Part shown: positions 1 to 53,586 of the stretch, piece after piece
Numbering within the stretch: position 1 is the stretch's first letter
Layout: the number at the start of each line of letters is the position of its first letter
Assembly: GCA_035541455.1 (NCBI GenBank)
Contig: DATKNH010000007.1
Location: forward strand, 1 to 53,586
Source of the DNA: Syntrophorhabdales bacterium
Lineage (GTDB): Bacteria > Desulfobacterota > Syntrophorhabdia > Syntrophorhabdales > WCHB1-27
Direction of reading: 5' to 3'
DNA length: 53,586 bases
Notes under the pieces: generated by a model
What the model was told of the DNA's origin: nothing
Seen by the model: the letters and a program-made list of their open reading frames with translations, nothing else
The model's database searches: none
Made by a program: the position numbers and the translations under genes

Positions 1-2105
1 CCGGGGCAGAGGCCCTGTTCGGTAGGTATGTAGCAACAGCGCTTGCTCTTCATCGAAATTTCAAAACCGAAGCGTCTCGCATAAAGCTTCATCCTGAAGA
101 GTTCAAGCCCTTTTCCTCCTGCCCCAAAATCGTAAGGGTTCTTGGATGAATAAAGCTCTGTCTCTTCCGCATGAAAGAGGCCGTCAAACACATAGGGCTG
201 GGCTTCATCTGCGATACCCACGCCGGTGTCGGTAACGTGAATCCAGACCCTGTTCTCCTTCTCCTCAACCGTGACCGTCACCAGTCCTCCGTCGGGAGTA
301 TTTTCGATGGCATTCTTCACGAGACCGTCAACCACCTCGGCGAGCACGCGCGGATCCATGTAGATGTAAAGGTCGTTCTCTCCTTCCACGCGGAGTTCCA
401 CCTGTCTGTGGCCAGCTCTCTGCTTGATCTTCTCCACTGCCATCTGGACAAAAGGATACAGGTCGATGGCCTGAAACAAATCCGTACCGCCGGAGATGTA
501 CTGGCTAAGCCATTCTTTCAGGGCCCCCCAATGCGACCACACCTCGGCAGGCACATTTCCCAAAACGTCCAAACGCTGTTTGAGCACATCCAGCTCATCC
601 GTCAAGGAAGCGGCTTCCAGTTCACGTGATGCAATGAATATCTCATCAGCCTCTCGCTGGATTCTCAAAAGACGCTCTGTGTTTCTTTCGAGAGCGGCCA
701 TGATCCCTTTGATATTCGTGTCCGTCGAAACTGCTTCCATCTTCCGTCTCAGTACCCTGAGGTTACCCTGAATGACTGCGAGGGGGGTTTTCAGTTCGTG
801 GGAGATATGATTTACCGCCTTTGTTTTCACCCTGTTGAGCTGCTCCAACTCCCTGTGAGAGCGCAGCAGCGCTTCCTCCGCCATCTTTCGTTCGGTGACA
901 TCACGAAGATAGACCAAGGACACCGGCTCGTTCCGGTATACAGTGTCCGTGGCCGAAACTTCGATGTAGATCGTCCTCCCGTCTCTTGTGATGCCTTTGA
1001 ATTCATAACGAGAGGGAACAGTCCCGCCCTTCCACCGTCTTCCATTGATGTCTTCGACCCGTTCCTTGTCATCGGGATGGACGACAATAGTGATCGGAGT
1101 ACCCATGATGTCTTTATAAGAATCGTAGCCGAACATTTCGACGAATCTTCTATTAACGTACTGGTGAAACCCCTTCTTTATGATCGCCACCCCATCGTTG
1201 GAGTGCTCAATTGCTGTGCGATACCGTTCCTCGCTTTCCGCAAGGGCCTCTTCAGCCTCCTTGCGCTTGCTGATGTCGCGCATGGTTCCTTCGTGGTAGA
1301 TAAACCCGCCCGGACCCCCGCGCGTGACACGGGAATTGATCGAAACCCAATGCGTACTGCCGTCGCGACGGCGCATTTTCACTTCGTAGTTCTGTACTGC
1401 GCCGCGGATGCGGAGTGTCTCCAGAAGATCGTCCCGATCAGCCGGATCAACATAAAGCTGCGTGCCGATATCGGTAATCGATTCTATCAGTTCTTCTGGC
1501 GAGTCATAGCCATGAGTGCGCGCCAGGGCGGGGTTTGCCGTGATGAATCTACCATCGAGGGTCGCCTGAAAGATGCCCTCGGTCGCATTCTCATAGATCT
1601 TGCGATATTTTTCTTCAGCCTGCTGGAGTTTCTCCTCCGTTTGCCTGCGTCTCGTCACATCCCGCACATAGACAGCAATGCGCGTGACCTCACCTTTGTC
1701 GTCCGAGACGATGTAAAGGCTGTGATCCAGGAAACGGCCTCTCCATTCCGCCACGAATCGCACCGGCACTCCCAGCCTGATTGCTTCATCCGCTTTTGTC
1801 CTGGCATATTGTGCGAGTGAGGGTGGAATCAGATCGTAGACAGCAGTGCCGAGAAGATTCTGTAACTCTGTATGGTAAGCCCTGGCAGCACTTTCGTTGG
1901 CAGCAAGAATGACACCATTCTTATCCATAAGAAATGCGATGTCGGTAGTGGCATTGAGAAGCGCGCGGACATCATCTTCGCTTTTCTTGAGCTCTGTCTG
2001 GGCTTCCTCGCGTTCCAGTTCGCAGATCTCCAGTGTTGAAACCGGCTCCTCCTGCCGGCCCAACTCGCGAAGAAGATCGTCTTTTACTTTTTCTTTTTCC
2101 TGCAT
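1..2105 (-). CDS. Multi-PAS sensor histidine kinase, 3' end cut by window edge
   Basis: Sensor kinase, probably soluble because no membrane segment is visible in the 701 residues present. The ATG at 2103-2105 is the first start after an in-frame stop at 2130-2132. A short charged N-terminus is followed by three PAS/PAC units (roughly residues 40-130, 165-280 and 290-400; linkers read like VTRRRQTEE, ISKRKEAEE and VTERKMAEE). Then comes a HisKA H-box reading NHISHELKTPLA, a helical linker, and a HATPase_c domain with DTGVGI (G1) and GAGGKGLEL (G2). The frame is open to base 1, so the C-terminus is missing and a receiver domain beyond it cannot be excluded. No response regulator is next to it on this side. 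The three PAS domains suggest redox, ligand or small-molecule sensing; the signal is unknown. The family call is secure. Confidence 0.9.
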   Translation of the reverse strand, partial: MQEKEKVKDDLLRELGRQEEPVSTLEICELEREEAQTELKKSEDDVRALLNATTDIAFLMDKNGVILAANESAARAYHTELQNLLGTAVYDLIPPSLAQYARTKADEAIRLGVPVRFVAEWRGRFLDHSLYIVSDDKGEVTRIAVYVRDVTRRRQTEEKLQQAEEKYRKIYENATEGIFQATLDGRFITANPALARTHGYDSPEELIESITDIGTQLYVDPADRDDLLETLRIRGAVQNYEVKMRRRDGSTHWVSINSRVTRGGPGGFIYHEGTMRDISKRKEAEEALAESEERYRTAIEHSNDGVAIIKKGFHQYVNRRFVEMFGYDSYKDIMGTPITIVVHPDDKERVEDINGRRWKGGTVPSRYEFKGITRDGRTIYIEVSATDTVYRNEPVSLVYLRDVTERKMAEEALLRSHRELEQLNRVKTKAVNHISHELKTPLAVIQGNLRVLRRKMEAVSTDTNIKGIMAALERNTERLLRIQREADEIFIASRELEAASLTDELDVLKQRLDVLGNVPAEVWSHWGALKEWLSQYISGGTDLFQAIDLYPFVQMAVEKIKQRAGHRQVELRVEGENDLYIYMDPRVLAEVVDGLVKNAIENTPDGGLVTVTVEEKENRVWIHVTDTGVGIADEAQPYVFDGLFHAEETELYSSKNPYDFGAGGKGLELFRMKLYARRFGFEISMKSKRCCYIPTEQGLCP

Positions 2106-2235
2106 CGTACGTATTCCAGCAAGGGTAAATTATTATTATAAGATATTTTCCGCTGACGGCACAAAGAAAAGGGAACCGCATTCGGCCCTCTGTCGCACAG
2201 ATCGCGGCATGCCGAGCGCTGTTACTGCCTGAACG

Positions 2236-2457
2236 CTACTTCTTCTTGCCGGACCCGGGTCCCTGGATGCCGGACCCGATCTTGGCCAACTCCTGCTGCA
2301 CCTCTTGCCACATGTGGCCATGTAACGTAAGTGTAAGCTTGCAAAAGGGGCAGGTGAGTGAAGCTCCTTCCGTGAGAGCCTCGATCGGGTGTTCAGTCTT
2401 GCGACCGCAGATGGGGCACGTAAAGGGTAAGGTCTTGTGCGTATTCGGTTTATTCAA
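2236..2457 (-). CDS. Small zinc-ribbon protein
   Basis: A 73-residue protein with two CPxC knuckles, CPIC near residue 15 and CPFC near residue 37, which together make a four-cysteine zinc ribbon. A helical segment and a Gly/Lys-rich tail ending in GSGKKK follow. The only plausible start is TTG at 2455-2457, preceded by a GAGGGAG ribosome-binding site inside the end of the upstream gene. The two genes overlap by 8 nt, so translation is probably coupled to the DsbA/FrnE-type selenoprotein. Function is unknown. The coupling suggests a metal-binding or thiol-redox partner of the oxidoreductase, but that is inference. Confidence 0.7.
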   Translation of the reverse strand: MNKPNTHKTLPFTCPICGRKTEHPIEALTEGASLTCPFCKLTLTLHGHMWQEVQQELAKIGSGIQGPGSGKKK

Positions 2458-3076
2458 GGTTCTCCCTCACGAATTTTTCCATCACTTTGTAGGGCTGAGC
2501 GCCGGTGACCCTGTTTCTTCCCACTACAAAGGTCGGGACAGCCGTGATACCCATCTCTCTTGCTCGCGCCCAGTCATCGTCAACAGCAAATTGATAGGTT
2601 CTCAACAGAAGGGCTTTCCTGGCTGCCTCCCCTGAAAGTCCAAGGCCCTCGGCAATCTTGACCAGCTCATCCAGTTTTCCTATGTTTACGCCGTCGACGA
2701 AGTAGGCCTTGAAGACAGCCCGGTGGAAGGCCTCACCGACTCCCTGCGTCTCAGCCCACTTTGCCAGTTCCTGGGCGTGACGGGTGTTGTAGGTCTTGGT
2801 GCGTTCGCCGAGAGGCAGGCCGAGCTCCGCCGCCGCTTCTTTCAGCCGTGCCTGTACCTTGTTTATGTCTATATGAGCGCCCTTGAAGAGCTCGGTCAGC
2901 GCCAGACCTTCTTCGGGAATTTCAGGATGGAGCGGGAAAGCTACCCACTTTGTTACGATGTTGAACTTCTTCCGCAGCTCATCAATACGCACGGTACTGA
3001 AGTAGCACCAGGGTCACCCAAAGTCAGAGAATATTTCCAGGACTTCAGTCGTCACGTGTAATTCATTCACAGCCAT
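2450..3076 (-). CDS. DsbA/FrnE-family thiol oxidoreductase, probable selenoprotein (Sec at codon 21)
   Basis: Thioredoxin-fold protein of the DsbA/FrnE (2-hydroxychromene-2-carboxylate isomerase-like) family. From the ATG at 3074-3076, with SD GGGAGGA just upstream, the frame reads 20 codons to FSDFG, then UGA at 3014-3016, then PWCYFSTVRIDEL and on without interruption to TAA at 2450. In this family the segment is FSDxxCPWCYF, so the UGA stands exactly at the first cysteine of CPWC and gives UPWC. The family cis-proline motif is intact at GITAVPTFVV, as is the helical insertion between the two halves. Total length is 208 residues including Sec, normal for the family. A simple gene caller would start it at the GTG at 2992 and lose the active site. 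No signal peptide is seen, so it is probably cytoplasmic. A nonsense mutation or sequencing error is possible but would have to hit precisely the redox cysteine in an otherwise intact gene. Confidence 0.82.
2965..3016 (-). promoter_or_regulatory. Candidate bacterial SECIS element after the UGA
   Basis: Bacterial Sec insertion needs a stem-loop within the coding sequence just 3' of UGA. Two mutually exclusive hand folds are possible. One is a 6-bp stem (GGUGCU with AGUACC, one G-U pair, loop ACUUC) at 2993-3009. The other is a longer two-part stem, ACUUC with GAAGU outside and CCGUG with UGCGG inside, whose apical loop lies about 25-37 nt after the UGA and contains G and GU. The second places the loop in the range usual for bSECIS. 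No energy was computed, so this is a candidate only. Confidence 0.35.
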
Positions 3077-3095
3077 TCCTCCCACTCCGGCGCTC

Positions 3096-3701
3096 TTATT
3101 TCTTTATGATGATCCACAATCCGCCTTCGTCAATGATAGTGATCCTGCCTGCAAGGCCGCTGTCGATCACGAGCTTGCGCACCCATTGCTCGGTGATCTC
3201 GATCTTTCCTATGCTTAAATTGAGTTCCTTCGATTGCTTTCCCAGGGCCAAAAGCACATTGTTGGGCGTGTACTTTCCGAATCCACCGCCCACAAATGCC
3301 AAACCTCCGGGCCGAAGCACTCGATAAGCCGCAGTCAAGTCCGCTTCAAAGAGGGAAGGGAAAAAGAAGGCGCCGCGAAACACGGCGAGGTCCATTGATG
3401 CAGTCTCAACAGCGGCCAGGGAAGGGTTGCTCTCGATAATTTGAATGCGGTTGACCACGCCCTCCTCTTGTGCTTCCTGGAAGTACGATTCAGCCATGCC
3501 TGGGGGGAAAGAGGCTATTGCATGAGAACTGCCGATGCCATCCTTCAAGATGGAAAAAATGACTCCTGAAAAAGGTCCGATCTCCAGTAGCTTTCCATCA
3601 GTGCGGCCGTAGATCTCTTCTATGTGCTTCGCGAGATGAGGATAGACCGGTTTCCACAGCCTGTTTATTTGCTGTATGAGTGCCAAGTTGTCAGGATTCA
3701 T
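3096..3701 (-). CDS. Class I SAM-dependent methyltransferase
   Basis: A 201-residue Rossmann-fold methyltransferase. Motif I is LLEIGPFSGVIFS around residues 38-50. An acidic segment and MDLAVFRGAFFFP (motif IV region) follow, then the LRPGGLAFVGGG strand/turn typical of methyltransferase-11-like enzymes near residue 135. The substrate cannot be read from the sequence. The N-terminal 35 residues form a helical lid with HIEEIYG, reminiscent of small-molecule methyltransferases. It lies just upstream of the selenoprotein on the same strand (19-nt gap to its ATG), so the two may be cotranscribed. The ATG at 3701 has no strong SD. Confidence 0.85.
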   Translation of the reverse strand: MNPDNLALIQQINRLWKPVYPHLAKHIEEIYGRTDGKLLEIGPFSGVIFSILKDGIGSSHAIASFPPGMAESYFQEAQEEGVVNRIQIIESNPSLAAVETASMDLAVFRGAFFFPSLFEADLTAAYRVLRPGGLAFVGGGFGKYTPNNVLLALGKQSKELNLSIGKIEITEQWVRKLVIDSGLAGRITIIDEGGLWIIIKK

Positions 3702-3848
3702 ATCTATTCATACACCTAAAATGCAGTAAAGCATAAGGCACGCTACACTCGGAAGTCAATTGGGAGTTGAGCGAGACGGAAAGACCTTTTCTTCGCTCTC
3801 CAGGCGCTCCAAGGCATGGGCTGCGCGGTACCAATTGTTTTAGCCGGG

Positions 3849-3930
3849 CACCCGCGGCCCGCCAAACCTTTCATCCGCGGGTGGCAGGAGTAAGAACAGG
3901 CCGATGGACAACGAAGGTATACGCTTGAAG
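3849..3930 (-). repeat. 3'-flanking repeat copy downstream of the alcohol dehydrogenase
   Basis: Six nt after the ADH stop codon (3936-3938), reading in the ADH direction, comes TTCAAGCGTATACCTTCGTT (complement within 3910-3929), then CCTGTTCTTACTCC, then a hairpin with a perfect 9-bp stem (CACCCGCGG 3849-3857 with CCGCGGGTG 3875-3883). The first part matches the other copies at 9055-9160, 35543-35727 and 37093-37254. The hairpin half is different in sequence here. It may act as the transcript end of the ADH gene. Confidence 0.7.
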
Positions 3931-3935
3931 GCAAA

Positions 3936-4949
3936 TCAGCGCCTGCCGATCACTAGCACCGCTGCGCCTGTGAGAGCCCCACGCCGTAGCGCTTCCAAGG
4001 CTTCATTTGCCTGTTCGAGAGAAAACGGTCGTGATTCAACTTTGAGCGGGACCTGGGCCGCAATGGCGAGGAACTCTTCAGCGTCGATTCGGCTCAGGTT
4101 AGCTACCGATCTGACAACTCTCTCCTCCCAGAGCAGGCGGTAGGGGAAGGATGGGATATCGCTCATGTGTATGCCCCCGCAGACCACTACCCCACCTTTG
4201 TCTGTCGCCCGAAGAGCTTCAGGCAGCAGAGCGCCCACCGGCGCAAAAATGATTGCAGCATCCAGTCTCTCCGGAGGCAGCACATCCGAATCCCCCGCCC
4301 AGGCAGCGCCGACCTGGCGGGCGAACGACTGACCTTCGACGTCACCGGGTTTTGTGAAGGCAAATACGGTTTTACCTTGCGCAACTGCCGCCTGTGCTAT
4401 CAGGTGCGCAGCCGCACCAAACCCGTAAATACCGAGGGTCTTGACGTGAGTTCCAGCCATGCGATAGGAGCGATAGCCGATCAGCCCGGCGCAAAGCAGC
4501 GGAGCTGCCTCGAGGTCGCCATAGGCATTGGGCAGTTTAAAACAGTACCGCTGGTCTGCAGCCGTATACTCGGCGTACCCTCCGTCTCTGGTATAGCCTG
4601 TAAAGAGAGCATGGTCACAGAGATTCTCCTGGTCGCGCACACAATAGCGGCACGTGCCGCAGGTATAACCGAGCCACGGTACTCCAACGCGGTCTCTCAA
4701 AGAAAACGCTGTGACAGCAGTACCGATTGCAACCACGGTACCTACGATTTCGTGCCCCAGGACCAGCGGCAGCTTCGGATGCGGCAGTTCGCCGTCAAGT
4801 ACATGTAAGTCCGTCCTGCAGACCCCGCAGGCATCGACCTTGACCAGTACATCATTCGGCCCGGGCAACGGGACAGGAACTTCCTTGAGCACCAGCGGTC
4901 TCCCCTGCTGCTCCAGTATCATGGCGCGCATCGTTTTCGGAATTGTCAT
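3936..4949 (-). CDS. Zinc-dependent alcohol dehydrogenase (MDR family)
   Basis: Medium-chain dehydrogenase/reductase of 337 residues. It has an N-terminal GroES-like catalytic domain with catalytic zinc ligands in CGVCRTDLH (Cys about residue 39) and GHEIVG (His about 66). The structural zinc loop is the four-cysteine run in GYTCGTCRYCVRDQENLCD. The second half is a Rossmann domain with a GIYGFGAAAHL nucleotide-binding turn. The family oxidises alcohols or reduces aldehydes with NAD(P)H. The short length and the Rossmann motif resemble the AdhP/YogA-type zinc-binding alcohol dehydrogenases. It stands alone, divergent from the gene at 5180 and followed by a 3' repeat element. Substrate unknown. 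Confidence 0.88.
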   Translation of the reverse strand: MTIPKTMRAMILEQQGRPLVLKEVPVPLPGPNDVLVKVDACGVCRTDLHVLDGELPHPKLPLVLGHEIVGTVVAIGTAVTAFSLRDRVGVPWLGYTCGTCRYCVRDQENLCDHALFTGYTRDGGYAEYTAADQRYCFKLPNAYGDLEAAPLLCAGLIGYRSYRMAGTHVKTLGIYGFGAAAHLIAQAAVAQGKTVFAFTKPGDVEGQSFARQVGAAWAGDSDVLPPERLDAAIIFAPVGALLPEALRATDKGGVVVCGGIHMSDIPSFPYRLLWEERVVRSVANLSRIDAEEFLAIAAQVPLKVESRPFSLEQANEALEALRRGALTGAAVLVIGRR

Positions 4950-5179
4950 CTTCTCACTCTTCTTTTCTTTTTAAGTGTTCGTCGAAGTCGCCAGAATTAG
5001 GGTTTGCTTCGCTCGCATTAGAAAAGCGACGCGGGAATTCCTCGATCTTCGTGCTTCTTGTGTAACGCATCGTTAATTGTAGCGTAGATATAGACCGAAC
5101 ACAAAGATTCAATACGGTACTCGAAAAACGAAACGTGTGAATTTGATTTTCGTGCCATTCCATGCCATGTTTATTGATC

Positions 5180-5491
5180 ATGAACGAGCAAAGAGACAAA
5201 TACCTCACCGAGGCCATGGGCGCCTGCTGGCATCAGTACAACGAAGAAAAGCCGCTCATGACCTATTCCCTGATAGCTTACGTCTGCGAGAAGTGCAAGG
5301 CATTTATCCTCGGTAATAATGATTTTTCCAATGATGAGGACTTTCCCAAACTGTGGAACTGGGCAAAACGTCAGCCTGTTTTGAGCTCGCTGGTAGCAGC
5401 TTGCGAAGGAACAGACGGCACAGGGCCTTCTGATGCTGCTGCGCGCGAAACCTTTGCCGATCAGGTGTGCGCGCTCATCAAGCCGAAGTAG
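5180..5491 (+). CDS. Conserved hypothetical protein, phage ABA-sandwich-like
   Basis: A protein of about 103 residues starting at MNEQRDKYLTEAMG. An upstream ATG at 5162 would add six residues; neither start has a clear SD. It contains a cysteine pair (VCEKCKAF) and the signature NNDFSNDEDFPKLWNWA, which I recognise from small proteins found in phages and deltaproteobacterial genomes with a CWH...C..C..F...NNDF layout. No catalytic residues are identifiable. Function unknown. It faces the radical SAM gene tail to tail with a 19-nt gap. Confidence 0.75.
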   Translation: MNEQRDKYLTEAMGACWHQYNEEKPLMTYSLIAYVCEKCKAFILGNNDFSNDEDFPKLWNWAKRQPVLSSLVAACEGTDGTGPSDAAARETFADQVCALIKPK

Positions 5492-5510
5492 TCCGACTGT
5501 CAACACGGGG

Positions 5511-6857
5511 TCACGGCATCAGCTTTGAACGTATAAACCTGGTTGCCCTCTCCAGTTCATAGTCGGACATCGATTCCGGATCGATCCCTCCGCCGTGCAA
5601 GTGCGGTCTCAACAAATTGAGTATGTCCTCTGTAACACCCCCGTACTGTCCGATAAAAGATTGCAGACGGGCGTGAAGACTGAACACGAGTTTATCCCTG
5701 GGAGAGAGCGAGAGATATTCGTCAATGGTCGCAAGCATCCGAGCCCTGTCCTCGGGCAACCGGCCGTTCACATCCAGCAGATTTGAGGCGCTGTCGCTCA
5801 CGACAGTGATCGCACACTTCGTGTTCTCGATGAGCGCTCTCATTTCTCTTGCTACCTGTTCCTCAGATGCTTCGACAAATTCGCCTGTTGCCTTCGCTGC
5901 GGCAAGACCGGTCCGGGGAAATATTTCGAGACTCCTCAAACGCACAAAATCGGGCCCACCCTCAGTGAGTACCCGGGCAGTCTCGATTGCATGCTCCTCT
6001 GACAGGCTCGCCCCTCCAAGGCCGGGCATCACATAAACAGAGCACGAAATGCCCGCTTCCCTGGTCTTTCTGCACGCTTCGATGTGCTGGGATGCTGTCA
6101 CGCCTTTCTTCATATAGCGGAGTACCCTGTCACTTCCGCTCTCCACACCGAAATGGATCCTGTTCAGGCCTGCACGCGCAAAGAGAGCCAGTTCCTCCAC
6201 ATCCTTACGTGCCGCGGACTGGGTGCGTCCATACGCAGTAAAGCGCTCCAGCGTTGGGAATCTGCAGCGAATGTGGCTCAACACCTCACTCACGTAATCG
6301 CCAGAGAGCAAAAGGAGATTGGCATCGCCCAGAAAGCAGGTGCGTGCCCCGCTTTGCCGCCAGGCGAGCAGATGGTAGACGCTATCCGTGATGCTCGGTT
6401 TCTCTTTGAACCATGAGGCAAACCAGACGAGGCGCTCATCGTCATCATCTTCTTCTGCGGATCTTTGCTGTACCGTCAAAGACTGAGGTATTGACGTTGC
6501 TTTGGAGCCCAGTGCCTCCAGATCCTCTCCTTCTGGTGTGGACCTACCCTTCGCAGACTCGATCTCTCGTATGAGCCGCTCTGCCTGCGTGTAACCCCCT
6601 TCAATCGAGCCTGCTATTCCACTGACACGCTCCCGTACCACCTCATCAAGTATGGCTGCCCTATCTATATCTCTCTTCACTTCTTCGAGGGGTCTTTTAC
6701 TGAAGCGCGCTCCGAGCTTGTAGACAGGACAGAACAAGCAACGGTTCCACGCGCAATTGCGGCTCACCCTGAAGGTCAGGCTGTAGTTCTCTGTGGGAGG
6801 TCTGATCGAACAGATCTCGAAGGGTTCGATATACGCGAACCTACGGGCTGTCTCCAT
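5511..6857 (-). CDS. Radical SAM protein with CX4CX2C cluster motif
   Basis: A 448-residue radical SAM enzyme. The cluster motif near residue 36 reads NCAWNRCLFCPVYKLG, a CX4CX2C variant shared by a clade of uncharacterised radical SAM proteins in anaerobes, instead of the classical CX3CX2C. Elp3/MiaB-like barrel features follow: GDANLLLL, the FGVESGSDRVLRYMKKG segment near residue 235 (a SAM-contacting strand) and YVMPGLGG. The region around residues 110-150 is acidic and variable (EDDDDE). No B12, TRAM or SPASM domain is seen. It probably modifies an organic substrate or peptide; nothing in the neighbourhood names it. The Met start is well supported by the family FEI-RPP N-terminus. Confidence 0.88.
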   Translation of the reverse strand: METARRFAYIEPFEICSIRPPTENYSLTFRVSRNCAWNRCLFCPVYKLGARFSKRPLEEVKRDIDRAAILDEVVRERVSGIAGSIEGGYTQAERLIREIESAKGRSTPEGEDLEALGSKATSIPQSLTVQQRSAEEDDDDERLVWFASWFKEKPSITDSVYHLLAWRQSGARTCFLGDANLLLLSGDYVSEVLSHIRCRFPTLERFTAYGRTQSAARKDVEELALFARAGLNRIHFGVESGSDRVLRYMKKGVTASQHIEACRKTREAGISCSVYVMPGLGGASLSEEHAIETARVLTEGGPDFVRLRSLEIFPRTGLAAAKATGEFVEASEEQVAREMRALIENTKCAITVVSDSASNLLDVNGRLPEDRARMLATIDEYLSLSPRDKLVFSLHARLQSFIGQYGGVTEDILNLLRPHLHGGGIDPESMSDYELERATRFIRSKLMP

Positions 6858-6969
6858 TGGTCTTGGCCGTCGTCCCTGTTTTGGTTAGTATAGCGCAGCA
6901 ACCGGCCCGAGACAAAAAAGAGGGGCTTGAGACGGTGGGCGCGGTCGAGTGGAGCAGTCTTGTCCGAAG

Positions 6970-7332
6970 TTACCTGAAATAGTGATAGAGCAAATCGATG
7001 CGCCCATGTTTGACCAAATAGATTCCCGAGAACTTCATGATCTCCTTGATTTGGGTCTTATACTCTCCCTTGTAGCACTGGCTTTCGCACTTTTTACACA
7101 TGGGCTTTGGATCATGCGGGCAGGCAAGGCGCATGCCTATACCGTAGGCGAGGAGTCTTCTGCACTCCGGACAGACAGGGATATCTCTTTTCGTAATCTG
7201 CTTGATGTCAAACTGCTTCAGTGAAAAAGGAGCCTTTTCCCCCTGGTGGTGCTCACGGCAATAGATTGCGACAAAGCGCATCAATGTGCTGATGTCGGAT
7301 TTTTCCTTCGGGGAAATTCTATTCCTATCCAT
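6970..7332 (-). CDS. YgbA-like 'nitrous oxide-stimulated promoter' family protein
   Basis: A 120-residue protein matching the YgbA family: RFVAIYCREHH in the first third, then CPECRRLLAYGIGMRLACPHDPKPMCKKC and CYKGEYKTQIKEIMKFSG. The seven-cysteine core with CPEC, a later CPxxxxKPxCKKC and a CYK is the family hallmark and suggests a metal or Fe-S centre. Enterobacterial ygbA is controlled by NO-responsive NsrR and helps growth after nitrosative stress. The role in this organism is unproven. No NsrR-like gene or site was seen nearby. Confidence 0.82.
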   Translation of the reverse strand: MDRNRISPKEKSDISTLMRFVAIYCREHHQGEKAPFSLKQFDIKQITKRDIPVCPECRRLLAYGIGMRLACPHDPKPMCKKCESQCYKGEYKTQIKEIMKFSGIYLVKHGRIDLLYHYFR

Positions 7333-7438
7333 AGCCTTCCTTTGTTACTATACACCTTCCTTCCGGCTTTCGCTTTGATTTAGGTCAAGTATCATTGCGT
7401 TTATGCAGCTTGCGTGAGTTCAGCACTCAGGGATTGAG

Positions 7439-7467
7439 TTGACAAAGGAATCAATGCCCGATAGGAT
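7439..7467 (+). promoter_or_regulatory. Sigma-70-like promoter candidate for the small Cys-rich ORF
   Basis: TTGACA at 7439-7444, a 17-nt spacer, then TAGGAT at 7462-7467 (4 of 6 to TATAAT). Transcription would begin about 7 nt later, at or beside the GTG at 7474. Either that mRNA is leaderless or the promoter serves the HD gene at 7735. Confidence 0.35.
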
Positions 7468-7473
7468 GTTGCC

Positions 7474-7662
7474 GTGAAAAAGGCCTCAAAGAGCTCTATA
7501 ACAGGGTTCTGTGACCTCATGTGCAAATATGCCGAATTGCCGAAAGATGGAGCGCTCGACGGCTCTGGAAGCTGCCGGACTTTTATCGCTGTGTACTGCA
7601 ACCGCAGGAAGACATTTGTCCCAAAGAACCTGGCCTGCAGCCAGAAGCAGATGCGCCAATAG
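7474..7662 (+). CDS. Small cysteine-rich hypothetical protein
   Basis: A 62-residue ORF starting at GTG with AGGA seven nt upstream. It reads FCDLMCKYAELPKD, then GSGSCRTFIAVYCNRRK, then NLACSQK. Five cysteines spaced as two knuckles, followed by basic residues, look like a metal-binding or Fe-S mini-protein. I recall similar FCxLxCxYA...CRTF..YC sequences in deltaproteobacterial genomes but cannot name a family. It sits alone upstream of the HD-domain gene. The pattern argues for a real gene rather than a chance frame. Confidence 0.55.
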   Translation: MKKASKSSITGFCDLMCKYAELPKDGALDGSGSCRTFIAVYCNRRKTFVPKNLACSQKQMRQ

Positions 7663-7734
7663 ATTCCCACGGGCAAGCCGGGTACCCGCGTGCGGGTATG
7701 GGTAGGGAACTGCATCTGAGGGAGGCAAACACTC

Positions 7735-8289
7735 ATGACAAGGCAGGAGGCGATCCAACTTCTTCAGACGTACGTCAAGAACGAACGTATGCTGAACCAC
7801 TGCTATGCCACTGAAGCAGTGATGAGGGCATTAGCCCGAAAACTGGGTGGTGACGAAGAGCGGTGGGCTCTGGCAGGGCTGCTGCATGACCTCGACGTGG
7901 AACTCAGTAACGCCGACCTGAAGGTCCACGGCAAGGAAGCAGAAAAGATCCTGAGAGCGCGAGATGTCGATGAAGAAATCATTGACGCCGTCGCCATGCA
8001 TAATGAGACATTTACAGGGAAAAAACGGGCAACCCAGATCCAGCACGCTCTCGCTGCAGGCGAGACCATTACAGGACTGATAGTGGCTACCGCGCTCGTC
8101 TATCCGGACAAAAAGCTGGAGAGCGTCAAACCCAAATCGATAACGAAAAGAATGAAGGAGAAGGCGTTTGCGGCGTCAGTCAATAGAGATATCATCATGG
8201 AGTGTGAGACTATCGGTCTGCCCCTGGAGGAATTTGTGCAGCTCAGCCTTGACGCGATGAAAGGTATCGCGGCAGAAATTGGACTCTGA
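7735..8289 (+). CDS. HD-domain (HDIG) phosphohydrolase-like protein
   Basis: A 184-residue HD-superfamily protein. Metal-binding residues are visible in order: the His in MLNHCYATEAVM (about residue 22), the HD doublet in GLLHDLDVELS (about residue 51), a His in LKVHGKEA, and MHNETF. The family hydrolyses phosphoesters of nucleotides or nucleotide second messengers; this short form is usually annotated HDIG-domain protein and its substrate is open. A strong SD (GAGGGAGG) precedes the ATG. It abuts the YgjP-like metallopeptidase gene; its stop at 8289 precedes that gene's likely ATG at 8309. Confidence 0.88.
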   Translation: MTRQEAIQLLQTYVKNERMLNHCYATEAVMRALARKLGGDEERWALAGLLHDLDVELSNADLKVHGKEAEKILRARDVDEEIIDAVAMHNETFTGKKRATQIQHALAAGETITGLIVATALVYPDKKLESVKPKSITKRMKEKAFAASVNRDIIMECETIGLPLEEFVQLSLDAMKGIAAEIGL

Positions 8290-8308
8290 AGAAAAGATTA
8301 GAGCAAGA

Positions 8309-9037
8309 ATGCCGCAGAAGAATCAGCCTTTCAGCCAGCAGGAAGAGGCCTCTAGCGTCACTGACTATCTAGTGGTGAGGAGTAGGCAACGCAGAAGAAC
8401 GATGTCCTTGCGAATTGACCGGCACGGAAGGGTAGTCATGAGGGTGCCGCTGCGCACTGCCACATGCGATATAGAAAGCTTCTTCGAGCAGAACAAAGCA
8501 TGGGTTGCCAGGAAGCTGGCCGAACGGCTGACCATACAAAGCATGTGCAAGCCGAAACGCTTTCTGCCGGGTGAGGAATTCCTGTTCCTTGGTAAATCCT
8601 ATCCACTAATCTACCTGGACGTGACCGGCAAAGCCCCCACCCTCTCTTTCTGTCCGGATGGATTCTCTTTGCCATGGAACCATGCAGCCAAGGCGCGAGA
8701 AATCTTCGTCAGATGGTACAAGAAAATGGCCTTGCAGAAAATCACGGAACGGGTTCGCGAGTTTGGCCGCAGACTCAACCTCGTGCCACAGGAAATCCGC
8801 CTTATGACCGCCCGCACTCAGTGGGGCTCCTGCTCGCCGGATAATCGTCTCTCCTTCAATTGGAAGCTTGTCATGGCGGCCGACACCTTTATCGACTACG
8901 TGGTTGCTCACGAGCTTCTTCACATCAGAGAGAAGAATCATTCCCGGAAATTCTGGACGGATCTTGAGTCCTTCATGCCCGACTATAAGGAACGGAAGGC
9001 CTGGCTTGATGAGAACGGACATTTGCTCAACCTATGA
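8309..9037 (+). CDS. YgjP-type (DUF45) zinc metallopeptidase
   Basis: A 242-residue YgjP/SprT-like metalloprotease. The N-terminal beta-rich region has SRQRRRTMSLRID. The C-terminal catalytic domain has the family motif TQWGSCSPDNRLSFNWKLV, then HELLH (HExxH) around residue 200 and the third ligand in HSRKFW, ending with the short LDENGHLL tail. The family acts in the cytoplasm; targets are poorly known. The start is placed at the ATG at 8309. A TTG at 8279 in the same frame would add 10 residues and overlap the HD gene by 11 nt. Confidence 0.88.
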   Translation: MPQKNQPFSQQEEASSVTDYLVVRSRQRRRTMSLRIDRHGRVVMRVPLRTATCDIESFFEQNKAWVARKLAERLTIQSMCKPKRFLPGEEFLFLGKSYPLIYLDVTGKAPTLSFCPDGFSLPWNHAAKAREIFVRWYKKMALQKITERVREFGRRLNLVPQEIRLMTARTQWGSCSPDNRLSFNWKLVMAADTFIDYVVAHELLHIREKNHSRKFWTDLESFMPDYKERKAWLDENGHLLNL

Positions 9038-9054
9038 CGGACCAAGCCCCAGCA

Positions 9055-9160
9055 CCAGTCAAGATGGAGACCGAGGCGCGCCGAGGCCTGGGATGCGCAG
9101 GCGTACTGCGGTGCGCTGAGCAATAACAGGTTGAAGGGCAACGAAGGTATACGCTTGAAT
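9055..9160 (-). repeat. 3'-flanking repeat, full copy
   Basis: Reading on the minus strand, the element starts 11 nt after the stop of the decarboxylase-like gene (9172-9174) with ATTCAAGCGTATACCTTCG (complement of 9142-9160). A CCTGTT block follows, then a hairpin (GCGTAC TGCG GTGCGC on the plus strand near 9101-9116), and then the block CCTCGG..CGCCTCGG.CTCCATCT. The whole block sits between two convergent genes. Sequence and order match 35543-35660 and 37113-37235. Confidence 0.8.
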
Positions 9161-9171
9161 GGCGCCGGGGC

Positions 9172-10164
9172 TCAGATCTTGAATTCGTCGAATGTCTCCG
9201 GCGCAAACAGATCTTCTATGGTCATCTTCCGCGCAGACAAACCCTGTTCAAAGGAATACTGGCAGAGCGCCTCGATGGCCTTTCTGTTTTTCTCGATGCC
9301 ATATGGCCACCAGTCATCGCCCATCACCTTTCTCGTTTCGTCCACATGGCGCACCAGCCAGGGCAGCGTGGCATGGAGGGCAAATGTGTGCTGAAGATTC
9401 TTCAGAGTCATGCTTTTAGAAGCAAGAAGCGCCTTATACAGAGACATGGCGACCCACGGGTTTTGGTCATAGACGCTTCTCTTTATTGCAACAGCATGCA
9501 TAATGGGAAAAATGCCCGTTCTTCGGAAGTACTCCTCTTCTGCTTCCCAGTACCGGTCAAAGAGACGCTTCACGTTGGGTGATCCTGAAGTAAATGAGGA
9601 AGGAGCTCTTGCAGTGAGAAGGGCGTCAATCTCTCCTTCATCGAGCATGCGGGAAAGTGTTTTGTCGGCGGGGATCGATTGATAGTCAATATCAGGCGGC
9701 AATTCCAGTTTCACTTTCTCCACGCGACCCGGCGTTTCTTCCCCTCCACTCCGCCAATGGACATCCCTCGGGTGAACTCCATATTCGTGCTGCAGGAGAC
9801 CCCTCAACCACACAGCCGCAGTTATCTGATATTCAGGAACACCTACCGTTTTACCTTTCAGGTCAGCGGGGCTCTTGATTCCCTTGTTCACATTGATGTA
9901 GGCAGACGAGTGACGGAACATCCTCGATGTAAAGACAGGGATTGCAATGAACCGTTCATCTCCACGGGACTTGGACATCATGTACGATGAAAACGAGATT
10001 TCACAGGCGTCAAATTCCTGATGCCTCAGCTGCCGCCAGAAGATCTCCTCCACCTCCAGCGGGATGAAATTGAAATCCAGCCCTTCCGGGACAATAGTTC
10101 CGTTCAACAGAGCCTGCATGCGATCATAAGAAGAACAGGCGAACGTAAACCTCAGCATGCCCAT
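9172..10164 (-). CDS. 4,5-dihydroxyphthalate decarboxylase-like protein (periplasmic-binding-protein fold)
   Basis: A 330-residue protein of the family that includes phthalate-pathway 4,5-dihydroxyphthalate decarboxylase (Pht5) and NMT1/THI5-like binding proteins. Recognisable stretches are YDRMQALLNGTIVPEGLDF, RHQEFDACEISFSSYM (about residue 45-60), FRHSSAYIN, GKTVGVPEYQITAAVWLRG, EGEIDALLTARAPSSF and RTGIFPIMH. No signal peptide or lipobox is visible, which fits the cytoplasmic decarboxylase-like branch rather than an ABC-transporter binding protein. It lies beside the large aromatic-type catabolic array, on the same strand downstream of it, so decarboxylation of an aromatic acid is attractive. 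The reaction is not proven by sequence. Confidence 0.8.
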   Translation of the reverse strand: MGMLRFTFACSSYDRMQALLNGTIVPEGLDFNFIPLEVEEIFWRQLRHQEFDACEISFSSYMMSKSRGDERFIAIPVFTSRMFRHSSAYINVNKGIKSPADLKGKTVGVPEYQITAAVWLRGLLQHEYGVHPRDVHWRSGGEETPGRVEKVKLELPPDIDYQSIPADKTLSRMLDEGEIDALLTARAPSSFTSGSPNVKRLFDRYWEAEEEYFRRTGIFPIMHAVAIKRSVYDQNPWVAMSLYKALLASKSMTLKNLQHTFALHATLPWLVRHVDETRKVMGDDWWPYGIEKNRKAIEALCQYSFEQGLSARKMTIEDLFAPETFDEFKI

Positions 10165-10439
10165 AACAGTGTACCTCCTCGTTGCCGCATTTATGACGTT
10201 TCACAATCTTCGGGTGTGATGACGTTTTGCATGTATGCCATGGAGGGGTTTTGCTTGTCAAGGAGAATACGCAGCGCCGCAAGACGCAACCTCGCTTGCG
10301 GTACGTGCTAATCGATAGCGTTACCAGCTTGACAGGTTGCAATTCGTTCAGAACTGCAGCTTATACGGCATACGTGTAGAATTGACAGAAGACATCGAAT
10401 TTATTGAATCAACGGAACTAATGAGAGGGAGCTAAGCCT

Positions 10440-10742
10440 TTACTTTTCCTTTGGGAGAAGGATCCATTTGGCTCTCAACTCCTGCCAGGCCTGTTCACGC
10501 GCCTCCACCTCAGTGTAGCCTTGCTGTCTGAGCTGCTTTTCGAGGTGGCGCATATCTTCGCGCGTAAATTCGACTGCACGCTCAAGCAGATCCTCAAGAA
10601 CCCCGCTCGTCTGCAATCTCTGGTACATTTTGGGCCGATACTTGGCCCAATGTTCCTTAGCAAGCTGCTTGAGCATGTCGGGGGTGTCCCCCTCTATCGA
10701 ATAAATCGAAAGCTCCTGCATTGCTTGTGCTCTTTGTTCCAT
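10440..10742 (-). CDS. Hypothetical helical protein
   Basis: A 100-residue, charged, helix-rich protein (LAKEHWAKYRPKMYQRLQTSGVLEDLLERAVEFTREDMRHLEKQL). The 'W.K.RPKMY..L..SG.L...' pattern is seen in small proteins often associated with mobile or phage DNA and vaguely in TnpV-like proteins, but I cannot assign a family. No catalytic motif or membrane segment is seen. It stands alone between the decarboxylase-like gene and the Mo hydroxylase array. Confidence 0.6.
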   Translation of the reverse strand: MEQRAQAMQELSIYSIEGDTPDMLKQLAKEHWAKYRPKMYQRLQTSGVLEDLLERAVEFTREDMRHLEKQLRQQGYTEVEAREQAWQELRAKWILLPKEK

Positions 10743-10775
10743 CCCGCCCGCCTTTTTCGTTAGTAAATATTCATC

Positions 10776-10851
10776 GGCCGAAACAGTCGTCTTCTTAACC
10801 CCTTCGGTTGCGATATTACGAGAATTTATGCAAGATTTGGGCCGAAACAGT
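10776..10851. repeat. Direct repeat of GGCCGAAACAGT
   Basis: A perfect 12-mer, GGCCGAAACAGT, occurs at 10776-10787 and again at 10840-10851 (64-bp period), in the space upstream of the hypothetical gene at 10742 and downstream of the Mo hydroxylase. It may be a regulator binding pair for the 10742 gene. Not seen elsewhere in the window. Confidence 0.4.
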
Positions 10852-10902
10852 GTCCATGTAGGGGCTGGGTTATTGGAGTGAATTTCAGTGTTGGTCGGTT
10901 GA

Positions 10903-10941
10903 GGGAAAAGAATCAGCCAGCAAAAGCCTGACTCTTTTCCC
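10903..10941 (-). terminator. Hairpin at end of the catabolic array
   Basis: A 14-bp stem with one mismatch (GGGAAAAGAATCAG 10903-10916 with CTGACTCTTTTCCC 10928-10941) and an 11-nt loop, 29 nt downstream of the last gene of the minus-strand array. There is no T-run directly after it on the minus strand, so it may be an mRNA 3'-end stabiliser or a weak terminator. Confidence 0.5.
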
Positions 10942-10970
10942 TGACAGAGGAAGCATGCGCCTATTGCCTC

Positions 10971-13241
10971 TCACCCCTTTTCTTTCAGCGCCTTCAGCAC
11001 TTTCTCCGGCGTGATCGGCAGATCCTTCATTCTGATGCCCACCGCGTCATAGATTGCATTGGCTATCGCGGGCGCTGTCGGAACAAGACCCGGTTCACCG
11101 ATACCTTTTGCACCGAAGGGGCCTGCCTGTTCATCCGTCTCAACAATGACTGCTTCGACGGGTGGGATATCCTTGGCGGTGAGCAGTTTATAGTCGAGGA
11201 AATTCGGGTTCATTATCTTTCCGTTCTTGTAGACCATGTTCTCGCTCAGCGCATACCCGAGCCCCATCACGCCACCGCCGTAAATCTGCCCTTCAAGCAG
11301 CATGGGGTTTATGGCCTTGCCCACGTCATGGGCCGCCACGTACTTGATAATCTTGACCTGCCCCGTCTCTTTGTCCACCTCGACTTCGACGCCATGCGCG
11401 CCGTATGCGTAGGCAACCGAGAGGTTTCCCTTGAACTCCTTATCGAAATTTTCATTAGGCGGATCGTAAAAATATTCTGCCATGAGCACTCTGCCGCCCG
11501 CTGAGTAGTGAGCCGATCTCAAAATTTTCCCGAGGGAGATATTCTTTTCTTTGTCGCGCCGCGAGAAGATCGTGCCGTTCTTTATGTCGAGCGCACTCGG
11601 GTCTTCATTCAGAGTCGCCGCAGCCAGATCAAGTATCTGCTCTCTGAGCTTATTCGCTGCTCCAAGCGCAGCATTACCCGCAACGAAGGTCGTCCTTGAC
11701 GCGTGTACACCCACATCCCAGGGGCAAACATCTGTGTCGTTGTTGATTACATTAATGTCTTCGATGGGAACACCGAGAACTTCGGCTACAATCTGCGCCA
11801 CGACCGTGTCCGAGCCCTGGCCGATCTCTGATGAGCCCGTGAATACATCGACTTTACCGAAATCATCTATTTTGATGATAGTCCCGCAACCATCCGAGTT
11901 GTAGACTCGCGCGCCGCCACCCACGTGCACGAGTGCGGCCATACCGAAGCCGCGCCCCTCCTTCTGCTTGCGTTTGCCTGTCCAGCCAAGACGGCCCTTG
12001 ACCGCCTCCATGCACTCCCTTACACCGCAGGTGGTGATCTTGAATTTCTGAGGCGTGATCTCTCCCGGCTCATTTGCATTCATCAACCTGAATTCATAGG
12101 GATCGATGCCTGCAGCTTCAGCCAACTGCTCCAGCGAGCATTCTATCGCGAACGTAGCCTGCGGGTTCCCGTAACCACGCATGGCCTGGCTATAGGTGTT
12201 ATTCGTGTAGACGCACTTGGCTATGTACTTCACATTCGGCACTTTGTAGAGCGAGGAAATGGGCAGCATCATCACTGACGGCGTCGTTGCACCCCACGAC
12301 GTGTAAGCTCCGTTGTCAAGAATCATCTCCATGTCTCTGAAAAGGAGCTTGCCGTTCTTGTCGCAGCCCTGCGATATCTTCGTGATGGTACACTGGCGGG
12401 GCGATGTCGCGAAGAATTCTTCCTCGCGGCCGAACACTATTTTCACTGGTTTGCGCACTTTCAGTGCGAGCAGAATGGCTATGTACTCGTAGGCATAGGT
12501 ATCGAGCTTGCTGCCGAAGCCGCCGCCGATGGTGCTCTGCAGAATGCGGACGCGTTTATTCTTCAGCCCGAAAGTGCCCAGTGCTCCCATGAAATCTTTC
12601 TGCGCCAGATACGGGATTTGCGTGTTGCTGTATAGCGTAAGATTATTATTTACGTCGAAACTCGCGATACATCCGCTCGCGCTGAGGCAGCAATGAGTGA
12701 CCCACTGTGTGCGGTACGTATCCTCCACCACATACGCCGACTCCTTTTTCGCTGCATCGATATCACCCACGATGAGCTTCCACGGCATCTTCAGCACATT
12801 GGTCTTATGCTCCTCGTGAATGAGAGGCGCGCCTTCCTTCATGGCTTCAATCGGATCGAATATGGCAGGCAGTTCTTCGTATTCCACTTCGATCAGGTCC
12901 AGGGCCTCCTGCGCAACTTCGGGGCTCACCGCTGCCACGGCAGCTATCTCGTCCCTGAGCGAACAGACTTTGCCGACCTTGAGCGGCGGGTTATCCTTGT
13001 ACACGCCAAATTTGAAAGCAGGGATAGTCGAGCCCGTGAGCACGGCTTTCACACCGGCAAGTTTTTCAGCTTTTGAAGTATCCAGACGCGTTATCTTCGC
13101 GTGTGGATGCGTGCTGTAGAGTATCTTTCCGTGGAGCATTCCCGGCACTTTGAGGTCTTGTATGTAGCCGGCTTCGCCCACAACTTTTGCCGGCGCATCT
13201 TTTTTTGGTATCGGTTTGCCAACGAATGTCAGTTCCGCCAT
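10971..13241 (-). CDS. Molybdopterin-binding subunit of a xanthine oxidase-family hydroxylase
   Basis: A 756-residue large subunit (CoxL/XdhB/HcrA superfamily) that binds the Mo-pterin cytosine dinucleotide cofactor. The N-terminal a/b hammerhead domain is residues 1-125 (GKILYSTHPHAKI). Pterin-binding segments include IGGGFGSKLD, AMRGYGNPQ and GSSEIGQGSDTVVAQI. The catalytic glutamate is in GAKGIGEPGL (E716). The AYxCSFR signature of form I CO dehydrogenase is absent. It is the last gene of an array in which the FAD and 2Fe-2S subunits precede it, giving the order medium-small-large. Electrons would pass Mo to 2Fe-2S to FAD. The substrate is probably an aromatic or N-heterocyclic ring; the HyuAB genes upstream suggest the product is a cyclic amide. 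Confidence 0.92.
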   Translation of the reverse strand: MAELTFVGKPIPKKDAPAKVVGEAGYIQDLKVPGMLHGKILYSTHPHAKITRLDTSKAEKLAGVKAVLTGSTIPAFKFGVYKDNPPLKVGKVCSLRDEIAAVAAVSPEVAQEALDLIEVEYEELPAIFDPIEAMKEGAPLIHEEHKTNVLKMPWKLIVGDIDAAKKESAYVVEDTYRTQWVTHCCLSASGCIASFDVNNNLTLYSNTQIPYLAQKDFMGALGTFGLKNKRVRILQSTIGGGFGSKLDTYAYEYIAILLALKVRKPVKIVFGREEEFFATSPRQCTITKISQGCDKNGKLLFRDMEMILDNGAYTSWGATTPSVMMLPISSLYKVPNVKYIAKCVYTNNTYSQAMRGYGNPQATFAIECSLEQLAEAAGIDPYEFRLMNANEPGEITPQKFKITTCGVRECMEAVKGRLGWTGKRKQKEGRGFGMAALVHVGGGARVYNSDGCGTIIKIDDFGKVDVFTGSSEIGQGSDTVVAQIVAEVLGVPIEDINVINNDTDVCPWDVGVHASRTTFVAGNAALGAANKLREQILDLAAATLNEDPSALDIKNGTIFSRRDKEKNISLGKILRSAHYSAGGRVLMAEYFYDPPNENFDKEFKGNLSVAYAYGAHGVEVEVDKETGQVKIIKYVAAHDVGKAINPMLLEGQIYGGGVMGLGYALSENMVYKNGKIMNPNFLDYKLLTAKDIPPVEAVIVETDEQAGPFGAKGIGEPGLVPTAPAIANAIYDAVGIRMKDLPITPEKVLKALKEKG

Positions 13242-13381
13242 GGCAGCTACCTCCCTGCTATTTAATGGGGCTCACGTCGCCCCCTCCAGTTGCAAAGCCA
13301 CTTGGAGCCTCCCCCTCTCGCGAGCCGTGCTCACTAAGGGCTCTAGACGACTGGTTCATGCCTGATGAAGCTCTTTTCATA

Positions 13382-13852
13382 CTATCTTTGTTCCGTCGCT
13401 GCAGCTTTAACTGCTTCTATGATCTTCACGTAGCCGGTACACCTGCACAGGTTACCTGCGATGCTTTCTTTTATTTCATCCTCTGTAGGGCTCTGCTTCT
13501 CGTCGAGGAGTGCTTTCGCAGACATGATCATACCTGGCGTGCAGAAACCGCACTGGACAGCCCCGTGGTCTATGAAGGCCTTTTGCAGAGGATGCAGTTG
13601 CCCGCTGGGCTCTGCCAGTCCTTCTATGCTGGTCACGCTCGTTCCTTCCGCCTCGAGAACAGGCACCAGGCAGGCATTCACTGCCCGGCCGTCCATGATC
13701 ACCGTGCAGGCGCCGCATTCGCCGTAGCCGCAGCCGAGCTTTGTGCCTGTCAGCTCGAGCTTTTCACGCAGCAGATAGAGTAACGTCCACGTAGGCTCGA
13801 CCTCCACTTTCACCTGTTCTCCATTCAACGTGAATTGCATCTCTCTTTTCAT
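13382..13852 (-). CDS. [2Fe-2S] subunit of the Mo hydroxylase
   Basis: A 156-residue CoxS/HcrC-type subunit. The N-terminal plant-type ferredoxin cluster has CGYGECGACTVIMDGRAVNAC (residues about 41-61). The C-terminal helical cluster has CGFCTPGM and CRCTGY. It starts at an ATG with GGAG five nt upstream. It lies between the FAD subunit and the Mo subunit; the 140-nt gap to the latter holds no ORF. Confidence 0.93.
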   Translation of the reverse strand: MKREMQFTLNGEQVKVEVEPTWTLLYLLREKLELTGTKLGCGYGECGACTVIMDGRAVNACLVPVLEAEGTSVTSIEGLAEPSGQLHPLQKAFIDHGAVQCGFCTPGMIMSAKALLDEKQSPTEDEIKESIAGNLCRCTGYVKIIEAVKAAATEQR

Positions 13853-13869
13853 GTTGACTCCTTAGGTTT

Positions 13870-14017
13870 AGGGTCATGGGTCACGGGGCATGGGTCACGG
13901 AAAGACACAAGAAACAGATCACAGTCTCTGGACTTGCTTCTTGATATCCTTCTGTGAGATTTTCGCGACCCGTGACCCATGCCCCGCCTCTCTGGATTTC
14001 CTCGTCCCGTGACCCTG
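13870..14017. repeat. Intergenic palindrome of GGTCACGG words
   Basis: The left arm repeats the words GGGTCATGGGTCACGG and GGGCATGGGTCACGG. The 17-mer at 13884-13900 is a perfect reverse complement of 13970-13986. A further CCCGTGACC word follows at 14006-14014. The spacer is about 70 nt. It lies between the FAD and 2Fe-2S subunit genes of one operon. Confidence 0.75.
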
Positions 14018-14023
14018 CTTTCT

Positions 14024-14986
14024 TCACCACAGCCTCTCCGGATAAAAAACTGCCTCCGGTCTCACCACGCGCTCAATCGCCTTCATGATACCCCTTCGCA
14101 CGAGTACCTGCACCATTTCCCGCCGATACCACGCTTCCCCCCTGACGCTGTCCCTCGGAGACGACTCTGAAGCCGCAATCTCGCCTATTTCTGCAACGAG
14201 TTTTTCGGAGAGCACCTTTCCCGTGAGTGACGCTTCAGCCTGCTTGGCCCGGATCGGCCGTGGCGCCACAACACCCATGGCAATGCGTGCATCTTCACAC
14301 TTCAGCTCCTCGTTCTCGAAATACCCCATGATCTTTGATATAGGCTCGGTGGCGCAAAGCGCGTCTCTGCATTTGACATCGTTGCGGTTGAGACTGATGC
14401 GCACCGCGACTCCGATAATCGGAAGATCCATCGCGGCCCGCCGGGTATGTTTTATGTATACCGATCCTGTTTTCTCGTTAAAACGCCTGATCCTGAACTC
14501 CTTGAGGATCTCGCCCTTCTGTAAGGCTGTTTTGCCCGGCCCTACAAAGAACTCGTCAAGATCGATTTCACGTTCGCCGGTTGCACTCACCAGAACTACC
14601 CTGGCATCGAGCACCAGAAGCGGGCACGCTGTATCTGCTGATGGCGCTGCCGTACAGATGTTTCCGCCGATCGTGGCAACATTGCGTATTTGGGTGGAAC
14701 CGAGATTGCACACCGCATCATGAAGGGCCGATAGCTCTTTCTGGACAATCGGATCGTTCTGCAGCTGCCGGTGGGTAACACCGCCGCCTATGCCAGTCAC
14801 ATCGCTCCTCTTGAGCTCGGCGATGTTGCGCAACGATATGAGCGCCTTTGGTTTCAGCTTTCTCTGTTCTATCTGCACCATGACATCGGTGCCCCCTGCT
14901 ATAAAGGCCGCTTCATTCTTGTATTGCACCATCAGTTCCAGGGCTTCCTTTAAGGAATCAGGCTTGTGGTAGTCGTAGCTAAGCAT
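14024..14986 (-). CDS. FAD-binding subunit of the Mo hydroxylase
   Basis: A 320-residue CoxM-type subunit starting at MLSYDYHKPDSL (ATG 14984-14986, SD GGGAGG seven nt upstream; the frame is open further upstream but without such a signal). FAD pyrophosphate loops are visible as FIAGGTDVM and TIGGNICTAAPSADTA. The C-terminal CO_deh_flav_C domain contains SYFENEE-like GYFENEELKCEDARIAMGVVAPRPIRA. Unlike the second locus, there is no cysteine-rich insert after GGN, so this enzyme lacks the extra [4Fe-4S] cluster. Confidence 0.92.
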   Translation of the reverse strand: MLSYDYHKPDSLKEALELMVQYKNEAAFIAGGTDVMVQIEQRKLKPKALISLRNIAELKRSDVTGIGGGVTHRQLQNDPIVQKELSALHDAVCNLGSTQIRNVATIGGNICTAAPSADTACPLLVLDARVVLVSATGEREIDLDEFFVGPGKTALQKGEILKEFRIRRFNEKTGSVYIKHTRRAAMDLPIIGVAVRISLNRNDVKCRDALCATEPISKIMGYFENEELKCEDARIAMGVVAPRPIRAKQAEASLTGKVLSEKLVAEIGEIAASESSPRDSVRGEAWYRREMVQVLVRRGIMKAIERVVRPEAVFYPERLW

Positions 14987-15000
14987 GAGAACCTCCCTTT

Positions 15001-15146
15001 TAAATCCGAATATCCAATTTCTAAATCCCAAACAGTATCCTAATTACCCAAATTTCAAAGAGTGACGGCTTCCCTTTTCGAGGATTGGGGTCTTTGAAAT
15101 TGTTTAGAATCTCGATATTAGAGATTAGGATTTCAGACAAATTTCA
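15001..15146. repeat. Intergenic palindrome of AAATCC-type words (copy 1)
   Basis: Left arm 15001-15057 is made of words such as AAATCCGAATATCC and CTAAATCCCAAACAG. Right arm 15097-15146 carries the complementary words (GAAATTGTTTAGAATCTCGATATTAGAGATTAGGATTTC, read in pieces). The GC-rich middle is about 40 nt. It fills the gap between the CoA ligase and FAD-subunit genes. Confidence 0.75.
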
Positions 15147-15162
15147 CCCCGTAATGTCAATC

Positions 15163-16452
15163 CTAGTCTCTCTTGTCAAACACTCGTTTTGTTTTTCTTT
15201 CCGACCGCGGCAATTCGCCGTGGTTGACTATTTCACAATCACAGCTGACAAATATGTTGTTCTTTATTCCTTTCTGGATCGTAATCTTGCACTGTTCATC
15301 CCTGTCTGCAGGGCAGCCGATGGCTCTTTCGACTCTAACAAGCATATAATCTTTGCCGTCTGCGCGCCGGTCGAGATGAATCTGGTATTCGCTGCCTATT
15401 CCCTCGATGCGCGAGAGCACGTGGTCAACCTGGCCGGGGTACACATTGACTGCCCGGAAAATGAACATGTCATCCGATCGCCCCAGGAACCGGTCATGGC
15501 GCGGGAGTATGGAGCCGCACGGACAGTCACTCGCAATGGCCCGTGTCAGATCTCTCGTCCGGTAGCGCACCAGCGGAGCCGCCTCTTTTCTGAGCGTTGT
15601 CACTACCATCTCTCCAATCTCGCCTTCAGGCACAGGCTCGAGCGTCTCAGGATCGAGGAACTCCACAATGAAATAGTCTGCCCAGTAGTGAATGCCCGTG
15701 TGATGAACACAGTCGAGGCCTGTTCCCGGTCCATAGAGCTCGGTCATGCCGGGAATATCGAATATATGTTCCACCCCGAGCAGATCGCGTATTCGCGCTC
15801 GCATCGCATCGCTGCTTCGCTCAGACCCGAAGATCACCTTCTGGAGATTGATCTGATCGCGTATGCCTCTCTTCTCCACTTCTTCTGCCATGAGAAGACC
15901 CATGGAAGCAGTGCAGCAGAGTACCGTGGTTTGAAAATCAACGAGGAATTCAGTCTGCATGTCAAGGCTTCCGGGGCCTATCGGTATCGCCATGGCGCCT
16001 AGACGCTCCACGCCTGCCTGGAAGCCCGCTCCTGCTGTCCACAATCCGTAACCCACCGCTATCTGCACGCGGTCGAGTTGGGTCAATCCAGCCATTTCGT
16101 AACAGCGGGCAAAAAAGTTCGCCCAGTCATCAATGTCCTTGGCAGAATAGGCGAGCACCTTTCTCTTGCCTGTAGTGCCGCTGGATGCATGGATTCTCAC
16201 TACCTTTTCCATGGGCACGCTGAGCAACGGGAAAGGATAGCCGGCTTTCAGGTCGTCTGCGGTCGTGAATGGAAGACGCCTGATGTCGTCCATAGTCTTG
16301 ATCTGCGCAGGCTTGACGCCTGTCTCTTCGAACTTGCGCCTGTAGAAAGGCGAGCCGTTGTACGCGTGTTTTACTGTCCATTTGAGGCCTTTCAACTGGA
16401 GCGCCTCCAGCTCCTCTTTCGTTTTCACACTCGGCATAAATGTCTTAGCCAT
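15163..16452 (-). CDS. Phenylacetate-CoA ligase family protein (PaaK-like)
   Basis: A 429-residue AMP-forming acyl-CoA ligase of the PaaK family. The N-terminal segment KWTVKHAYNGSPFYRRKFEETG is a family hallmark. The P-loop is HASSGTTGKRKVLAYS (about residue 90). MTELYGPGTGLDC is the A5-type adenylate motif. RYRTRDLTR and the C-terminal domain with RSDDMFIFRAVNVYPGQVDHVL complete it. It activates an aromatic or arylacetic acid with ATP and CoA. Close packing with HyuAB and the Mo hydroxylase suggests its acid substrate arises in, or enters, that pathway; an indoleacetate-pathway-type ligase is one precedent. SD CAGGAGGAA precedes the ATG. Confidence 0.9.
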   Translation of the reverse strand: MAKTFMPSVKTKEELEALQLKGLKWTVKHAYNGSPFYRRKFEETGVKPAQIKTMDDIRRLPFTTADDLKAGYPFPLLSVPMEKVVRIHASSGTTGKRKVLAYSAKDIDDWANFFARCYEMAGLTQLDRVQIAVGYGLWTAGAGFQAGVERLGAMAIPIGPGSLDMQTEFLVDFQTTVLCCTASMGLLMAEEVEKRGIRDQINLQKVIFGSERSSDAMRARIRDLLGVEHIFDIPGMTELYGPGTGLDCVHHTGIHYWADYFIVEFLDPETLEPVPEGEIGEMVVTTLRKEAAPLVRYRTRDLTRAIASDCPCGSILPRHDRFLGRSDDMFIFRAVNVYPGQVDHVLSRIEGIGSEYQIHLDRRADGKDYMLVRVERAIGCPADRDEQCKITIQKGIKNNIFVSCDCEIVNHGELPRSERKTKRVFDKRD

Positions 16453-16480
16453 AATTCCTCCTGCCAGGAAATCCTGATGT

Positions 16481-16598
16481 CGAAATCCTAAATTCTAAAC
16501 AATATCAAACGACCAAAATTGAAGACGCTTTCGACGCTCCTTTTTGAACATTCTGATTTTGGATTTGTTTAGAGTTTCGATATTCGGATTTAGAATTT
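16481..16598. repeat. Intergenic palindrome of AAATCC-type words (copy 2)
   Basis: Left arm about 16481-16522 (AAATCCTAAATTCTAAACAA and following) and right arm about 16541-16598 (GATTTTGGATTTGTTTAGAG, then ATTCGGATTTAGAATTT) are imperfect inverted repeats of the same words as at 15001-15146. It lies between the HyuB-like and CoA ligase genes and runs into the HyuB stop codon. Confidence 0.75.
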
Positions 16599-18319
16599 TA
16601 TTTTCCACCCTTCGATCCTCTTACCCTTCTAGTTTGTTCCACGTCCACTTCATAGGTCGCTGGCTTGAGCACCACACCGTAGTCGTTCCTTGCACGTTCA
16701 AGACTGACGTAACCCTCCATCACATCCTGCCGCACCATCTCGGCCTCACGCTCAAAGGGGTCGCCGTGACCGCCGCCGCCGGGAGCATCAATGGTGACGA
16801 TATCGCCCGGCTTCAGCTGGGTCAAGCCGTATGGGTTCCCCTGTGTTCCATTGACGAGAAATTGCGCTTTCGAGCCCTCTTTCCCTCCGAAGAGGCCTTC
16901 CGCTGGATAGACATACCTGCCGGCCTGGATTCCCAGGTTGACAGGTGCCATCGGTGCATACTGATCGTCCGGTATCCGGAAGAGCTCTCTTTTGCCGAGC
17001 CCGCCTTTCATTTTGCCGGGACCGCCGGAATCGATGACGAGTTCTCTCTTTTCGACAATGAGGGGTGTGTCACTTTCAAATATCTCCACCGGTGTGTTGG
17101 CGCCATTGGCCGGGAAAATGTAGACGTAGTTTCCGTCGTTGGCAGCACCTGCCCCCATGCCGCCCCCTCTGATGATAACCGAGTGCCATGGCCTCGCATC
17201 TTTTCTTTTCCCGTAAAACACGTTCATCGCTGCCGGTGTACCGCCTGAGCCGGCGATTACCTTACCGGGAACAACATTGGCCAGGGCACGGTAGATGACC
17301 TCAGTCATAAAGTGACCGATGCCCATACGCGCAGCCACGGCAGCAGGAAATTTGCAGTTCACAACACTGCCCTCAGGTGCCGTGAGCCGGATCGGCCGTG
17401 CACAGCCTTCATTATTGGGAATGTCCGCTGCAAACATGCTCTTGATAGCCATGAATACGTAAGCATACGTGAAATTGAAAACGACATTGCCGCCCCAGTT
17501 GACCTGTCCTGAAGAACCCGCAAGGTCCACGAGCACATCGCTTCCCTTTACTTCGACCGCTGCGTGAATGACCAGATCGTCACCCTTCATCTGCTCAATA
17601 ATGCCCCTGGCGCGGTAGATGCCATCCGGGACCTTCTCAATTTCTTCCCTAATGCTTTTTTCAGTCAAGGCAATGACCTGGTCCGCAAGGTCATCGAGGC
17701 TGTCGAGCCCGCTCTCTTTGAGCATCTGGCATATCTTCTCAGCGCACACGTGGTTGGCTGCGATCTGGGAGCGGATGTCGCCGACCACTTCGTCCGGCGT
17801 CCGCACATTCCACCGGATCATATCCAGAACAGACTGATTAAGGACCCCCTTGTCATAGAGTTTCACCAGCGGGATGAAGAGCCCCTCCTCAAACACGTCG
17901 TGATTGTCCGAGGAGACACGGCCGCCGATGTCAGAATGATGAAAAACGCATGCAGTGAAGGCAACCAACTGTCCTTCGTGGAATATTGGGCTCCACACGC
18001 AGACGTCATTCAGATGACCTGCCAGTGCCCACGGGTCGTTCGTGATAAAAACATCTCCGGGCTGGTAGTAATCCGCAGGAAAACTGTTGACCAGGTTCTT
18101 CACCCCGAGCGCCATCGCTCCTGACTGGCCGGGAGTTGCAAAACTTCCCTGCGCCAGTTCCCTGCCCTTCCGGTCTGTGAACATGCACGTGTAGTCGTGC
18201 GCATCCCGAAGCAGGCTGGAGAAGGCCGTACGGGCAACGCTCGAATCAGCCTCGTCGACAATAGATATGAGTCTCCGCCAGAGAATCTCCAATGTGATCG
18301 GGTCAAAGGTGCGCCCCAT
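16598..18319 (-). CDS. Hydantoinase B/oxoprolinase family subunit
   Basis: A 573-residue HyuB-type subunit. Recognisable: the N-terminal FDPITLEILWRRLISIVDEADSSVARTAFSSLLRDAHDYTCMF segment (typical family start), FITNDPWALAGHLNDVCVWSPIF, HHSDIGGR, the gly-rich SGGTPAAMNVFYG, and DSGGPGKMKGGLGK near residue 430. Such proteins pair with HyuA for ATP-dependent hydrolysis of cyclic amides (N-methylhydantoin, 5-oxoproline) or for carboxylation (acetone, acetophenone). The gene begins 2 nt after the HyuA stop, so the two are translated together. Confidence 0.92.
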   Translation of the reverse strand: MGRTFDPITLEILWRRLISIVDEADSSVARTAFSSLLRDAHDYTCMFTDRKGRELAQGSFATPGQSGAMALGVKNLVNSFPADYYQPGDVFITNDPWALAGHLNDVCVWSPIFHEGQLVAFTACVFHHSDIGGRVSSDNHDVFEEGLFIPLVKLYDKGVLNQSVLDMIRWNVRTPDEVVGDIRSQIAANHVCAEKICQMLKESGLDSLDDLADQVIALTEKSIREEIEKVPDGIYRARGIIEQMKGDDLVIHAAVEVKGSDVLVDLAGSSGQVNWGGNVVFNFTYAYVFMAIKSMFAADIPNNEGCARPIRLTAPEGSVVNCKFPAAVAARMGIGHFMTEVIYRALANVVPGKVIAGSGGTPAAMNVFYGKRKDARPWHSVIIRGGGMGAGAANDGNYVYIFPANGANTPVEIFESDTPLIVEKRELVIDSGGPGKMKGGLGKRELFRIPDDQYAPMAPVNLGIQAGRYVYPAEGLFGGKEGSKAQFLVNGTQGNPYGLTQLKPGDIVTIDAPGGGGHGDPFEREAEMVRQDVMEGYVSLERARNDYGVVLKPATYEVDVEQTRRVRGSKGGK

Positions 18320-18321
18320 GT

Positions 18322-20418
18322 TTATGCTCCCTTCATATCAATCCACAGGAAACCGAAGTCGTCCGTGGATACACTCGCATCTTCACCCACGATGAGCGTT
18401 GATTCCCGCTCCTCGATAATAGCCGGACCCGAGAAGCGTGCGCCGGGAAAAAGTTTGTAGCGATCGTAGACGGTATAGGGAATGAAATCCCTCGCCATCG
18501 GCGAGTAAGCGGGCCGCTTCCCTTTTACAGCCGCATCAACGGACCGCCCGCTGCCGCCATCCAGCTTCGGTAACTGGAGGAGCCTCTCGGGGAGAGTGGC
18601 TCTCACCTTGAAATTGATGAACTCCGCCTCAGAATCGGGATACGTACGGCCGTAGAGTTTCTCGTAGATCTCGTCAAAGGCCCGCCGGACATCCCCCTTC
18701 GCCATTTTCGTGAAGCCTCCTGCGGGAAGAGGCACGTTCACTTCCGAGCCCTGCCCCACAAACCGCATATCCAGAGAGCGTTCGTAGCGGATGGTCTCTC
18801 TGCCGGCTTCCTTTTCCAGTATCTTGCCTGCCTCGGCCTCCAGTTCGCCGAAAATACGTTCGATCTCACCAAAGTCCGCTTTCGTCAGAGAAACCTTGTG
18901 GCTCCGCAGAAGATCGAATGCTCTGGGCGCCGTGAAAAAACCGAGAGCGGAACCGACACCCGCATTTGGCGGCACAAGTAAACGGGGCGAGCCCAGCTTC
19001 CTTGCAAGTCCGAATGCATGCACCGGCCCTGCGCCGCCGAACGCTGCAATGGTAACGATCTTTGGATTGCCGCCTTTTTCCGCGATATGCGTTTTCGCTG
19101 CGGCTGCCATGGTCTCGTTGATGAGATCGTGGATGCCCCATATGGCCTGAATGAAGGAGACTCCCAGAGGCTTCGCAATCTTCTCCTCGACACCGCGCCG
19201 CGCCCCTTCGATGTCCAGTTTCATCTCGCCGCCGAGAAAATAGTCAGGGTCCAGGTATCCCAGCAAGAGATCCGCATCAGTCACGCAGGGATCGGCGCCT
19301 CCCCTTCCGTAACAGATCGGTCCGGGCGCCGCTCCGGAGCTTTCGGGCCCGACCTGGAGCGTGCCCATCTTACTCACCTTCGCTACGCTGCCGCCTCCGG
19401 CGCCGATTTCCATCAGGTCGACGACCGGCACCTGGATAGTGAGGCCGCTTCCCTTCATGAATCTCTGGACACGCCCCACCTCGAATGTCGGCACAACGCC
19501 TGCGATACCTTTCTGGATAAGGCACGACTTGGCCGTTGTGCCTCCCATGTCAAAACAGAACATCTCCGGGATGCTGAAGTGCTTGCCATAGTATTGCCCC
19601 GCGATCACCGCCGCAGTCGGGCCCGACTCGATAATCCTGACCGGGAACTCGGCTGCGGTTTCAACAGAAGTGACGCCGCCGCTGGAAAGCATGATAAACA
19701 ACTTACCCTTAAAGCCGATCGAGGCCAGCCGGCCGGCAAGCTTCGAGAGGTACCTTCCCGTGAGCGGCTTGACGTACGCGTTGGTGACAGTGGTGCTCGT
19801 TCTCTCGTATTCTTTTATCTGTGGAAGAACGCGGTAGGAGATGGAGACCGATACTCCAGGTGCATCGCGCATGATAATCTCTTCCAGCATCAGTTCATGT
19901 GCGGGGTTTTCAAAGGAATTGATGAGACAGACGGCAATCGATTCGACACCCATGGCAACAAGGGACCGAACTGCTTTCCCCGCTTCTTCTTTGTCGAGAG
20001 GCTTCAGCACAGTGCCGTCGCTGCGGACCCGCTCATCAACCTCGATCCGGTATCTTCTGGGGATCAGAGGCGTTGGAAATTCTGCGAAGACATCGTAGGG
20101 CGCGTAACGTATCTCACGGCCTATTTCGAGAACATCCTTAAAACCCCTGGTAGTGATAAGCCCGGTCCTCGCGCCCTTTCTCTCGATGATCGAATTGATG
20201 ACAAGAGTCGTGCCGTGTATCAGTTCGTCGAGGCTCCCGACAAAGTCGGGCGTGCTTTTCTCCAGAACTCTTATGCCTTCCTCGACGGCATCGGAGGGGT
20301 CTTGCGGCGTGGTCAGACACTTGCCGGTCTTTATCTCTCCCGTTTGATCGTTAAGCAGAACGAAATCGGTGAATGTGCCGCCTATGTCACAGCCGAGACG
20401 GTAATACTTGTCCGCCAT
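18322..20418 (-). CDS. Hydantoinase A/oxoprolinase family subunit
   Basis: A 698-residue HyuA-type ATP-binding subunit of the ASKHA fold, starting at MADKYYRLGCDIGGTFTDFVLL (SD GGGAGGAACAG just upstream; six codons of open frame beyond are ignored). Seen in order: the phosphate-1 loop DIGGTFTDF, HGTTLVINSIIERKGA, GPTAAVIAG, FDMGGTTAKSCLI, IGAGGGSVA and FGGAGPVHAFGLARKLG. It phosphorylates or otherwise activates the amide or keto substrate handled by HyuB. No small third subunit (as in acetone carboxylase) is adjacent, which favours a hydantoinase/oxoprolinase-like ring-opening role. Confidence 0.92.
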   Translation of the reverse strand: MADKYYRLGCDIGGTFTDFVLLNDQTGEIKTGKCLTTPQDPSDAVEEGIRVLEKSTPDFVGSLDELIHGTTLVINSIIERKGARTGLITTRGFKDVLEIGREIRYAPYDVFAEFPTPLIPRRYRIEVDERVRSDGTVLKPLDKEEAGKAVRSLVAMGVESIAVCLINSFENPAHELMLEEIIMRDAPGVSVSISYRVLPQIKEYERTSTTVTNAYVKPLTGRYLSKLAGRLASIGFKGKLFIMLSSGGVTSVETAAEFPVRIIESGPTAAVIAGQYYGKHFSIPEMFCFDMGGTTAKSCLIQKGIAGVVPTFEVGRVQRFMKGSGLTIQVPVVDLMEIGAGGGSVAKVSKMGTLQVGPESSGAAPGPICYGRGGADPCVTDADLLLGYLDPDYFLGGEMKLDIEGARRGVEEKIAKPLGVSFIQAIWGIHDLINETMAAAAKTHIAEKGGNPKIVTIAAFGGAGPVHAFGLARKLGSPRLLVPPNAGVGSALGFFTAPRAFDLLRSHKVSLTKADFGEIERIFGELEAEAGKILEKEAGRETIRYERSLDMRFVGQGSEVNVPLPAGGFTKMAKGDVRRAFDEIYEKLYGRTYPDSEAEFINFKVRATLPERLLQLPKLDGGSGRSVDAAVKGKRPAYSPMARDFIPYTVYDRYKLFPGARFSGPAIIEERESTLIVGEDASVSTDDFGFLWIDMKGA

Positions 20419-20437
20419 CTGTTCCTCCCAAGCCACT

Positions 20438-20513
20438 AGGTTAAGGTTGAGGTCAAGATTAAGCGATGCAACAACGGATATGCGTTGTCTTCTCTCAACC
20501 TCAGCCTTAACCT
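20438..20513. repeat. Intergenic palindrome of GGTTAAGGTTGAGG words
   Basis: GGTTAAGGTTGAGG at 20439-20452 pairs with CCTCAGCCTTAACC at 20499-20512 (13 of 14). The loop holds a smaller hairpin (ACAACG with CGTTGT). It sits between the GntR and HyuA genes. Confidence 0.7.
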
Positions 20514-20532
20514 TCTTTATCTTTTTCCTGTC

Positions 20533-21300
20533 CTATACAAGTCTTCCTGCTTTCATTTCCCCCGCGATGATGGCCTTGCCGCGCAGAATATGCTTCTTCA
20601 CCAACTCTTCCACTTTCTCCTTGTTGCCGTCGCGCATCGCTTCGAGCATGCGCACGTGGTCTTCCAGAGAGACCTTTGCAAACTCGTGGGTAGTAAGGAG
20701 GGTCTTGCGGTAACGGGAGATATAATCTCTGAAGTTGTTGATGAGGGTATAGAGCTTCTCACTTCCCGATGCTTTATAGATAGCTTCGTGGAACTGAGCA
20801 TTAGCAGCCATCATCTGCTCTACGTTCTTTGCCGTGAGAGCCTCTCGGTACACCTGCACAGTGCGCTCTAGCCGTTTCATCAGAGCATCCGTCACTCTGC
20901 CGGTGGCAAGATATGCAGCGTAACTCTCCAGCACCGCCCTGATACCAAAGGTCTCCTCTATCTCCGCTTCTGTTACGCTTTTTACGATAAACCCTCTTTT
21001 GAGAAGTTTCTCGACGAGACCATCTTTCTCGAGCTTCTTTATGGCTTCCCTGATGGGAATGCGGCTTGTACGCAACTGCGTGGAGAGCTGTCGTTCGATG
21101 AGGCGTTGCCCGGGAGAAAGATCACCCTTGGTGATAGCGGTTTTCAGTGCGTCATACACAGCGTCCCCCACCGACCGGGGTTTACCGACAGGCCTGATAC
21201 CCTTAAGAGGTTTGACTGACTTCGGCTTGGTGTCTCTCTGCACGGCCGCGCTCCACCCTAGGTTCAAGGGAAAATCAGGCACTCTTCCTTGTGCCTTCAT
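20533..21300 (-). CDS. GntR-family transcriptional regulator (FCD subfamily)
   Basis: A 255-residue regulator. The start is placed at MKAQGRVPDF, 20 nt after the FixX stop, although the frame is open upstream. The winged-helix domain is roughly residues 38-105 (SVGDAVYDALKTAITKGDLSPGQRLIERQL, then RTSRIPIREAIKKLEKDGLV). The C-terminal all-helical FCD ligand domain shows metal-ligand-type motifs NAQFHEAIYKASG, SLEDHVRMLEAM and a late VKKHILRG. FCD regulators usually repress catabolic operons until an acid or CoA ester binds. Lying inside the array, it probably controls the array and the divergent hcr-like genes through the GTATAC repeats at 26159-26179. Confidence 0.9.
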   Translation of the reverse strand: MKAQGRVPDFPLNLGWSAAVQRDTKPKSVKPLKGIRPVGKPRSVGDAVYDALKTAITKGDLSPGQRLIERQLSTQLRTSRIPIREAIKKLEKDGLVEKLLKRGFIVKSVTEAEIEETFGIRAVLESYAAYLATGRVTDALMKRLERTVQVYREALTAKNVEQMMAANAQFHEAIYKASGSEKLYTLINNFRDYISRYRKTLLTTHEFAKVSLEDHVRMLEAMRDGNKEKVEELVKKHILRGKAIIAGEMKAGRLV

Positions 21301-21320
21301 CCTGCATCCTTGTGGCTGTC

Positions 21321-21596
21321 TTATCCGTACCTGTACTGCACACCATACTCGCCGCCCGGATATTCCCAAGCGACAGAGCCATACACGCAGGCAATCCTGC
21401 AGGTGCCGCATTCAAGGCAACCAGCGTACTCTACAACCATCTCTCCTGTTTCTTCACTCAACGAATAGAGGTGCCCGGGACACGCATAGATGCAAAAACG
21501 CTCCTTGCAGGCTTTGCAGACGTTTTGTGTAAGTTTTATATGGCTCTCTTTGTCATTCTTGATCGCATTGCAGGCGATCTTCTCTTCTATCTTCAT
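21321..21596 (-). CDS. fixX: FixX-type ferredoxin-like protein
   Basis: A 91-residue ferredoxin of the FixX/ETF-QO family: an N-terminal KLTQNVCKACKERFCIYACPGHLYSL segment and a C-terminal CLECGTCRIACVYGSVAWEYPGG containing the [4Fe-4S] cysteines. It passes electrons between FixC and a quinone or another acceptor. Between FixC and GntR in the array. SD AGGTAGGA upstream of the ATG. Confidence 0.92.
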   Translation of the reverse strand: MKIEEKIACNAIKNDKESHIKLTQNVCKACKERFCIYACPGHLYSLSEETGEMVVEYAGCLECGTCRIACVYGSVAWEYPGGEYGVQYRYG

Positions 21597-21649
21597 AGTG
21601 TCAGTCCTACCTCACAACCTTGACCTGTCTTATCTTTTTCCTGTCTCAC

Positions 21650-22945
21650 TCACAGCTTCCTCAAGCTCCAGAAGTCTTTCATGCCTTCCCAGTTGAGGAT
21701 GTATTGTTTCGCCAGAGTCATGGCGCTCCTGTAGAGATTTTTCTTGGGCGTGTCTGATACGGTAAACAGCACATTCAGAAGACTCGACAGAAACTTGGGG
21801 TACACGTTGAAAAGACGGGGGTTCTCCAGTACCTCCTTTGAATGGCGGAACGTTTCCAGGTCGCGCAGCACGAAACTTGATGCGAGCCTCTTTTCATACT
21901 CCGCAAGATATCTTTTTGAAATATCACCTTTGTTGAGGGCATCTGTGGCTACTTCAGCCGCGATTACGCCTGAAGCAACCGCAAACTCCATCCCCCGTAC
22001 CGTGATCCCCATGTTGAGAGCAAACCCGGCCGCATCCCCGGCTACGAGCATGCCGTCCGTGTAGAGCTTTGAAATGCCGCCTATACCAGCCTCCGAGATG
22101 ATGTGGGCAGCATACTCCTTCATTTCGCCGCCCTGTATCCAGCGGGCAACCTCGGGCCGGGCTTTGAATTCATCCATCAGCCGGTATGCCTCTATCTGCG
22201 GACGTTTCTGCATGAGCGCGTCAATGCCGACCACAATGCCGAGTGACAGGGTATCCCTGTTGGTATAGAGAAATCCTCCACCGAACATACCTTTTGTCAA
22301 TGCTCCGACAAAGAGGTTAGCCGCGCCCTCACCTTTCTCCACTCCAAAACGTTCCTCTATGCGTTCCTCATCCAGCTTGTGTATTTCTTTCATGGCAAGG
22401 GCATAATTGGCAGGCTTTAGCGGCGTGCGCAGCCCCGCCTTCTCCGCAAGGAATGAGAGCGCGCCGTCGGCTGCAATGACGATGTGCGCCCCGATCTCTT
22501 CGCCTCCTGCTTTCACACCTGCTACCCGGCCGTCCTCCCAGAGGAGATCGTCAACCTTCCTGTTGGGGATTACAAAGCCGCCCTTCTCTGCAACCTTTTC
22601 GGAAAACCACTTGTCGAGGCTGGCGCGCAGCACCGTGTAGCTCATGTAAGGTGCCTTGCGCCAGGCGTCTCTAGCGTATTCCAACTGCACGGAACTTTCC
22701 TCATCAACGACCGTGATCATCTCTTTGACTACGTGGCGTTCAAAGGGAGCCTCGTCAACAATTGAAGGAAGAAAGGCCTTGATAGGCTCGACGTAGATGC
22801 GGCCGCCAGTCACATTCTTGCTGCCGGGCGCATCACCGCGCTCCAGCAGGAGGACCTGTTTCCCTGCCTCGGCCAGGCGGTATGCGGCTGCCAGGCCTGC
22901 AAGACCTCCCCCGACTACCACCGCGTCCAGTTTCTCTTCCGCCAT
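21650..22945 (-). CDS. fixC: FixC-type FAD-dependent oxidoreductase (ETF:quinone oxidoreductase-like)
   Basis: A 431-residue flavoprotein of the geranylgeranyl reductase/ETF-QO superfamily. The N-terminal dinucleotide loop is VVVGGGLAGLAAAYRLAEAGKQVLLLERG (described in parts; GGGLAG at about residue 12). GSKNVTGGRIYVEPIK, a mid-protein IVIAADGALSFLAEKAGL, and GMLVAGDAAGFALNMGITVRGMEFA near residue 300 complete the FAD site. It lacks its own ferredoxin domain; FixX, the next gene, supplies it. It oxidises the ETF encoded immediately upstream. Confidence 0.92.
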   Translation of the reverse strand: MAEEKLDAVVVGGGLAGLAAAYRLAEAGKQVLLLERGDAPGSKNVTGGRIYVEPIKAFLPSIVDEAPFERHVVKEMITVVDEESSVQLEYARDAWRKAPYMSYTVLRASLDKWFSEKVAEKGGFVIPNRKVDDLLWEDGRVAGVKAGGEEIGAHIVIAADGALSFLAEKAGLRTPLKPANYALAMKEIHKLDEERIEERFGVEKGEGAANLFVGALTKGMFGGGFLYTNRDTLSLGIVVGIDALMQKRPQIEAYRLMDEFKARPEVARWIQGGEMKEYAAHIISEAGIGGISKLYTDGMLVAGDAAGFALNMGITVRGMEFAVASGVIAAEVATDALNKGDISKRYLAEYEKRLASSFVLRDLETFRHSKEVLENPRLFNVYPKFLSSLLNVLFTVSDTPKKNLYRSAMTLAKQYILNWEGMKDFWSLRKL

Positions 22946-22977
22946 CTGTTATACTTTCACGGGCTCGCTTCGCAAAT

Positions 22978-23952
22978 CTATTTGCCGAGCCTCTTTTTGA
23001 TATCCTCGGTGATCGCCGGAAGAACTTCGAAAAGATCTCCGACGATGCCGTAATCCGCGTAGTTGAAAATGTTTGCGTTCGAGTCTTTGTTTATTGCAAG
23101 GATCACTTTCGAAGTATCCATGCCCATGATGTGGTGGATCGCTCCGGAAAGCCCGACTGCTACGTACAGCTTGGGCGAAACCGTCTTTCCGCTCTTCCCC
23201 ACTTGGTCCTCCTGGTCACGCCATTTTGCGTCGACCACGGAGCGTGTTGCACCCACCACACCGCCGAGCAGCCCTGCAAGTTCCTCGAGCAAAGCGAAGT
23301 TCTCAGGCGCTTTCATCCCGCGTCCTCCGGTGACAATGATGTCTGCTTCCGTCACGTCCACCTTGCCCTTTGTCACCTCTTCGACCTTTACTACTCGAGC
23401 CTTCACGTCCGTCGCAGACACCCCAAGATCTTTCTCCACAAACTCACCCGGCGAGCCTGCTTGCGCTTCCAGGGGAAAGGCGTTGGGTCTGGTTGTGACG
23501 ATGGCCGGGTAGGCGGTAAAGGAGATTTCCGAGAGCGCCCTGCCACCTTGCACAGGACGGACGACTTTCAGCGGCTCCTCCTTCCAGTGGATTTCCGTCG
23601 CATCTGACGCAATGCCAGCGCCCAATATCACCGCAACGCGGGGCATAAAATCTCTCGCTATCTGCGTCGCGCCCGCGAGTATGATTTTTGGATTCAAAGA
23701 ACGGGCAAGGTTGGCCAATGCCATCGCGTAGCCTTCGGCAGTGTAGTGCTCGAGGACTGCGTCCGTGGCGCAGGTCAATCTGCTCACACAAGGAAGAACT
23801 TCCCGCTTGAGCGCATCGGACGCCTTGCCCATAACGACAGCTTCCACATCGTAGCCTTCTGCCCTCAGTTTCTGCCCTTGCCCCAGAAGCTCCATGGAAA
23901 CCTTTCGCGCCTGTTCACCTTTCGGCTCAACGAAAATGAGTAGTTTCTCCAT
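22978..23952 (-). CDS. fixB: Electron transfer flavoprotein alpha subunit (FixB)
   Basis: A 324-residue EtfA/FixB. The N-terminal alpha/beta domain begins MEKLLIFVEPKGEQ. The C-terminal FAD domain has VTGGRGMKAPENFALLEELAGLLGGVVGATRSVVDAKW and VGLSGAIHHIMGMDTSKVILAINKD. A GGAGG SD precedes the ATG, and the gene follows EtfB by 8 nt. It carries electrons from an acyl-CoA dehydrogenase or other flavoenzyme to FixC. No acyl-CoA dehydrogenase lies in the window, so the donor is encoded elsewhere or is one of the Mo enzymes. Confidence 0.93.
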   Translation of the reverse strand: MEKLLIFVEPKGEQARKVSMELLGQGQKLRAEGYDVEAVVMGKASDALKREVLPCVSRLTCATDAVLEHYTAEGYAMALANLARSLNPKIILAGATQIARDFMPRVAVILGAGIASDATEIHWKEEPLKVVRPVQGGRALSEISFTAYPAIVTTRPNAFPLEAQAGSPGEFVEKDLGVSATDVKARVVKVEEVTKGKVDVTEADIIVTGGRGMKAPENFALLEELAGLLGGVVGATRSVVDAKWRDQEDQVGKSGKTVSPKLYVAVGLSGAIHHIMGMDTSKVILAINKDSNANIFNYADYGIVGDLFEVLPAITEDIKKRLGK

Positions 23953-23960
23953 GGCGCCTC

Positions 23961-24743
23961 CTATAAGACCCGCACTTCGTCAGAGAGGATGCGCACTGCT
24001 TCGGCTGCCGCTTCTCTTGCGTCCCCTGGGATTAGATGCACGCCCGCCCTTTTCTTGGGGGCACGATACCGTTCAATCCGCACCTTTGAACCGGCCTTCC
24101 CTGTTTCCTCCTGAGAAAGCCCGAGATCCTGTGCGCTCATTTTCGGAATCTGCACCTTCATTGCTTTCATCACACCGGTGATCAGGGGCACCCGCGGTTC
24201 ATTCAATCCCTTGGTAGCAGTGAAAACCGCGGGGAGCGAAACCTCCACCGTTACTTTGCGCCCTTCCACGGGAGATTCAACAACGGCTTTTCCATCGGCA
24301 ATTTCCAGCTTCGTGATTCCGCCCACGTGGGGCAGGTTCAGTAGTTGCGCCACCATGGGACCTACTTCGCCCCGATCGTCATCCGTCGCCTGCTTGCCGC
24401 AGAGCACGAGATCGAAGGGTTCCTTTGCCATGGCTCTGCTCAGGGCCAGCGCAGTGGTGAAGCCGTCACCGTCGGCAAGAGAGGGATCGTCGAGAAGCAG
24501 TGCCTCATCGGCACCCATCGCAATGCCTGTCCTCAAAACTTCGGTGGCCTTTGCCCCGCCCAGCGTGATCACTTTTACCTTGCCGCCGTGTTTCTGACGA
24601 ACGCGCAGGGCTTCTTCGATAGCAAACTCGTCAAAGAGGTTGGTGGCAAATTTCGGCTCGATCTCTAACCCGGTACCGTCGCCCCGTATATCCACGATGG
24701 CCTCAGGGTCAGGAACCTGTTTGGCGAGCACCACAATATTCAT
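23961..24743 (-). CDS. fixA: Electron transfer flavoprotein beta subunit (FixA)
   Basis: A 260-residue EtfB/FixA. The ADP/AMP-binding region is LVLCGKQATDDDRGEVGPMVAQLL at about residues 115-138. The C-terminal arm has ATKGLNEPRVPLITGVMKAMK. The GEVGP form of the motif is closer to FixA and bifurcating-type ETFs than to the DDDCNQTG of classical mitochondrial-type ETF. Together with fixB, fixC and fixX this makes a FixABCX set, which in nitrogen fixers bifurcates electrons to ferredoxin and quinone. Bifurcation here is only a possibility. Confidence 0.92.
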   Translation of the reverse strand: MNIVVLAKQVPDPEAIVDIRGDGTGLEIEPKFATNLFDEFAIEEALRVRQKHGGKVKVITLGGAKATEVLRTGIAMGADEALLLDDPSLADGDGFTTALALSRAMAKEPFDLVLCGKQATDDDRGEVGPMVAQLLNLPHVGGITKLEIADGKAVVESPVEGRKVTVEVSLPAVFTATKGLNEPRVPLITGVMKAMKVQIPKMSAQDLGLSQEETGKAGSKVRIERYRAPKKRAGVHLIPGDAREAAAEAVRILSDEVRVL

Positions 24744-24857
24744 AGGCTCCTCCTGTGCGAAGAACCCGCAACGCGCATAGCTAGTACAGCTCGTACGCGC
24801 GTAACGGGCATTGGCTGTATGAATAACACATTTGTTCCTCCCGCCGCAAACCCGCCC

Positions 24858-26048
24858 CTATATTATTCCCTTCTCCTTCAACCCTTTCAGCGTCTCGCTG
24901 GAGTAACCCAGTAGACCACCATAAATCTCTTCGTTGTGCTCACCAAATCTTGGAGGAAAGGTCATCTTCTTGTCTGAGGCCTTCAGGAAGGGAGTCATGT
25001 AAGGAGGGGGAGCCATCCATATCTGCGTCTTGGTTTTCGGATCCTGCGCGCTCAGCATGGATTCCTTCACGTACGGGTCTTCCAGCACCTCCCCTATGGT
25101 GTTGACTCTCGATATGGCTATCGTTGCTTTGTTGCAAAGTTCGATCATCTCATCAGTCGTCTTTTTCTTGGTGGCTTCATTAATCTGATTGTTGAGGTTC
25201 TTCACATCTTTGATGCGGCCACTGTTCTTCTCATATTCTGGCTTTGCAAGCCCTTCGAATCCCGGCAGCTGGGTAAAGGAAACCCATTGGCGGTCGTTAC
25301 CGAGAGCTATGTAGACATAGCCATCCTTCGTTTCATACACCGATACCGGCGCAAAGAACTCGTGAGTGTTCCCCCGTCTGGTGATCTTCTGGCCGAAGGA
25401 CTTCGTGAGGGTTATTGCTACAGTGAGCCACGAGGTGGTGGACATGAACATGGAAAGATCGATCCGTGTTCCCTCGCCGGTCTTTGCCCGTTTGAACAGA
25501 GCCTTCATGATCTGGCCGTAAGCGTGCTCGCTGGTCCCCATGTCCGGCAGAGGAATGCCCAACACCTGGGGGTCCTCGCCTGCATTGCCCGTAAGCTCCA
25601 TGAGTCCGCCCCTCGCCTGCAAAATGGGGTCGTAGGCAGCTTCGTTGCTCTCAGGGCCAAAGCCGGTAAGCCCTACCCAGATGATGTCCGGCTTGACGGA
25701 CTTCAGGGTTGCGTAATCTATGCCGAGCTTCTCGTAGTTCCTCGGTAGTTGATTTGTCGCGAAAATGTCAACCTTCATTTTCCGGATCAATTCTTTCAGG
25801 ATCTCCTGGCCCTGCGGTTCGCCCAGGTTCAGCGTGACGGCTTTCTTACCCGCATTGATCGCCATGAAATACGTATTCATGCGCTCTTCGCCCAGCCGGT
25901 TCTCGCCTATCATCCGGTTGGGATCACCATACACAGGATGTTCCAGGCGTATGACCCGCATACCATCCATTGCAAGCCTGTAGCTCAGATATGGAAGGAC
26001 GGTTGCCTGTTCCAGCGACAGCATCGTCAGTTCATTGAACATGTCCAT
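24858..26048 (-). CDS. Family III CoA-transferase (CaiB/BaiF)
   Basis: A 396-residue CoA-transferase of the CaiB/BaiF type, which moves CoA between acids through an Asp-anhydride intermediate. Seen: the N-terminal LSLEQATVLPYLSYRLAMDGMRVIRLEHP, GKKAVTLNL, WVGLTGFGPE, and the Asp in GIPLPDMGTSEHAYGQIM (about residue 165), which aligns with the family nucleophile. The start is placed at the ATG at 26046-26048, five nt after AGGAGG; ATGs five codons upstream (26063) and two codons downstream (26042) are less well placed. It is the first gene of the minus-strand array, next to the divergent promoter, and probably activates the growth substrate using a product CoA ester. Confidence 0.9.
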   Translation of the reverse strand: MDMFNELTMLSLEQATVLPYLSYRLAMDGMRVIRLEHPVYGDPNRMIGENRLGEERMNTYFMAINAGKKAVTLNLGEPQGQEILKELIRKMKVDIFATNQLPRNYEKLGIDYATLKSVKPDIIWVGLTGFGPESNEAAYDPILQARGGLMELTGNAGEDPQVLGIPLPDMGTSEHAYGQIMKALFKRAKTGEGTRIDLSMFMSTTSWLTVAITLTKSFGQKITRRGNTHEFFAPVSVYETKDGYVYIALGNDRQWVSFTQLPGFEGLAKPEYEKNSGRIKDVKNLNNQINEATKKKTTDEMIELCNKATIAISRVNTIGEVLEDPYVKESMLSAQDPKTKTQIWMAPPPYMTPFLKASDKKMTFPPRFGEHNEEIYGGLLGYSSETLKGLKEKGII

Positions 26049-26125
26049 GATATCCTCCTGCAAAAGAATTCTGTTTACTAAATGAGAGAACGCTGGTAAG
26101 TATTAACACGTGGGCCATTTTTTTA

Positions 26126-26179
26126 TTGACACGCATGGATGATACCTAGTAGATAAAAGGTATACGGTATACTGTATAC
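26126..26179 (+). promoter_or_regulatory. Divergent promoter with triple GTATAC operator
   Basis: A TTGACA box lies at 26126-26131 with an A/T-rich candidate -10 near 26150. It is followed by three head-to-tail 7-mers, GGTATAC (26159-26165), GGTATAC (26166-26172) and TGTATAC (26173-26179). Each holds the palindrome GTATAC, so adjacent units also form inverted repeats. The site separates the CoA-transferase array (minus) from the hcr-like genes (plus). FCD-type GntR proteins commonly bind TATAC-type palindromes, and such a gene is in the array. Binding is inferred. Confidence 0.6.
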
Positions 26180-26254
26180 TACGAGCAGTATAGAGAAAGG
26201 GTTCTTTCTTTGTCAACAACTTTTGGTGTCAGCTGATCGCGTGAAGGAGGACTG

Positions 26255-27277
26255 ATGAATCTTCCTCGTTTCCAGCTCCTTGGTCCCTCGACACTCAAGG
26301 AGGCGCTCTCCTTGATGACCACATACGGAGAGAAGGTTCGAGTGCTCGCCGGAGGCACTGAAATCACCGGGCGTTTGAAACATCGTCTCTTGTCCCCACC
26401 ATGCATTTTGAGTCTCAAGAAGGTAAAGGGGCTCGGTGGGATAAAACAGAAAAAGGATGATCTGGTGGTCGGCGCGGCCACGACGTTAACCGATCTCGCC
26501 GAATCCAGGATTGTAGCCCATCTATCCAAATCAGTCAGCGACGCGGCACGCCATGTTGCCGCTCCCGCGATCCGGAACATGGCGACACTCGGGGGCAATC
26601 TGCTGCAGGAGAATCGCTGCCTCTATTACAACCAGTCTGAGCTTCCAAGAAAAAGGCTGGGGCCTTGCTATAAGCTCGGCGGGGCAACCTGCCACGCTGC
26701 ACGCGGCCTCAATCGCTGCTTCAGCGTCTATCAGGGCGACACCGCGTCCGCCCTTATCGCTGTTGGCGCAAAAGTGAGGCTGCAGAATAGTCGCGCCGTC
26801 CGCACACTGCCCGTAGAGGAACTCTTCACAGGTAAGGGAACAAACCCACTCAGCATCGGCCGGGGCGAGCTCCTCACAGAGATCATCATCCCTGTGAGCC
26901 CACAAAGAACGGCCTCCGCCTACCGGAGATTCGCGATGCGGGGCTCCATCGATTACCCGCTCGCTTCAGCCGCAGCATTTCTCACGGTGGGAAAGGACGA
27001 TACAATTGACCGAGCGCGCATAGTTATGGGTGCTTGCGGGTCAGGACCCAGGATCGCGCAGGAAGCGGCGAACATGATCAAGGGGAAGCGGCCGGAAGAT
27101 GTTTCGGATGTGGACGTGCAGCAGGCAGCGTCCCTCGCGGTCAAAGGAATGGAGGCAGTGGATAATCTTATCCTGCCCGCCTCATACAGGAGGGAACTGG
27201 CTGCGGTCATGACGGCGAGAGCCCTGGGTGAGGCGCTGGCCAGCCTGAGGGAGGTGGACCATGCGCGCAGAGCGTAA
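26255..27277 (+). CDS. HcrB-like FAD subunit with extra [4Fe-4S] cysteine loop
   Basis: A 340-residue FAD-binding subunit of a xanthine oxidase-family enzyme. After the FAD loops LAGGTEITG and TLGGNLLQE it has an insert with C122, C138, C146 and C155 (ENRCLYYNQ, GPCYKLGG, ATCHAA, NRCFSVYQGD). This insert and spacing are the hallmark of the beta subunit of 4-hydroxybenzoyl-CoA reductase, where these cysteines hold an additional [4Fe-4S] cluster that lets low-potential electrons run backwards to the Mo site for reductive dehydroxylation. SD GAAGGAGG precedes the ATG. The next gene starts inside its last codons (17-nt overlap). Confidence 0.9.
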   Translation: MNLPRFQLLGPSTLKEALSLMTTYGEKVRVLAGGTEITGRLKHRLLSPPCILSLKKVKGLGGIKQKKDDLVVGAATTLTDLAESRIVAHLSKSVSDAARHVAAPAIRNMATLGGNLLQENRCLYYNQSELPRKRLGPCYKLGGATCHAARGLNRCFSVYQGDTASALIAVGAKVRLQNSRAVRTLPVEELFTGKGTNPLSIGRGELLTEIIIPVSPQRTASAYRRFAMRGSIDYPLASAAAFLTVGKDDTIDRARIVMGACGSGPRIAQEAANMIKGKRPEDVSDVDVQQAASLAVKGMEAVDNLILPASYRRELAAVMTARALGEALASLREVDHARRA

Positions 27278-27974
27278 GAAACCATCCAACAGGGCACAAA
27301 AAGGGAAGCGACCGGGAAAGCTGACGTCGAAGCAGGCTTCACGGCAGGACCCGAAACGTGTAGCGCAACGGGCTAAAAAAAAGGTATCGAGGCCAGCCAC
27401 CAAAGGTGCCCAGGAGCACAGGACGAAAAAAGCAGCCGCGTCAGCGGCTCAGAAGCATAGCGCTAAAAAAGCTCGCGGTCGGACCTTGGCATTACCCACC
27501 ACTATAGAAAAGAAGAGAGTGAGGTTGCGCGTCAACAAAGAGGAGTATGAACTTTTCATTTACCCGCACCGCACCCTCGCGGAAGTGCTGAGAGACGAGC
27601 TGCACCTGACCGGCACAAAACAGAGTTGTAATGAGGGCGCGTGCGGCACGTGTACGGTGCTGCTCGAAGGCGCGCCAATACGCTCGTGTCTTCTGCTGGC
27701 GGCAGACGCGGAAGACAAGGAGATAACCACCATCGAGGGGCTGGCCGAAAGCGGCAAGCTCCACCCCATCCAGGCCGCCTTCGTGGAGTACTATGCTATA
27801 CAGTGCGGTTTCTGCACCCCCGGGATGATCCTTACTGCAAAGGCCCTGCTCGACAAGAATCCCCATCCGACGGAAGAGGAGATCCGCAGCGCGATTGCCG
27901 GCAATGTATGTCGTTGCACAGGCTACACGAAGATTGTGGAGGCCATAAAGGCGGCCTCGGAAGCACAGAGGTAA
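27261..27974 (+). CDS. [2Fe-2S] subunit with long basic N-terminal extension
   Basis: A 237-residue CoxS/HcrC-type subunit. The normal domain occupies about residues 83-237, with [23 protein letters not shown] and CRCTGY cluster motifs. It is preceded by about 80 residues that are lysine/arginine/alanine-rich: 27 K or R and only 3 acidic residues in the first 75, with runs such as [10 protein letters not shown] and [13 protein letters not shown]. The ATG has SD GGGAGGT and overlaps the upstream gene by 17 nt, so the extension is probably translated. There is no RR-hydrophobic Tat pattern. An internal GTG or TTG near residue 85 could give a short form. Confidence 0.88.
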
Positions 27975-27977
27975 CTT

Positions 27978-30251
27978 ATGGCAGAATATTCGCTCATAGG
28001 CAAGGGGATGCAGCGGGTCGACGCCATCGCCAAGGCCACGGGGCAGGCCCTCTTCTCGGCAGACTTGGCGCTGCCCAGAATGCTCTTCGGTAAAGTGCTT
28101 CGCTCACCCCACACTCACGCAAAGATCGTCCACATAGACACCTCCCGCGCCTCTAAATTGCCAGGCGTAAAGGCCGTGGTAACCGGGCGTGACAGTTCCG
28201 ACGAAAAGTGGGGAGTCTTCCGCTATACGCAGGATCAGCGCTTTCTGCCTGTGGACAAGGTCCGTTTCATCGGCGAAGAGGTCGCGGCGGTTGCAGCGGT
28301 TGATGAAGATACGGCTCTGGAAGCGCTCGACCTCATAAGAGTCGAGTATGAAGAGCTGCCCTCTGTGTTCACCGTAGAGGATGCGCTCAAACCGGACGCG
28401 CCAATCCTCCACGAAGGTTATCGAGGCAACATCAACATACACGTAAAAATAGACGTGGGAGACGTGGAGAAGGGCTTCAAAGAATCATACATCGTCAGAG
28501 AGGATACCTTTATCGCCCCCGAAGAATCCTATTTTCAGGCCGAACCCTACGCAGTTGTCGCGCAATTTGACAATGGCGGCTGCCTGGAAATATGGATGCC
28601 CAACGGCGGACCGCATCTCAAGTCGAAACCTCTGGCAAACGTCTTCGGCATCCCCCTCAACAAGGTGCGGGTGCGCAAGATCACCATAGGAGGCGCATTC
28701 GGCGGAAGGTCTGAGATCTCTCCGGCGGATGTAATATGCGCGCTTCTTGCACGGAAGTCGGGCAAGCCGGTCAAGATCGTCTATACCCGCGAAGAGAACA
28801 CCATCGCAACGCGCCAGGCCCATTCGATGAAAGCAATCATCAAGACCGGCGTGGACCGCGAGGGACGGGTGCAGGCACGTGATATCACCTGTTACATGGA
28901 TGGCGGCGCTTACTCAAGCACCGGGCCTATCGCCACCAGCGTGCCTTTTCTCTGTATGGAGCAGGCCTACCGCATGGAGAATGTGCGGTACAACGGGTAT
29001 CGCGTCTTCACGAATAAACCGATCCGGGGCATGTATCGCTGCCACGGCAGGGCCTTCGCCTGCGGGGTGGATCTGCAGCTCGATATGCTGGGAGAAGAGC
29101 TGCACATTGATCCTGTGATCATGCGGCTCAGGAATGCCCGTCAGCCGGGCGATTACACGCCGACCAAGTCATACGTGGGAAGCTGTGGTATGGTCGAGAC
29201 GATCGAGCGGTCAGCCGAGGCGGCAGGCTGGAAAGAGAAATTTGGAAAACTTCCCCCGTACCATGGTATCGGCGTGGGCTGTAACTCTGTCCAGACCGGG
29301 TTCCCGATGGGCATCAGGGGCGGCTCAGAGGCGTTCGTCAAGTTTAATGAAGACGGGGGCATCACGGTCATCTCGGGTGTGGTGGACAACGGGCAGGGCA
29401 ACGAGACTATGCTCGTGCAGATTGCGGCAGAAGAACTGGGGCTCTCATCCGACGACGTGCAACTCGTCTCAGCTGATACGGAAGTTACACCGAGCGATCC
29501 CGGTTCCTATTCCATGGTCTCCACCTTTGTCGGCGGAAACGCGGTACGGCTGGCGGCACAGGACGCAAAGAAGAAGCTTTTTGTGATTGCGGCAAAGGCC
29601 CTGGAGGCAAAGCCGGAAGACCTTATCGCGAAAGACAGAAAGATCATGGTTAAAGGAGAACCGGAGCGGAGCCTGCCGTTGACCAAGGTAGTACGCATGG
29701 GGCTTTCGCGCGGTCAGTCGATTAGCGGAGAAGGCGCTTACTGGCCCAGGGTTGATTCGAGACGGGAATGGGTGGAAAATCCAACCGGTCAGCTCTCAGA
29801 GGCTTTTTCATTCGGGACAACAATCGTGGAAGTAAAAGTGGACCCGGATACGGGGCAGGTGACCGTGCTCGAAACGTGGGCAGCCCAGGACGTTGGCCGC
29901 GCCCTGAACCCGAAGATCATCGAGAGCCAGTTTGAGGGGGGGCTGGCGATGGGTGGCCAGGGAGGCATGCTCACTGAGTACCATGTCTTTGACCGTGGAC
30001 GGGTCCTTAATCCCACGCAGCTTGACTACAAACTGCCGCTCGCCTGCGACATGCCGAAGATACACAACATCATTGTGGAGACAATTGATCCGAACGGTCC
30101 GTACGGCGCGAAAGAAGCAGCAATGTCCATAGCCATGTCGGCTGCACAGGCCTACGCGGCGGCCGTTTGCAACGCCATCGGCGTTTACATTAATGATTTT
30201 CCCATCACACCGGACAAGGTACTGGAAGCGCTGAAGAGAAAGAAGGCTTGA
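27978..30251 (+). CDS. HcrA-like molybdopterin-binding subunit with altered catalytic site
   Basis: A 757-residue large subunit completing a B-C-A gene order. Seen: the hammerhead domain (GKVLRSPHTHAKIVHID), EEYFQAEP-like EESYFQAEPYAV, ITIGGAFGGRSEISP, IRGMYRCHGRAFACGVDLQ (HcrA-like rather than CO dehydrogenase-like), and SGVVDNGQGNETMLVQI. Near the C-terminus, where the family has GAKEVGEG or GAKGIGEP, this protein reads GAKEAAMSIA. The usual catalytic Glu is Met716, with Glu713 nearby. Either Glu713 substitutes or the reaction differs. It starts 3 nt after the 2Fe-2S subunit and is followed by a clear terminator. Confidence 0.9.
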   Translation: MAEYSLIGKGMQRVDAIAKATGQALFSADLALPRMLFGKVLRSPHTHAKIVHIDTSRASKLPGVKAVVTGRDSSDEKWGVFRYTQDQRFLPVDKVRFIGEEVAAVAAVDEDTALEALDLIRVEYEELPSVFTVEDALKPDAPILHEGYRGNINIHVKIDVGDVEKGFKESYIVREDTFIAPEESYFQAEPYAVVAQFDNGGCLEIWMPNGGPHLKSKPLANVFGIPLNKVRVRKITIGGAFGGRSEISPADVICALLARKSGKPVKIVYTREENTIATRQAHSMKAIIKTGVDREGRVQARDITCYMDGGAYSSTGPIATSVPFLCMEQAYRMENVRYNGYRVFTNKPIRGMYRCHGRAFACGVDLQLDMLGEELHIDPVIMRLRNARQPGDYTPTKSYVGSCGMVETIERSAEAAGWKEKFGKLPPYHGIGVGCNSVQTGFPMGIRGGSEAFVKFNEDGGITVISGVVDNGQGNETMLVQIAAEELGLSSDDVQLVSADTEVTPSDPGSYSMVSTFVGGNAVRLAAQDAKKKLFVIAAKALEAKPEDLIAKDRKIMVKGEPERSLPLTKVVRMGLSRGQSISGEGAYWPRVDSRREWVENPTGQLSEAFSFGTTIVEVKVDPDTGQVTVLETWAAQDVGRALNPKIIESQFEGGLAMGGQGGMLTEYHVFDRGRVLNPTQLDYKLPLACDMPKIHNIIVETIDPNGPYGAKEAAMSIAMSAAQAYAAAVCNAIGVYINDFPITPDKVLEALKRKKA

Positions 30252-30361
30252 CAGAAAAAAATTCCTTATGTTAAAAGAGCGTACCGAGACACAGGGCTCA
30301 CGACAGCGAATAGAAGTGCACATGATAAGGGTCACGTTCTTAGTCGTGAAGCAGGTCAGGT

Positions 30362-30402
30362 AAAGACCATGGGCGGTTCCCGGCTGCCCATGGTCTTTTT
30401 TT
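30362..30402 (+). terminator. Rho-independent terminator after the hcr-like genes
   Basis: A perfect 13-bp stem, AAAGACCATGGGC (30362-30374) with GCCCATGGTCTTT (30386-30398), an 11-nt loop and seven T residues (30396-30402). It lies 110 nt beyond the Mo subunit stop and before the TRAP genes, so the two groups are probably separate transcripts. Confidence 0.88.
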
Positions 30403-30460
30403 AGTCGACACGCTACATCGAACGGCACCGGGAGGCCGATTAAAGCAAAGGGGGTTAGCC

Positions 30461-31492
30461 ATGTATATCAAGAAGATGTTCGTCGTGATGTTAGGGATCA
30501 GTCTATTGGTGGGTGCGAGCCTGTTGGTGCCGCGTCTAGCCGACGCACAGCAGAAAATAACGCTGACCTACGCCAACTTCCCTCCGGCCACAACCTTCCC
30601 CTGCGTGCAAATGGAGAGATGGGCAAAAGAAGTGGAAAAAAGAACGAACAATGCGGTATCGGTAAAGACCTTCCCGGGAGGCACGCTGCTGGCTGCCAAG
30701 AATATATTTGACGGCGTGATCACCGGCACCGCAGACATCGGCAACTTCGCAATGAGCTACCAGCCGGGCCGCTTTCCGGTCTCTGAGGCGGTCGATCTTC
30801 CCGTCGGATTCAACAGCGCCAGGGCCGCGAGCTTAGCGCTTTATGACATCGTTGAGAAATATCCCAAGGAATTCGACAAGGTGAAGATTCTGACGCTCTT
30901 TACCTGCCCGCCCGCAGACTTCATGACGAAGAACCCGGTCAAATCCCTGAAAGACCTCAAAGGGATGGAACTTCGCGTTTCCGGAACCGGGGCAGAGGTC
31001 ATTACCCGTCTCGGCGGCACTCCGGTGGCCATGCCGCAGTCTGAAACACCCGAGGCTATTCAGAAAGGCGTGGTAAAAGGCATCGTCTCCTCGATGGAGA
31101 TATTGAAAGACTTCAACTTTGCCGCATATTGTCCTTACGCGACTGAAGCCAACCTTTTCGTGGTGACGTTTGCCGTTGTGATGAACAAGGATAAATGGAA
31201 TGCAATGCCTGCAAACGTGAAGAAGGTGCTGGATGACCTGAGGCGTGAGCAGGCGGAATGGACCGGCAAGTACGTGGACGACCACGTGAAGGAAGCACTC
31301 GCATGGTCAAAGGAGAAGTATAACCACCAGGTTCTCAAATTACCTGCCGCGGAATACGCTGAAATCCCGAAACTCGTCAAACCGATGATGGACGAGTATG
31401 TCAAGAGAGTAACCCCGCAGGGCACACCCGGTGAACAGGTACTCGCGGAGCTTTACAAGCTCAAGGAAAAATACGAAAAGCAGTTTAAGTAA
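30461..31492 (+). CDS. TRAP transporter solute-binding protein (DctP family)
   Basis: A 343-residue periplasmic receptor. A Sec signal peptide (MYIKKMFVVMLGISLLVGASLLVPRLADAQ, cleavage near ADA-Q) is followed by the DctP fold: ITLTYANFPPATTFPCVQMERWAKEVEKRT, GGTLLAAKNIFDGVITGTADIG, and the family segment LKDLKGMELRVSGTGAEVITRLGGTPVAMPQSETPEAIQKGVVKG with the substrate-carboxylate Arg in ELRVSG (described in parts). It should bind an organic acid, plausibly the substrate of the adjacent pathway. SD AAAGGGGG precedes the ATG. It is separated from dctQ by 272 nt filled with hairpins. Confidence 0.93.
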   Translation: MYIKKMFVVMLGISLLVGASLLVPRLADAQQKITLTYANFPPATTFPCVQMERWAKEVEKRTNNAVSVKTFPGGTLLAAKNIFDGVITGTADIGNFAMSYQPGRFPVSEAVDLPVGFNSARAASLALYDIVEKYPKEFDKVKILTLFTCPPADFMTKNPVKSLKDLKGMELRVSGTGAEVITRLGGTPVAMPQSETPEAIQKGVVKGIVSSMEILKDFNFAAYCPYATEANLFVVTFAVVMNKDKWNAMPANVKKVLDDLRREQAEWTGKYVDDHVKEALAWSKEKYNHQVLKLPAAEYAEIPKLVKPMMDEYVKRVTPQGTPGEQVLAELYKLKEKYEKQFK

Positions 31493-31499
31493 CGAGCCG

Positions 31500-31744
31500 G
31501 ACCGCTTCACTAGGAAGAGGCGAAGTCCCCGAAGGGGGAAGATCGTTCTCCCGGATCAGAGTCCGGGGTCACGAGGAAGATGGAAGAGGAAAAGACCCAA
31601 CATCAGAATCATCGATGTTAGCAGTTGCTTCCCAGCACGCTAGGTGCCCGCAAGGGTGGAAGCGGTCTTCGTAGTCCGCGCCTTGGCGGACGGTCTTCCT
31701 AGCGAAGCGGTCGTCCCAGTCGCACCAACGGTGCGACGGTCTGC
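31500..31744 (+). repeat. Tandem hairpin array between dctP and dctQ
   Basis: Several short hairpins follow one another: TCCCCGAAGGGGGA (31527-31540), GGTGCCCGCAAGGGT near 31643, GTCCGCGCCTTGGCGGAC (31674-31691) and GTCGCACCAACGGTGCGAC (31718-31736). The last two are followed by the same GGTCTTC/GGTCTGC word and preceded by GAAGCGGTC, so they are about 45-nt tandem units with different but self-complementary stems. They could stabilise the dctP mRNA or reduce read-through into dctQM. Confidence 0.7.
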
Positions 31745-31764
31745 GTATTTCAACGGAGGACAGC

Positions 31765-32250
31765 ATGAAGTTTCTCGTGTCACTGACAAATGTACTCAAC
31801 AAGATCCTCATGATCATGGGCGGCGTTGCGGTGCTGGCGCTGATGGTCCTTGCCACCGGCAATGTCGTACTCAGAATATTTCACTTCCCTTTTCGGGGCG
31901 CGTACGAGATTGTCTCTTTCCTGGGTGCAATTGTCATAGCCTTTGCCCTGGGCTACACGCAAAGAAGAAAAGACCATATTATCGTGGAAATTCTTGCGGA
32001 GCGGTACCCCAAGAAGCTGCAACTGGTCGTTGACACCTTCGCGTACTTTGTCATCACCATATTTTTCGCGGTCGTTTCATGGCAGATTTTCGTCTGGGCC
32101 ATGAAGATCTATCAATCACGCGAGGTGTCGGAGACCCTGAAAGTGATTTACCATCCCTTTGTATTTCTTGTCGCCCTGGCGTTCGCCATCATGGCTCTCA
32201 CCGCTTTTGTTGACTTCCTGAAAAACATATTCGCCCCAGGAGAGGAGTAA
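31765..32250 (+). CDS. TRAP transporter small permease (DctQ)
   Basis: A 161-residue membrane protein with four hydrophobic segments (about residues 12-32, 45-65, 87-107 and 128-150), the DctQ topology. LGAIVIAFALGYTQRRKDHIIVEIL is the family signature around the second helix. It forms the membrane complex with DctM. SD GGAGGACAGC precedes the ATG; the DctM start follows the stop by 2 nt. Confidence 0.9.
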   Translation: MKFLVSLTNVLNKILMIMGGVAVLALMVLATGNVVLRIFHFPFRGAYEIVSFLGAIVIAFALGYTQRRKDHIIVEILAERYPKKLQLVVDTFAYFVITIFFAVVSWQIFVWAMKIYQSREVSETLKVIYHPFVFLVALAFAIMALTAFVDFLKNIFAPGEE

Positions 32251-32252
32251 TC

Positions 32253-33560
32253 ATGCAAGGTCCCATCGTCGGCGTGTACGGGATAGTGATTATGTTTGCC
32301 GTGCTTTTCCTGTTCAGAATACCTGCGGGCTTCACCATGGCCATCGTGGGATTCCTCGGCTTTGCGTACGTGACCTCCTTTCAGGCAGCGCTCGGCATGA
32401 TCGGTACGGACATGTGGAACATTTTTTCAAACTACGGGCTCACCGTTATCCCCATGTTTATCCTCGTGGGTGAATTTGTCCACTACGCGGGTTACAACGA
32501 CGGGCTCTATTTCGCGACATACAAATGGTTCGGCCATTACAAGGGCGGTCTGGCGATCACCACGATTATGGCGTGTGCCGCCTTCTCGGCAATAAGCGGA
32601 AGCAATACCGCGACGGCTGCGACCATGAGCCAGGTGGCCATTCCTGCGATGCGGAAGTATAATTACCACCCCCAGCTTAATGCAGGATCAGTTGCTGCCG
32701 GCGCCACACTCGGCGTGCTCATACCGCCCAGCATCGTTCTGGTGGTTTACGGCCTTTACACGGGCCAATCCATAGGCAAGCTCTTCTTTGGCAATGTGAT
32801 ACCAAGCGCCATACTCACTGTTCTGATTGCGGCAACCGTTGGCTATATCTGCTGGCGCCATCCTGACTGGGGACCCGCCGGCGCCAGAAGCACGTGGCGT
32901 GAAAGGTTCAAGGCACTGCCTGACATCATCGATATCCTCATACTCTTTGCAATCATCATGTACGCGCTTTTTACCGGCGTTGTCACCGCAACCGAAGCGG
33001 CCGCGGCGAGCTGTGCTCTGGGCCTCATCATATGCCTCGTGCGACGGAAGCTGACGTGGAATCATTTCATCCTCTCAATCGTCGATACCTTACGTATCTC
33101 CTGTCTCGTGTTCATGATAGTGGCAGGCGCTGTTATATTTGGACGCTTTCTAACCGTGACACGTCTTCCTTTCGAGGCAGCAGACTGGATCAGCGGCCTT
33201 GCCCTTCCGAACTGGATCCTTCTCTGGGTGGTCCTGTTCTGCTACATCATTGGAGGATGCGTAATGGACGCGCTTGCGTTCCTGCTTGTGTCGCTTCCGA
33301 TCTTTTATCCTATTGTCACGCATATGGGCTATGACCCCGTCTGGTTCGGCCAGGTGATTACGATCGTCACCACCATGGGCTCTATCATGCCGCCGATCGG
33401 TATATGCTGCTATGTCGTCGCGGGCATGGCCAAAGATATTCCGCTGGGCACGGTTTTTAGAGGCGGCCTCTATTACATACCGTCGTATCTACTGTCAATC
33501 ATATGTTTGATGGTTTCACCGTATTGGACTGTTCTGTGTTTGTCTAACCTCGTCAGATAG
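32253..33560 (+). CDS. TRAP transporter large permease (DctM)
   Basis: A 435-residue, highly hydrophobic protein of the DctM/ion transporter superfamily. Signatures: GFLGFAYV, IPMFILVGEFVHYAGYNDGLY, FSAISGSNTATAATMSQVAIPAMRKYNYHPQL (described in parts), LGVLIPPSIVLVVYG and a C-terminal MGSIMPPIGICCYVVAG. It drives Na+ or H+ coupled uptake of the organic acid bound by DctP. Translationally coupled to dctQ. The downstream 270 nt carry a repeat and no gene. Confidence 0.93.
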   Translation: MQGPIVGVYGIVIMFAVLFLFRIPAGFTMAIVGFLGFAYVTSFQAALGMIGTDMWNIFSNYGLTVIPMFILVGEFVHYAGYNDGLYFATYKWFGHYKGGLAITTIMACAAFSAISGSNTATAATMSQVAIPAMRKYNYHPQLNAGSVAAGATLGVLIPPSIVLVVYGLYTGQSIGKLFFGNVIPSAILTVLIAATVGYICWRHPDWGPAGARSTWRERFKALPDIIDILILFAIIMYALFTGVVTATEAAAASCALGLIICLVRRKLTWNHFILSIVDTLRISCLVFMIVAGAVIFGRFLTVTRLPFEAADWISGLALPNWILLWVVLFCYIIGGCVMDALAFLLVSLPIFYPIVTHMGYDPVWFGQVITIVTTMGSIMPPIGICCYVVAGMAKDIPLGTVFRGGLYYIPSYLLSIICLMVSPYWTVLCLSNLVR

Positions 33561-33600
33561 GGGGCGATGAGTTAAAGGTCCATCTGCTTTGTCGCCTGTC

Positions 33601-33672
33601 ACCGCGTCTGTCCTCGACGTACCGCAAGGTACGCCTGCGTCCGCCACGGCTCGGAGCCGCCCTTCGGGGCTG
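33601..33672. repeat. Hairpin repeat core related to the 3'-flanking family
   Basis: On the minus strand it reads GCAGGCGTACC TTGC GGTACGTCGAGGACAG, the same core as in the copies at 35543-35660 and 37113-37235. The stem CGTACC/GGTACG is conserved but the loop differs. Two more small hairpins follow (CGGCTC/GGAGCCG and GCCC TTC GGGGC). The ATTCAAGCGTATACC end is missing here. It lies downstream of dctM. Confidence 0.6.
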
Positions 33673-33832
33673 GTAATTGCATTACGTAAAATCTGCTAAC
33701 GATGTGCTTCAGTAGAAAACTTGGCCTCAGACCAATCTTGCACTGACCGTTCTCGTGAGGTCAGGACTCAGCGCGCGGTACGGTCACCGTGACAAAAACG
33801 GCACCAGACTTGCATAATCGTTGGGCGACGGT

Positions 33833-34243
33833 ATGAAAGGGGTAATGCAGATAGCCGTTGATAGGCTGATCGAAACATCCGAACCGATGAGGCAGATATG
33901 GCTCGACTTCTACGGTGAGTGGTCTAACGACAAGAAAGGGCTGCCCTATCTTGTTCTGATGACCTCGTTTGCAGGATACATGGTAAATCTATACCTCGGT
34001 AAGCACTTGGACGTTCTGCAAAGGATACTGGATGCTATAGAGGAACTGTACTGCAATGAAGGCGCCGAGGTTGACACGCTTCTCACAGCCGGTTTGTTGG
34101 AAGACATCCAGCTATTCCTCAAAGATGAAAACGTTCCCCTCAGCAGCTTCATGGCCCTGCTGGGGGACAGATCTAAAGGGCGTTGGGAGGCCGCAAGAGC
34201 CTATCTTGAGGAAGGAAAGCCCGTAACATACGAATCGGCATGA
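33833..34243 (+). CDS. Hypothetical alpha-helical protein
   Basis: A protein of about 136 residues starting MKGVMQIAVDRLIETSEPMRQIW. An ATG four codons later has a better SD (AAAGGGG) and would give MQIAVDRL; a TTG lies four codons upstream. The layout 'RLIE..P....W.DF....KGLPYLVLMTSFAGYMVNLY' followed by helices resembles small conserved proteins sometimes annotated as DUF7674-type or immunity-like, but I cannot assign it with confidence. No catalytic residues, no membrane segment. It lies between the TRAP genes and the phosphofructokinase. Confidence 0.65.
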   Translation: MKGVMQIAVDRLIETSEPMRQIWLDFYGEWSNDKKGLPYLVLMTSFAGYMVNLYLGKHLDVLQRILDAIEELYCNEGAEVDTLLTAGLLEDIQLFLKDENVPLSSFMALLGDRSKGRWEAARAYLEEGKPVTYESA

Positions 34244-34374
34244 CTGATATTCCAGCCGGGCACGAGCTTGACAAAAAATACGCCGGGGCTCATACTTTCA
34301 CGCAATTTACCGCATGCAAGGCAGAGTGAGCGAGTCAGGGATAGCGCGGGCGTAGCGCTAAAGGGGAGGGAACC

Positions 34375-35544
34375 ATGGGAGCAAGGAGAAGGGTTGGTAT
34401 CCTTACGGGTGGAGGCGACGTCCCAGGCCTGAACGTAGCAATAAAGGCCGTTGTCACTCAGGCGCCCCAGCATGATATCGACATCGTAGGCATCAGGACC
34501 GGATGGCAGGGCCTGTTATGCGTCAATCCTGACGATCCAATTACAGCAAAAAGGTACACCTATCCTCTAACCACTGAGACCGTGAGGACCATCGATCGGA
34601 CGGGTGGAACATTTCTGCACACCTCCCGGACCAACCCAAGCAGCGTGACGCAAGACGAAGTGCCGGAGTTTGTCCGCGCGGAAGATCGCTCACCGACGGA
34701 TAAAGGCAAGATTGATTGCACCCGTCATGTACTGAGAGTCATTGAATCCCTTAAACTGGATGCCATTATACCTATCGGCGGCGATGACACGCTCAGCTTC
34801 GCCTGCCACCTGCACAAACAGGGTATGCAGATTGTGGCTATCCCCAAGACCATGGACAATGATGTCTTCGGCACAGATTTTTGCATAGGTTTCTCGACAG
34901 CCGTTACCCGTTCGGTTGACACGATTCATGCGCTGCGCACAACCATGGGCTCACACGAGCGCATAGGCGTCGTCGAACTTTTCGGACGCAATTCAGGCGA
35001 GACCTCCCTTTTTGCCGCATATCTTGCTGACGTGGACCGCGCGGTCATTTCTGAGGTGCCCTTCGACCTGGACCGCCTCTGCAAATTTCTCGTCGAGGAC
35101 CGCCAAAGGAATCCTTCGAATTACGCAGTGCTGACCATATCGGAAGGTGCTTATCCGGTGGGCGGCATGATCATCGAGACCGGGAAGGAAGATGCGTATG
35201 GTCACAAGAAGCTCGGCGGCATTGGTTCGATAGTGGCCGACGAGATCAAAAAAAGAACCGGTGTAAATATAATCTACCAGCAGCTCGCCTACATCATGCG
35301 TTCAGGAGCACCCGACTCCCTCGACCGCATGGTAGCTGTTTCGTACGGCAATTTGGCTCTGGACCAGGTGGCCACCGGCCACATGGGTCGCATGGTCGCG
35401 CTCCACCAGGGCATCTACACAACGGTTCCCCTGGAACTGGTCACGGCCGCTAAAAAACATGTGGACGTCACGGCGCTTTATGATTCACAGAATTACCGGC
35501 CCAAGGTGCGGAATATGTTGGGCAAGCCGATGTTCCTCTACTGA
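34375..35544 (+). CDS. pfp: 6-phosphofructokinase, PPi-dependent type
   Basis: A 389-residue phosphofructokinase: [16 protein letters not shown] at the N-terminus, [12 protein letters not shown] near residue 137, [21 protein letters not shown] near residue 163, [19 protein letters not shown] and [11 protein letters not shown]. In this family GGDG plus PGTIDND marks ATP users, while GGDD plus PKTxDND (Asp and Lys at the equivalents of positions 104 and 124) marks PPi users, so this enzyme probably uses pyrophosphate and is reversible between fructose 6-phosphate and fructose 1,6-bisphosphate. That suits an energy-limited anaerobe. SD GGGGAGGG precedes the ATG. Confidence 0.88.
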
Positions 35545-35727
35545 TGCCAATGTGCATTCAAGCGTATGCCTTCGTTACCCTTCGGCCTGTTCTACTCGAC
35601 GTACCGCCCGGTACGCCTGCGTAGCCCAGTCCTCGGATCGCCTCGGCCTCCATCTTGGCTGCACATTGGCCTAGCAGAAGGTCCAATCGCTGCCGCCTCG
35701 GTATACGCTTGAATACGAATTGGCATC
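35543..35727. repeat. Repeat element filling a convergent intergenic gap, with terminal inverted repeats
   Basis: The ends 35543-35567 and 35703-35727 are inverted repeats matching at 21 of 25 positions. Each carries ATTCAAGCGTAT(A/G)CC, and each begins right at a stop codon: pfp TGA at 35542-35544 on the left, the PurN-like TAG at 35727-35729 on the right. Between them lies the family core (TCGACGTACC GCCC GGTACGCC and CCTCGG/CCTCC blocks). It is the most complete palindromic copy. Confidence 0.8.
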
Positions 35728-36593
35728 TAGCGGATGCTCGGGGCGAAGCCGTACGTGTCCACCTGCCATCCCTCATCAGGCATCTGCACACCGTCGATGT
35801 AGACTGTTCTGCCGTCAAGCGCAACTCTGCCTTTTGCTATAAGATCGTGCACCGCGAATGGATATACCTCCCAATCTCCCTCCGTCCTCAGCACGTCCTG
35901 AATAGATGTAGAAACCTGCTCCAGCGCTCTAAATAGATTACTTGCCTCTTCCTGCGCTGCGGTTCTAAATTGCTCGATCGTCCTTGCATCGCATCGTTCG
36001 GCAAATTTTCTTATGTCACGCAATTCATTGTCCCACCTTGATAGCGGCAACGATTTTGACTGGATCAGTATGGGCCCACCATCATCGCTCTTGTCCACAA
36101 AAAATACCGTCGATCGCACACCGGTTTCTTCCGCGAGTATTGCCTTGGCAGTGGGCCTCCATCCCAGCCCCGTATATTTTCTTGCGTCACCTGGATGTAC
36201 GTTAAGAATGGTTGGAAAGTATCTGTTGGCCATCCATTCCCCTATCCAGAGATCGTAACCGGCCAGGCAGATCAGGTCCGGGCGGCCATCGAGTATCTGT
36301 TCGACAAGCGTCATCAGTGCCATGTCATAGCTGTTTCTCTCGACACCGTACCTCGGGACCTTTTCGAGCGCCCACATTTCTCTGAAATATTTCCGTGAGT
36401 CGAGCAAGGCGATGGGAACCGCTCGTTCCACAGCTTTCGCCACAGCTACGCAACCGGGTGCATTGCTGAAGACAACATGGTAGATGCCGGGATTCCGCTC
36501 ATATATTCTGTCGTAATTCGTACCGGACCCTGAAACGCCGCACGCATACTTCATGGGCCCGGAAGAAGGATCGTAAATAAGCTTTGTCGCCAT
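35727..36593 (-). CDS. PurN-like formyltransferase family protein
   Basis: A 288-residue protein of the phosphoribosylglycinamide formyltransferase fold. The N-terminus MKYACGVSGSGTNYDRIYERNPG is the glycine-rich phosphate loop. DLICLAGYDLWIGEWM, then LNVHPGDARKYTGLGWRPT with the catalytic Asn-x-His, and FFVDKSDDGGPIL with the catalytic Asp, all match PurN. About 80 extra C-terminal residues and the divergent spacing argue against plain PurN; it may transfer formyl groups to another substrate or be a purN paralogue. SD GAGGTG precedes the ATG. It stands alone. Confidence 0.82.
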   Translation of the reverse strand: MATKLIYDPSSGPMKYACGVSGSGTNYDRIYERNPGIYHVVFSNAPGCVAVAKAVERAVPIALLDSRKYFREMWALEKVPRYGVERNSYDMALMTLVEQILDGRPDLICLAGYDLWIGEWMANRYFPTILNVHPGDARKYTGLGWRPTAKAILAEETGVRSTVFFVDKSDDGGPILIQSKSLPLSRWDNELRDIRKFAERCDARTIEQFRTAAQEEASNLFRALEQVSTSIQDVLRTEGDWEVYPFAVHDLIAKGRVALDGRTVYIDGVQMPDEGWQVDTYGFAPSIR

Positions 36594-36752
36594 GCTTCAC
36601 ACCTCGTTGGTATTCAGTAGAAACGTTCTGCAATGAACATGTTATGAATAACAAAAAGGTTATTTGTGTGTCAAGGAGAGACGCTGGAGCAGAGTCTACG
36701 TAATGCCTGCGAGTGAAACACGCTCGGGCTTGCTCACAAGCCGGCCCTATGC

Positions 36753-36962
36753 TTAGCGGCCTGTCTGAGTTTTGTTAACCTTCCGGATTGAGTCCTGGTT
36801 TTTGTCCGTGGAGGTCCCGCTCTTCTCTTTGGCTTCGGAATTATTCACCTTGACCATTTTCGGATCTCGTTGAACCCTTGGTCTGTTTGGTATCAATGCA
36901 GTACCGTGGCGAGCCATGATATCAAAAATCCCGAGTCCTCCAGACAGATTACTTATCTTCAT
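36753..36962 (-). CDS. Small hypothetical protein
   Basis: A 69-residue ORF: MKISNLSGGLGIFDIMARHG followed by a polar, Lys/Asn/Ser/Thr-rich tail (VKVNNSEAKEKSGTSTDKNQDS). A good SD (AAAAGGTGGGG) stands before the ATG. No family recognised. The amphipathic N-terminus and disordered tail would fit a flagellar or secretion accessory peptide, but that is a guess. Confidence 0.5.
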   Translation of the reverse strand: MKISNLSGGLGIFDIMARHGTALIPNRPRVQRDPKMVKVNNSEAKEKSGTSTDKNQDSIRKVNKTQTGR

Positions 36963-37092
36963 ACCCCACCTTTTGGTATCTCTAGCTTATATTATCGGCG
37001 GTTTCCCAGCATACATAAGCACTTTGCCAGTTTGGCTGTTGAGAGAGTTGCGGCAATGAAGCTAATCAGCAATCTCCTTCGCTCTTTGGAAT

Positions 37093-37254
37093 CCGGCCTA
37101 ATACTCGTACGGGTTCAGGATGGAGACCGAGGCGGCAGCGAGGAGCTTGCCGGAGGCGTACTAAAGTACGTCGAGGAAAAGCGACGCAGCGATAGCGCAG
37201 CATCCTGTAAGGGCAACGAAGGTATACGCTTGAATCCGTACGAGTATTAGCCGA
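37093..37254. repeat. 3'-flanking repeat copy with perfect 15-bp terminal inverted repeats
   Basis: CTAATACTCGTACGG at 37098-37112 is the perfect reverse complement of 37236-37250. Inside lie the family blocks: GATGGAGACCGAGGCG, the hairpin GGCGTACT AA AGTACGTCG, and at the right end GGGCAACGAAGGTATACGCT (37211-37230). On the minus strand the motif ATTCAAGCGTATACC begins 11 nt after the TAA of the gene at 37247. It looks like a small inserted element or a cruciform-forming transcript end. Confidence 0.8.
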
Positions 37255-37618
37255 GAGCGATACTTATGGCGATGGCCGCCACAGTCCACGCAGTAAATGC
37301 ACCCAGCAGCAGTGCCTTCTTAAACCACCTGTGCGCGTGAGGGGAAACGGTCTCAGAGGGCTCTTCCGCCCTCTCAACCCAGGCGTGGCAGGGAATTACG
37401 TTAGAATGCTCCGAGGAAAAGACCGGAATAAAACTCCTTTCTTCTACCGGACAGCAATCGTTCTCAGGCTCTATTGTCAAATCTGGGGAAACCGCTTCAT
37501 CGTGCTCGGGTGACCGCCGAAAATCGGGCTTTCTGAACGGCAGAATCTTGCAGGTTGCTTTGGATTGGCCTGCACTGTTGGGGGTATTAAAGACTGGCTC
37601 GAATTGCTGTTTCATCAT
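37247..37618 (-). CDS. Hypothetical tail-anchored membrane protein
   Basis: A 123-residue protein with a soluble, acidic N-terminal part containing cysteines (ENDCCPVEER) and a single C-terminal hydrophobic segment (WFKKALLLGAFTAWTVAAIAISIALG) ending at the terminus. This is the layout of a tail-anchored inner-membrane protein. Two consecutive ATG codons at 37613-37618 follow GAAGGTTATGGA. Family not recognised. It is downstream of mreB on the same strand and possibly cotranscribed. Confidence 0.6.
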   Translation of the reverse strand: MMKQQFEPVFNTPNSAGQSKATCKILPFRKPDFRRSPEHDEAVSPDLTIEPENDCCPVEERSFIPVFSSEHSNVIPCHAWVERAEEPSETVSPHAHRWFKKALLLGAFTAWTVAAIAISIALG

Positions 37619-37742
37619 TCCATAACCTTCATATACTAGGTTATCAGAGCCCCATAAAAAAAGTCAACCGATCCGAAGGCTATTTTTTGTAGGAACAACC
37701 GGTTAGTACCTTGGGTTAAGCCAGCCCGGCTCCCGTGCACGA

Positions 37743-38780
37743 CTAATTAATAAACACCTTTTTGTACCTCTGTATCTCTTCCAACGCCCTGCCGCTTCCC
37801 ATCACCACGCAGATCAGGGGGTCCTCCGGCACGTGAACCACAAGGCTTGTGCGTTCAGATATCCTCTTATCCAGTCCTCTGAGAAGCGCGCCACCGCCGG
37901 TCAAGACCAATCCCGAATCTTGCAGGTCTGACACCAGCTCCGGGGGAAGTTTCTCCAGCGCTCTTTTCACCGAGTCAATGATCGCCTCCACTGGTTCTTC
38001 TATAGCTTCCCTCACGTCGTCGGCTGTAACCGCTATGGTTTTGGGAACACCATTGACAAGGTCCTTGCCCACCACGTTTGTCGTTCCGGAAGCACTACCC
38101 GGATACGCAGACCCGACCTCCATTTTGATTCTCTCCGCAGCGTTCACACCCACCGCAACCTGATACTTTTTCTGGAGGTGCCTCACAATCGCTTCATCCA
38201 TTTCATCACCGGCGACGCGCAGGGACTCGCTATATGCATTCGCAGAAAGGCTGATGATGGCCACCTCGGTGGTGCCACCCCCGATATCACACACCATGTT
38301 ACCTTTCGGAAGCTCGATGGGCAGGCTGGCCCCGATCGCAGCCGCCATCGGCTCTTCGATAAGATGAATATCCCGGATGCCTACCTGGAAACAGGCATCG
38401 ACAACCGCTTTTTTCTCGACCTGCGTGATTCCGGACGGTACGCAGACCACCATCTTCGGCTTGGAAATCTTCCTGGTTTCTTTGACCACATTCAGAAAAT
38501 ACTTTATCATCGCTTTGGCCACATCGAAGTCGGCGATCACGCCGTCTTTCAGCGGCCGTATAGCGCTGATGTGCTGAGGGGTCTTACCAATGAACTCCTT
38601 TGCCTCCCGCCCCACGGCAATGACTCTACCGGTGTCCCTCTCGAGCGCGACGACAGACGGTTCGTTCAGGACGATACCTTCTCCCTTGAGGTAGATCAGC
38701 GTGTTGGCCGTACCGAGGTCCATGGCGCAATGTGTAGAGAATGAAGAAACCATGCTCATCAGCTTTGAAATAAAACTCAT
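37743..38780 (-). CDS. mreB: Rod shape-determining protein MreB
   Basis: A 345-residue actin-like protein. Phosphate 1 loop: MDLGTANTLIYLKGEGIVLNEPSVVAL. IRPLKDGVIADFDVAKAMI; phosphate 2: VCDIGGGTTEVAIISL; adenosine loop: LTGGGALLRGLDKRI. It polymerises under the membrane and guides sidewall peptidoglycan synthesis. Its start overlaps the GAF-protein gene by 4 nt (SD AGGGGGC seven nt upstream). mreC and mreD are not next to it, which is unusual since mreBCD are normally together. Confidence 0.95.
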   Translation of the reverse strand: MSFISKLMSMVSSFSTHCAMDLGTANTLIYLKGEGIVLNEPSVVALERDTGRVIAVGREAKEFIGKTPQHISAIRPLKDGVIADFDVAKAMIKYFLNVVKETRKISKPKMVVCVPSGITQVEKKAVVDACFQVGIRDIHLIEEPMAAAIGASLPIELPKGNMVCDIGGGTTEVAIISLSANAYSESLRVAGDEMDEAIVRHLQKKYQVAVGVNAAERIKMEVGSAYPGSASGTTNVVGKDLVNGVPKTIAVTADDVREAIEEPVEAIIDSVKRALEKLPPELVSDLQDSGLVLTGGGALLRGLDKRISERTSLVVHVPEDPLICVVMGSGRALEEIQRYKKVFIN

Positions 38781-40171
38781 ACGTGTGCCCCCTTATTGGT
38801 ATAAGAGTGTCGTTCTCCTCTTTCATCCGCCCGGTCAAGCAGTCCCCAGAGGTCCAAGCCATCTCCCGGAAACTCGACCACGCCTATCTGCAAAGCCCCT
38901 TTTGGTTCAATCCTGCTGTCTGCCATAGCACTCTGGATCGTATAGTTGAGCACGCGTGCAAGGTTTTCCGGCTCCAGCGCGTGAGGGTCCCGGGTGACAG
39001 CGTAGAAATGGCTTCCCCCGTCCCTCGTCACAAGCGCTGCCTTGCCCAGACACTCCTTGACGCTCTGCGCTATTCTCCTGAGCACCCTCTCGGCAGCCTC
39101 TACGCCGAGCATCCGGTTGTAGTGATGGAAACCCGGCACATTCACAGAGACCAGTGAGAAATCCTTTCGCTCTTCGATCCACGCCTCAGCGCTCTTGAAG
39201 AATGAGGCAAAAAGCAGCGCACCTGTTACCGGATCAACGTGCCTTCCTCTCTCGAGAGTTCCCTTCGTCCACGTCCGGATAAAATAGAGCGACAGTAGCG
39301 AAGAGATGTCTCTCAGCAGGCCTATGACGCTATCCCTTAAAACCACATCCGAGAGCGTCGCAAAACCGGTAAGACCGAATGCCTCTTCATCGAAGAGAAG
39401 GGGAAACCCGAAGAATTGCTTTGCCTTCATATCTTCATCCGCTGAAAGGAGTGGTTTTTCCCTGAGGTAACCGCTCGCATGCGGAAGGAGAAGCTCCTTC
39501 TTTCCCTGCAGCACCATGGAAGCGATGGTCCCTGTCACCGGGCATTCCTTTCGCCGGAGGCTCGCGGCTTGACTCCCTGCGCAGTCGACAACCACAAGTT
39601 TGCCGTTCCGTTCCAGGCCGATAAAGGCGAAATCCGCACGGCACAGCGCGAGGCATTCGTCCAGTATCTCTTCGAGCAGTACTCCCGAAGGATCAGTTGA
39701 CAGAAGGAACCGGATAATCCTGCGCTCGATGGAAAGTTCCTCGTTCTTGTCTTCAAGTTCCTGCAACCTCTTTTCCCTCTCCAGTTCCTTTCCTATCATC
39801 GTCACGAAATGGCCAAGAAGCTTCTTTTCCTTATCGGTGAAGACGTAGCGCTTTTTGCTGTCCACCACGATGACCCCCTGGGCGCTCAGGGGGTACGCCA
39901 TAAACGATTTTATGCCTTCCTCGGATCCATAGTATCCAAGGGTCGATTCGTCCTTGTCAAAGTTGGGGATGATGAGAGGCTCATTATGCTTGAGCACCCA
40001 GCCAGCAAGCGAGCTTTCGATGGGGATGGATCGACTGCGGTCAAAACTTTTCGCAAAAGTAACCGAGGAAAAACAGCGAAAATTCTCTTCCTGCTTGATG
40101 AGCAAGGCTACAGTGAACGCCTCATACACGTTAAAAACAAGTTCCGTAAAACTATCTATCAGGCTCATCAC
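38777..40171 (-). CDS. GAF-domain protein with degenerate diguanylate-cyclase-like domain
   Basis: A 464-residue cytoplasmic protein. A GAF-like domain is residues about 10-130 (SSLAGWVLKHNEPLIIPNFDKDESTLGYYG, ending before a coiled linker KELEREKRLQELEDKNEELSIERR). A second GAF-like domain spans about 155-285. A C-terminal domain has the HVDPVTGALLFASFFKSAEAWIEE start typical of GGDEF domains, but the active-site loop reads DGGSHFYAV instead of GGDEF, so it is probably inactive as a cyclase. It overlaps ttuA-like and mreB genes by 4 nt at both ends. It may be a signal-responsive regulator tied to MreB. Confidence 0.8.
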   Translation of the reverse strand: MMSLIDSFTELVFNVYEAFTVALLIKQEENFRCFSSVTFAKSFDRSRSIPIESSLAGWVLKHNEPLIIPNFDKDESTLGYYGSEEGIKSFMAYPLSAQGVIVVDSKKRYVFTDKEKKLLGHFVTMIGKELEREKRLQELEDKNEELSIERRIIRFLLSTDPSGVLLEEILDECLALCRADFAFIGLERNGKLVVVDCAGSQAASLRRKECPVTGTIASMVLQGKKELLLPHASGYLREKPLLSADEDMKAKQFFGFPLLFDEEAFGLTGFATLSDVVLRDSVIGLLRDISSLLSLYFIRTWTKGTLERGRHVDPVTGALLFASFFKSAEAWIEERKDFSLVSVNVPGFHHYNRMLGVEAAERVLRRIAQSVKECLGKAALVTRDGGSHFYAVTRDPHALEPENLARVLNYTIQSAMADSRIEPKGALQIGVVEFPGDGLDLWGLLDRADERGERHSYTNKGAHV

Positions 40172-41136
40172 ACGCGGTCAGCCTCGAATGAAGTCTCCTG
40201 CCCGGGGGTTTCACCCGTCTGCCCATAACACTCTACGTGAAGCCCGTCTCCCGTCCCGAATCGCTCAAAAAGCGAGCAGACATTGCAAATATCTGTGTAC
40301 GAAGGATAGCCACAGCGTGCGCACCTTTTGGGATCGACTCGCACTTCCTGTTCTTTCACTCTATCGAGATAGCCTTTCACGAACCTGATCTTCGTCGCAG
40401 GAGAGGTCATTTCTATCTTGTTGAGCAACTCCTTGTAGAGCAGGCTTTTCGCACCGATCGAATAGGGGCACTCTTCATACACATAATCTATTTGCCGAAG
40501 CAAGGCATACGCTGCTGCCTCTCTCTCGGAGCACAGGAAGAACGGCTTCACTTTTTTTGCGAGATAATCGCCCTTTCCCTGCAGTGCGACGTCCTTCTTG
40601 AAGAGGTACTCTTCTTTCCAGTAGAGAAGATTGCCGAAGAGCGCAGATGCTTCATCATCAAGATTGTGGCCTGTGGCAAGCACTGTGTAACCACAATCGA
40701 GGCACGCTTTGTTCATAAGGTATCTCTTCAACACGCCGCACAGAGAACACGGCGCTCTCTTCATGAGCTTTGAAAGATCGCCGATGCCTTTGCGAAAGAG
40801 CGCGGGCAGTGAAAACCTGTAGAGCTTTCTACCCAGACGGGCGGCCATCATCCTCGCCTTATCGAAAGAGATGTGTGAGTACTCGTCGATACCCAGATCG
40901 ATGTATATGCCGTCGGCGGGGAAGCCCGCGCTGTCGAGGATATACCAGAGAGAGAGGCTGTCCTTACCCCCTGACACCGCTACGAGAGGCACATCTGCTT
41001 CCGTGATCAGCTTATACTTCTGGATGGTGCGAGCAACTCTCCTCTCAAAAAAGGCCAGGAAATCTTCAGCGCAGAGGGCTGTATTGTAGGCACTCAGGCG
41101 TATGTTTGCTTCCTTGCCGCATACCCTGCACTTCAT
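40168..41136 (-). CDS. TtuA-like tRNA 2-thiolation ATP pyrophosphatase
   Basis: A 322-residue PP-loop protein of the TtuA/Ncs6 group. An N-terminal zinc knuckle has CRVCGKEA plus a later Cys (ALCAEDF). The PP-loop is VSGGKDSLS (about residue 54). APCSLCGVLKRYLMNKAC supplies cysteines for the [4Fe-4S] or persulfide site. ATGHNLDDEASALFGN follows, and a C-terminal zinc ribbon has CARCGYPSYTDICNVC. The enzyme adenylates a tRNA uridine for sulfur insertion, using sulfur from a ubiquitin-like carrier; such a carrier gene is directly upstream and overlaps it by 4 nt, as expected for a TtuB/TtuA pair. Confidence 0.9.
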   Translation of the reverse strand: MKCRVCGKEANIRLSAYNTALCAEDFLAFFERRVARTIQKYKLITEADVPLVAVSGGKDSLSLWYILDSAGFPADGIYIDLGIDEYSHISFDKARMMAARLGRKLYRFSLPALFRKGIGDLSKLMKRAPCSLCGVLKRYLMNKACLDCGYTVLATGHNLDDEASALFGNLLYWKEEYLFKKDVALQGKGDYLAKKVKPFFLCSEREAAAYALLRQIDYVYEECPYSIGAKSLLYKELLNKIEMTSPATKIRFVKGYLDRVKEQEVRVDPKRCARCGYPSYTDICNVCSLFERFGTGDGLHVECYGQTGETPGQETSFEADRV

Positions 41137-41321
41137 CCGCCTGATATCACCCTGATTATTCTTACGCTGTCCTCGTGAGAGAGCCTGGAGTCTTCGGTGA
41201 CCAGCCTCTCGTTTGCCACAACAATATGGGCTTCAGGGTTCAACGAAAATTTTTCCAGAAGCTTACCCGCAGTCAGCGGTTTATCAACCTCGTATATTTT
41301 CCCTTCCCACGCCACTTTCAT
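41133..41321 (-). CDS. Ubiquitin-like sulfur carrier (TtuB/ThiS/MoaD family)
   Basis: A 62-residue beta-grasp protein ending in the GG (IRVISGG) that is thiocarboxylated at its C-terminus. LTAGKLLEKFSLNPEAHIVVANERLV and the LSHEDSVRIIRV strand match the ThiS/MoaD fold. The overlap with the TtuA-like gene points to sulfur delivery for tRNA thiolation rather than thiamine or molybdopterin. The start is taken as ATG 41319-41321; a TTG two codons upstream is possible. No SD is clear. Confidence 0.85.
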   Translation of the reverse strand: MKVAWEGKIYEVDKPLTAGKLLEKFSLNPEAHIVVANERLVTEDSRLSHEDSVRIIRVISGG

Positions 41322-41376
41322 TGGCAATTAGATAGCACAACGAGAGAGGTAAGTCAAAGAACAGTTACAAGTGCTC

Positions 41377-41476
41377 GTGAGCAGTGAGCAGTAGGCAGTA
41401 AGCAGTGCTAGAAGCTGATCTCGTCTGTTATTTATAGTATATTTCAAGCGGTTTACTGCTTACGCTCACTGCTTAC
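41377..41476. repeat. Intergenic palindrome of GAGCAGT words
   Basis: Left arm 41377-41406 is GTGAGCAGTGAGCAGTAGGCAGTAAGCAGT (three word repeats, given in parts) and right arm 41455-41476 is the complementary ACTGCTTACGCTCACTGCTT and following, with a 48-nt A/T-rich spacer. It lies between the divergent ttuB-like and prmA-like genes. Confidence 0.75.
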
Positions 41477-41492
41477 GGTTGACTGTCCCGGC

Positions 41493-42284
41493 ATGTACGA
41501 TCTCATCTACATTTACGAGTTCAAAGGAGACCTGAGTCGTGAGATTGCGGGGATCAAGGATGCAGACTATGTCGGATTCTGGAAGGAATCGGGATACTCA
41601 TTTCTATTTTTCAAACAACCAAAGCGACAGTACCTGGAAAAACTTTCGATACCCATTCGTTCTGAGTTGACCATCAGGCATGAGGACTGGGAGTCGGGTG
41701 CACCGCTCCGCATGATTAAGGTGGGCAACATAACGCTTCATCCCCCGTGGGAAACTCCGTCGAAGAGTGAGGGCTTGCACATCTGCATTGATCCCGGCAT
41801 GGCATTCGGTTCGGGATATCACCCAAGCACCAAGGGCTGCCTGCTGCTCCTTCAGAATTTATTCAGTCACTCAGCACCCGAAACAGTGCTCGACCTGGGC
41901 ACAGGTACAGGCCTGCTCTCGATAGTCTGTCTCAAGTTGGGCTCAATGCGTGCCTGCGCTGTTGACAACAATAACCTTTCGATTGAGATGGCACGTTTGA
42001 ACAGGCGCCTCAACAGCGTCACGGAACAGATGCACATCGTCATGGCTGATGCATTGGATCTCGTGTGCCTTCCGGCCGAACTCCTCGTTGCCAACATGCA
42101 CTATGCGGTCATAGATGAGATAACGCGACTCGAAGCCTTCTACACGAAGAGGTATTACCTGCTTTCAGGTCTCCTCGCCAGCGAGAGTTACAAAATATCT
42201 GAGCGCCTGAGAGAAAGGCTAACGCTCGTTGACACCTGGGCTGATAACTTCTGGTTCAGCCACCTCTTTAAGAGCAAACTCTAA
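41493..42284 (+). CDS. PrmA-like (ribosomal protein L11) methyltransferase
   Basis: A 263-residue class I methyltransferase. The sequence IDPGMAFGSGYHPSTKGCLLLL just before motif I is the PrmA signature; motif I is VLDLGTGTGLLSIVCLKLG. ANMHYAVIDEI takes the place of the NIL/NPPY-like motif IV. The N-terminal domain is shorter and different from PrmA proper. It may trimethylate L11, or another protein; a PrmA paralogue is the cautious reading. Confidence 0.83.
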   Translation: MYDLIYIYEFKGDLSREIAGIKDADYVGFWKESGYSFLFFKQPKRQYLEKLSIPIRSELTIRHEDWESGAPLRMIKVGNITLHPPWETPSKSEGLHICIDPGMAFGSGYHPSTKGCLLLLQNLFSHSAPETVLDLGTGTGLLSIVCLKLGSMRACAVDNNNLSIEMARLNRRLNSVTEQMHIVMADALDLVCLPAELLVANMHYAVIDEITRLEAFYTKRYYLLSGLLASESYKISERLRERLTLVDTWADNFWFSHLFKSKL

Positions 42285-42350
42285 TGTTCAAATTTCTAAA
42301 TTCCAAACAGATCCAAATGTTCAAAAATTGAAAACCAACATTTCTAAGTA
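42285..42350. repeat. AAATTC-word repeat after the prmA-like gene
   Basis: Words such as TTCTAAATTCCAAACAGATC and CAAATGTTCAAAAATTG begin right at the stop codon and resemble the left arms at 15001 and 16481. The complementary right arm is weak or truncated toward the ttcA stop at 42387. Confidence 0.55.
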
Positions 42351-42386
42351 AGTATTTGAGGTTCGATGTTTTTTCGGGCTTGGCGC

Positions 42387-43163
42387 TTAAGATTTCGTAT
42401 TCGCCCTGCCTGAGCGCGGTGTCACCGGTATGTTTTCATAGCCGAGCAGGTACTCCTTGCGCACTCGCTGCAAGCTCCTGAAAAGATTTTTCTTAACAGC
42501 CCTGCTGTGCTGCTCCGCCTCCTGTATCAAGCTTTTCGCGAGTCTGCGCTTTGACGTCTTCGCGTGAGGGCATCGAGACTTGATGACCGGGAGATCAAGT
42601 CGTTCGGCGAGTCTCACCAGCTCCTGCTCTTCCACGTAAGCCAGGGGTCTGATCAACGCTACTTCGCCTCCGAACATCTCCTGATAGGGCCTCATCGTAC
42701 AAATCTCCCCGTTGAAGAGAAGATTCAGGAGAAGCGTTTCCGTTATATCGTCCATGTGGTGTCCTAAGGCAATCTTGGAACAACCCAGTTCTTTCGCCAC
42801 AGCATAGAACCTTTTGCGTCTGGTCCAACTGCACCAGAAGCAGCCGAAGGTTTCGCCCTCTTTATGCAAAGGATCCGTGGGATGGGTCATTACATAGCGC
42901 ACGCCCTCGTCTTCAAAGTGTCTGGTCAACAGATCTGTTCTTATCCATTCAAAGCCCATGTCCACGTGGCACGCGATTATTTCGTACTGTATCGGCACGA
43001 ACTTCATCCGTTCCTTCATGATCCTGAGAAGAGAAAGGCTGTCTTTTCCCCCGGAGACCGCGATCAAAATCCGATCGCCATCCTGAATCATCCTGTAGTC
43101 CCATATAGCCTTCCCCACCTTCTTGGTGACAAAGTAGGAGAGGCCTTTAGTATCTTCTTTCAT
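42387..43163 (-). CDS. tRNA 2-thiocytidine synthetase (TtcA family)
   Basis: A 258-residue PP-loop ATPase: DRILIAVSGGKDSLSLLRIM with the SGGKDS loop at about residue 35, HVDMGFEWI, a CFWCSWTRRKRFYAVAKELG cysteine pair and GHHMDDITETLLLNL, the layout of TtcA, which makes 2-thiocytidine 32 in tRNA with a [4Fe-4S] cluster. The third cluster cysteine may be in SRCPHAKTSKRR. CFWC replaces the usual CSLC, so it may be a divergent TtcA-like enzyme. Its start overlaps the upstream flavodoxin-type gene by 4 nt, suggesting a dedicated electron donor. Confidence 0.85.
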   Translation of the reverse strand: MKEDTKGLSYFVTKKVGKAIWDYRMIQDGDRILIAVSGGKDSLSLLRIMKERMKFVPIQYEIIACHVDMGFEWIRTDLLTRHFEDEGVRYVMTHPTDPLHKEGETFGCFWCSWTRRKRFYAVAKELGCSKIALGHHMDDITETLLLNLLFNGEICTMRPYQEMFGGEVALIRPLAYVEEQELVRLAERLDLPVIKSRCPHAKTSKRRLAKSLIQEAEQHSRAVKKNLFRSLQRVRKEYLLGYENIPVTPRSGRANTKS

Positions 43164-43702
43164 GTTAAAGACGCTGCCAGTTTTCTCGTTTGTTCCAAAG
43201 CTTTCTTACTCACTTCCCCCATTCCTTCGCAACCCGCAGCCTCAACACCCCCGAGATAGGTCATCGACAGGGCATCGAATGTTCTTTTGAACGAGTCGAG
43301 GGCAGGGCTGAACGTGTCAAGAGACTTATCCGCGCAAGTCATCAGGGTGATAACCTTCTTGCCTTTGATTCTCGAATCCATATTCTCGTCAAAGAAAACG
43401 ATCGAGCGGTCAATCACCAGCTTCAACTGGGAAGAGGGGCCCCACCAGTACGTCGGCGTCGCATATACAATAAGCTCCGATTCCATCATATATTTTCGCA
43501 AATCCTTCATGTCGTCGTTGATTCTGCATTTACCTTCCTTGGCGCACGCGAGGCACCCCTGGCAGGGGCGCACATTCATGTCGTTCAGGTTAAGAAGCCT
43601 GACATCATGGCCGTTCTTCTTCATGGTTTCGGAGAACGCATCGACGAGCCGTCGCGTATTGCCTTTTTTTCGCGGGCTTCCGAAGAGAATTACTGTTTTC
43701 AT
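43160..43702 (-). CDS. NADPH-dependent FMN reductase/flavodoxin-fold iron-sulfur flavoprotein
   Basis: A 180-residue flavodoxin-like protein. The FMN phosphate loop is FGSPRKKGNTRRLVDAF at the N-terminus. A CQGCLACAKEGKCRINDDM cysteine motif (residues about 47-65) is typical of iron-sulfur flavoproteins. YATPTYWWGPSSQLKLVIDR is the FMN isoalloxazine loop. It is coupled to ttcA by a 4-nt overlap and may feed it electrons. Confidence 0.88.
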   Translation of the reverse strand: MKTVILFGSPRKKGNTRRLVDAFSETMKKNGHDVRLLNLNDMNVRPCQGCLACAKEGKCRINDDMKDLRKYMMESELIVYATPTYWWGPSSQLKLVIDRSIVFFDENMDSRIKGKKVITLMTCADKSLDTFSPALDSFKRTFDALSMTYLGGVEAAGCEGMGEVSKKALEQTRKLAASLT

Positions 43703-43785
43703 TCAAAGCACCTCCGTTTCAGGAATGATTAGTTATTATAGAGTGGCGCCACTGAAGCGGTCAAATGATCCAGGCGCAAAAGACA

Positions 43786-43813
43786 AAAAGGGGCATCCGA
43801 GGATGCCCCTTTT
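43786..43813 (-). terminator. Terminator downstream of acs
   Basis: Perfect stem AAAAGGGGCATCC (43786-43798) and GGATGCCCCTTTT (43801-43813) with a 2-nt loop drawn minimally, T-rich on the minus strand (TTTTTGTCTTTT). It lies 20 nt after the acs stop; symmetric enough to act on both strands. Confidence 0.88.
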
Positions 43814-43832
43814 AATGCACTTCGTATGCAAA

Positions 43833-45812
43833 CTACAGCCTGTGCTTTACCAGGTCGTCCACAACGGACGGATCAGCCAGCGTCGTGGTATCGCCCAACT
43901 GGTCAATCTCGCCGGAGGCGATCTTTCTCAGGATTCTTCTCATGATCTTGCCCGACCTCGTCTTGGGCAGACCAGGGGAGAACTGCAGTTTTCCAGGGGA
44001 TGCGATCGGCCCGATCTCTTTTCTCACGTGGGCGACGAGTTCTTTCTTGAGATCATCGCTCGGCGAGAAGCCGGCCTTCAGGATGACGAATGCGTAGAGA
44101 TCCTCGCCCTTCAGATCGTGCGGGAATCCAACGACTGCTGCTTCTGCAACCGACTTGTGCGAAACAAGCGCGCTCTCGACCTCGGCCGTGCCGATACGGT
44201 GCCCGGACACATTGACCACGTCGTCGACGCGTCCCATCAGCCAGAAATAGCCGTCTTCGTCTTTTCTTGCGCCGTCACCCGTGAAATAGACGCCCGGGTA
44301 CTGCACAAAGTACGTCTGTTTGAATCTGTCCGGCTCACCGTACACGCCTCTCATGATGCCGGGCCATGATCTCTTAATAACCAGGTAGCCGCCCTCGTTA
44401 ACCGCCGTCGGGGTTCCGTCCTGCCGTATCGTTTCTGCCGCGACGCCCGGGAAGGGCAGTGTTGCCGAACCGGGCTTGAGGAACCAGGCGCCGGGGAGCG
44501 GCGTGATCAGGATGCCGCCCGTTTCTGTCTGCCACCAGGTATCCACGATCGGGCAGCGTTCCTTGCCGATCACCTTGTAGTACCATATCCACGCTTCCGG
44601 GTTAATCGGCTCGCCCACAGAACCAAGGAGTCTCAGCGAAGAAAGGTCTCTCTTTGCAGGCCACTGATCGCCTTCCCTCATGATCGCCCTGATGGCTGTC
44701 GGCGCCGTGTAGAAAATGCTGACTTTGAATTTCTCGACGATCTGCCAGAACCTGTCGGGCTGCGGAAAGGTGGGAACGCTCTCGAAGACGATCGATGTTG
44801 CGCCGTTGCTGAGAGGACCGTACACAATGTAGGAGTGCCCGGTTACCCAGCCGATGTCGGCGGTGCACCAGAAAATATCCTTGTCCTTGTAGTCGAATAT
44901 CCACTTGAAGGTGAGATACGTATAGACCATGTAGCCGCCTACGGTGTGCATAACACCTTTCGGCTTGCCGGTAGACCCTGACGTGTAGAGAATGAAGAGA
45001 GGATCCTCAGCATCCATCTGCTCCACAGGACACTTGTCATCTGCACCAGCCATCTCTTCATGCCACCACGAGTCTCTTCCCGCTTTCATGGGAACATCAA
45101 ACTTGTCGAGTCTTTTCACCACGATAGCCTGTTCAACCTTGTGGCCTGCCTTCTCACAAAGGTCAAGGGCCTGGTCGGCAGATGCCTTCGAGCTGACCAT
45201 CTTGCCTGATCTCCAGTAACCGTTAGCGGTGACCAGAATCTTTGCCCCACCATCAATAATCCTGTCTCTCAAAGCTTCTGCGGAGAAGCCGCCGAACACG
45301 ATTGTATGCACTGCCCCAATCCTCGCGCAGGCAAGCATAGCAATAGGCAGCTCAGCGATCATGGGCAGATAGATGGCAACCCTGTCACCCTTCTTCACGC
45401 CTTTTTTCTTAAGGACGTTGGCAAATTTGGAGACCTCTCTCAGCATGTCCTTGTAGGTGTATTTTTTCGCATCTTCATCAGGCTCGCCCTGGAAGATGAT
45501 GGCTACCTTATCGCCTTTTCCCTTCTCGACCTGGTAATCAAGGCAGTTGTATGCGATGTTGGTTTTGCCATTGAGGAACCACTTGATTTTTGCATCCTGG
45601 AAGTCTTCTTCGTTGATCTTATCCCACTTCTTGAACCAGTGCAGTTCTGATGCAACGCCGCCCCAGAAGCCTTCGGGGTCGTCCATTGACTGCTTGTAGA
45701 GCTTCTCGTACTCTGCCCTGCTCTTTATATAAGCTTGGGCCACGAATTCTGCGCTGGGCGGAAATGTACGGGTTTCCGCCATCATGCTGGTGATGGTTTT
45801 TTGCTCTGCCAT
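43833..45812 (-). CDS. acs: Acetyl-CoA synthetase (AMP-forming)
   Basis: A 659-residue acetate:CoA ligase. P-loop [24 protein letters not shown]-like [61 protein letters not shown]; and the acetylation-site region [14 protein letters not shown] with the regulatory Lys (each quoted only in part as family landmarks). The start is placed at [10 protein letters not shown] with SD GAGGAGGCAGG; eleven more open codons upstream lack an SD. It converts acetate to acetyl-CoA or, in a syntroph, works in the reverse direction. A promoter and a Crp-like site precede it. Confidence 0.95.
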
Positions 45813-45885
45813 ACCTGCCTCCTCATTGTATTTATTTCCGAACAACTTGCTACGGAAGTGTTACGGAAGTCACAAGTTAAGTAAT

Positions 45886-45939
45886 GTTGTATTTTAAATC
45901 GAGGGCTTTGTCAACAAAATATTGTGCATATTATCACAA
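45886..45939 (-). promoter_or_regulatory. acs promoter with Crp/Fnr-type site
   Basis: On the minus strand: TTGACA (complement of 45909-45914), a 17-nt spacer and TACAAC (complement of 45886-45891). Just upstream, TTGTGATAATATGCACAA (complement of 45922-45939) contains TGTGA-N6-GCACA, one base from the Crp palindrome TGTGA-N6-TCACA, centred about 51 bp upstream of the expected start. A Crp/Fnr-family activator is the likely binder. Confidence 0.65.
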
Positions 45940-46012
45940 ACAATCCCGAGGGCGCTCACTCGATGGAAAACAGGGCGCCAGCGGTCCGCGTGCACCCGGC
46001 AACGCAAACCTG

Positions 46013-46041
46013 TTGACTTTAGGCACATTACCTAGTAAACT
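46013..46041 (+). promoter_or_regulatory. rpmB promoter
   Basis: TTGACT (46013-46018), 17-nt spacer, TAAACT (46036-46041), about 70 nt before the rpmB ATG. Close to a sigma-70 consensus. Confidence 0.65.
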
Positions 46042-46110
46042 TACCCCTTCACGCTGTTCGTAAGCCCGGCTGCAGGTGCTTCGGGCAGTAATTAATGATG
46101 GGAGATCGTT

Positions 46111-46302
46111 ATGGCACGGGTCTGTGACATATGCGGCAAAGGGAAGCAGGTAGGCAATAACGTCAGTCATGCGAATAACAAGACCAAGAGGCAATGGCTA
46201 CCCAACCTGCAGATGGTGAGAATAGTCAAGAACGGTTCAACTGTGAAGGCGAAGGTCTGCACAAAGTGCATCAAGAAAGGGCTTATTACCAAGGCAAGCT
46301 AG
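46111..46302 (+). CDS. rpmB: Ribosomal protein L28
   Basis: A 63-residue L28: [34 protein letters not shown] with the first CxxC pair (residues 5 and 8) and [11 protein letters not shown] with the second, making the zinc-containing C+ form. Second-domain residues [14 protein letters not shown] are normal. A GGGAGATCGTT sequence precedes the ATG. Its TAG overlaps the stop codon of the convergent rel gene. Confidence 0.96.
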
Positions 46303-48434
46303 GGGTTACTCCTCATTCTTTCGACTGACCTCACCTCTTTTATTTTCTGAATCGACTTGACGATCTTCTGGAGCTGTGCGGCGTTGACGATCTCAATCTC
46401 GAAGATGCTCGTGGCCGTACGGTCGGGATAGGTCATCACCTGGGCGTTCAGAATATTCGCCTTACCCGCAGAAATAATATTTGTTACCTCTGAAAGCAGG
46501 CCTTTCTTGTCCCCGCCCTGCACGCGCAGCTTCACCGGGTAAGCGTAGTCTTTATTATCCTGCCATGAGACTTCCACCTTCCGCTGATCGTCATACGCAT
46601 GCACATTGGGACAGTCGGCAAGGTGAACCGTCAGCCCCCTTCCGCGCGAGATGAAGCCGAGAATATTGTCACCCGGTATGGGATTGCAGCATTTGGCAAA
46701 CCTGACCACCAATCCGTCGATTCCTTTTATCTTGACCGCATCACCCCTACCCCTCTTTATCGAGCTTATGATTTTGGTGATCTTGCTGACCTTTTCAGAC
46801 TCGGGCAACACTTTACCGAGCACCTGCAGAGCTGTATACAGGCCGTAGCCCACGCCGGCAAAAAGGTCATCGGTCGTGTCGAAACTGAATTCTTTGGCCA
46901 GCGCCTCCAGTTCGCCCGATTTCAGCATTTTCGAGAAGTTCAAACCATGTTTGGCCGTTTCTTTCTCGATGAGCGTCCTGCCTAATTCGATGCTGCGTCC
47001 CCGCTGCTCTTCCTTGATCCATTGCCTGAGCTTGGTTTTGGCCTTTGAGGTAACAACAAATTTCAACCAGTCTTTGCTGGGCTTGTGCGTCGGGTTTGTG
47101 AGCACCTCCACCGTATCGCCACTTTGAAGTCGCGTTCGAAGCGGCACCATTTTTCCGTTCACCTTCGCACCTACGCATCGGTGCCCCAGCTCAGAATGGA
47201 TCGCGTACGCGAAATCGACAGGCGTCGCCCCTTTTGGCAACTCTCTCACGTCTCCCTTGGGCGTGAACACGTAGACTTCATCCGGGAAAAGGTCGATTTT
47301 GAATATTTCCAGGAACTCCTTGCTGTCCTTCAGTTCCTTTTGCCATTCAATGACCCTTCTCAGCCAGCCAAAAACCCTGTCCTCTTTGGGGTCAAAAACA
47401 GTGCCCTCCTTGTACTTCCAATGGGCGGCAATGCCCTCTTCCGCGATCTGGTGCATTTCCGGGGTCCGTATCTGAATCTCTATCTTCTCCCCATGGGGGC
47501 CTATGACAGAAGTGTGAAGCGACTGGTACATATTGGCTTTGGGTAACGCTATATAGTCCTTGAATTTTCCGGGGATCGGTTTAAAGAGCGCATGTATGTA
47601 GCCGAGCGCCTCGTAACACTCTTTCACGGTAGCCACGATCACGCGGAATGCGGTGATGTCTGAAATCTCATCAAGACTCAGGTCATCCTGAAGCATCTTC
47701 CTGTAAATACTGTAGAGTCTTTTTGCCCGGCCTGACACCTCAGCCTTTAAGTTGACTTCGGCCAGCCGGTTTTTGAGGAGTTCCTTGACCTCGCTGATGT
47801 AAGCATCTCGTTCTTTCTTCCTCTTGGCAATGTTCTCTTTTAGGGTTTTGTACTCATCTGAATCGAGGTATTTAAACGCAAGGTCTTCCAGCTCGCCCTT
47901 CATCCACTCAATGCCGAGCCTATGGGCAATCGGCGCGTAAATTTCGAGGGTCTCGCGAGCTATCTCCTTTTGTTTCTCAGGAGAAAGGAATTTCAGTGTC
48001 TGCATATTATGATATCGATCAGCGAGCTTGATCAGGATCACCCGTATATCCTTGCTCATTGCCAGGATCATCTTGCGGAGGGTTTCAGCGCGCGATTCTT
48101 CAGAACTCTGTACCTCGATCCTGCTGATCTTGGTAACACCGTCCACCAGTTCGGCGATTTCCGTCCCGAAATACTCCTTCAGCTGCTCCTTGGTAAGGTA
48201 CGAATCTTCGACGGTATCGTGAAGAAGGCCTGAGACCACGCTCGGTACATCCAGACTCATCTTCGTCAGCATGAAAGCAACTTCAAGAGGGTGAATAAGG
48301 TAAGGTTCTCCGGAAAGCCTGACGGCTCCCCTGTGCACCTGCGCGGATAAGACATACGCCCGCTCGAGCAGGTCTACATCAGCTTGGGGATTGTACTTGA
48401 GAATCTCCTCAACTATGTCGTTGAAGCGGACCAT
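46299..48434 (-). CDS. spoT: Bifunctional (p)ppGpp synthetase/hydrolase (Rel/SpoT)
   Basis: A 711-residue RSH protein. The HD hydrolase domain has [14 protein letters not shown] (about residue 65). The synthetase domain contains [22 protein letters not shown] (the RFKD/GKFKD-type loop of bifunctional enzymes rather than the EFDD of RelA-only enzymes). A TGS domain ([24 protein letters not shown]), a zinc-finger-like CCNPIPGD and a C-terminal ACT domain ([17 protein letters not shown]) follow. It makes and breaks the stringent-response alarmone. The start has a weak SD. Confidence 0.95.
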
Positions 48435-48497
48435 CTGCCGTATTAGTATACTATAAACGGACAGAGTTCGGTGACCGAAAACCTTGCTACGAATTTA

Positions 48498-48566
48498 GAG
48501 TTACGGGTAAAAAAGTGCAGCCGCAGCGTAATCCGATCTTTCCCTTTAACACGGAACCCGTAACTC
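48498..48566. repeat. Intergenic palindrome of GAGTTACGGGT words
   Basis: AGAGTTACGGGT (48498-48509) and ACCCGTAACTC (48556-48566) are complementary over 11 bases, with about 46 nt between. It lies in the divergent gap between rel/spoT and the coiled-coil gene. Confidence 0.65.
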
Positions 48567-48641
48567 GCGACTCCAACGGGGATTTTGTCGCCCTATACGC
48601 TGGCCACTAATCGCTGATCACTGTTTTCGAGGGGGGATACA

Positions 48642-48974
48642 ATGGCATTGATGGACGAGCTGAAGAAGAAGACTGAGGAAGGCCTGAAAACGCTCAAGGA
48701 GACTGCGGGCGAGATAGCCTTTAACGTGGAAAAGCAGGCTAAGATAGCCAAGCGAAGAATGGACGTCTTAAAAATTCAGAGGAAAATCCAGAAGCTTTAT
48801 ACGGAGATCGGTGAGTATGTCTACGGCGAATATGCTATGGCAAGACCGCTCACCTTGGAGGCGCCCTTTCTTTCGGAAAGAATGGCTTCTATTACCAGAA
48901 TGAAACTGGAGATAAACGACATCGAGCGGGAAATAGAAGAAGTGAGAACGTTACATCCCCCGCAAAAAGAGTAG
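48642..48974 (+). CDS. Small coiled-coil protein
   Basis: A 110-residue helical protein (MALMDELKKKTEEGLKTLKETAGEIAFNVEKQAKIAKRRMDVLKIQRKIQKLYTEIGEYVYGEYA, described in part) with two heptad-rich stretches separated by a short loop. It resembles deltaproteobacterial hypothetical proteins with a 'K..IQKLY.EIG..VY' core. No catalytic residues. SD GGGGGG five nt before the ATG. Confidence 0.8.
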   Translation: MALMDELKKKTEEGLKTLKETAGEIAFNVEKQAKIAKRRMDVLKIQRKIQKLYTEIGEYVYGEYAMARPLTLEAPFLSERMASITRMKLEINDIEREIEEVRTLHPPQKE

Positions 48975-49253
48975 CCAGTACACACCGCTCAGTCAGCAGC
49001 ATAGGCCGGAGAACGGCCCAGCTTTCGCATACCTCGTGTCGACGCGGGCGTTCGCGTGATCAAGGGGCAGAATTGGCCCACCAGAATGGAAATCTTTTCC
49101 CTCGGGCATAGGTACTAGAAAAGAAGGCAAGACGAATCTTCGCTCTATAGGCTCACAGCACAAAAATCCGAATGGTCCAAAGCCCTGCCAGGCACATGGT
49201 AACCTCGATTGTCATGGTACAGTTTTTGCTTCGCATCATCCTCAGGAAAAACT
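48975..49253. other. Intergenic stretch without gene
   Basis: No ORF with coding character. One hairpin, GGCCG GAGAA CGGCC (49009-49023), without a T-run, may end the coiled-coil transcript. A/T-rich DNA from 49170 on may hold the promoter of the TPR gene but no consensus pair is clear. Confidence 0.4.
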
Positions 49254-50129
49254 ATGGCAGGCCAACGCATTTTCAAAAAAGCTTGCGCCCTCAGAGAGGA
49301 GGGCAAATACATGGAAGCAGTTGAGACCTATACAAGGGCCATTGAAGCAGGCTTCAAGAACGCTGAGGCATACCACAAGCGGGCGGACACGTACGCACTC
49401 CTTGGTCTTTTCCGGGAAGCAATAAGGGACTATGACAGGGCCATCCAATTGGGTGTACCCGATCAGGAACTTTTCATAGACCTGGCTTACTCCCTCTGCT
49501 CCATTGCTGATTACGAGGAGGCCATCAAAGCCTGCGACAAGGCCATAGCACTGCGGCCCAAAGATCACAAGGCCTATGTGGTTCGCGGCAGTGCCTATGG
49601 GCTGGTCAACAAGCCCGGCCTTGCCATAGAGGACTTCAACAGGGCGATAGAACTGAACGGAGACACTGCTGAGGTTTACTACAACCGGGGCCTCGCCAGG
49701 TTCCTTCTTGGTAACTTCGAGGATGCGCTGGAGGATTATAACAAAGCGCTGAAACTCGACCCAAGCTTCGCCCATGTCTACTACAATCGGGGTGTGCTCT
49801 GTCAGAAGACCAACAGGCCGCGTGAAGCTATTGAGAATTATGGGGCAGCGCTGGAACTGGCGCTCCACCTGCCGGAACTCTACTGCAACAGGGGAATCGC
49901 TTACGCCAAGCTGGGCAAGTACCAGCTCGCAAAGCGTGACTTTGACGCAGCTCTCGATTTGAACCCGCAGAACAGGGATGTTTACTATTACCGTGCCATG
50001 TCTCATCTGGTGCTCGGGAGCGTCGGCCAGGCAGTCGAAGACATGAGGTGTGCCGCCGGGCTCGGTCATGCCAAGGCCGAGGAGTTTCTCAATGAGCACG
50101 GGCTCTTGATGGACGAAGTAATGAACTAA
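49254..50129 (+). CDS. Tetratricopeptide repeat protein
   Basis: A 291-residue protein starting MAGQRIFKKACALREEGKY (SD CAGGAA upstream; 15 further codons of open frame lack an SD). It consists of about eight TPR units with the A..Y..R......G....A..DY..AI pattern, for example AEAYHKRADTYALLGLFREAIRDYDRAIQLG and VYYNRGLARFLLGNFEDALEDYNKALKL. No signal peptide. A protein-protein interaction scaffold; partner unknown. Confidence 0.9.
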   Translation: MAGQRIFKKACALREEGKYMEAVETYTRAIEAGFKNAEAYHKRADTYALLGLFREAIRDYDRAIQLGVPDQELFIDLAYSLCSIADYEEAIKACDKAIALRPKDHKAYVVRGSAYGLVNKPGLAIEDFNRAIELNGDTAEVYYNRGLARFLLGNFEDALEDYNKALKLDPSFAHVYYNRGVLCQKTNRPREAIENYGAALELALHLPELYCNRGIAYAKLGKYQLAKRDFDAALDLNPQNRDVYYYRAMSHLVLGSVGQAVEDMRCAAGLGHAKAEEFLNEHGLLMDEVMN

Positions 50130-50259
50130 GAGCGAAAAAGCAAAAAGCGTGGGAGCGGGCACTCGAAAAGCCGGGTAGCAGCCTCGATTGACAAAATACC
50201 TTCCGGCGAATTACCTTACCACTAACGGAGCAAACTTTCTCAGGAGGGGGTCTTAGCCG

Positions 50260-50703
50260 ATGACAGCGAAAAGTATTCTCGTTCCGACCGATTTTTCCGA
50301 GCACTCAGACATGGCGTTAAAACAGGCTCTCGAAATCGCAAAGGAGGGTAAAGCGAAGCTCTATCTCCTGCACGTGATTCATGAGGCAATGCATCAGTGT
50401 GCGGCTGACTATTGCCTGAGTGACGAACTGATGCGCCAAATGGAGAACGGGATGACATCTGCCGCCCAGCAAAATCTTCAGAAACAGCTCGCAAAATTCC
50501 CCGCAGCGAAGGAAGTGGAAGTGATTACCGAAGTCAGAAGAGGCTTTCCGTCGGACGAAATACTGAAGGAACAACAGGAGAAAAAGATCGATCTCATAGT
50601 GATCGCCCCTCTTGGCAGGTCAGGCATTGAAAGATTCCTCATCGGCAGTGTGACAAAAAACGTGGTGAAAGAAGCCAAGTGCCCGGTGCTGGTCGCGAAG
50701 TAA
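50260..50703 (+). CDS. Universal stress protein A family
   Basis: A 147-residue UspA domain: ILVPTDFSEHSDMALKQALEIA at the N-terminus and APLGRSGIERFLIGSVTKNVVKEAKCPVLV at the end, with the G-x2-G-x9-GS motif of ATP-binding Usps (quoted in part). It responds to stress or energy limitation. SD AGGAGGGGG is strong. TTGACA at 50188-50193 may be its -35. Confidence 0.92.
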   Translation: MTAKSILVPTDFSEHSDMALKQALEIAKEGKAKLYLLHVIHEAMHQCAADYCLSDELMRQMENGMTSAAQQNLQKQLAKFPAAKEVEVITEVRRGFPSDEILKEQQEKKIDLIVIAPLGRSGIERFLIGSVTKNVVKEAKCPVLVAK

Positions 50704-50705
50704 AG

Positions 50706-50736
50706 AACGGGCGCGGATCTCGGATGACCCGTTTTT
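50706..50736 (+). terminator. Terminator after the universal stress gene
   Basis: AACGGG (50706-50711) pairs with CCCGTT (50728-50733), followed by a T-run (50732-50736). Three nt after the stop codon. Confidence 0.55.
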
Positions 50737-50771
50737 GAAGCGATCGATTCCAAATAGTATACGTTAGGAAT

Positions 50772-51419
50772 CTAGCAGGCCTTCCTTAGAATGATGATCC
50801 AGGAAACGTGATGGTGGTTCCTGCCTTCGTTCCTGTGCTCCTCATATTCAAGTTCGTATAACTCCTGTTCAAGGAAGGCGCCGAAATCTTGCCTGAGCTC
50901 CCTCTCTGTGAAAAAATGTGAATATTTCCCTTTGACAAATGAATGGCTTTCTCCCTCGACAATGTCGCCTTTTCCATACTCTTCTTTATCATTGACTGAC
51001 AGCGCATTGAGGAAGAAATATCCGCCCTGTTTCAGAAGCCGCGCAGCCTTTTCCCTTAACATCAGCCTGTCTCCGGGTCGCATGGTGTGGTAAAGGTTTG
51101 ACGCAAACAACAGATCAAAGGTTTGCATTTCCGTTATGTCGCTGAAGTCACAGCAGATAAAACGCACTTTGTCCTTCTTCGGATCCTTACCGACGAGCGC
51201 AAGCCCGTTAGCAGATCTCTCGATCCCGATCACATGCACGTTGAGTTGATCTGACAGGTAGAAAGAATCGCGGCCGTACCCGCAGCCTATGTCAAGGAGC
51301 GTAGCGCCCTCGAGGCCGCTCGAGCGCTTTCCTAGATGCTTCACCGCCTCGCAGGCCAACTCGCTCGGCGCGTCTCCCCAAATCTTTCCCTTCTTCCCGT
51401 ACTCGGCGTTCCAATCCAC
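50772..51419 (-). CDS. SAM-dependent methyltransferase (TehB-like)
   Basis: A 215-residue class I methyltransferase with motif I TLLDIGCGYGRDSFYLSD, an acidic loop VHVIGIERSANGL, FICCDFSD, and FDLLFASNLYHTMRPGDRL. GTG start at 51417-51419 with SD GGGAGGTGG. The layout is like tellurite-resistance TehB and other small-molecule methyltransferases. It follows the aldehyde ferredoxin oxidoreductase gene by 24 nt, suggesting one operon. Substrate unknown. Confidence 0.87.
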   Translation of the reverse strand: MDWNAEYGKKGKIWGDAPSELACEAVKHLGKRSSGLEGATLLDIGCGYGRDSFYLSDQLNVHVIGIERSANGLALVGKDPKKDKVRFICCDFSDITEMQTFDLLFASNLYHTMRPGDRLMLREKAARLLKQGGYFFLNALSVNDKEEYGKGDIVEGESHSFVKGKYSHFFTERELRQDFGAFLEQELYELEYEEHRNEGRNHHHVSWIIILRKAC

Positions 51420-51443
51420 GTGAGGCCACCTCCCGTTGTTCCC

Positions 51444-53273
51444 TCATTTCTCAATTCCCAGTTCCTCCAGCCTTTTCGTTGTGGGTACGCCGGTAGTCAC
51501 ATCCCACCCTACAATTGCGTAATATTCATCGAGCATCTTGTCGAATATCTTCCTGTCGACAGTCTGACCGCTTGAGGGGCCTTTCGAAGACGCCTCGCTA
51601 AAGAGCCTTTCAGGAAGCATATCGTCTTTTCTCCCGAAGCCCTCCCTCACATTGAAGAGGCGCGTGAGATTCCATACTCTTTGCGCCACCATGCGCAGAT
51701 CCTCCAGAGTGAATGCCCATCCCGTGATAGCCGCCACTGCCCGCGCAAAATCGGGCGGCGTAATCGCGAAACCACCGAAGGCACACGAGATAAGGACATC
51801 ATAGATCGCGTAGGTGAGCTGCAGCTCGCTCACCATCAATGGCTTGCCCTCGTAGGTATACCGGTCTGCGCCCGGCATCAAGAGTTCTGTTCTCAGCGTG
51901 TTCGACCGCACATGACATGCGCCTCTGTCTGCGAGCGCGTACGTGAGAGCCTGTCCTTTCATGCCCCTGGGATCGTAGCCGGGCAGTTCCAGTCCTTTAA
52001 CATGGATAGCGAAACCGGAGGAGCCTTTGATTTCCTGCGAGGCTCTTCGCGTGCCCTCTGAAAGAATAGCGCCAATCCCTTCCTTCTTGCCGATGAGGTG
52101 TACCAGCGCTAACACCGCCTCGCCATTGCCGAAGGCAACATCAATGCCGCCCGTTTCCTCTCTTGTGATCAGCTTTTTCTCGTAGCACTCCATAGCGTAG
52201 CCGACGGTAACGCCGCAGGTGATGGTATCCATCCCGTACTCCTCGCAAAGTCTATCTGCAGCGTTTATGACCGCGGGGTCGGCGATCCCGCACTGCGGAC
52301 CGAAGGCATACATTGTTTCATATTCAGGTCCTTCGTTTTCATATTCGGTCCCGAATGCCGTCATCTTCACTATCCTGCTGCAACCTATGGGACACATATA
52401 GCAGCCCCGGGTCTGAGTCTTGTACGGGACAAAGGCGCTCGAATTTACGGCATCCGTATGATCAAACGTGTTCTCCCTCCAGTTGCTGGTCGGCAGCGTG
52501 CCCGTGGTGTGCGTGACATCTATTGTGCTCATGGTACCGATACCGGGAAAGGCTCCGCCTCTCTTCGTCTGGGGATGCTCCGAAAGGATCTTAAAAACTT
52601 GCTTCTTGACCGCTTTCAGTGCCTCCGGGTCAGCGACGGCGACCTTCCTGGAGCCTCTTAATGCCACCGCCTTCAGGTTCTTAGACCCCATGACCGCACC
52701 CGAGCCGCCGCGGCCGAAATGCCTTCCCTCACTCGAAATATTGGCAAAACGGACTAATCTCTCGCCCGCGGGGCCGATGGTGGCAACACTGACCCTGCCC
52801 TCCTTTTCGACCTGCAGTTTTGTTTTTAGCTTTTCTTCGGCTTCTATTGTGGTTAAACCCCAGAGATGAGCCGCTTCATGTATCGAGATCTCTTCGTCAT
52901 CTACAAAAATATAGACAGGAGCATGTGCCTTGCCGGTAATGACGAGTGCATCATAGCCGGCATGCTTGAGCCACGGGCCGAAGCTGCCCCCGGCGTACGA
53001 ATCGAGAAATGTCCCTGTCAGCGGCGATCTCGTAATCACGGCGCCCCTGCCTGAACACGGAAAGGAGGTGCCGGTGATGGGACCAGCGGCAAAGATCAGG
53101 ATGTTTTCCGGAGCATAGGGATCGGTGTGAGGTTTCAGCCGCGTATAGAGCAGGTAAGCCCCAAGACCCTTCCCGCCGAGATACTTCCTCGCAATATCCT
53201 CCGGCAGATCCTCTGCATCGATCTTCCCGGTCGTAAGATCGATGCAAGCTATCTTTCCCGCGTAACCATACAT
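51444..53273 (-). CDS. Aldehyde:ferredoxin oxidoreductase family (tungsten/molybdenum)
   Basis: A 609-residue tungstopterin oxidoreductase starting MYGYAGKIACIDLTTGKI (SD GAGGAGGAG; 12 open codons further up rejected). N-terminal: LGGKGLGAYLLYTRL and GPITGTSFPCSGRGAVITRSPLTGTFLDSYAGG. Cofactor: GRGGSGAVMGSKNLKAVAL. The [4Fe-4S] cysteines are in GCYMCPIGC, with the fourth in LISCAFGGF. Pterin loop EGPEYETMYAFGPQCGI. It oxidises aldehydes to acids, or reduces acids, with ferredoxin; low-potential ferredoxin from such enzymes suits the Fix and HcrB-like electron routes. Confidence 0.95.
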   Translation of the reverse strand: MYGYAGKIACIDLTTGKIDAEDLPEDIARKYLGGKGLGAYLLYTRLKPHTDPYAPENILIFAAGPITGTSFPCSGRGAVITRSPLTGTFLDSYAGGSFGPWLKHAGYDALVITGKAHAPVYIFVDDEEISIHEAAHLWGLTTIEAEEKLKTKLQVEKEGRVSVATIGPAGERLVRFANISSEGRHFGRGGSGAVMGSKNLKAVALRGSRKVAVADPEALKAVKKQVFKILSEHPQTKRGGAFPGIGTMSTIDVTHTTGTLPTSNWRENTFDHTDAVNSSAFVPYKTQTRGCYMCPIGCSRIVKMTAFGTEYENEGPEYETMYAFGPQCGIADPAVINAADRLCEEYGMDTITCGVTVGYAMECYEKKLITREETGGIDVAFGNGEAVLALVHLIGKKEGIGAILSEGTRRASQEIKGSSGFAIHVKGLELPGYDPRGMKGQALTYALADRGACHVRSNTLRTELLMPGADRYTYEGKPLMVSELQLTYAIYDVLISCAFGGFAITPPDFARAVAAITGWAFTLEDLRMVAQRVWNLTRLFNVREGFGRKDDMLPERLFSEASSKGPSSGQTVDRKIFDKMLDEYYAIVGWDVTTGVPTTKRLEELGIEK

Positions 53274-53295
53274 GCAACTCCTCCTCGTAATTACC

Positions 53296-53320
53296 AGACC
53301 GTCGCACATTTGTGCGACTC
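53296..53320 (-). repeat. Hairpin copy of the dctP-dctQ type
   Basis: Minus strand AGTCGCACAAATGTGCGACG followed by GTCTGG, the same layout as AGTCGCACCAACGGTGCGAC followed by GGTCTGC at 31717-31743. The stem GTCGCACA/TGTGCGAC is perfect. It lies in the 5' leader of the AOR gene. Confidence 0.6.
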
Positions 53321-53446
53321 GGACAATCGTTCGCTGCTCTCACTGAGACGGCCGCTATGCAGAGAAGCACAAGACCTTTAGCACTTCATTCTTCGCTTCC
53401 GTGCCTCTACCCTCCATCGCCCGAGCGTAGCGGTCTGTTTTTTCCC

Positions 53447-53586
<140 letters not shown>

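Follow-up and report, generated by a model that had tools for sequence, protein, structure and literature searches.

A FrnE-type oxidoreductase gene of a Syntrophorhabdales bacterium with a probable selenocysteine codon in its U-P-W-C active site

Does an in-frame UGA codon in the genome of a Syntrophorhabdales bacterium end a gene, or does it encode selenocysteine (Sec) in the active site of a redox enzyme? The codon is found at positions 3014-3016 on the minus strand of a 53,586-nt stretch of DNA (the window, which here means this whole stretch). A preliminary description, made from the sequence alone, had placed the UGA where the first cysteine of a CPWC motif is expected in a DsbA/FrnE-type oxidoreductase and had proposed a selenoprotein. 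We put the probability of the following reading at about 0.93: the product of the gene is a FrnE-type thiol oxidoreductase of the cytoplasm, DsbA-like in fold, with SECIS-directed Sec at codon 21, and Sec21-Pro-Trp-Cys24 is its active pair. The features that this reading involves are listed here.

2450..3076, minus strand: predicted gene of a selenoprotein oxidoreductase of the DsbA/FrnE type; its length is 208 codons if ATG 3076 is the start or 206 if GTG 3070 is, with the TAA stop at 2450-2452
3014..3016, minus strand: UGA, predicted Sec21, which opens the U-P-W-C active site
3005..3007, minus strand: Cys24, second active-site residue and sole Cys of the window protein; invariant in the UPWC alignment
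2982..3000, minus strand: SECIS hairpin; 7-bp stem (3000-2994 with 2988-2982) and 5-nt loop CGUGC (2993-2989)
2534..2536, minus strand: Pro181 in an AVPT motif, predicted cis-proline facing the active site; invariant in 45 UPWC sequences, the cis state being that expected from the thioredoxin fold
3078..3082, minus strand: GGAGG, the ribosome-binding site; its distance is 1 nt to ATG 3076 and 7 nt to GTG 3070
2236..2457, minus strand: downstream ORF, YnfU-family zinc-ribbon protein (Pfam/NCBIfam YnfU match), TTG start

When TGA is read as U, the minus strand of 2450-3076 gives a 208-residue translation in which codon 21 is the only internal TGA (EIFSDFG-U-PWCYFSTVRID) and which ends at a normal TAA stop. 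The Pfam DSBA domain (PF01323) spans residues 13-202 of this translation (112 bits, cut-off 25.6), implying that the sequences on either side of the UGA belong to one family. The replacement of the first Cys of CPWC, the intact family sequence on both sides and the normal length, all claimed in the preliminary description, are thereby confirmed. It had also foreseen that gene callers begin the protein at 2992 and lose the active site, and the standard-caller ORF is indeed 2450-2992, a 180-aa protein starting with GTG. Across the window, a loose redox-context filter is passed by 65 TGA codons, of which only that at 3014-3016 unites the two halves of a recognisable family when judged by eye. Rfam gives zero matches in the window.

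The upstream ATG had been credited with a good Shine-Dalgarno sequence. The GGAGG is present, but its spacing (7 nt to GTG 3070, 1 nt to ATG 3076) makes GTG 3070 the more likely start as far as the sequence can tell, a change that would shift the N terminus by two codons and affect nothing else. At the other end, the YnfU ORF starts, with TTG, before the selenoprotein gene has finished; this overlap may mean that both are translated together. Among 20 relatives compared, no conserved neighbour genes, the YnfU ORF included, are found around the homologues.

By sequence, the window protein is closest among solved structures to Deinococcus radiodurans FrnE (phmmer 1.9e-24) and SCO1869. The AlphaFold model of the window protein (mean pLDDT 95.2, pTM 0.90) has FrnE 5xwh as its best PDB match (Foldseek TM 0.87, E 7.5e-15), and its TM against the FrnE structures overall is 0.86-0.87, with an identity of about 33%. 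The FrnE assignment proposed earlier is therefore right by both sequence and fold. F16, D18, U21, P22, W23, C24, Y25, R99, E103, W169, and P181 are among the residues invariant across the 45 UPWC proteins. No signal peptide is seen by inspection (the N terminus is VNELHVTTEVLEIF, and the first beta strand begins at residue 12), which suggests on inspection that the protein is cytoplasmic, unlike the periplasmic DsbA. By homology, its function would be that of a cytoplasmic disulfide reductase or isomerase acting through a Se-S intermediate. GST-kappa and HCCA isomerase have the same DsbA-like fold with its helical insert (TM about 0.7-0.77), so a Sec-containing enzyme of one of these types, not a disulfide reductase or isomerase, has to be considered. 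To our knowledge, however, GST-kappa and HCCA isomerase have no CXXC pair. The U-P-W-C motif is invariant, and it is FrnE disulfide oxidoreductases, with their CPWC, that come closest both in structure and in sequence. An enzyme of the GST-kappa or HCCA type is accordingly improbable, while it survives better than any other alternative.

Homologues were searched for at several levels. Besides the window's own copy, a class-wide search of 46 genomes gives two copies, each with one TGA. A search of 395 genomes of the phylum gives matches in 79, and 71 homologous copies were read for their state at window codon 21. TGA is found in 59 of the 71 (45 UPWC, 12 UPFC, and 2 UPYC) and TGC or TGT, giving CPFC or CPWC, in the remaining 12, a ratio that is not valid for the whole FrnE family because the query was of the Sec type and close relatives only were retained. 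The UGA copies come from 59 genomes in 30 families. UGA at random places among the homologues would have spoken against Sec according to the preliminary description; the UGA is instead at the same codon. A scan for named relatives gives a single short match, in Gordonia, and tblastn at E 1e-5 on that locus gives none. A plasmid search yields zero homologues.

Copies are patchy within the class. They are found in only 3 of the 46 class genomes, and none was found in the nearest relatives, G044 and G043, which are of the same genus and family (75-79% complete). Transfer or loss is perhaps the cause.

A maximum-likelihood tree groups the UPWC proteins (47 rows, support 94/95) and places the UPFC proteins in a second group together with most of the Cys forms. 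The Sec/Cys label requires at least six changes on this tree. Two CPFC proteins of one genus (L062 and L065) are nested in the UPWC clade beside a UPWC protein with support of 100/98, and they are best read, from the tree, as a Sec-to-Cys replacement. Their genomes (G418 and G080, respectively) retain selA and tRNA-Sec; replacement by Cys here is without loss of the machinery. Another CPFC protein (L071 of genome G078) lies inside the mostly Sec UPFC group. In this genome selA, full-length selB, and tRNA-Sec are not found over the cut-off, as expected if Sec was replaced by Cys with loss of the Sec trait.

The bacterial SECIS model, as laid out in a 2026 review, has a stem of 4-16 bp, a loop of 3-9 nt with a G within its first two positions, a spacing of 16-37 nt, and a minimum free energy of at most -7.5 (PMC13188914). 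In the window, with the U of the UGA as base 0, the stem joins bases 16-22 to bases 28-34; it begins 13 nt and the loop 20 nt after the UGA, and the energy is -10.4 kcal/mol with flanks. All the listed values of the model accommodate this hairpin. Note that its single-sequence fold energy is unremarkable (z -0.78) and that its support is comparative. Across 57 distinct Sec sequences, the stem pair cells are 94.5% paired (21-51% in slid-partner controls), both sides have changed in five of the seven stem pairs, and the covariation score is 0.481 (0.193 in shuffles). In the Cys homologues (n=12), the same columns are 50% paired, which is the shuffle level. When codons are redrawn synonymously with each protein held fixed, Sec genes form 391 of 413 stem pairs against 258 +/- 7 expected, and Cys genes form 42 against 44 +/- 3. 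Relatedness inflates the size of the figures, but Sec genes differ clearly from Cys genes. The SECIS that the preliminary description had proposed to look for downstream of the UGA thus fits the bacterial model and covaries in Sec genes.

These data bear on whether the UGA is a real stop, in which case the gene would be a pseudogene or translation would restart at GTG 2992 and yield a protein without the active site. Gene callers do report that 180-aa ORF. One genome (G237, listed as 100% complete) also shows that at least one copy may go undecoded: it has a UPWC gene with UGA (L064, on contig C37) and a SECIS-like stem, with selA, full-length selB, and tRNA-Sec giving no match over the cut-off. 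Either a binning error or an undecoded orphan is possible for this copy. Against a stop, the identical UGA codon is found in 59 homologues whose protein is conserved to either side of it, the remaining homologues have Cys there, and compensatory changes keep the SECIS stem. A restart would also leave the conserved EIFSD-U-PWC, upstream of 2992, unexplained. A true stop is thus very unlikely.

The genome of the host (3.9 Mb, 173 contigs, 97% complete) has the genes for making and inserting Sec. selA scores 578.6 bits, tRNA-Sec (anticodon TCA) scores 71 bits, two selB are over the cut-off, and so is selD, whose matched segment has one TGA in frame, at residue 10 (KAAGUAAK), the position where Sec-type SelD carries Sec. 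A genome lacking this machinery was another finding that the preliminary description had named as speaking against Sec, and all four genes are present. With the conserved UGA codon and a covarying SECIS that Cys homologues lack, its Sec interpretation is well supported. selA is over the cut-off in 58 of the 59 genomes carrying a UGA copy (the window's own included), a co-occurrence that argues only weakly for Sec since 355 of the 395 phylum genomes (90%) carry selA anyway. The two full-length selB (L001 on contig C116 and L002 on contig C102) are 89% identical. Because C102 is a contig of only 5.2 kb, the second copy is likely from a contaminating close relative, a real duplication in the host genome being the less likely source.

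An in-frame UGA by itself names no amino acid, and decoding as another residue (e.g., Trp or Cys) by a suppressor or an altered code has to be weighed against Sec. The genome, however, encodes tRNA-Sec with the anticodon TCA and the full Sec pathway, its SelD likewise has an in-frame UGA, and the hairpin after codon 21 belongs to the type that SelB targets. Where homologues differ at codon 21, they carry Cys. Decoding as another amino acid is thus about as unlikely as a real stop. A sequencing or assembly error (TGC or TGT misread as TGA) has a negligible chance even in a draft genome, being implausible because homologues in 58 other genomes carry the same TGA and since a covarying SECIS would then be unexpected. 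A pseudogene, an assembly error, and an altered genetic code were each considered and rejected on the conservation data.

For the FrnE-type selenoprotein, the following cycle can be proposed. SelB and tRNA-Sec would insert Sec at UGA codon 21, directed by the SECIS hairpin. Disulfides in substrates, either proteins or low-molecular-weight compounds, are the probable target of Sec21. Cys24 would then resolve the mixed selenenylsulfide to form an internal Se-S bond. Since Cys24 is the sole other thiol and a C-terminal CX4C pair is absent, a partner outside the protein would have to reduce this bond.

How does this protein compare with known ones? D. radiodurans FrnE (DR_0659; PDB 5cnw, 5co3, 5coh, 5cp1, and 5xwh) has the same fold (TM 0.87, 33% identity), with CPWC in place of UPWC, i.e., Cys where the window protein has Sec. 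It has isomerase and insulin-reduction activity, and its C-terminal CX4C pair helps regenerate it (PMC8945050). Many FrnE proteins have this regenerating pair, but it is found in none of the 45 UPWC proteins. It is also absent from FrnE of D. maricopensis and S. roseofulvus (PMC8945050), indicating that CX4C is not strictly defining for FrnE.

Sec-containing DsbA-like proteins have been reported several times. From the Sargasso Sea, nine such sequences (COG2761 / pfam01323, UxxC) were described in 2005 (PMC1088965). In 2006, Sec DsbA-like proteins were listed in the Deltaproteobacteria Anaeromyxobacter and Desulfovibrio desulfuricans and in Desulfotomaculum (PMC1794560). The GOS data gave 63 sequences of "DsbA 1" in 2008 (PMC2398784), and the 2026 review has a "DsbA-like form 1" (NIP15863.1; PMC13188914). 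These proteins resemble the window protein in belonging to the DsbA family, in having Sec first in UxxC, and in having the SECIS right after the UGA; the published lists are tied to the UPWC clade by family, motif, and COG. We take COG2761 to be the FrnE family. The preliminary description was correct that Sec-containing thioredoxin-fold proteins are known, and it left open whether this subfamily had been described. The 2005 account already contains this kind of selenoprotein, as a COG2761 DsbA-like UxxC protein (PMC1088965), and the gene adds a new member to it. In the accessible portions of the 2005, 2008, and 2026 accounts (PMC1088965, PMC2398784, and PMC13188914), the split into UPWC and UPFC and the near-absence of Cys members of the UPWC clade are not found. 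A literature search on FrnE together with selenocysteine found no paper on the protein.

Another Sec-containing thioredoxin-fold family with UxxC is the Rcas_1661 thioredoxin-like selenolipoprotein (DsbG-like) of NCBIfam (NF041057). This model gives 29.5 bits to the window protein against a cut-off of 190, and only the C-terminal part matches. Members of that family are lipoproteins, whereas the window protein has no signal peptide. No NCBIfam model reaches its cut-off on the protein.

Knowledge of selenoproteins is in principle unchanged by this finding. What is added is a broad, almost purely Sec UPWC clade that lacks CX4C, has no conserved gene neighbours, and is out of reach of the NCBIfam models. 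Tentatively, and with the odds somewhat against it, the UPWC proteins may make up a distinct FrnE subfamily in the phylum, one that is almost obligately Sec, that uses a selenenylsulfide cycle needing an outside reductant and that, being outside the NCBIfam models, is likely truncated in annotation. Because all 45 UPWC copies carry the UGA, standard callers mis-annotate these genes with a protein that starts past the active site, and a curated family model would recover them. Judging from sequence comparison, the apparent stop at this locus would code for the 21st amino acid, conserved at the active site of a disulfide enzyme of the cytoplasm. A FrnE branch with Sec in nearly all its members would be well suited to the question of why some anaerobes retain selenium at a disulfide-exchange site where related lineages use Cys.
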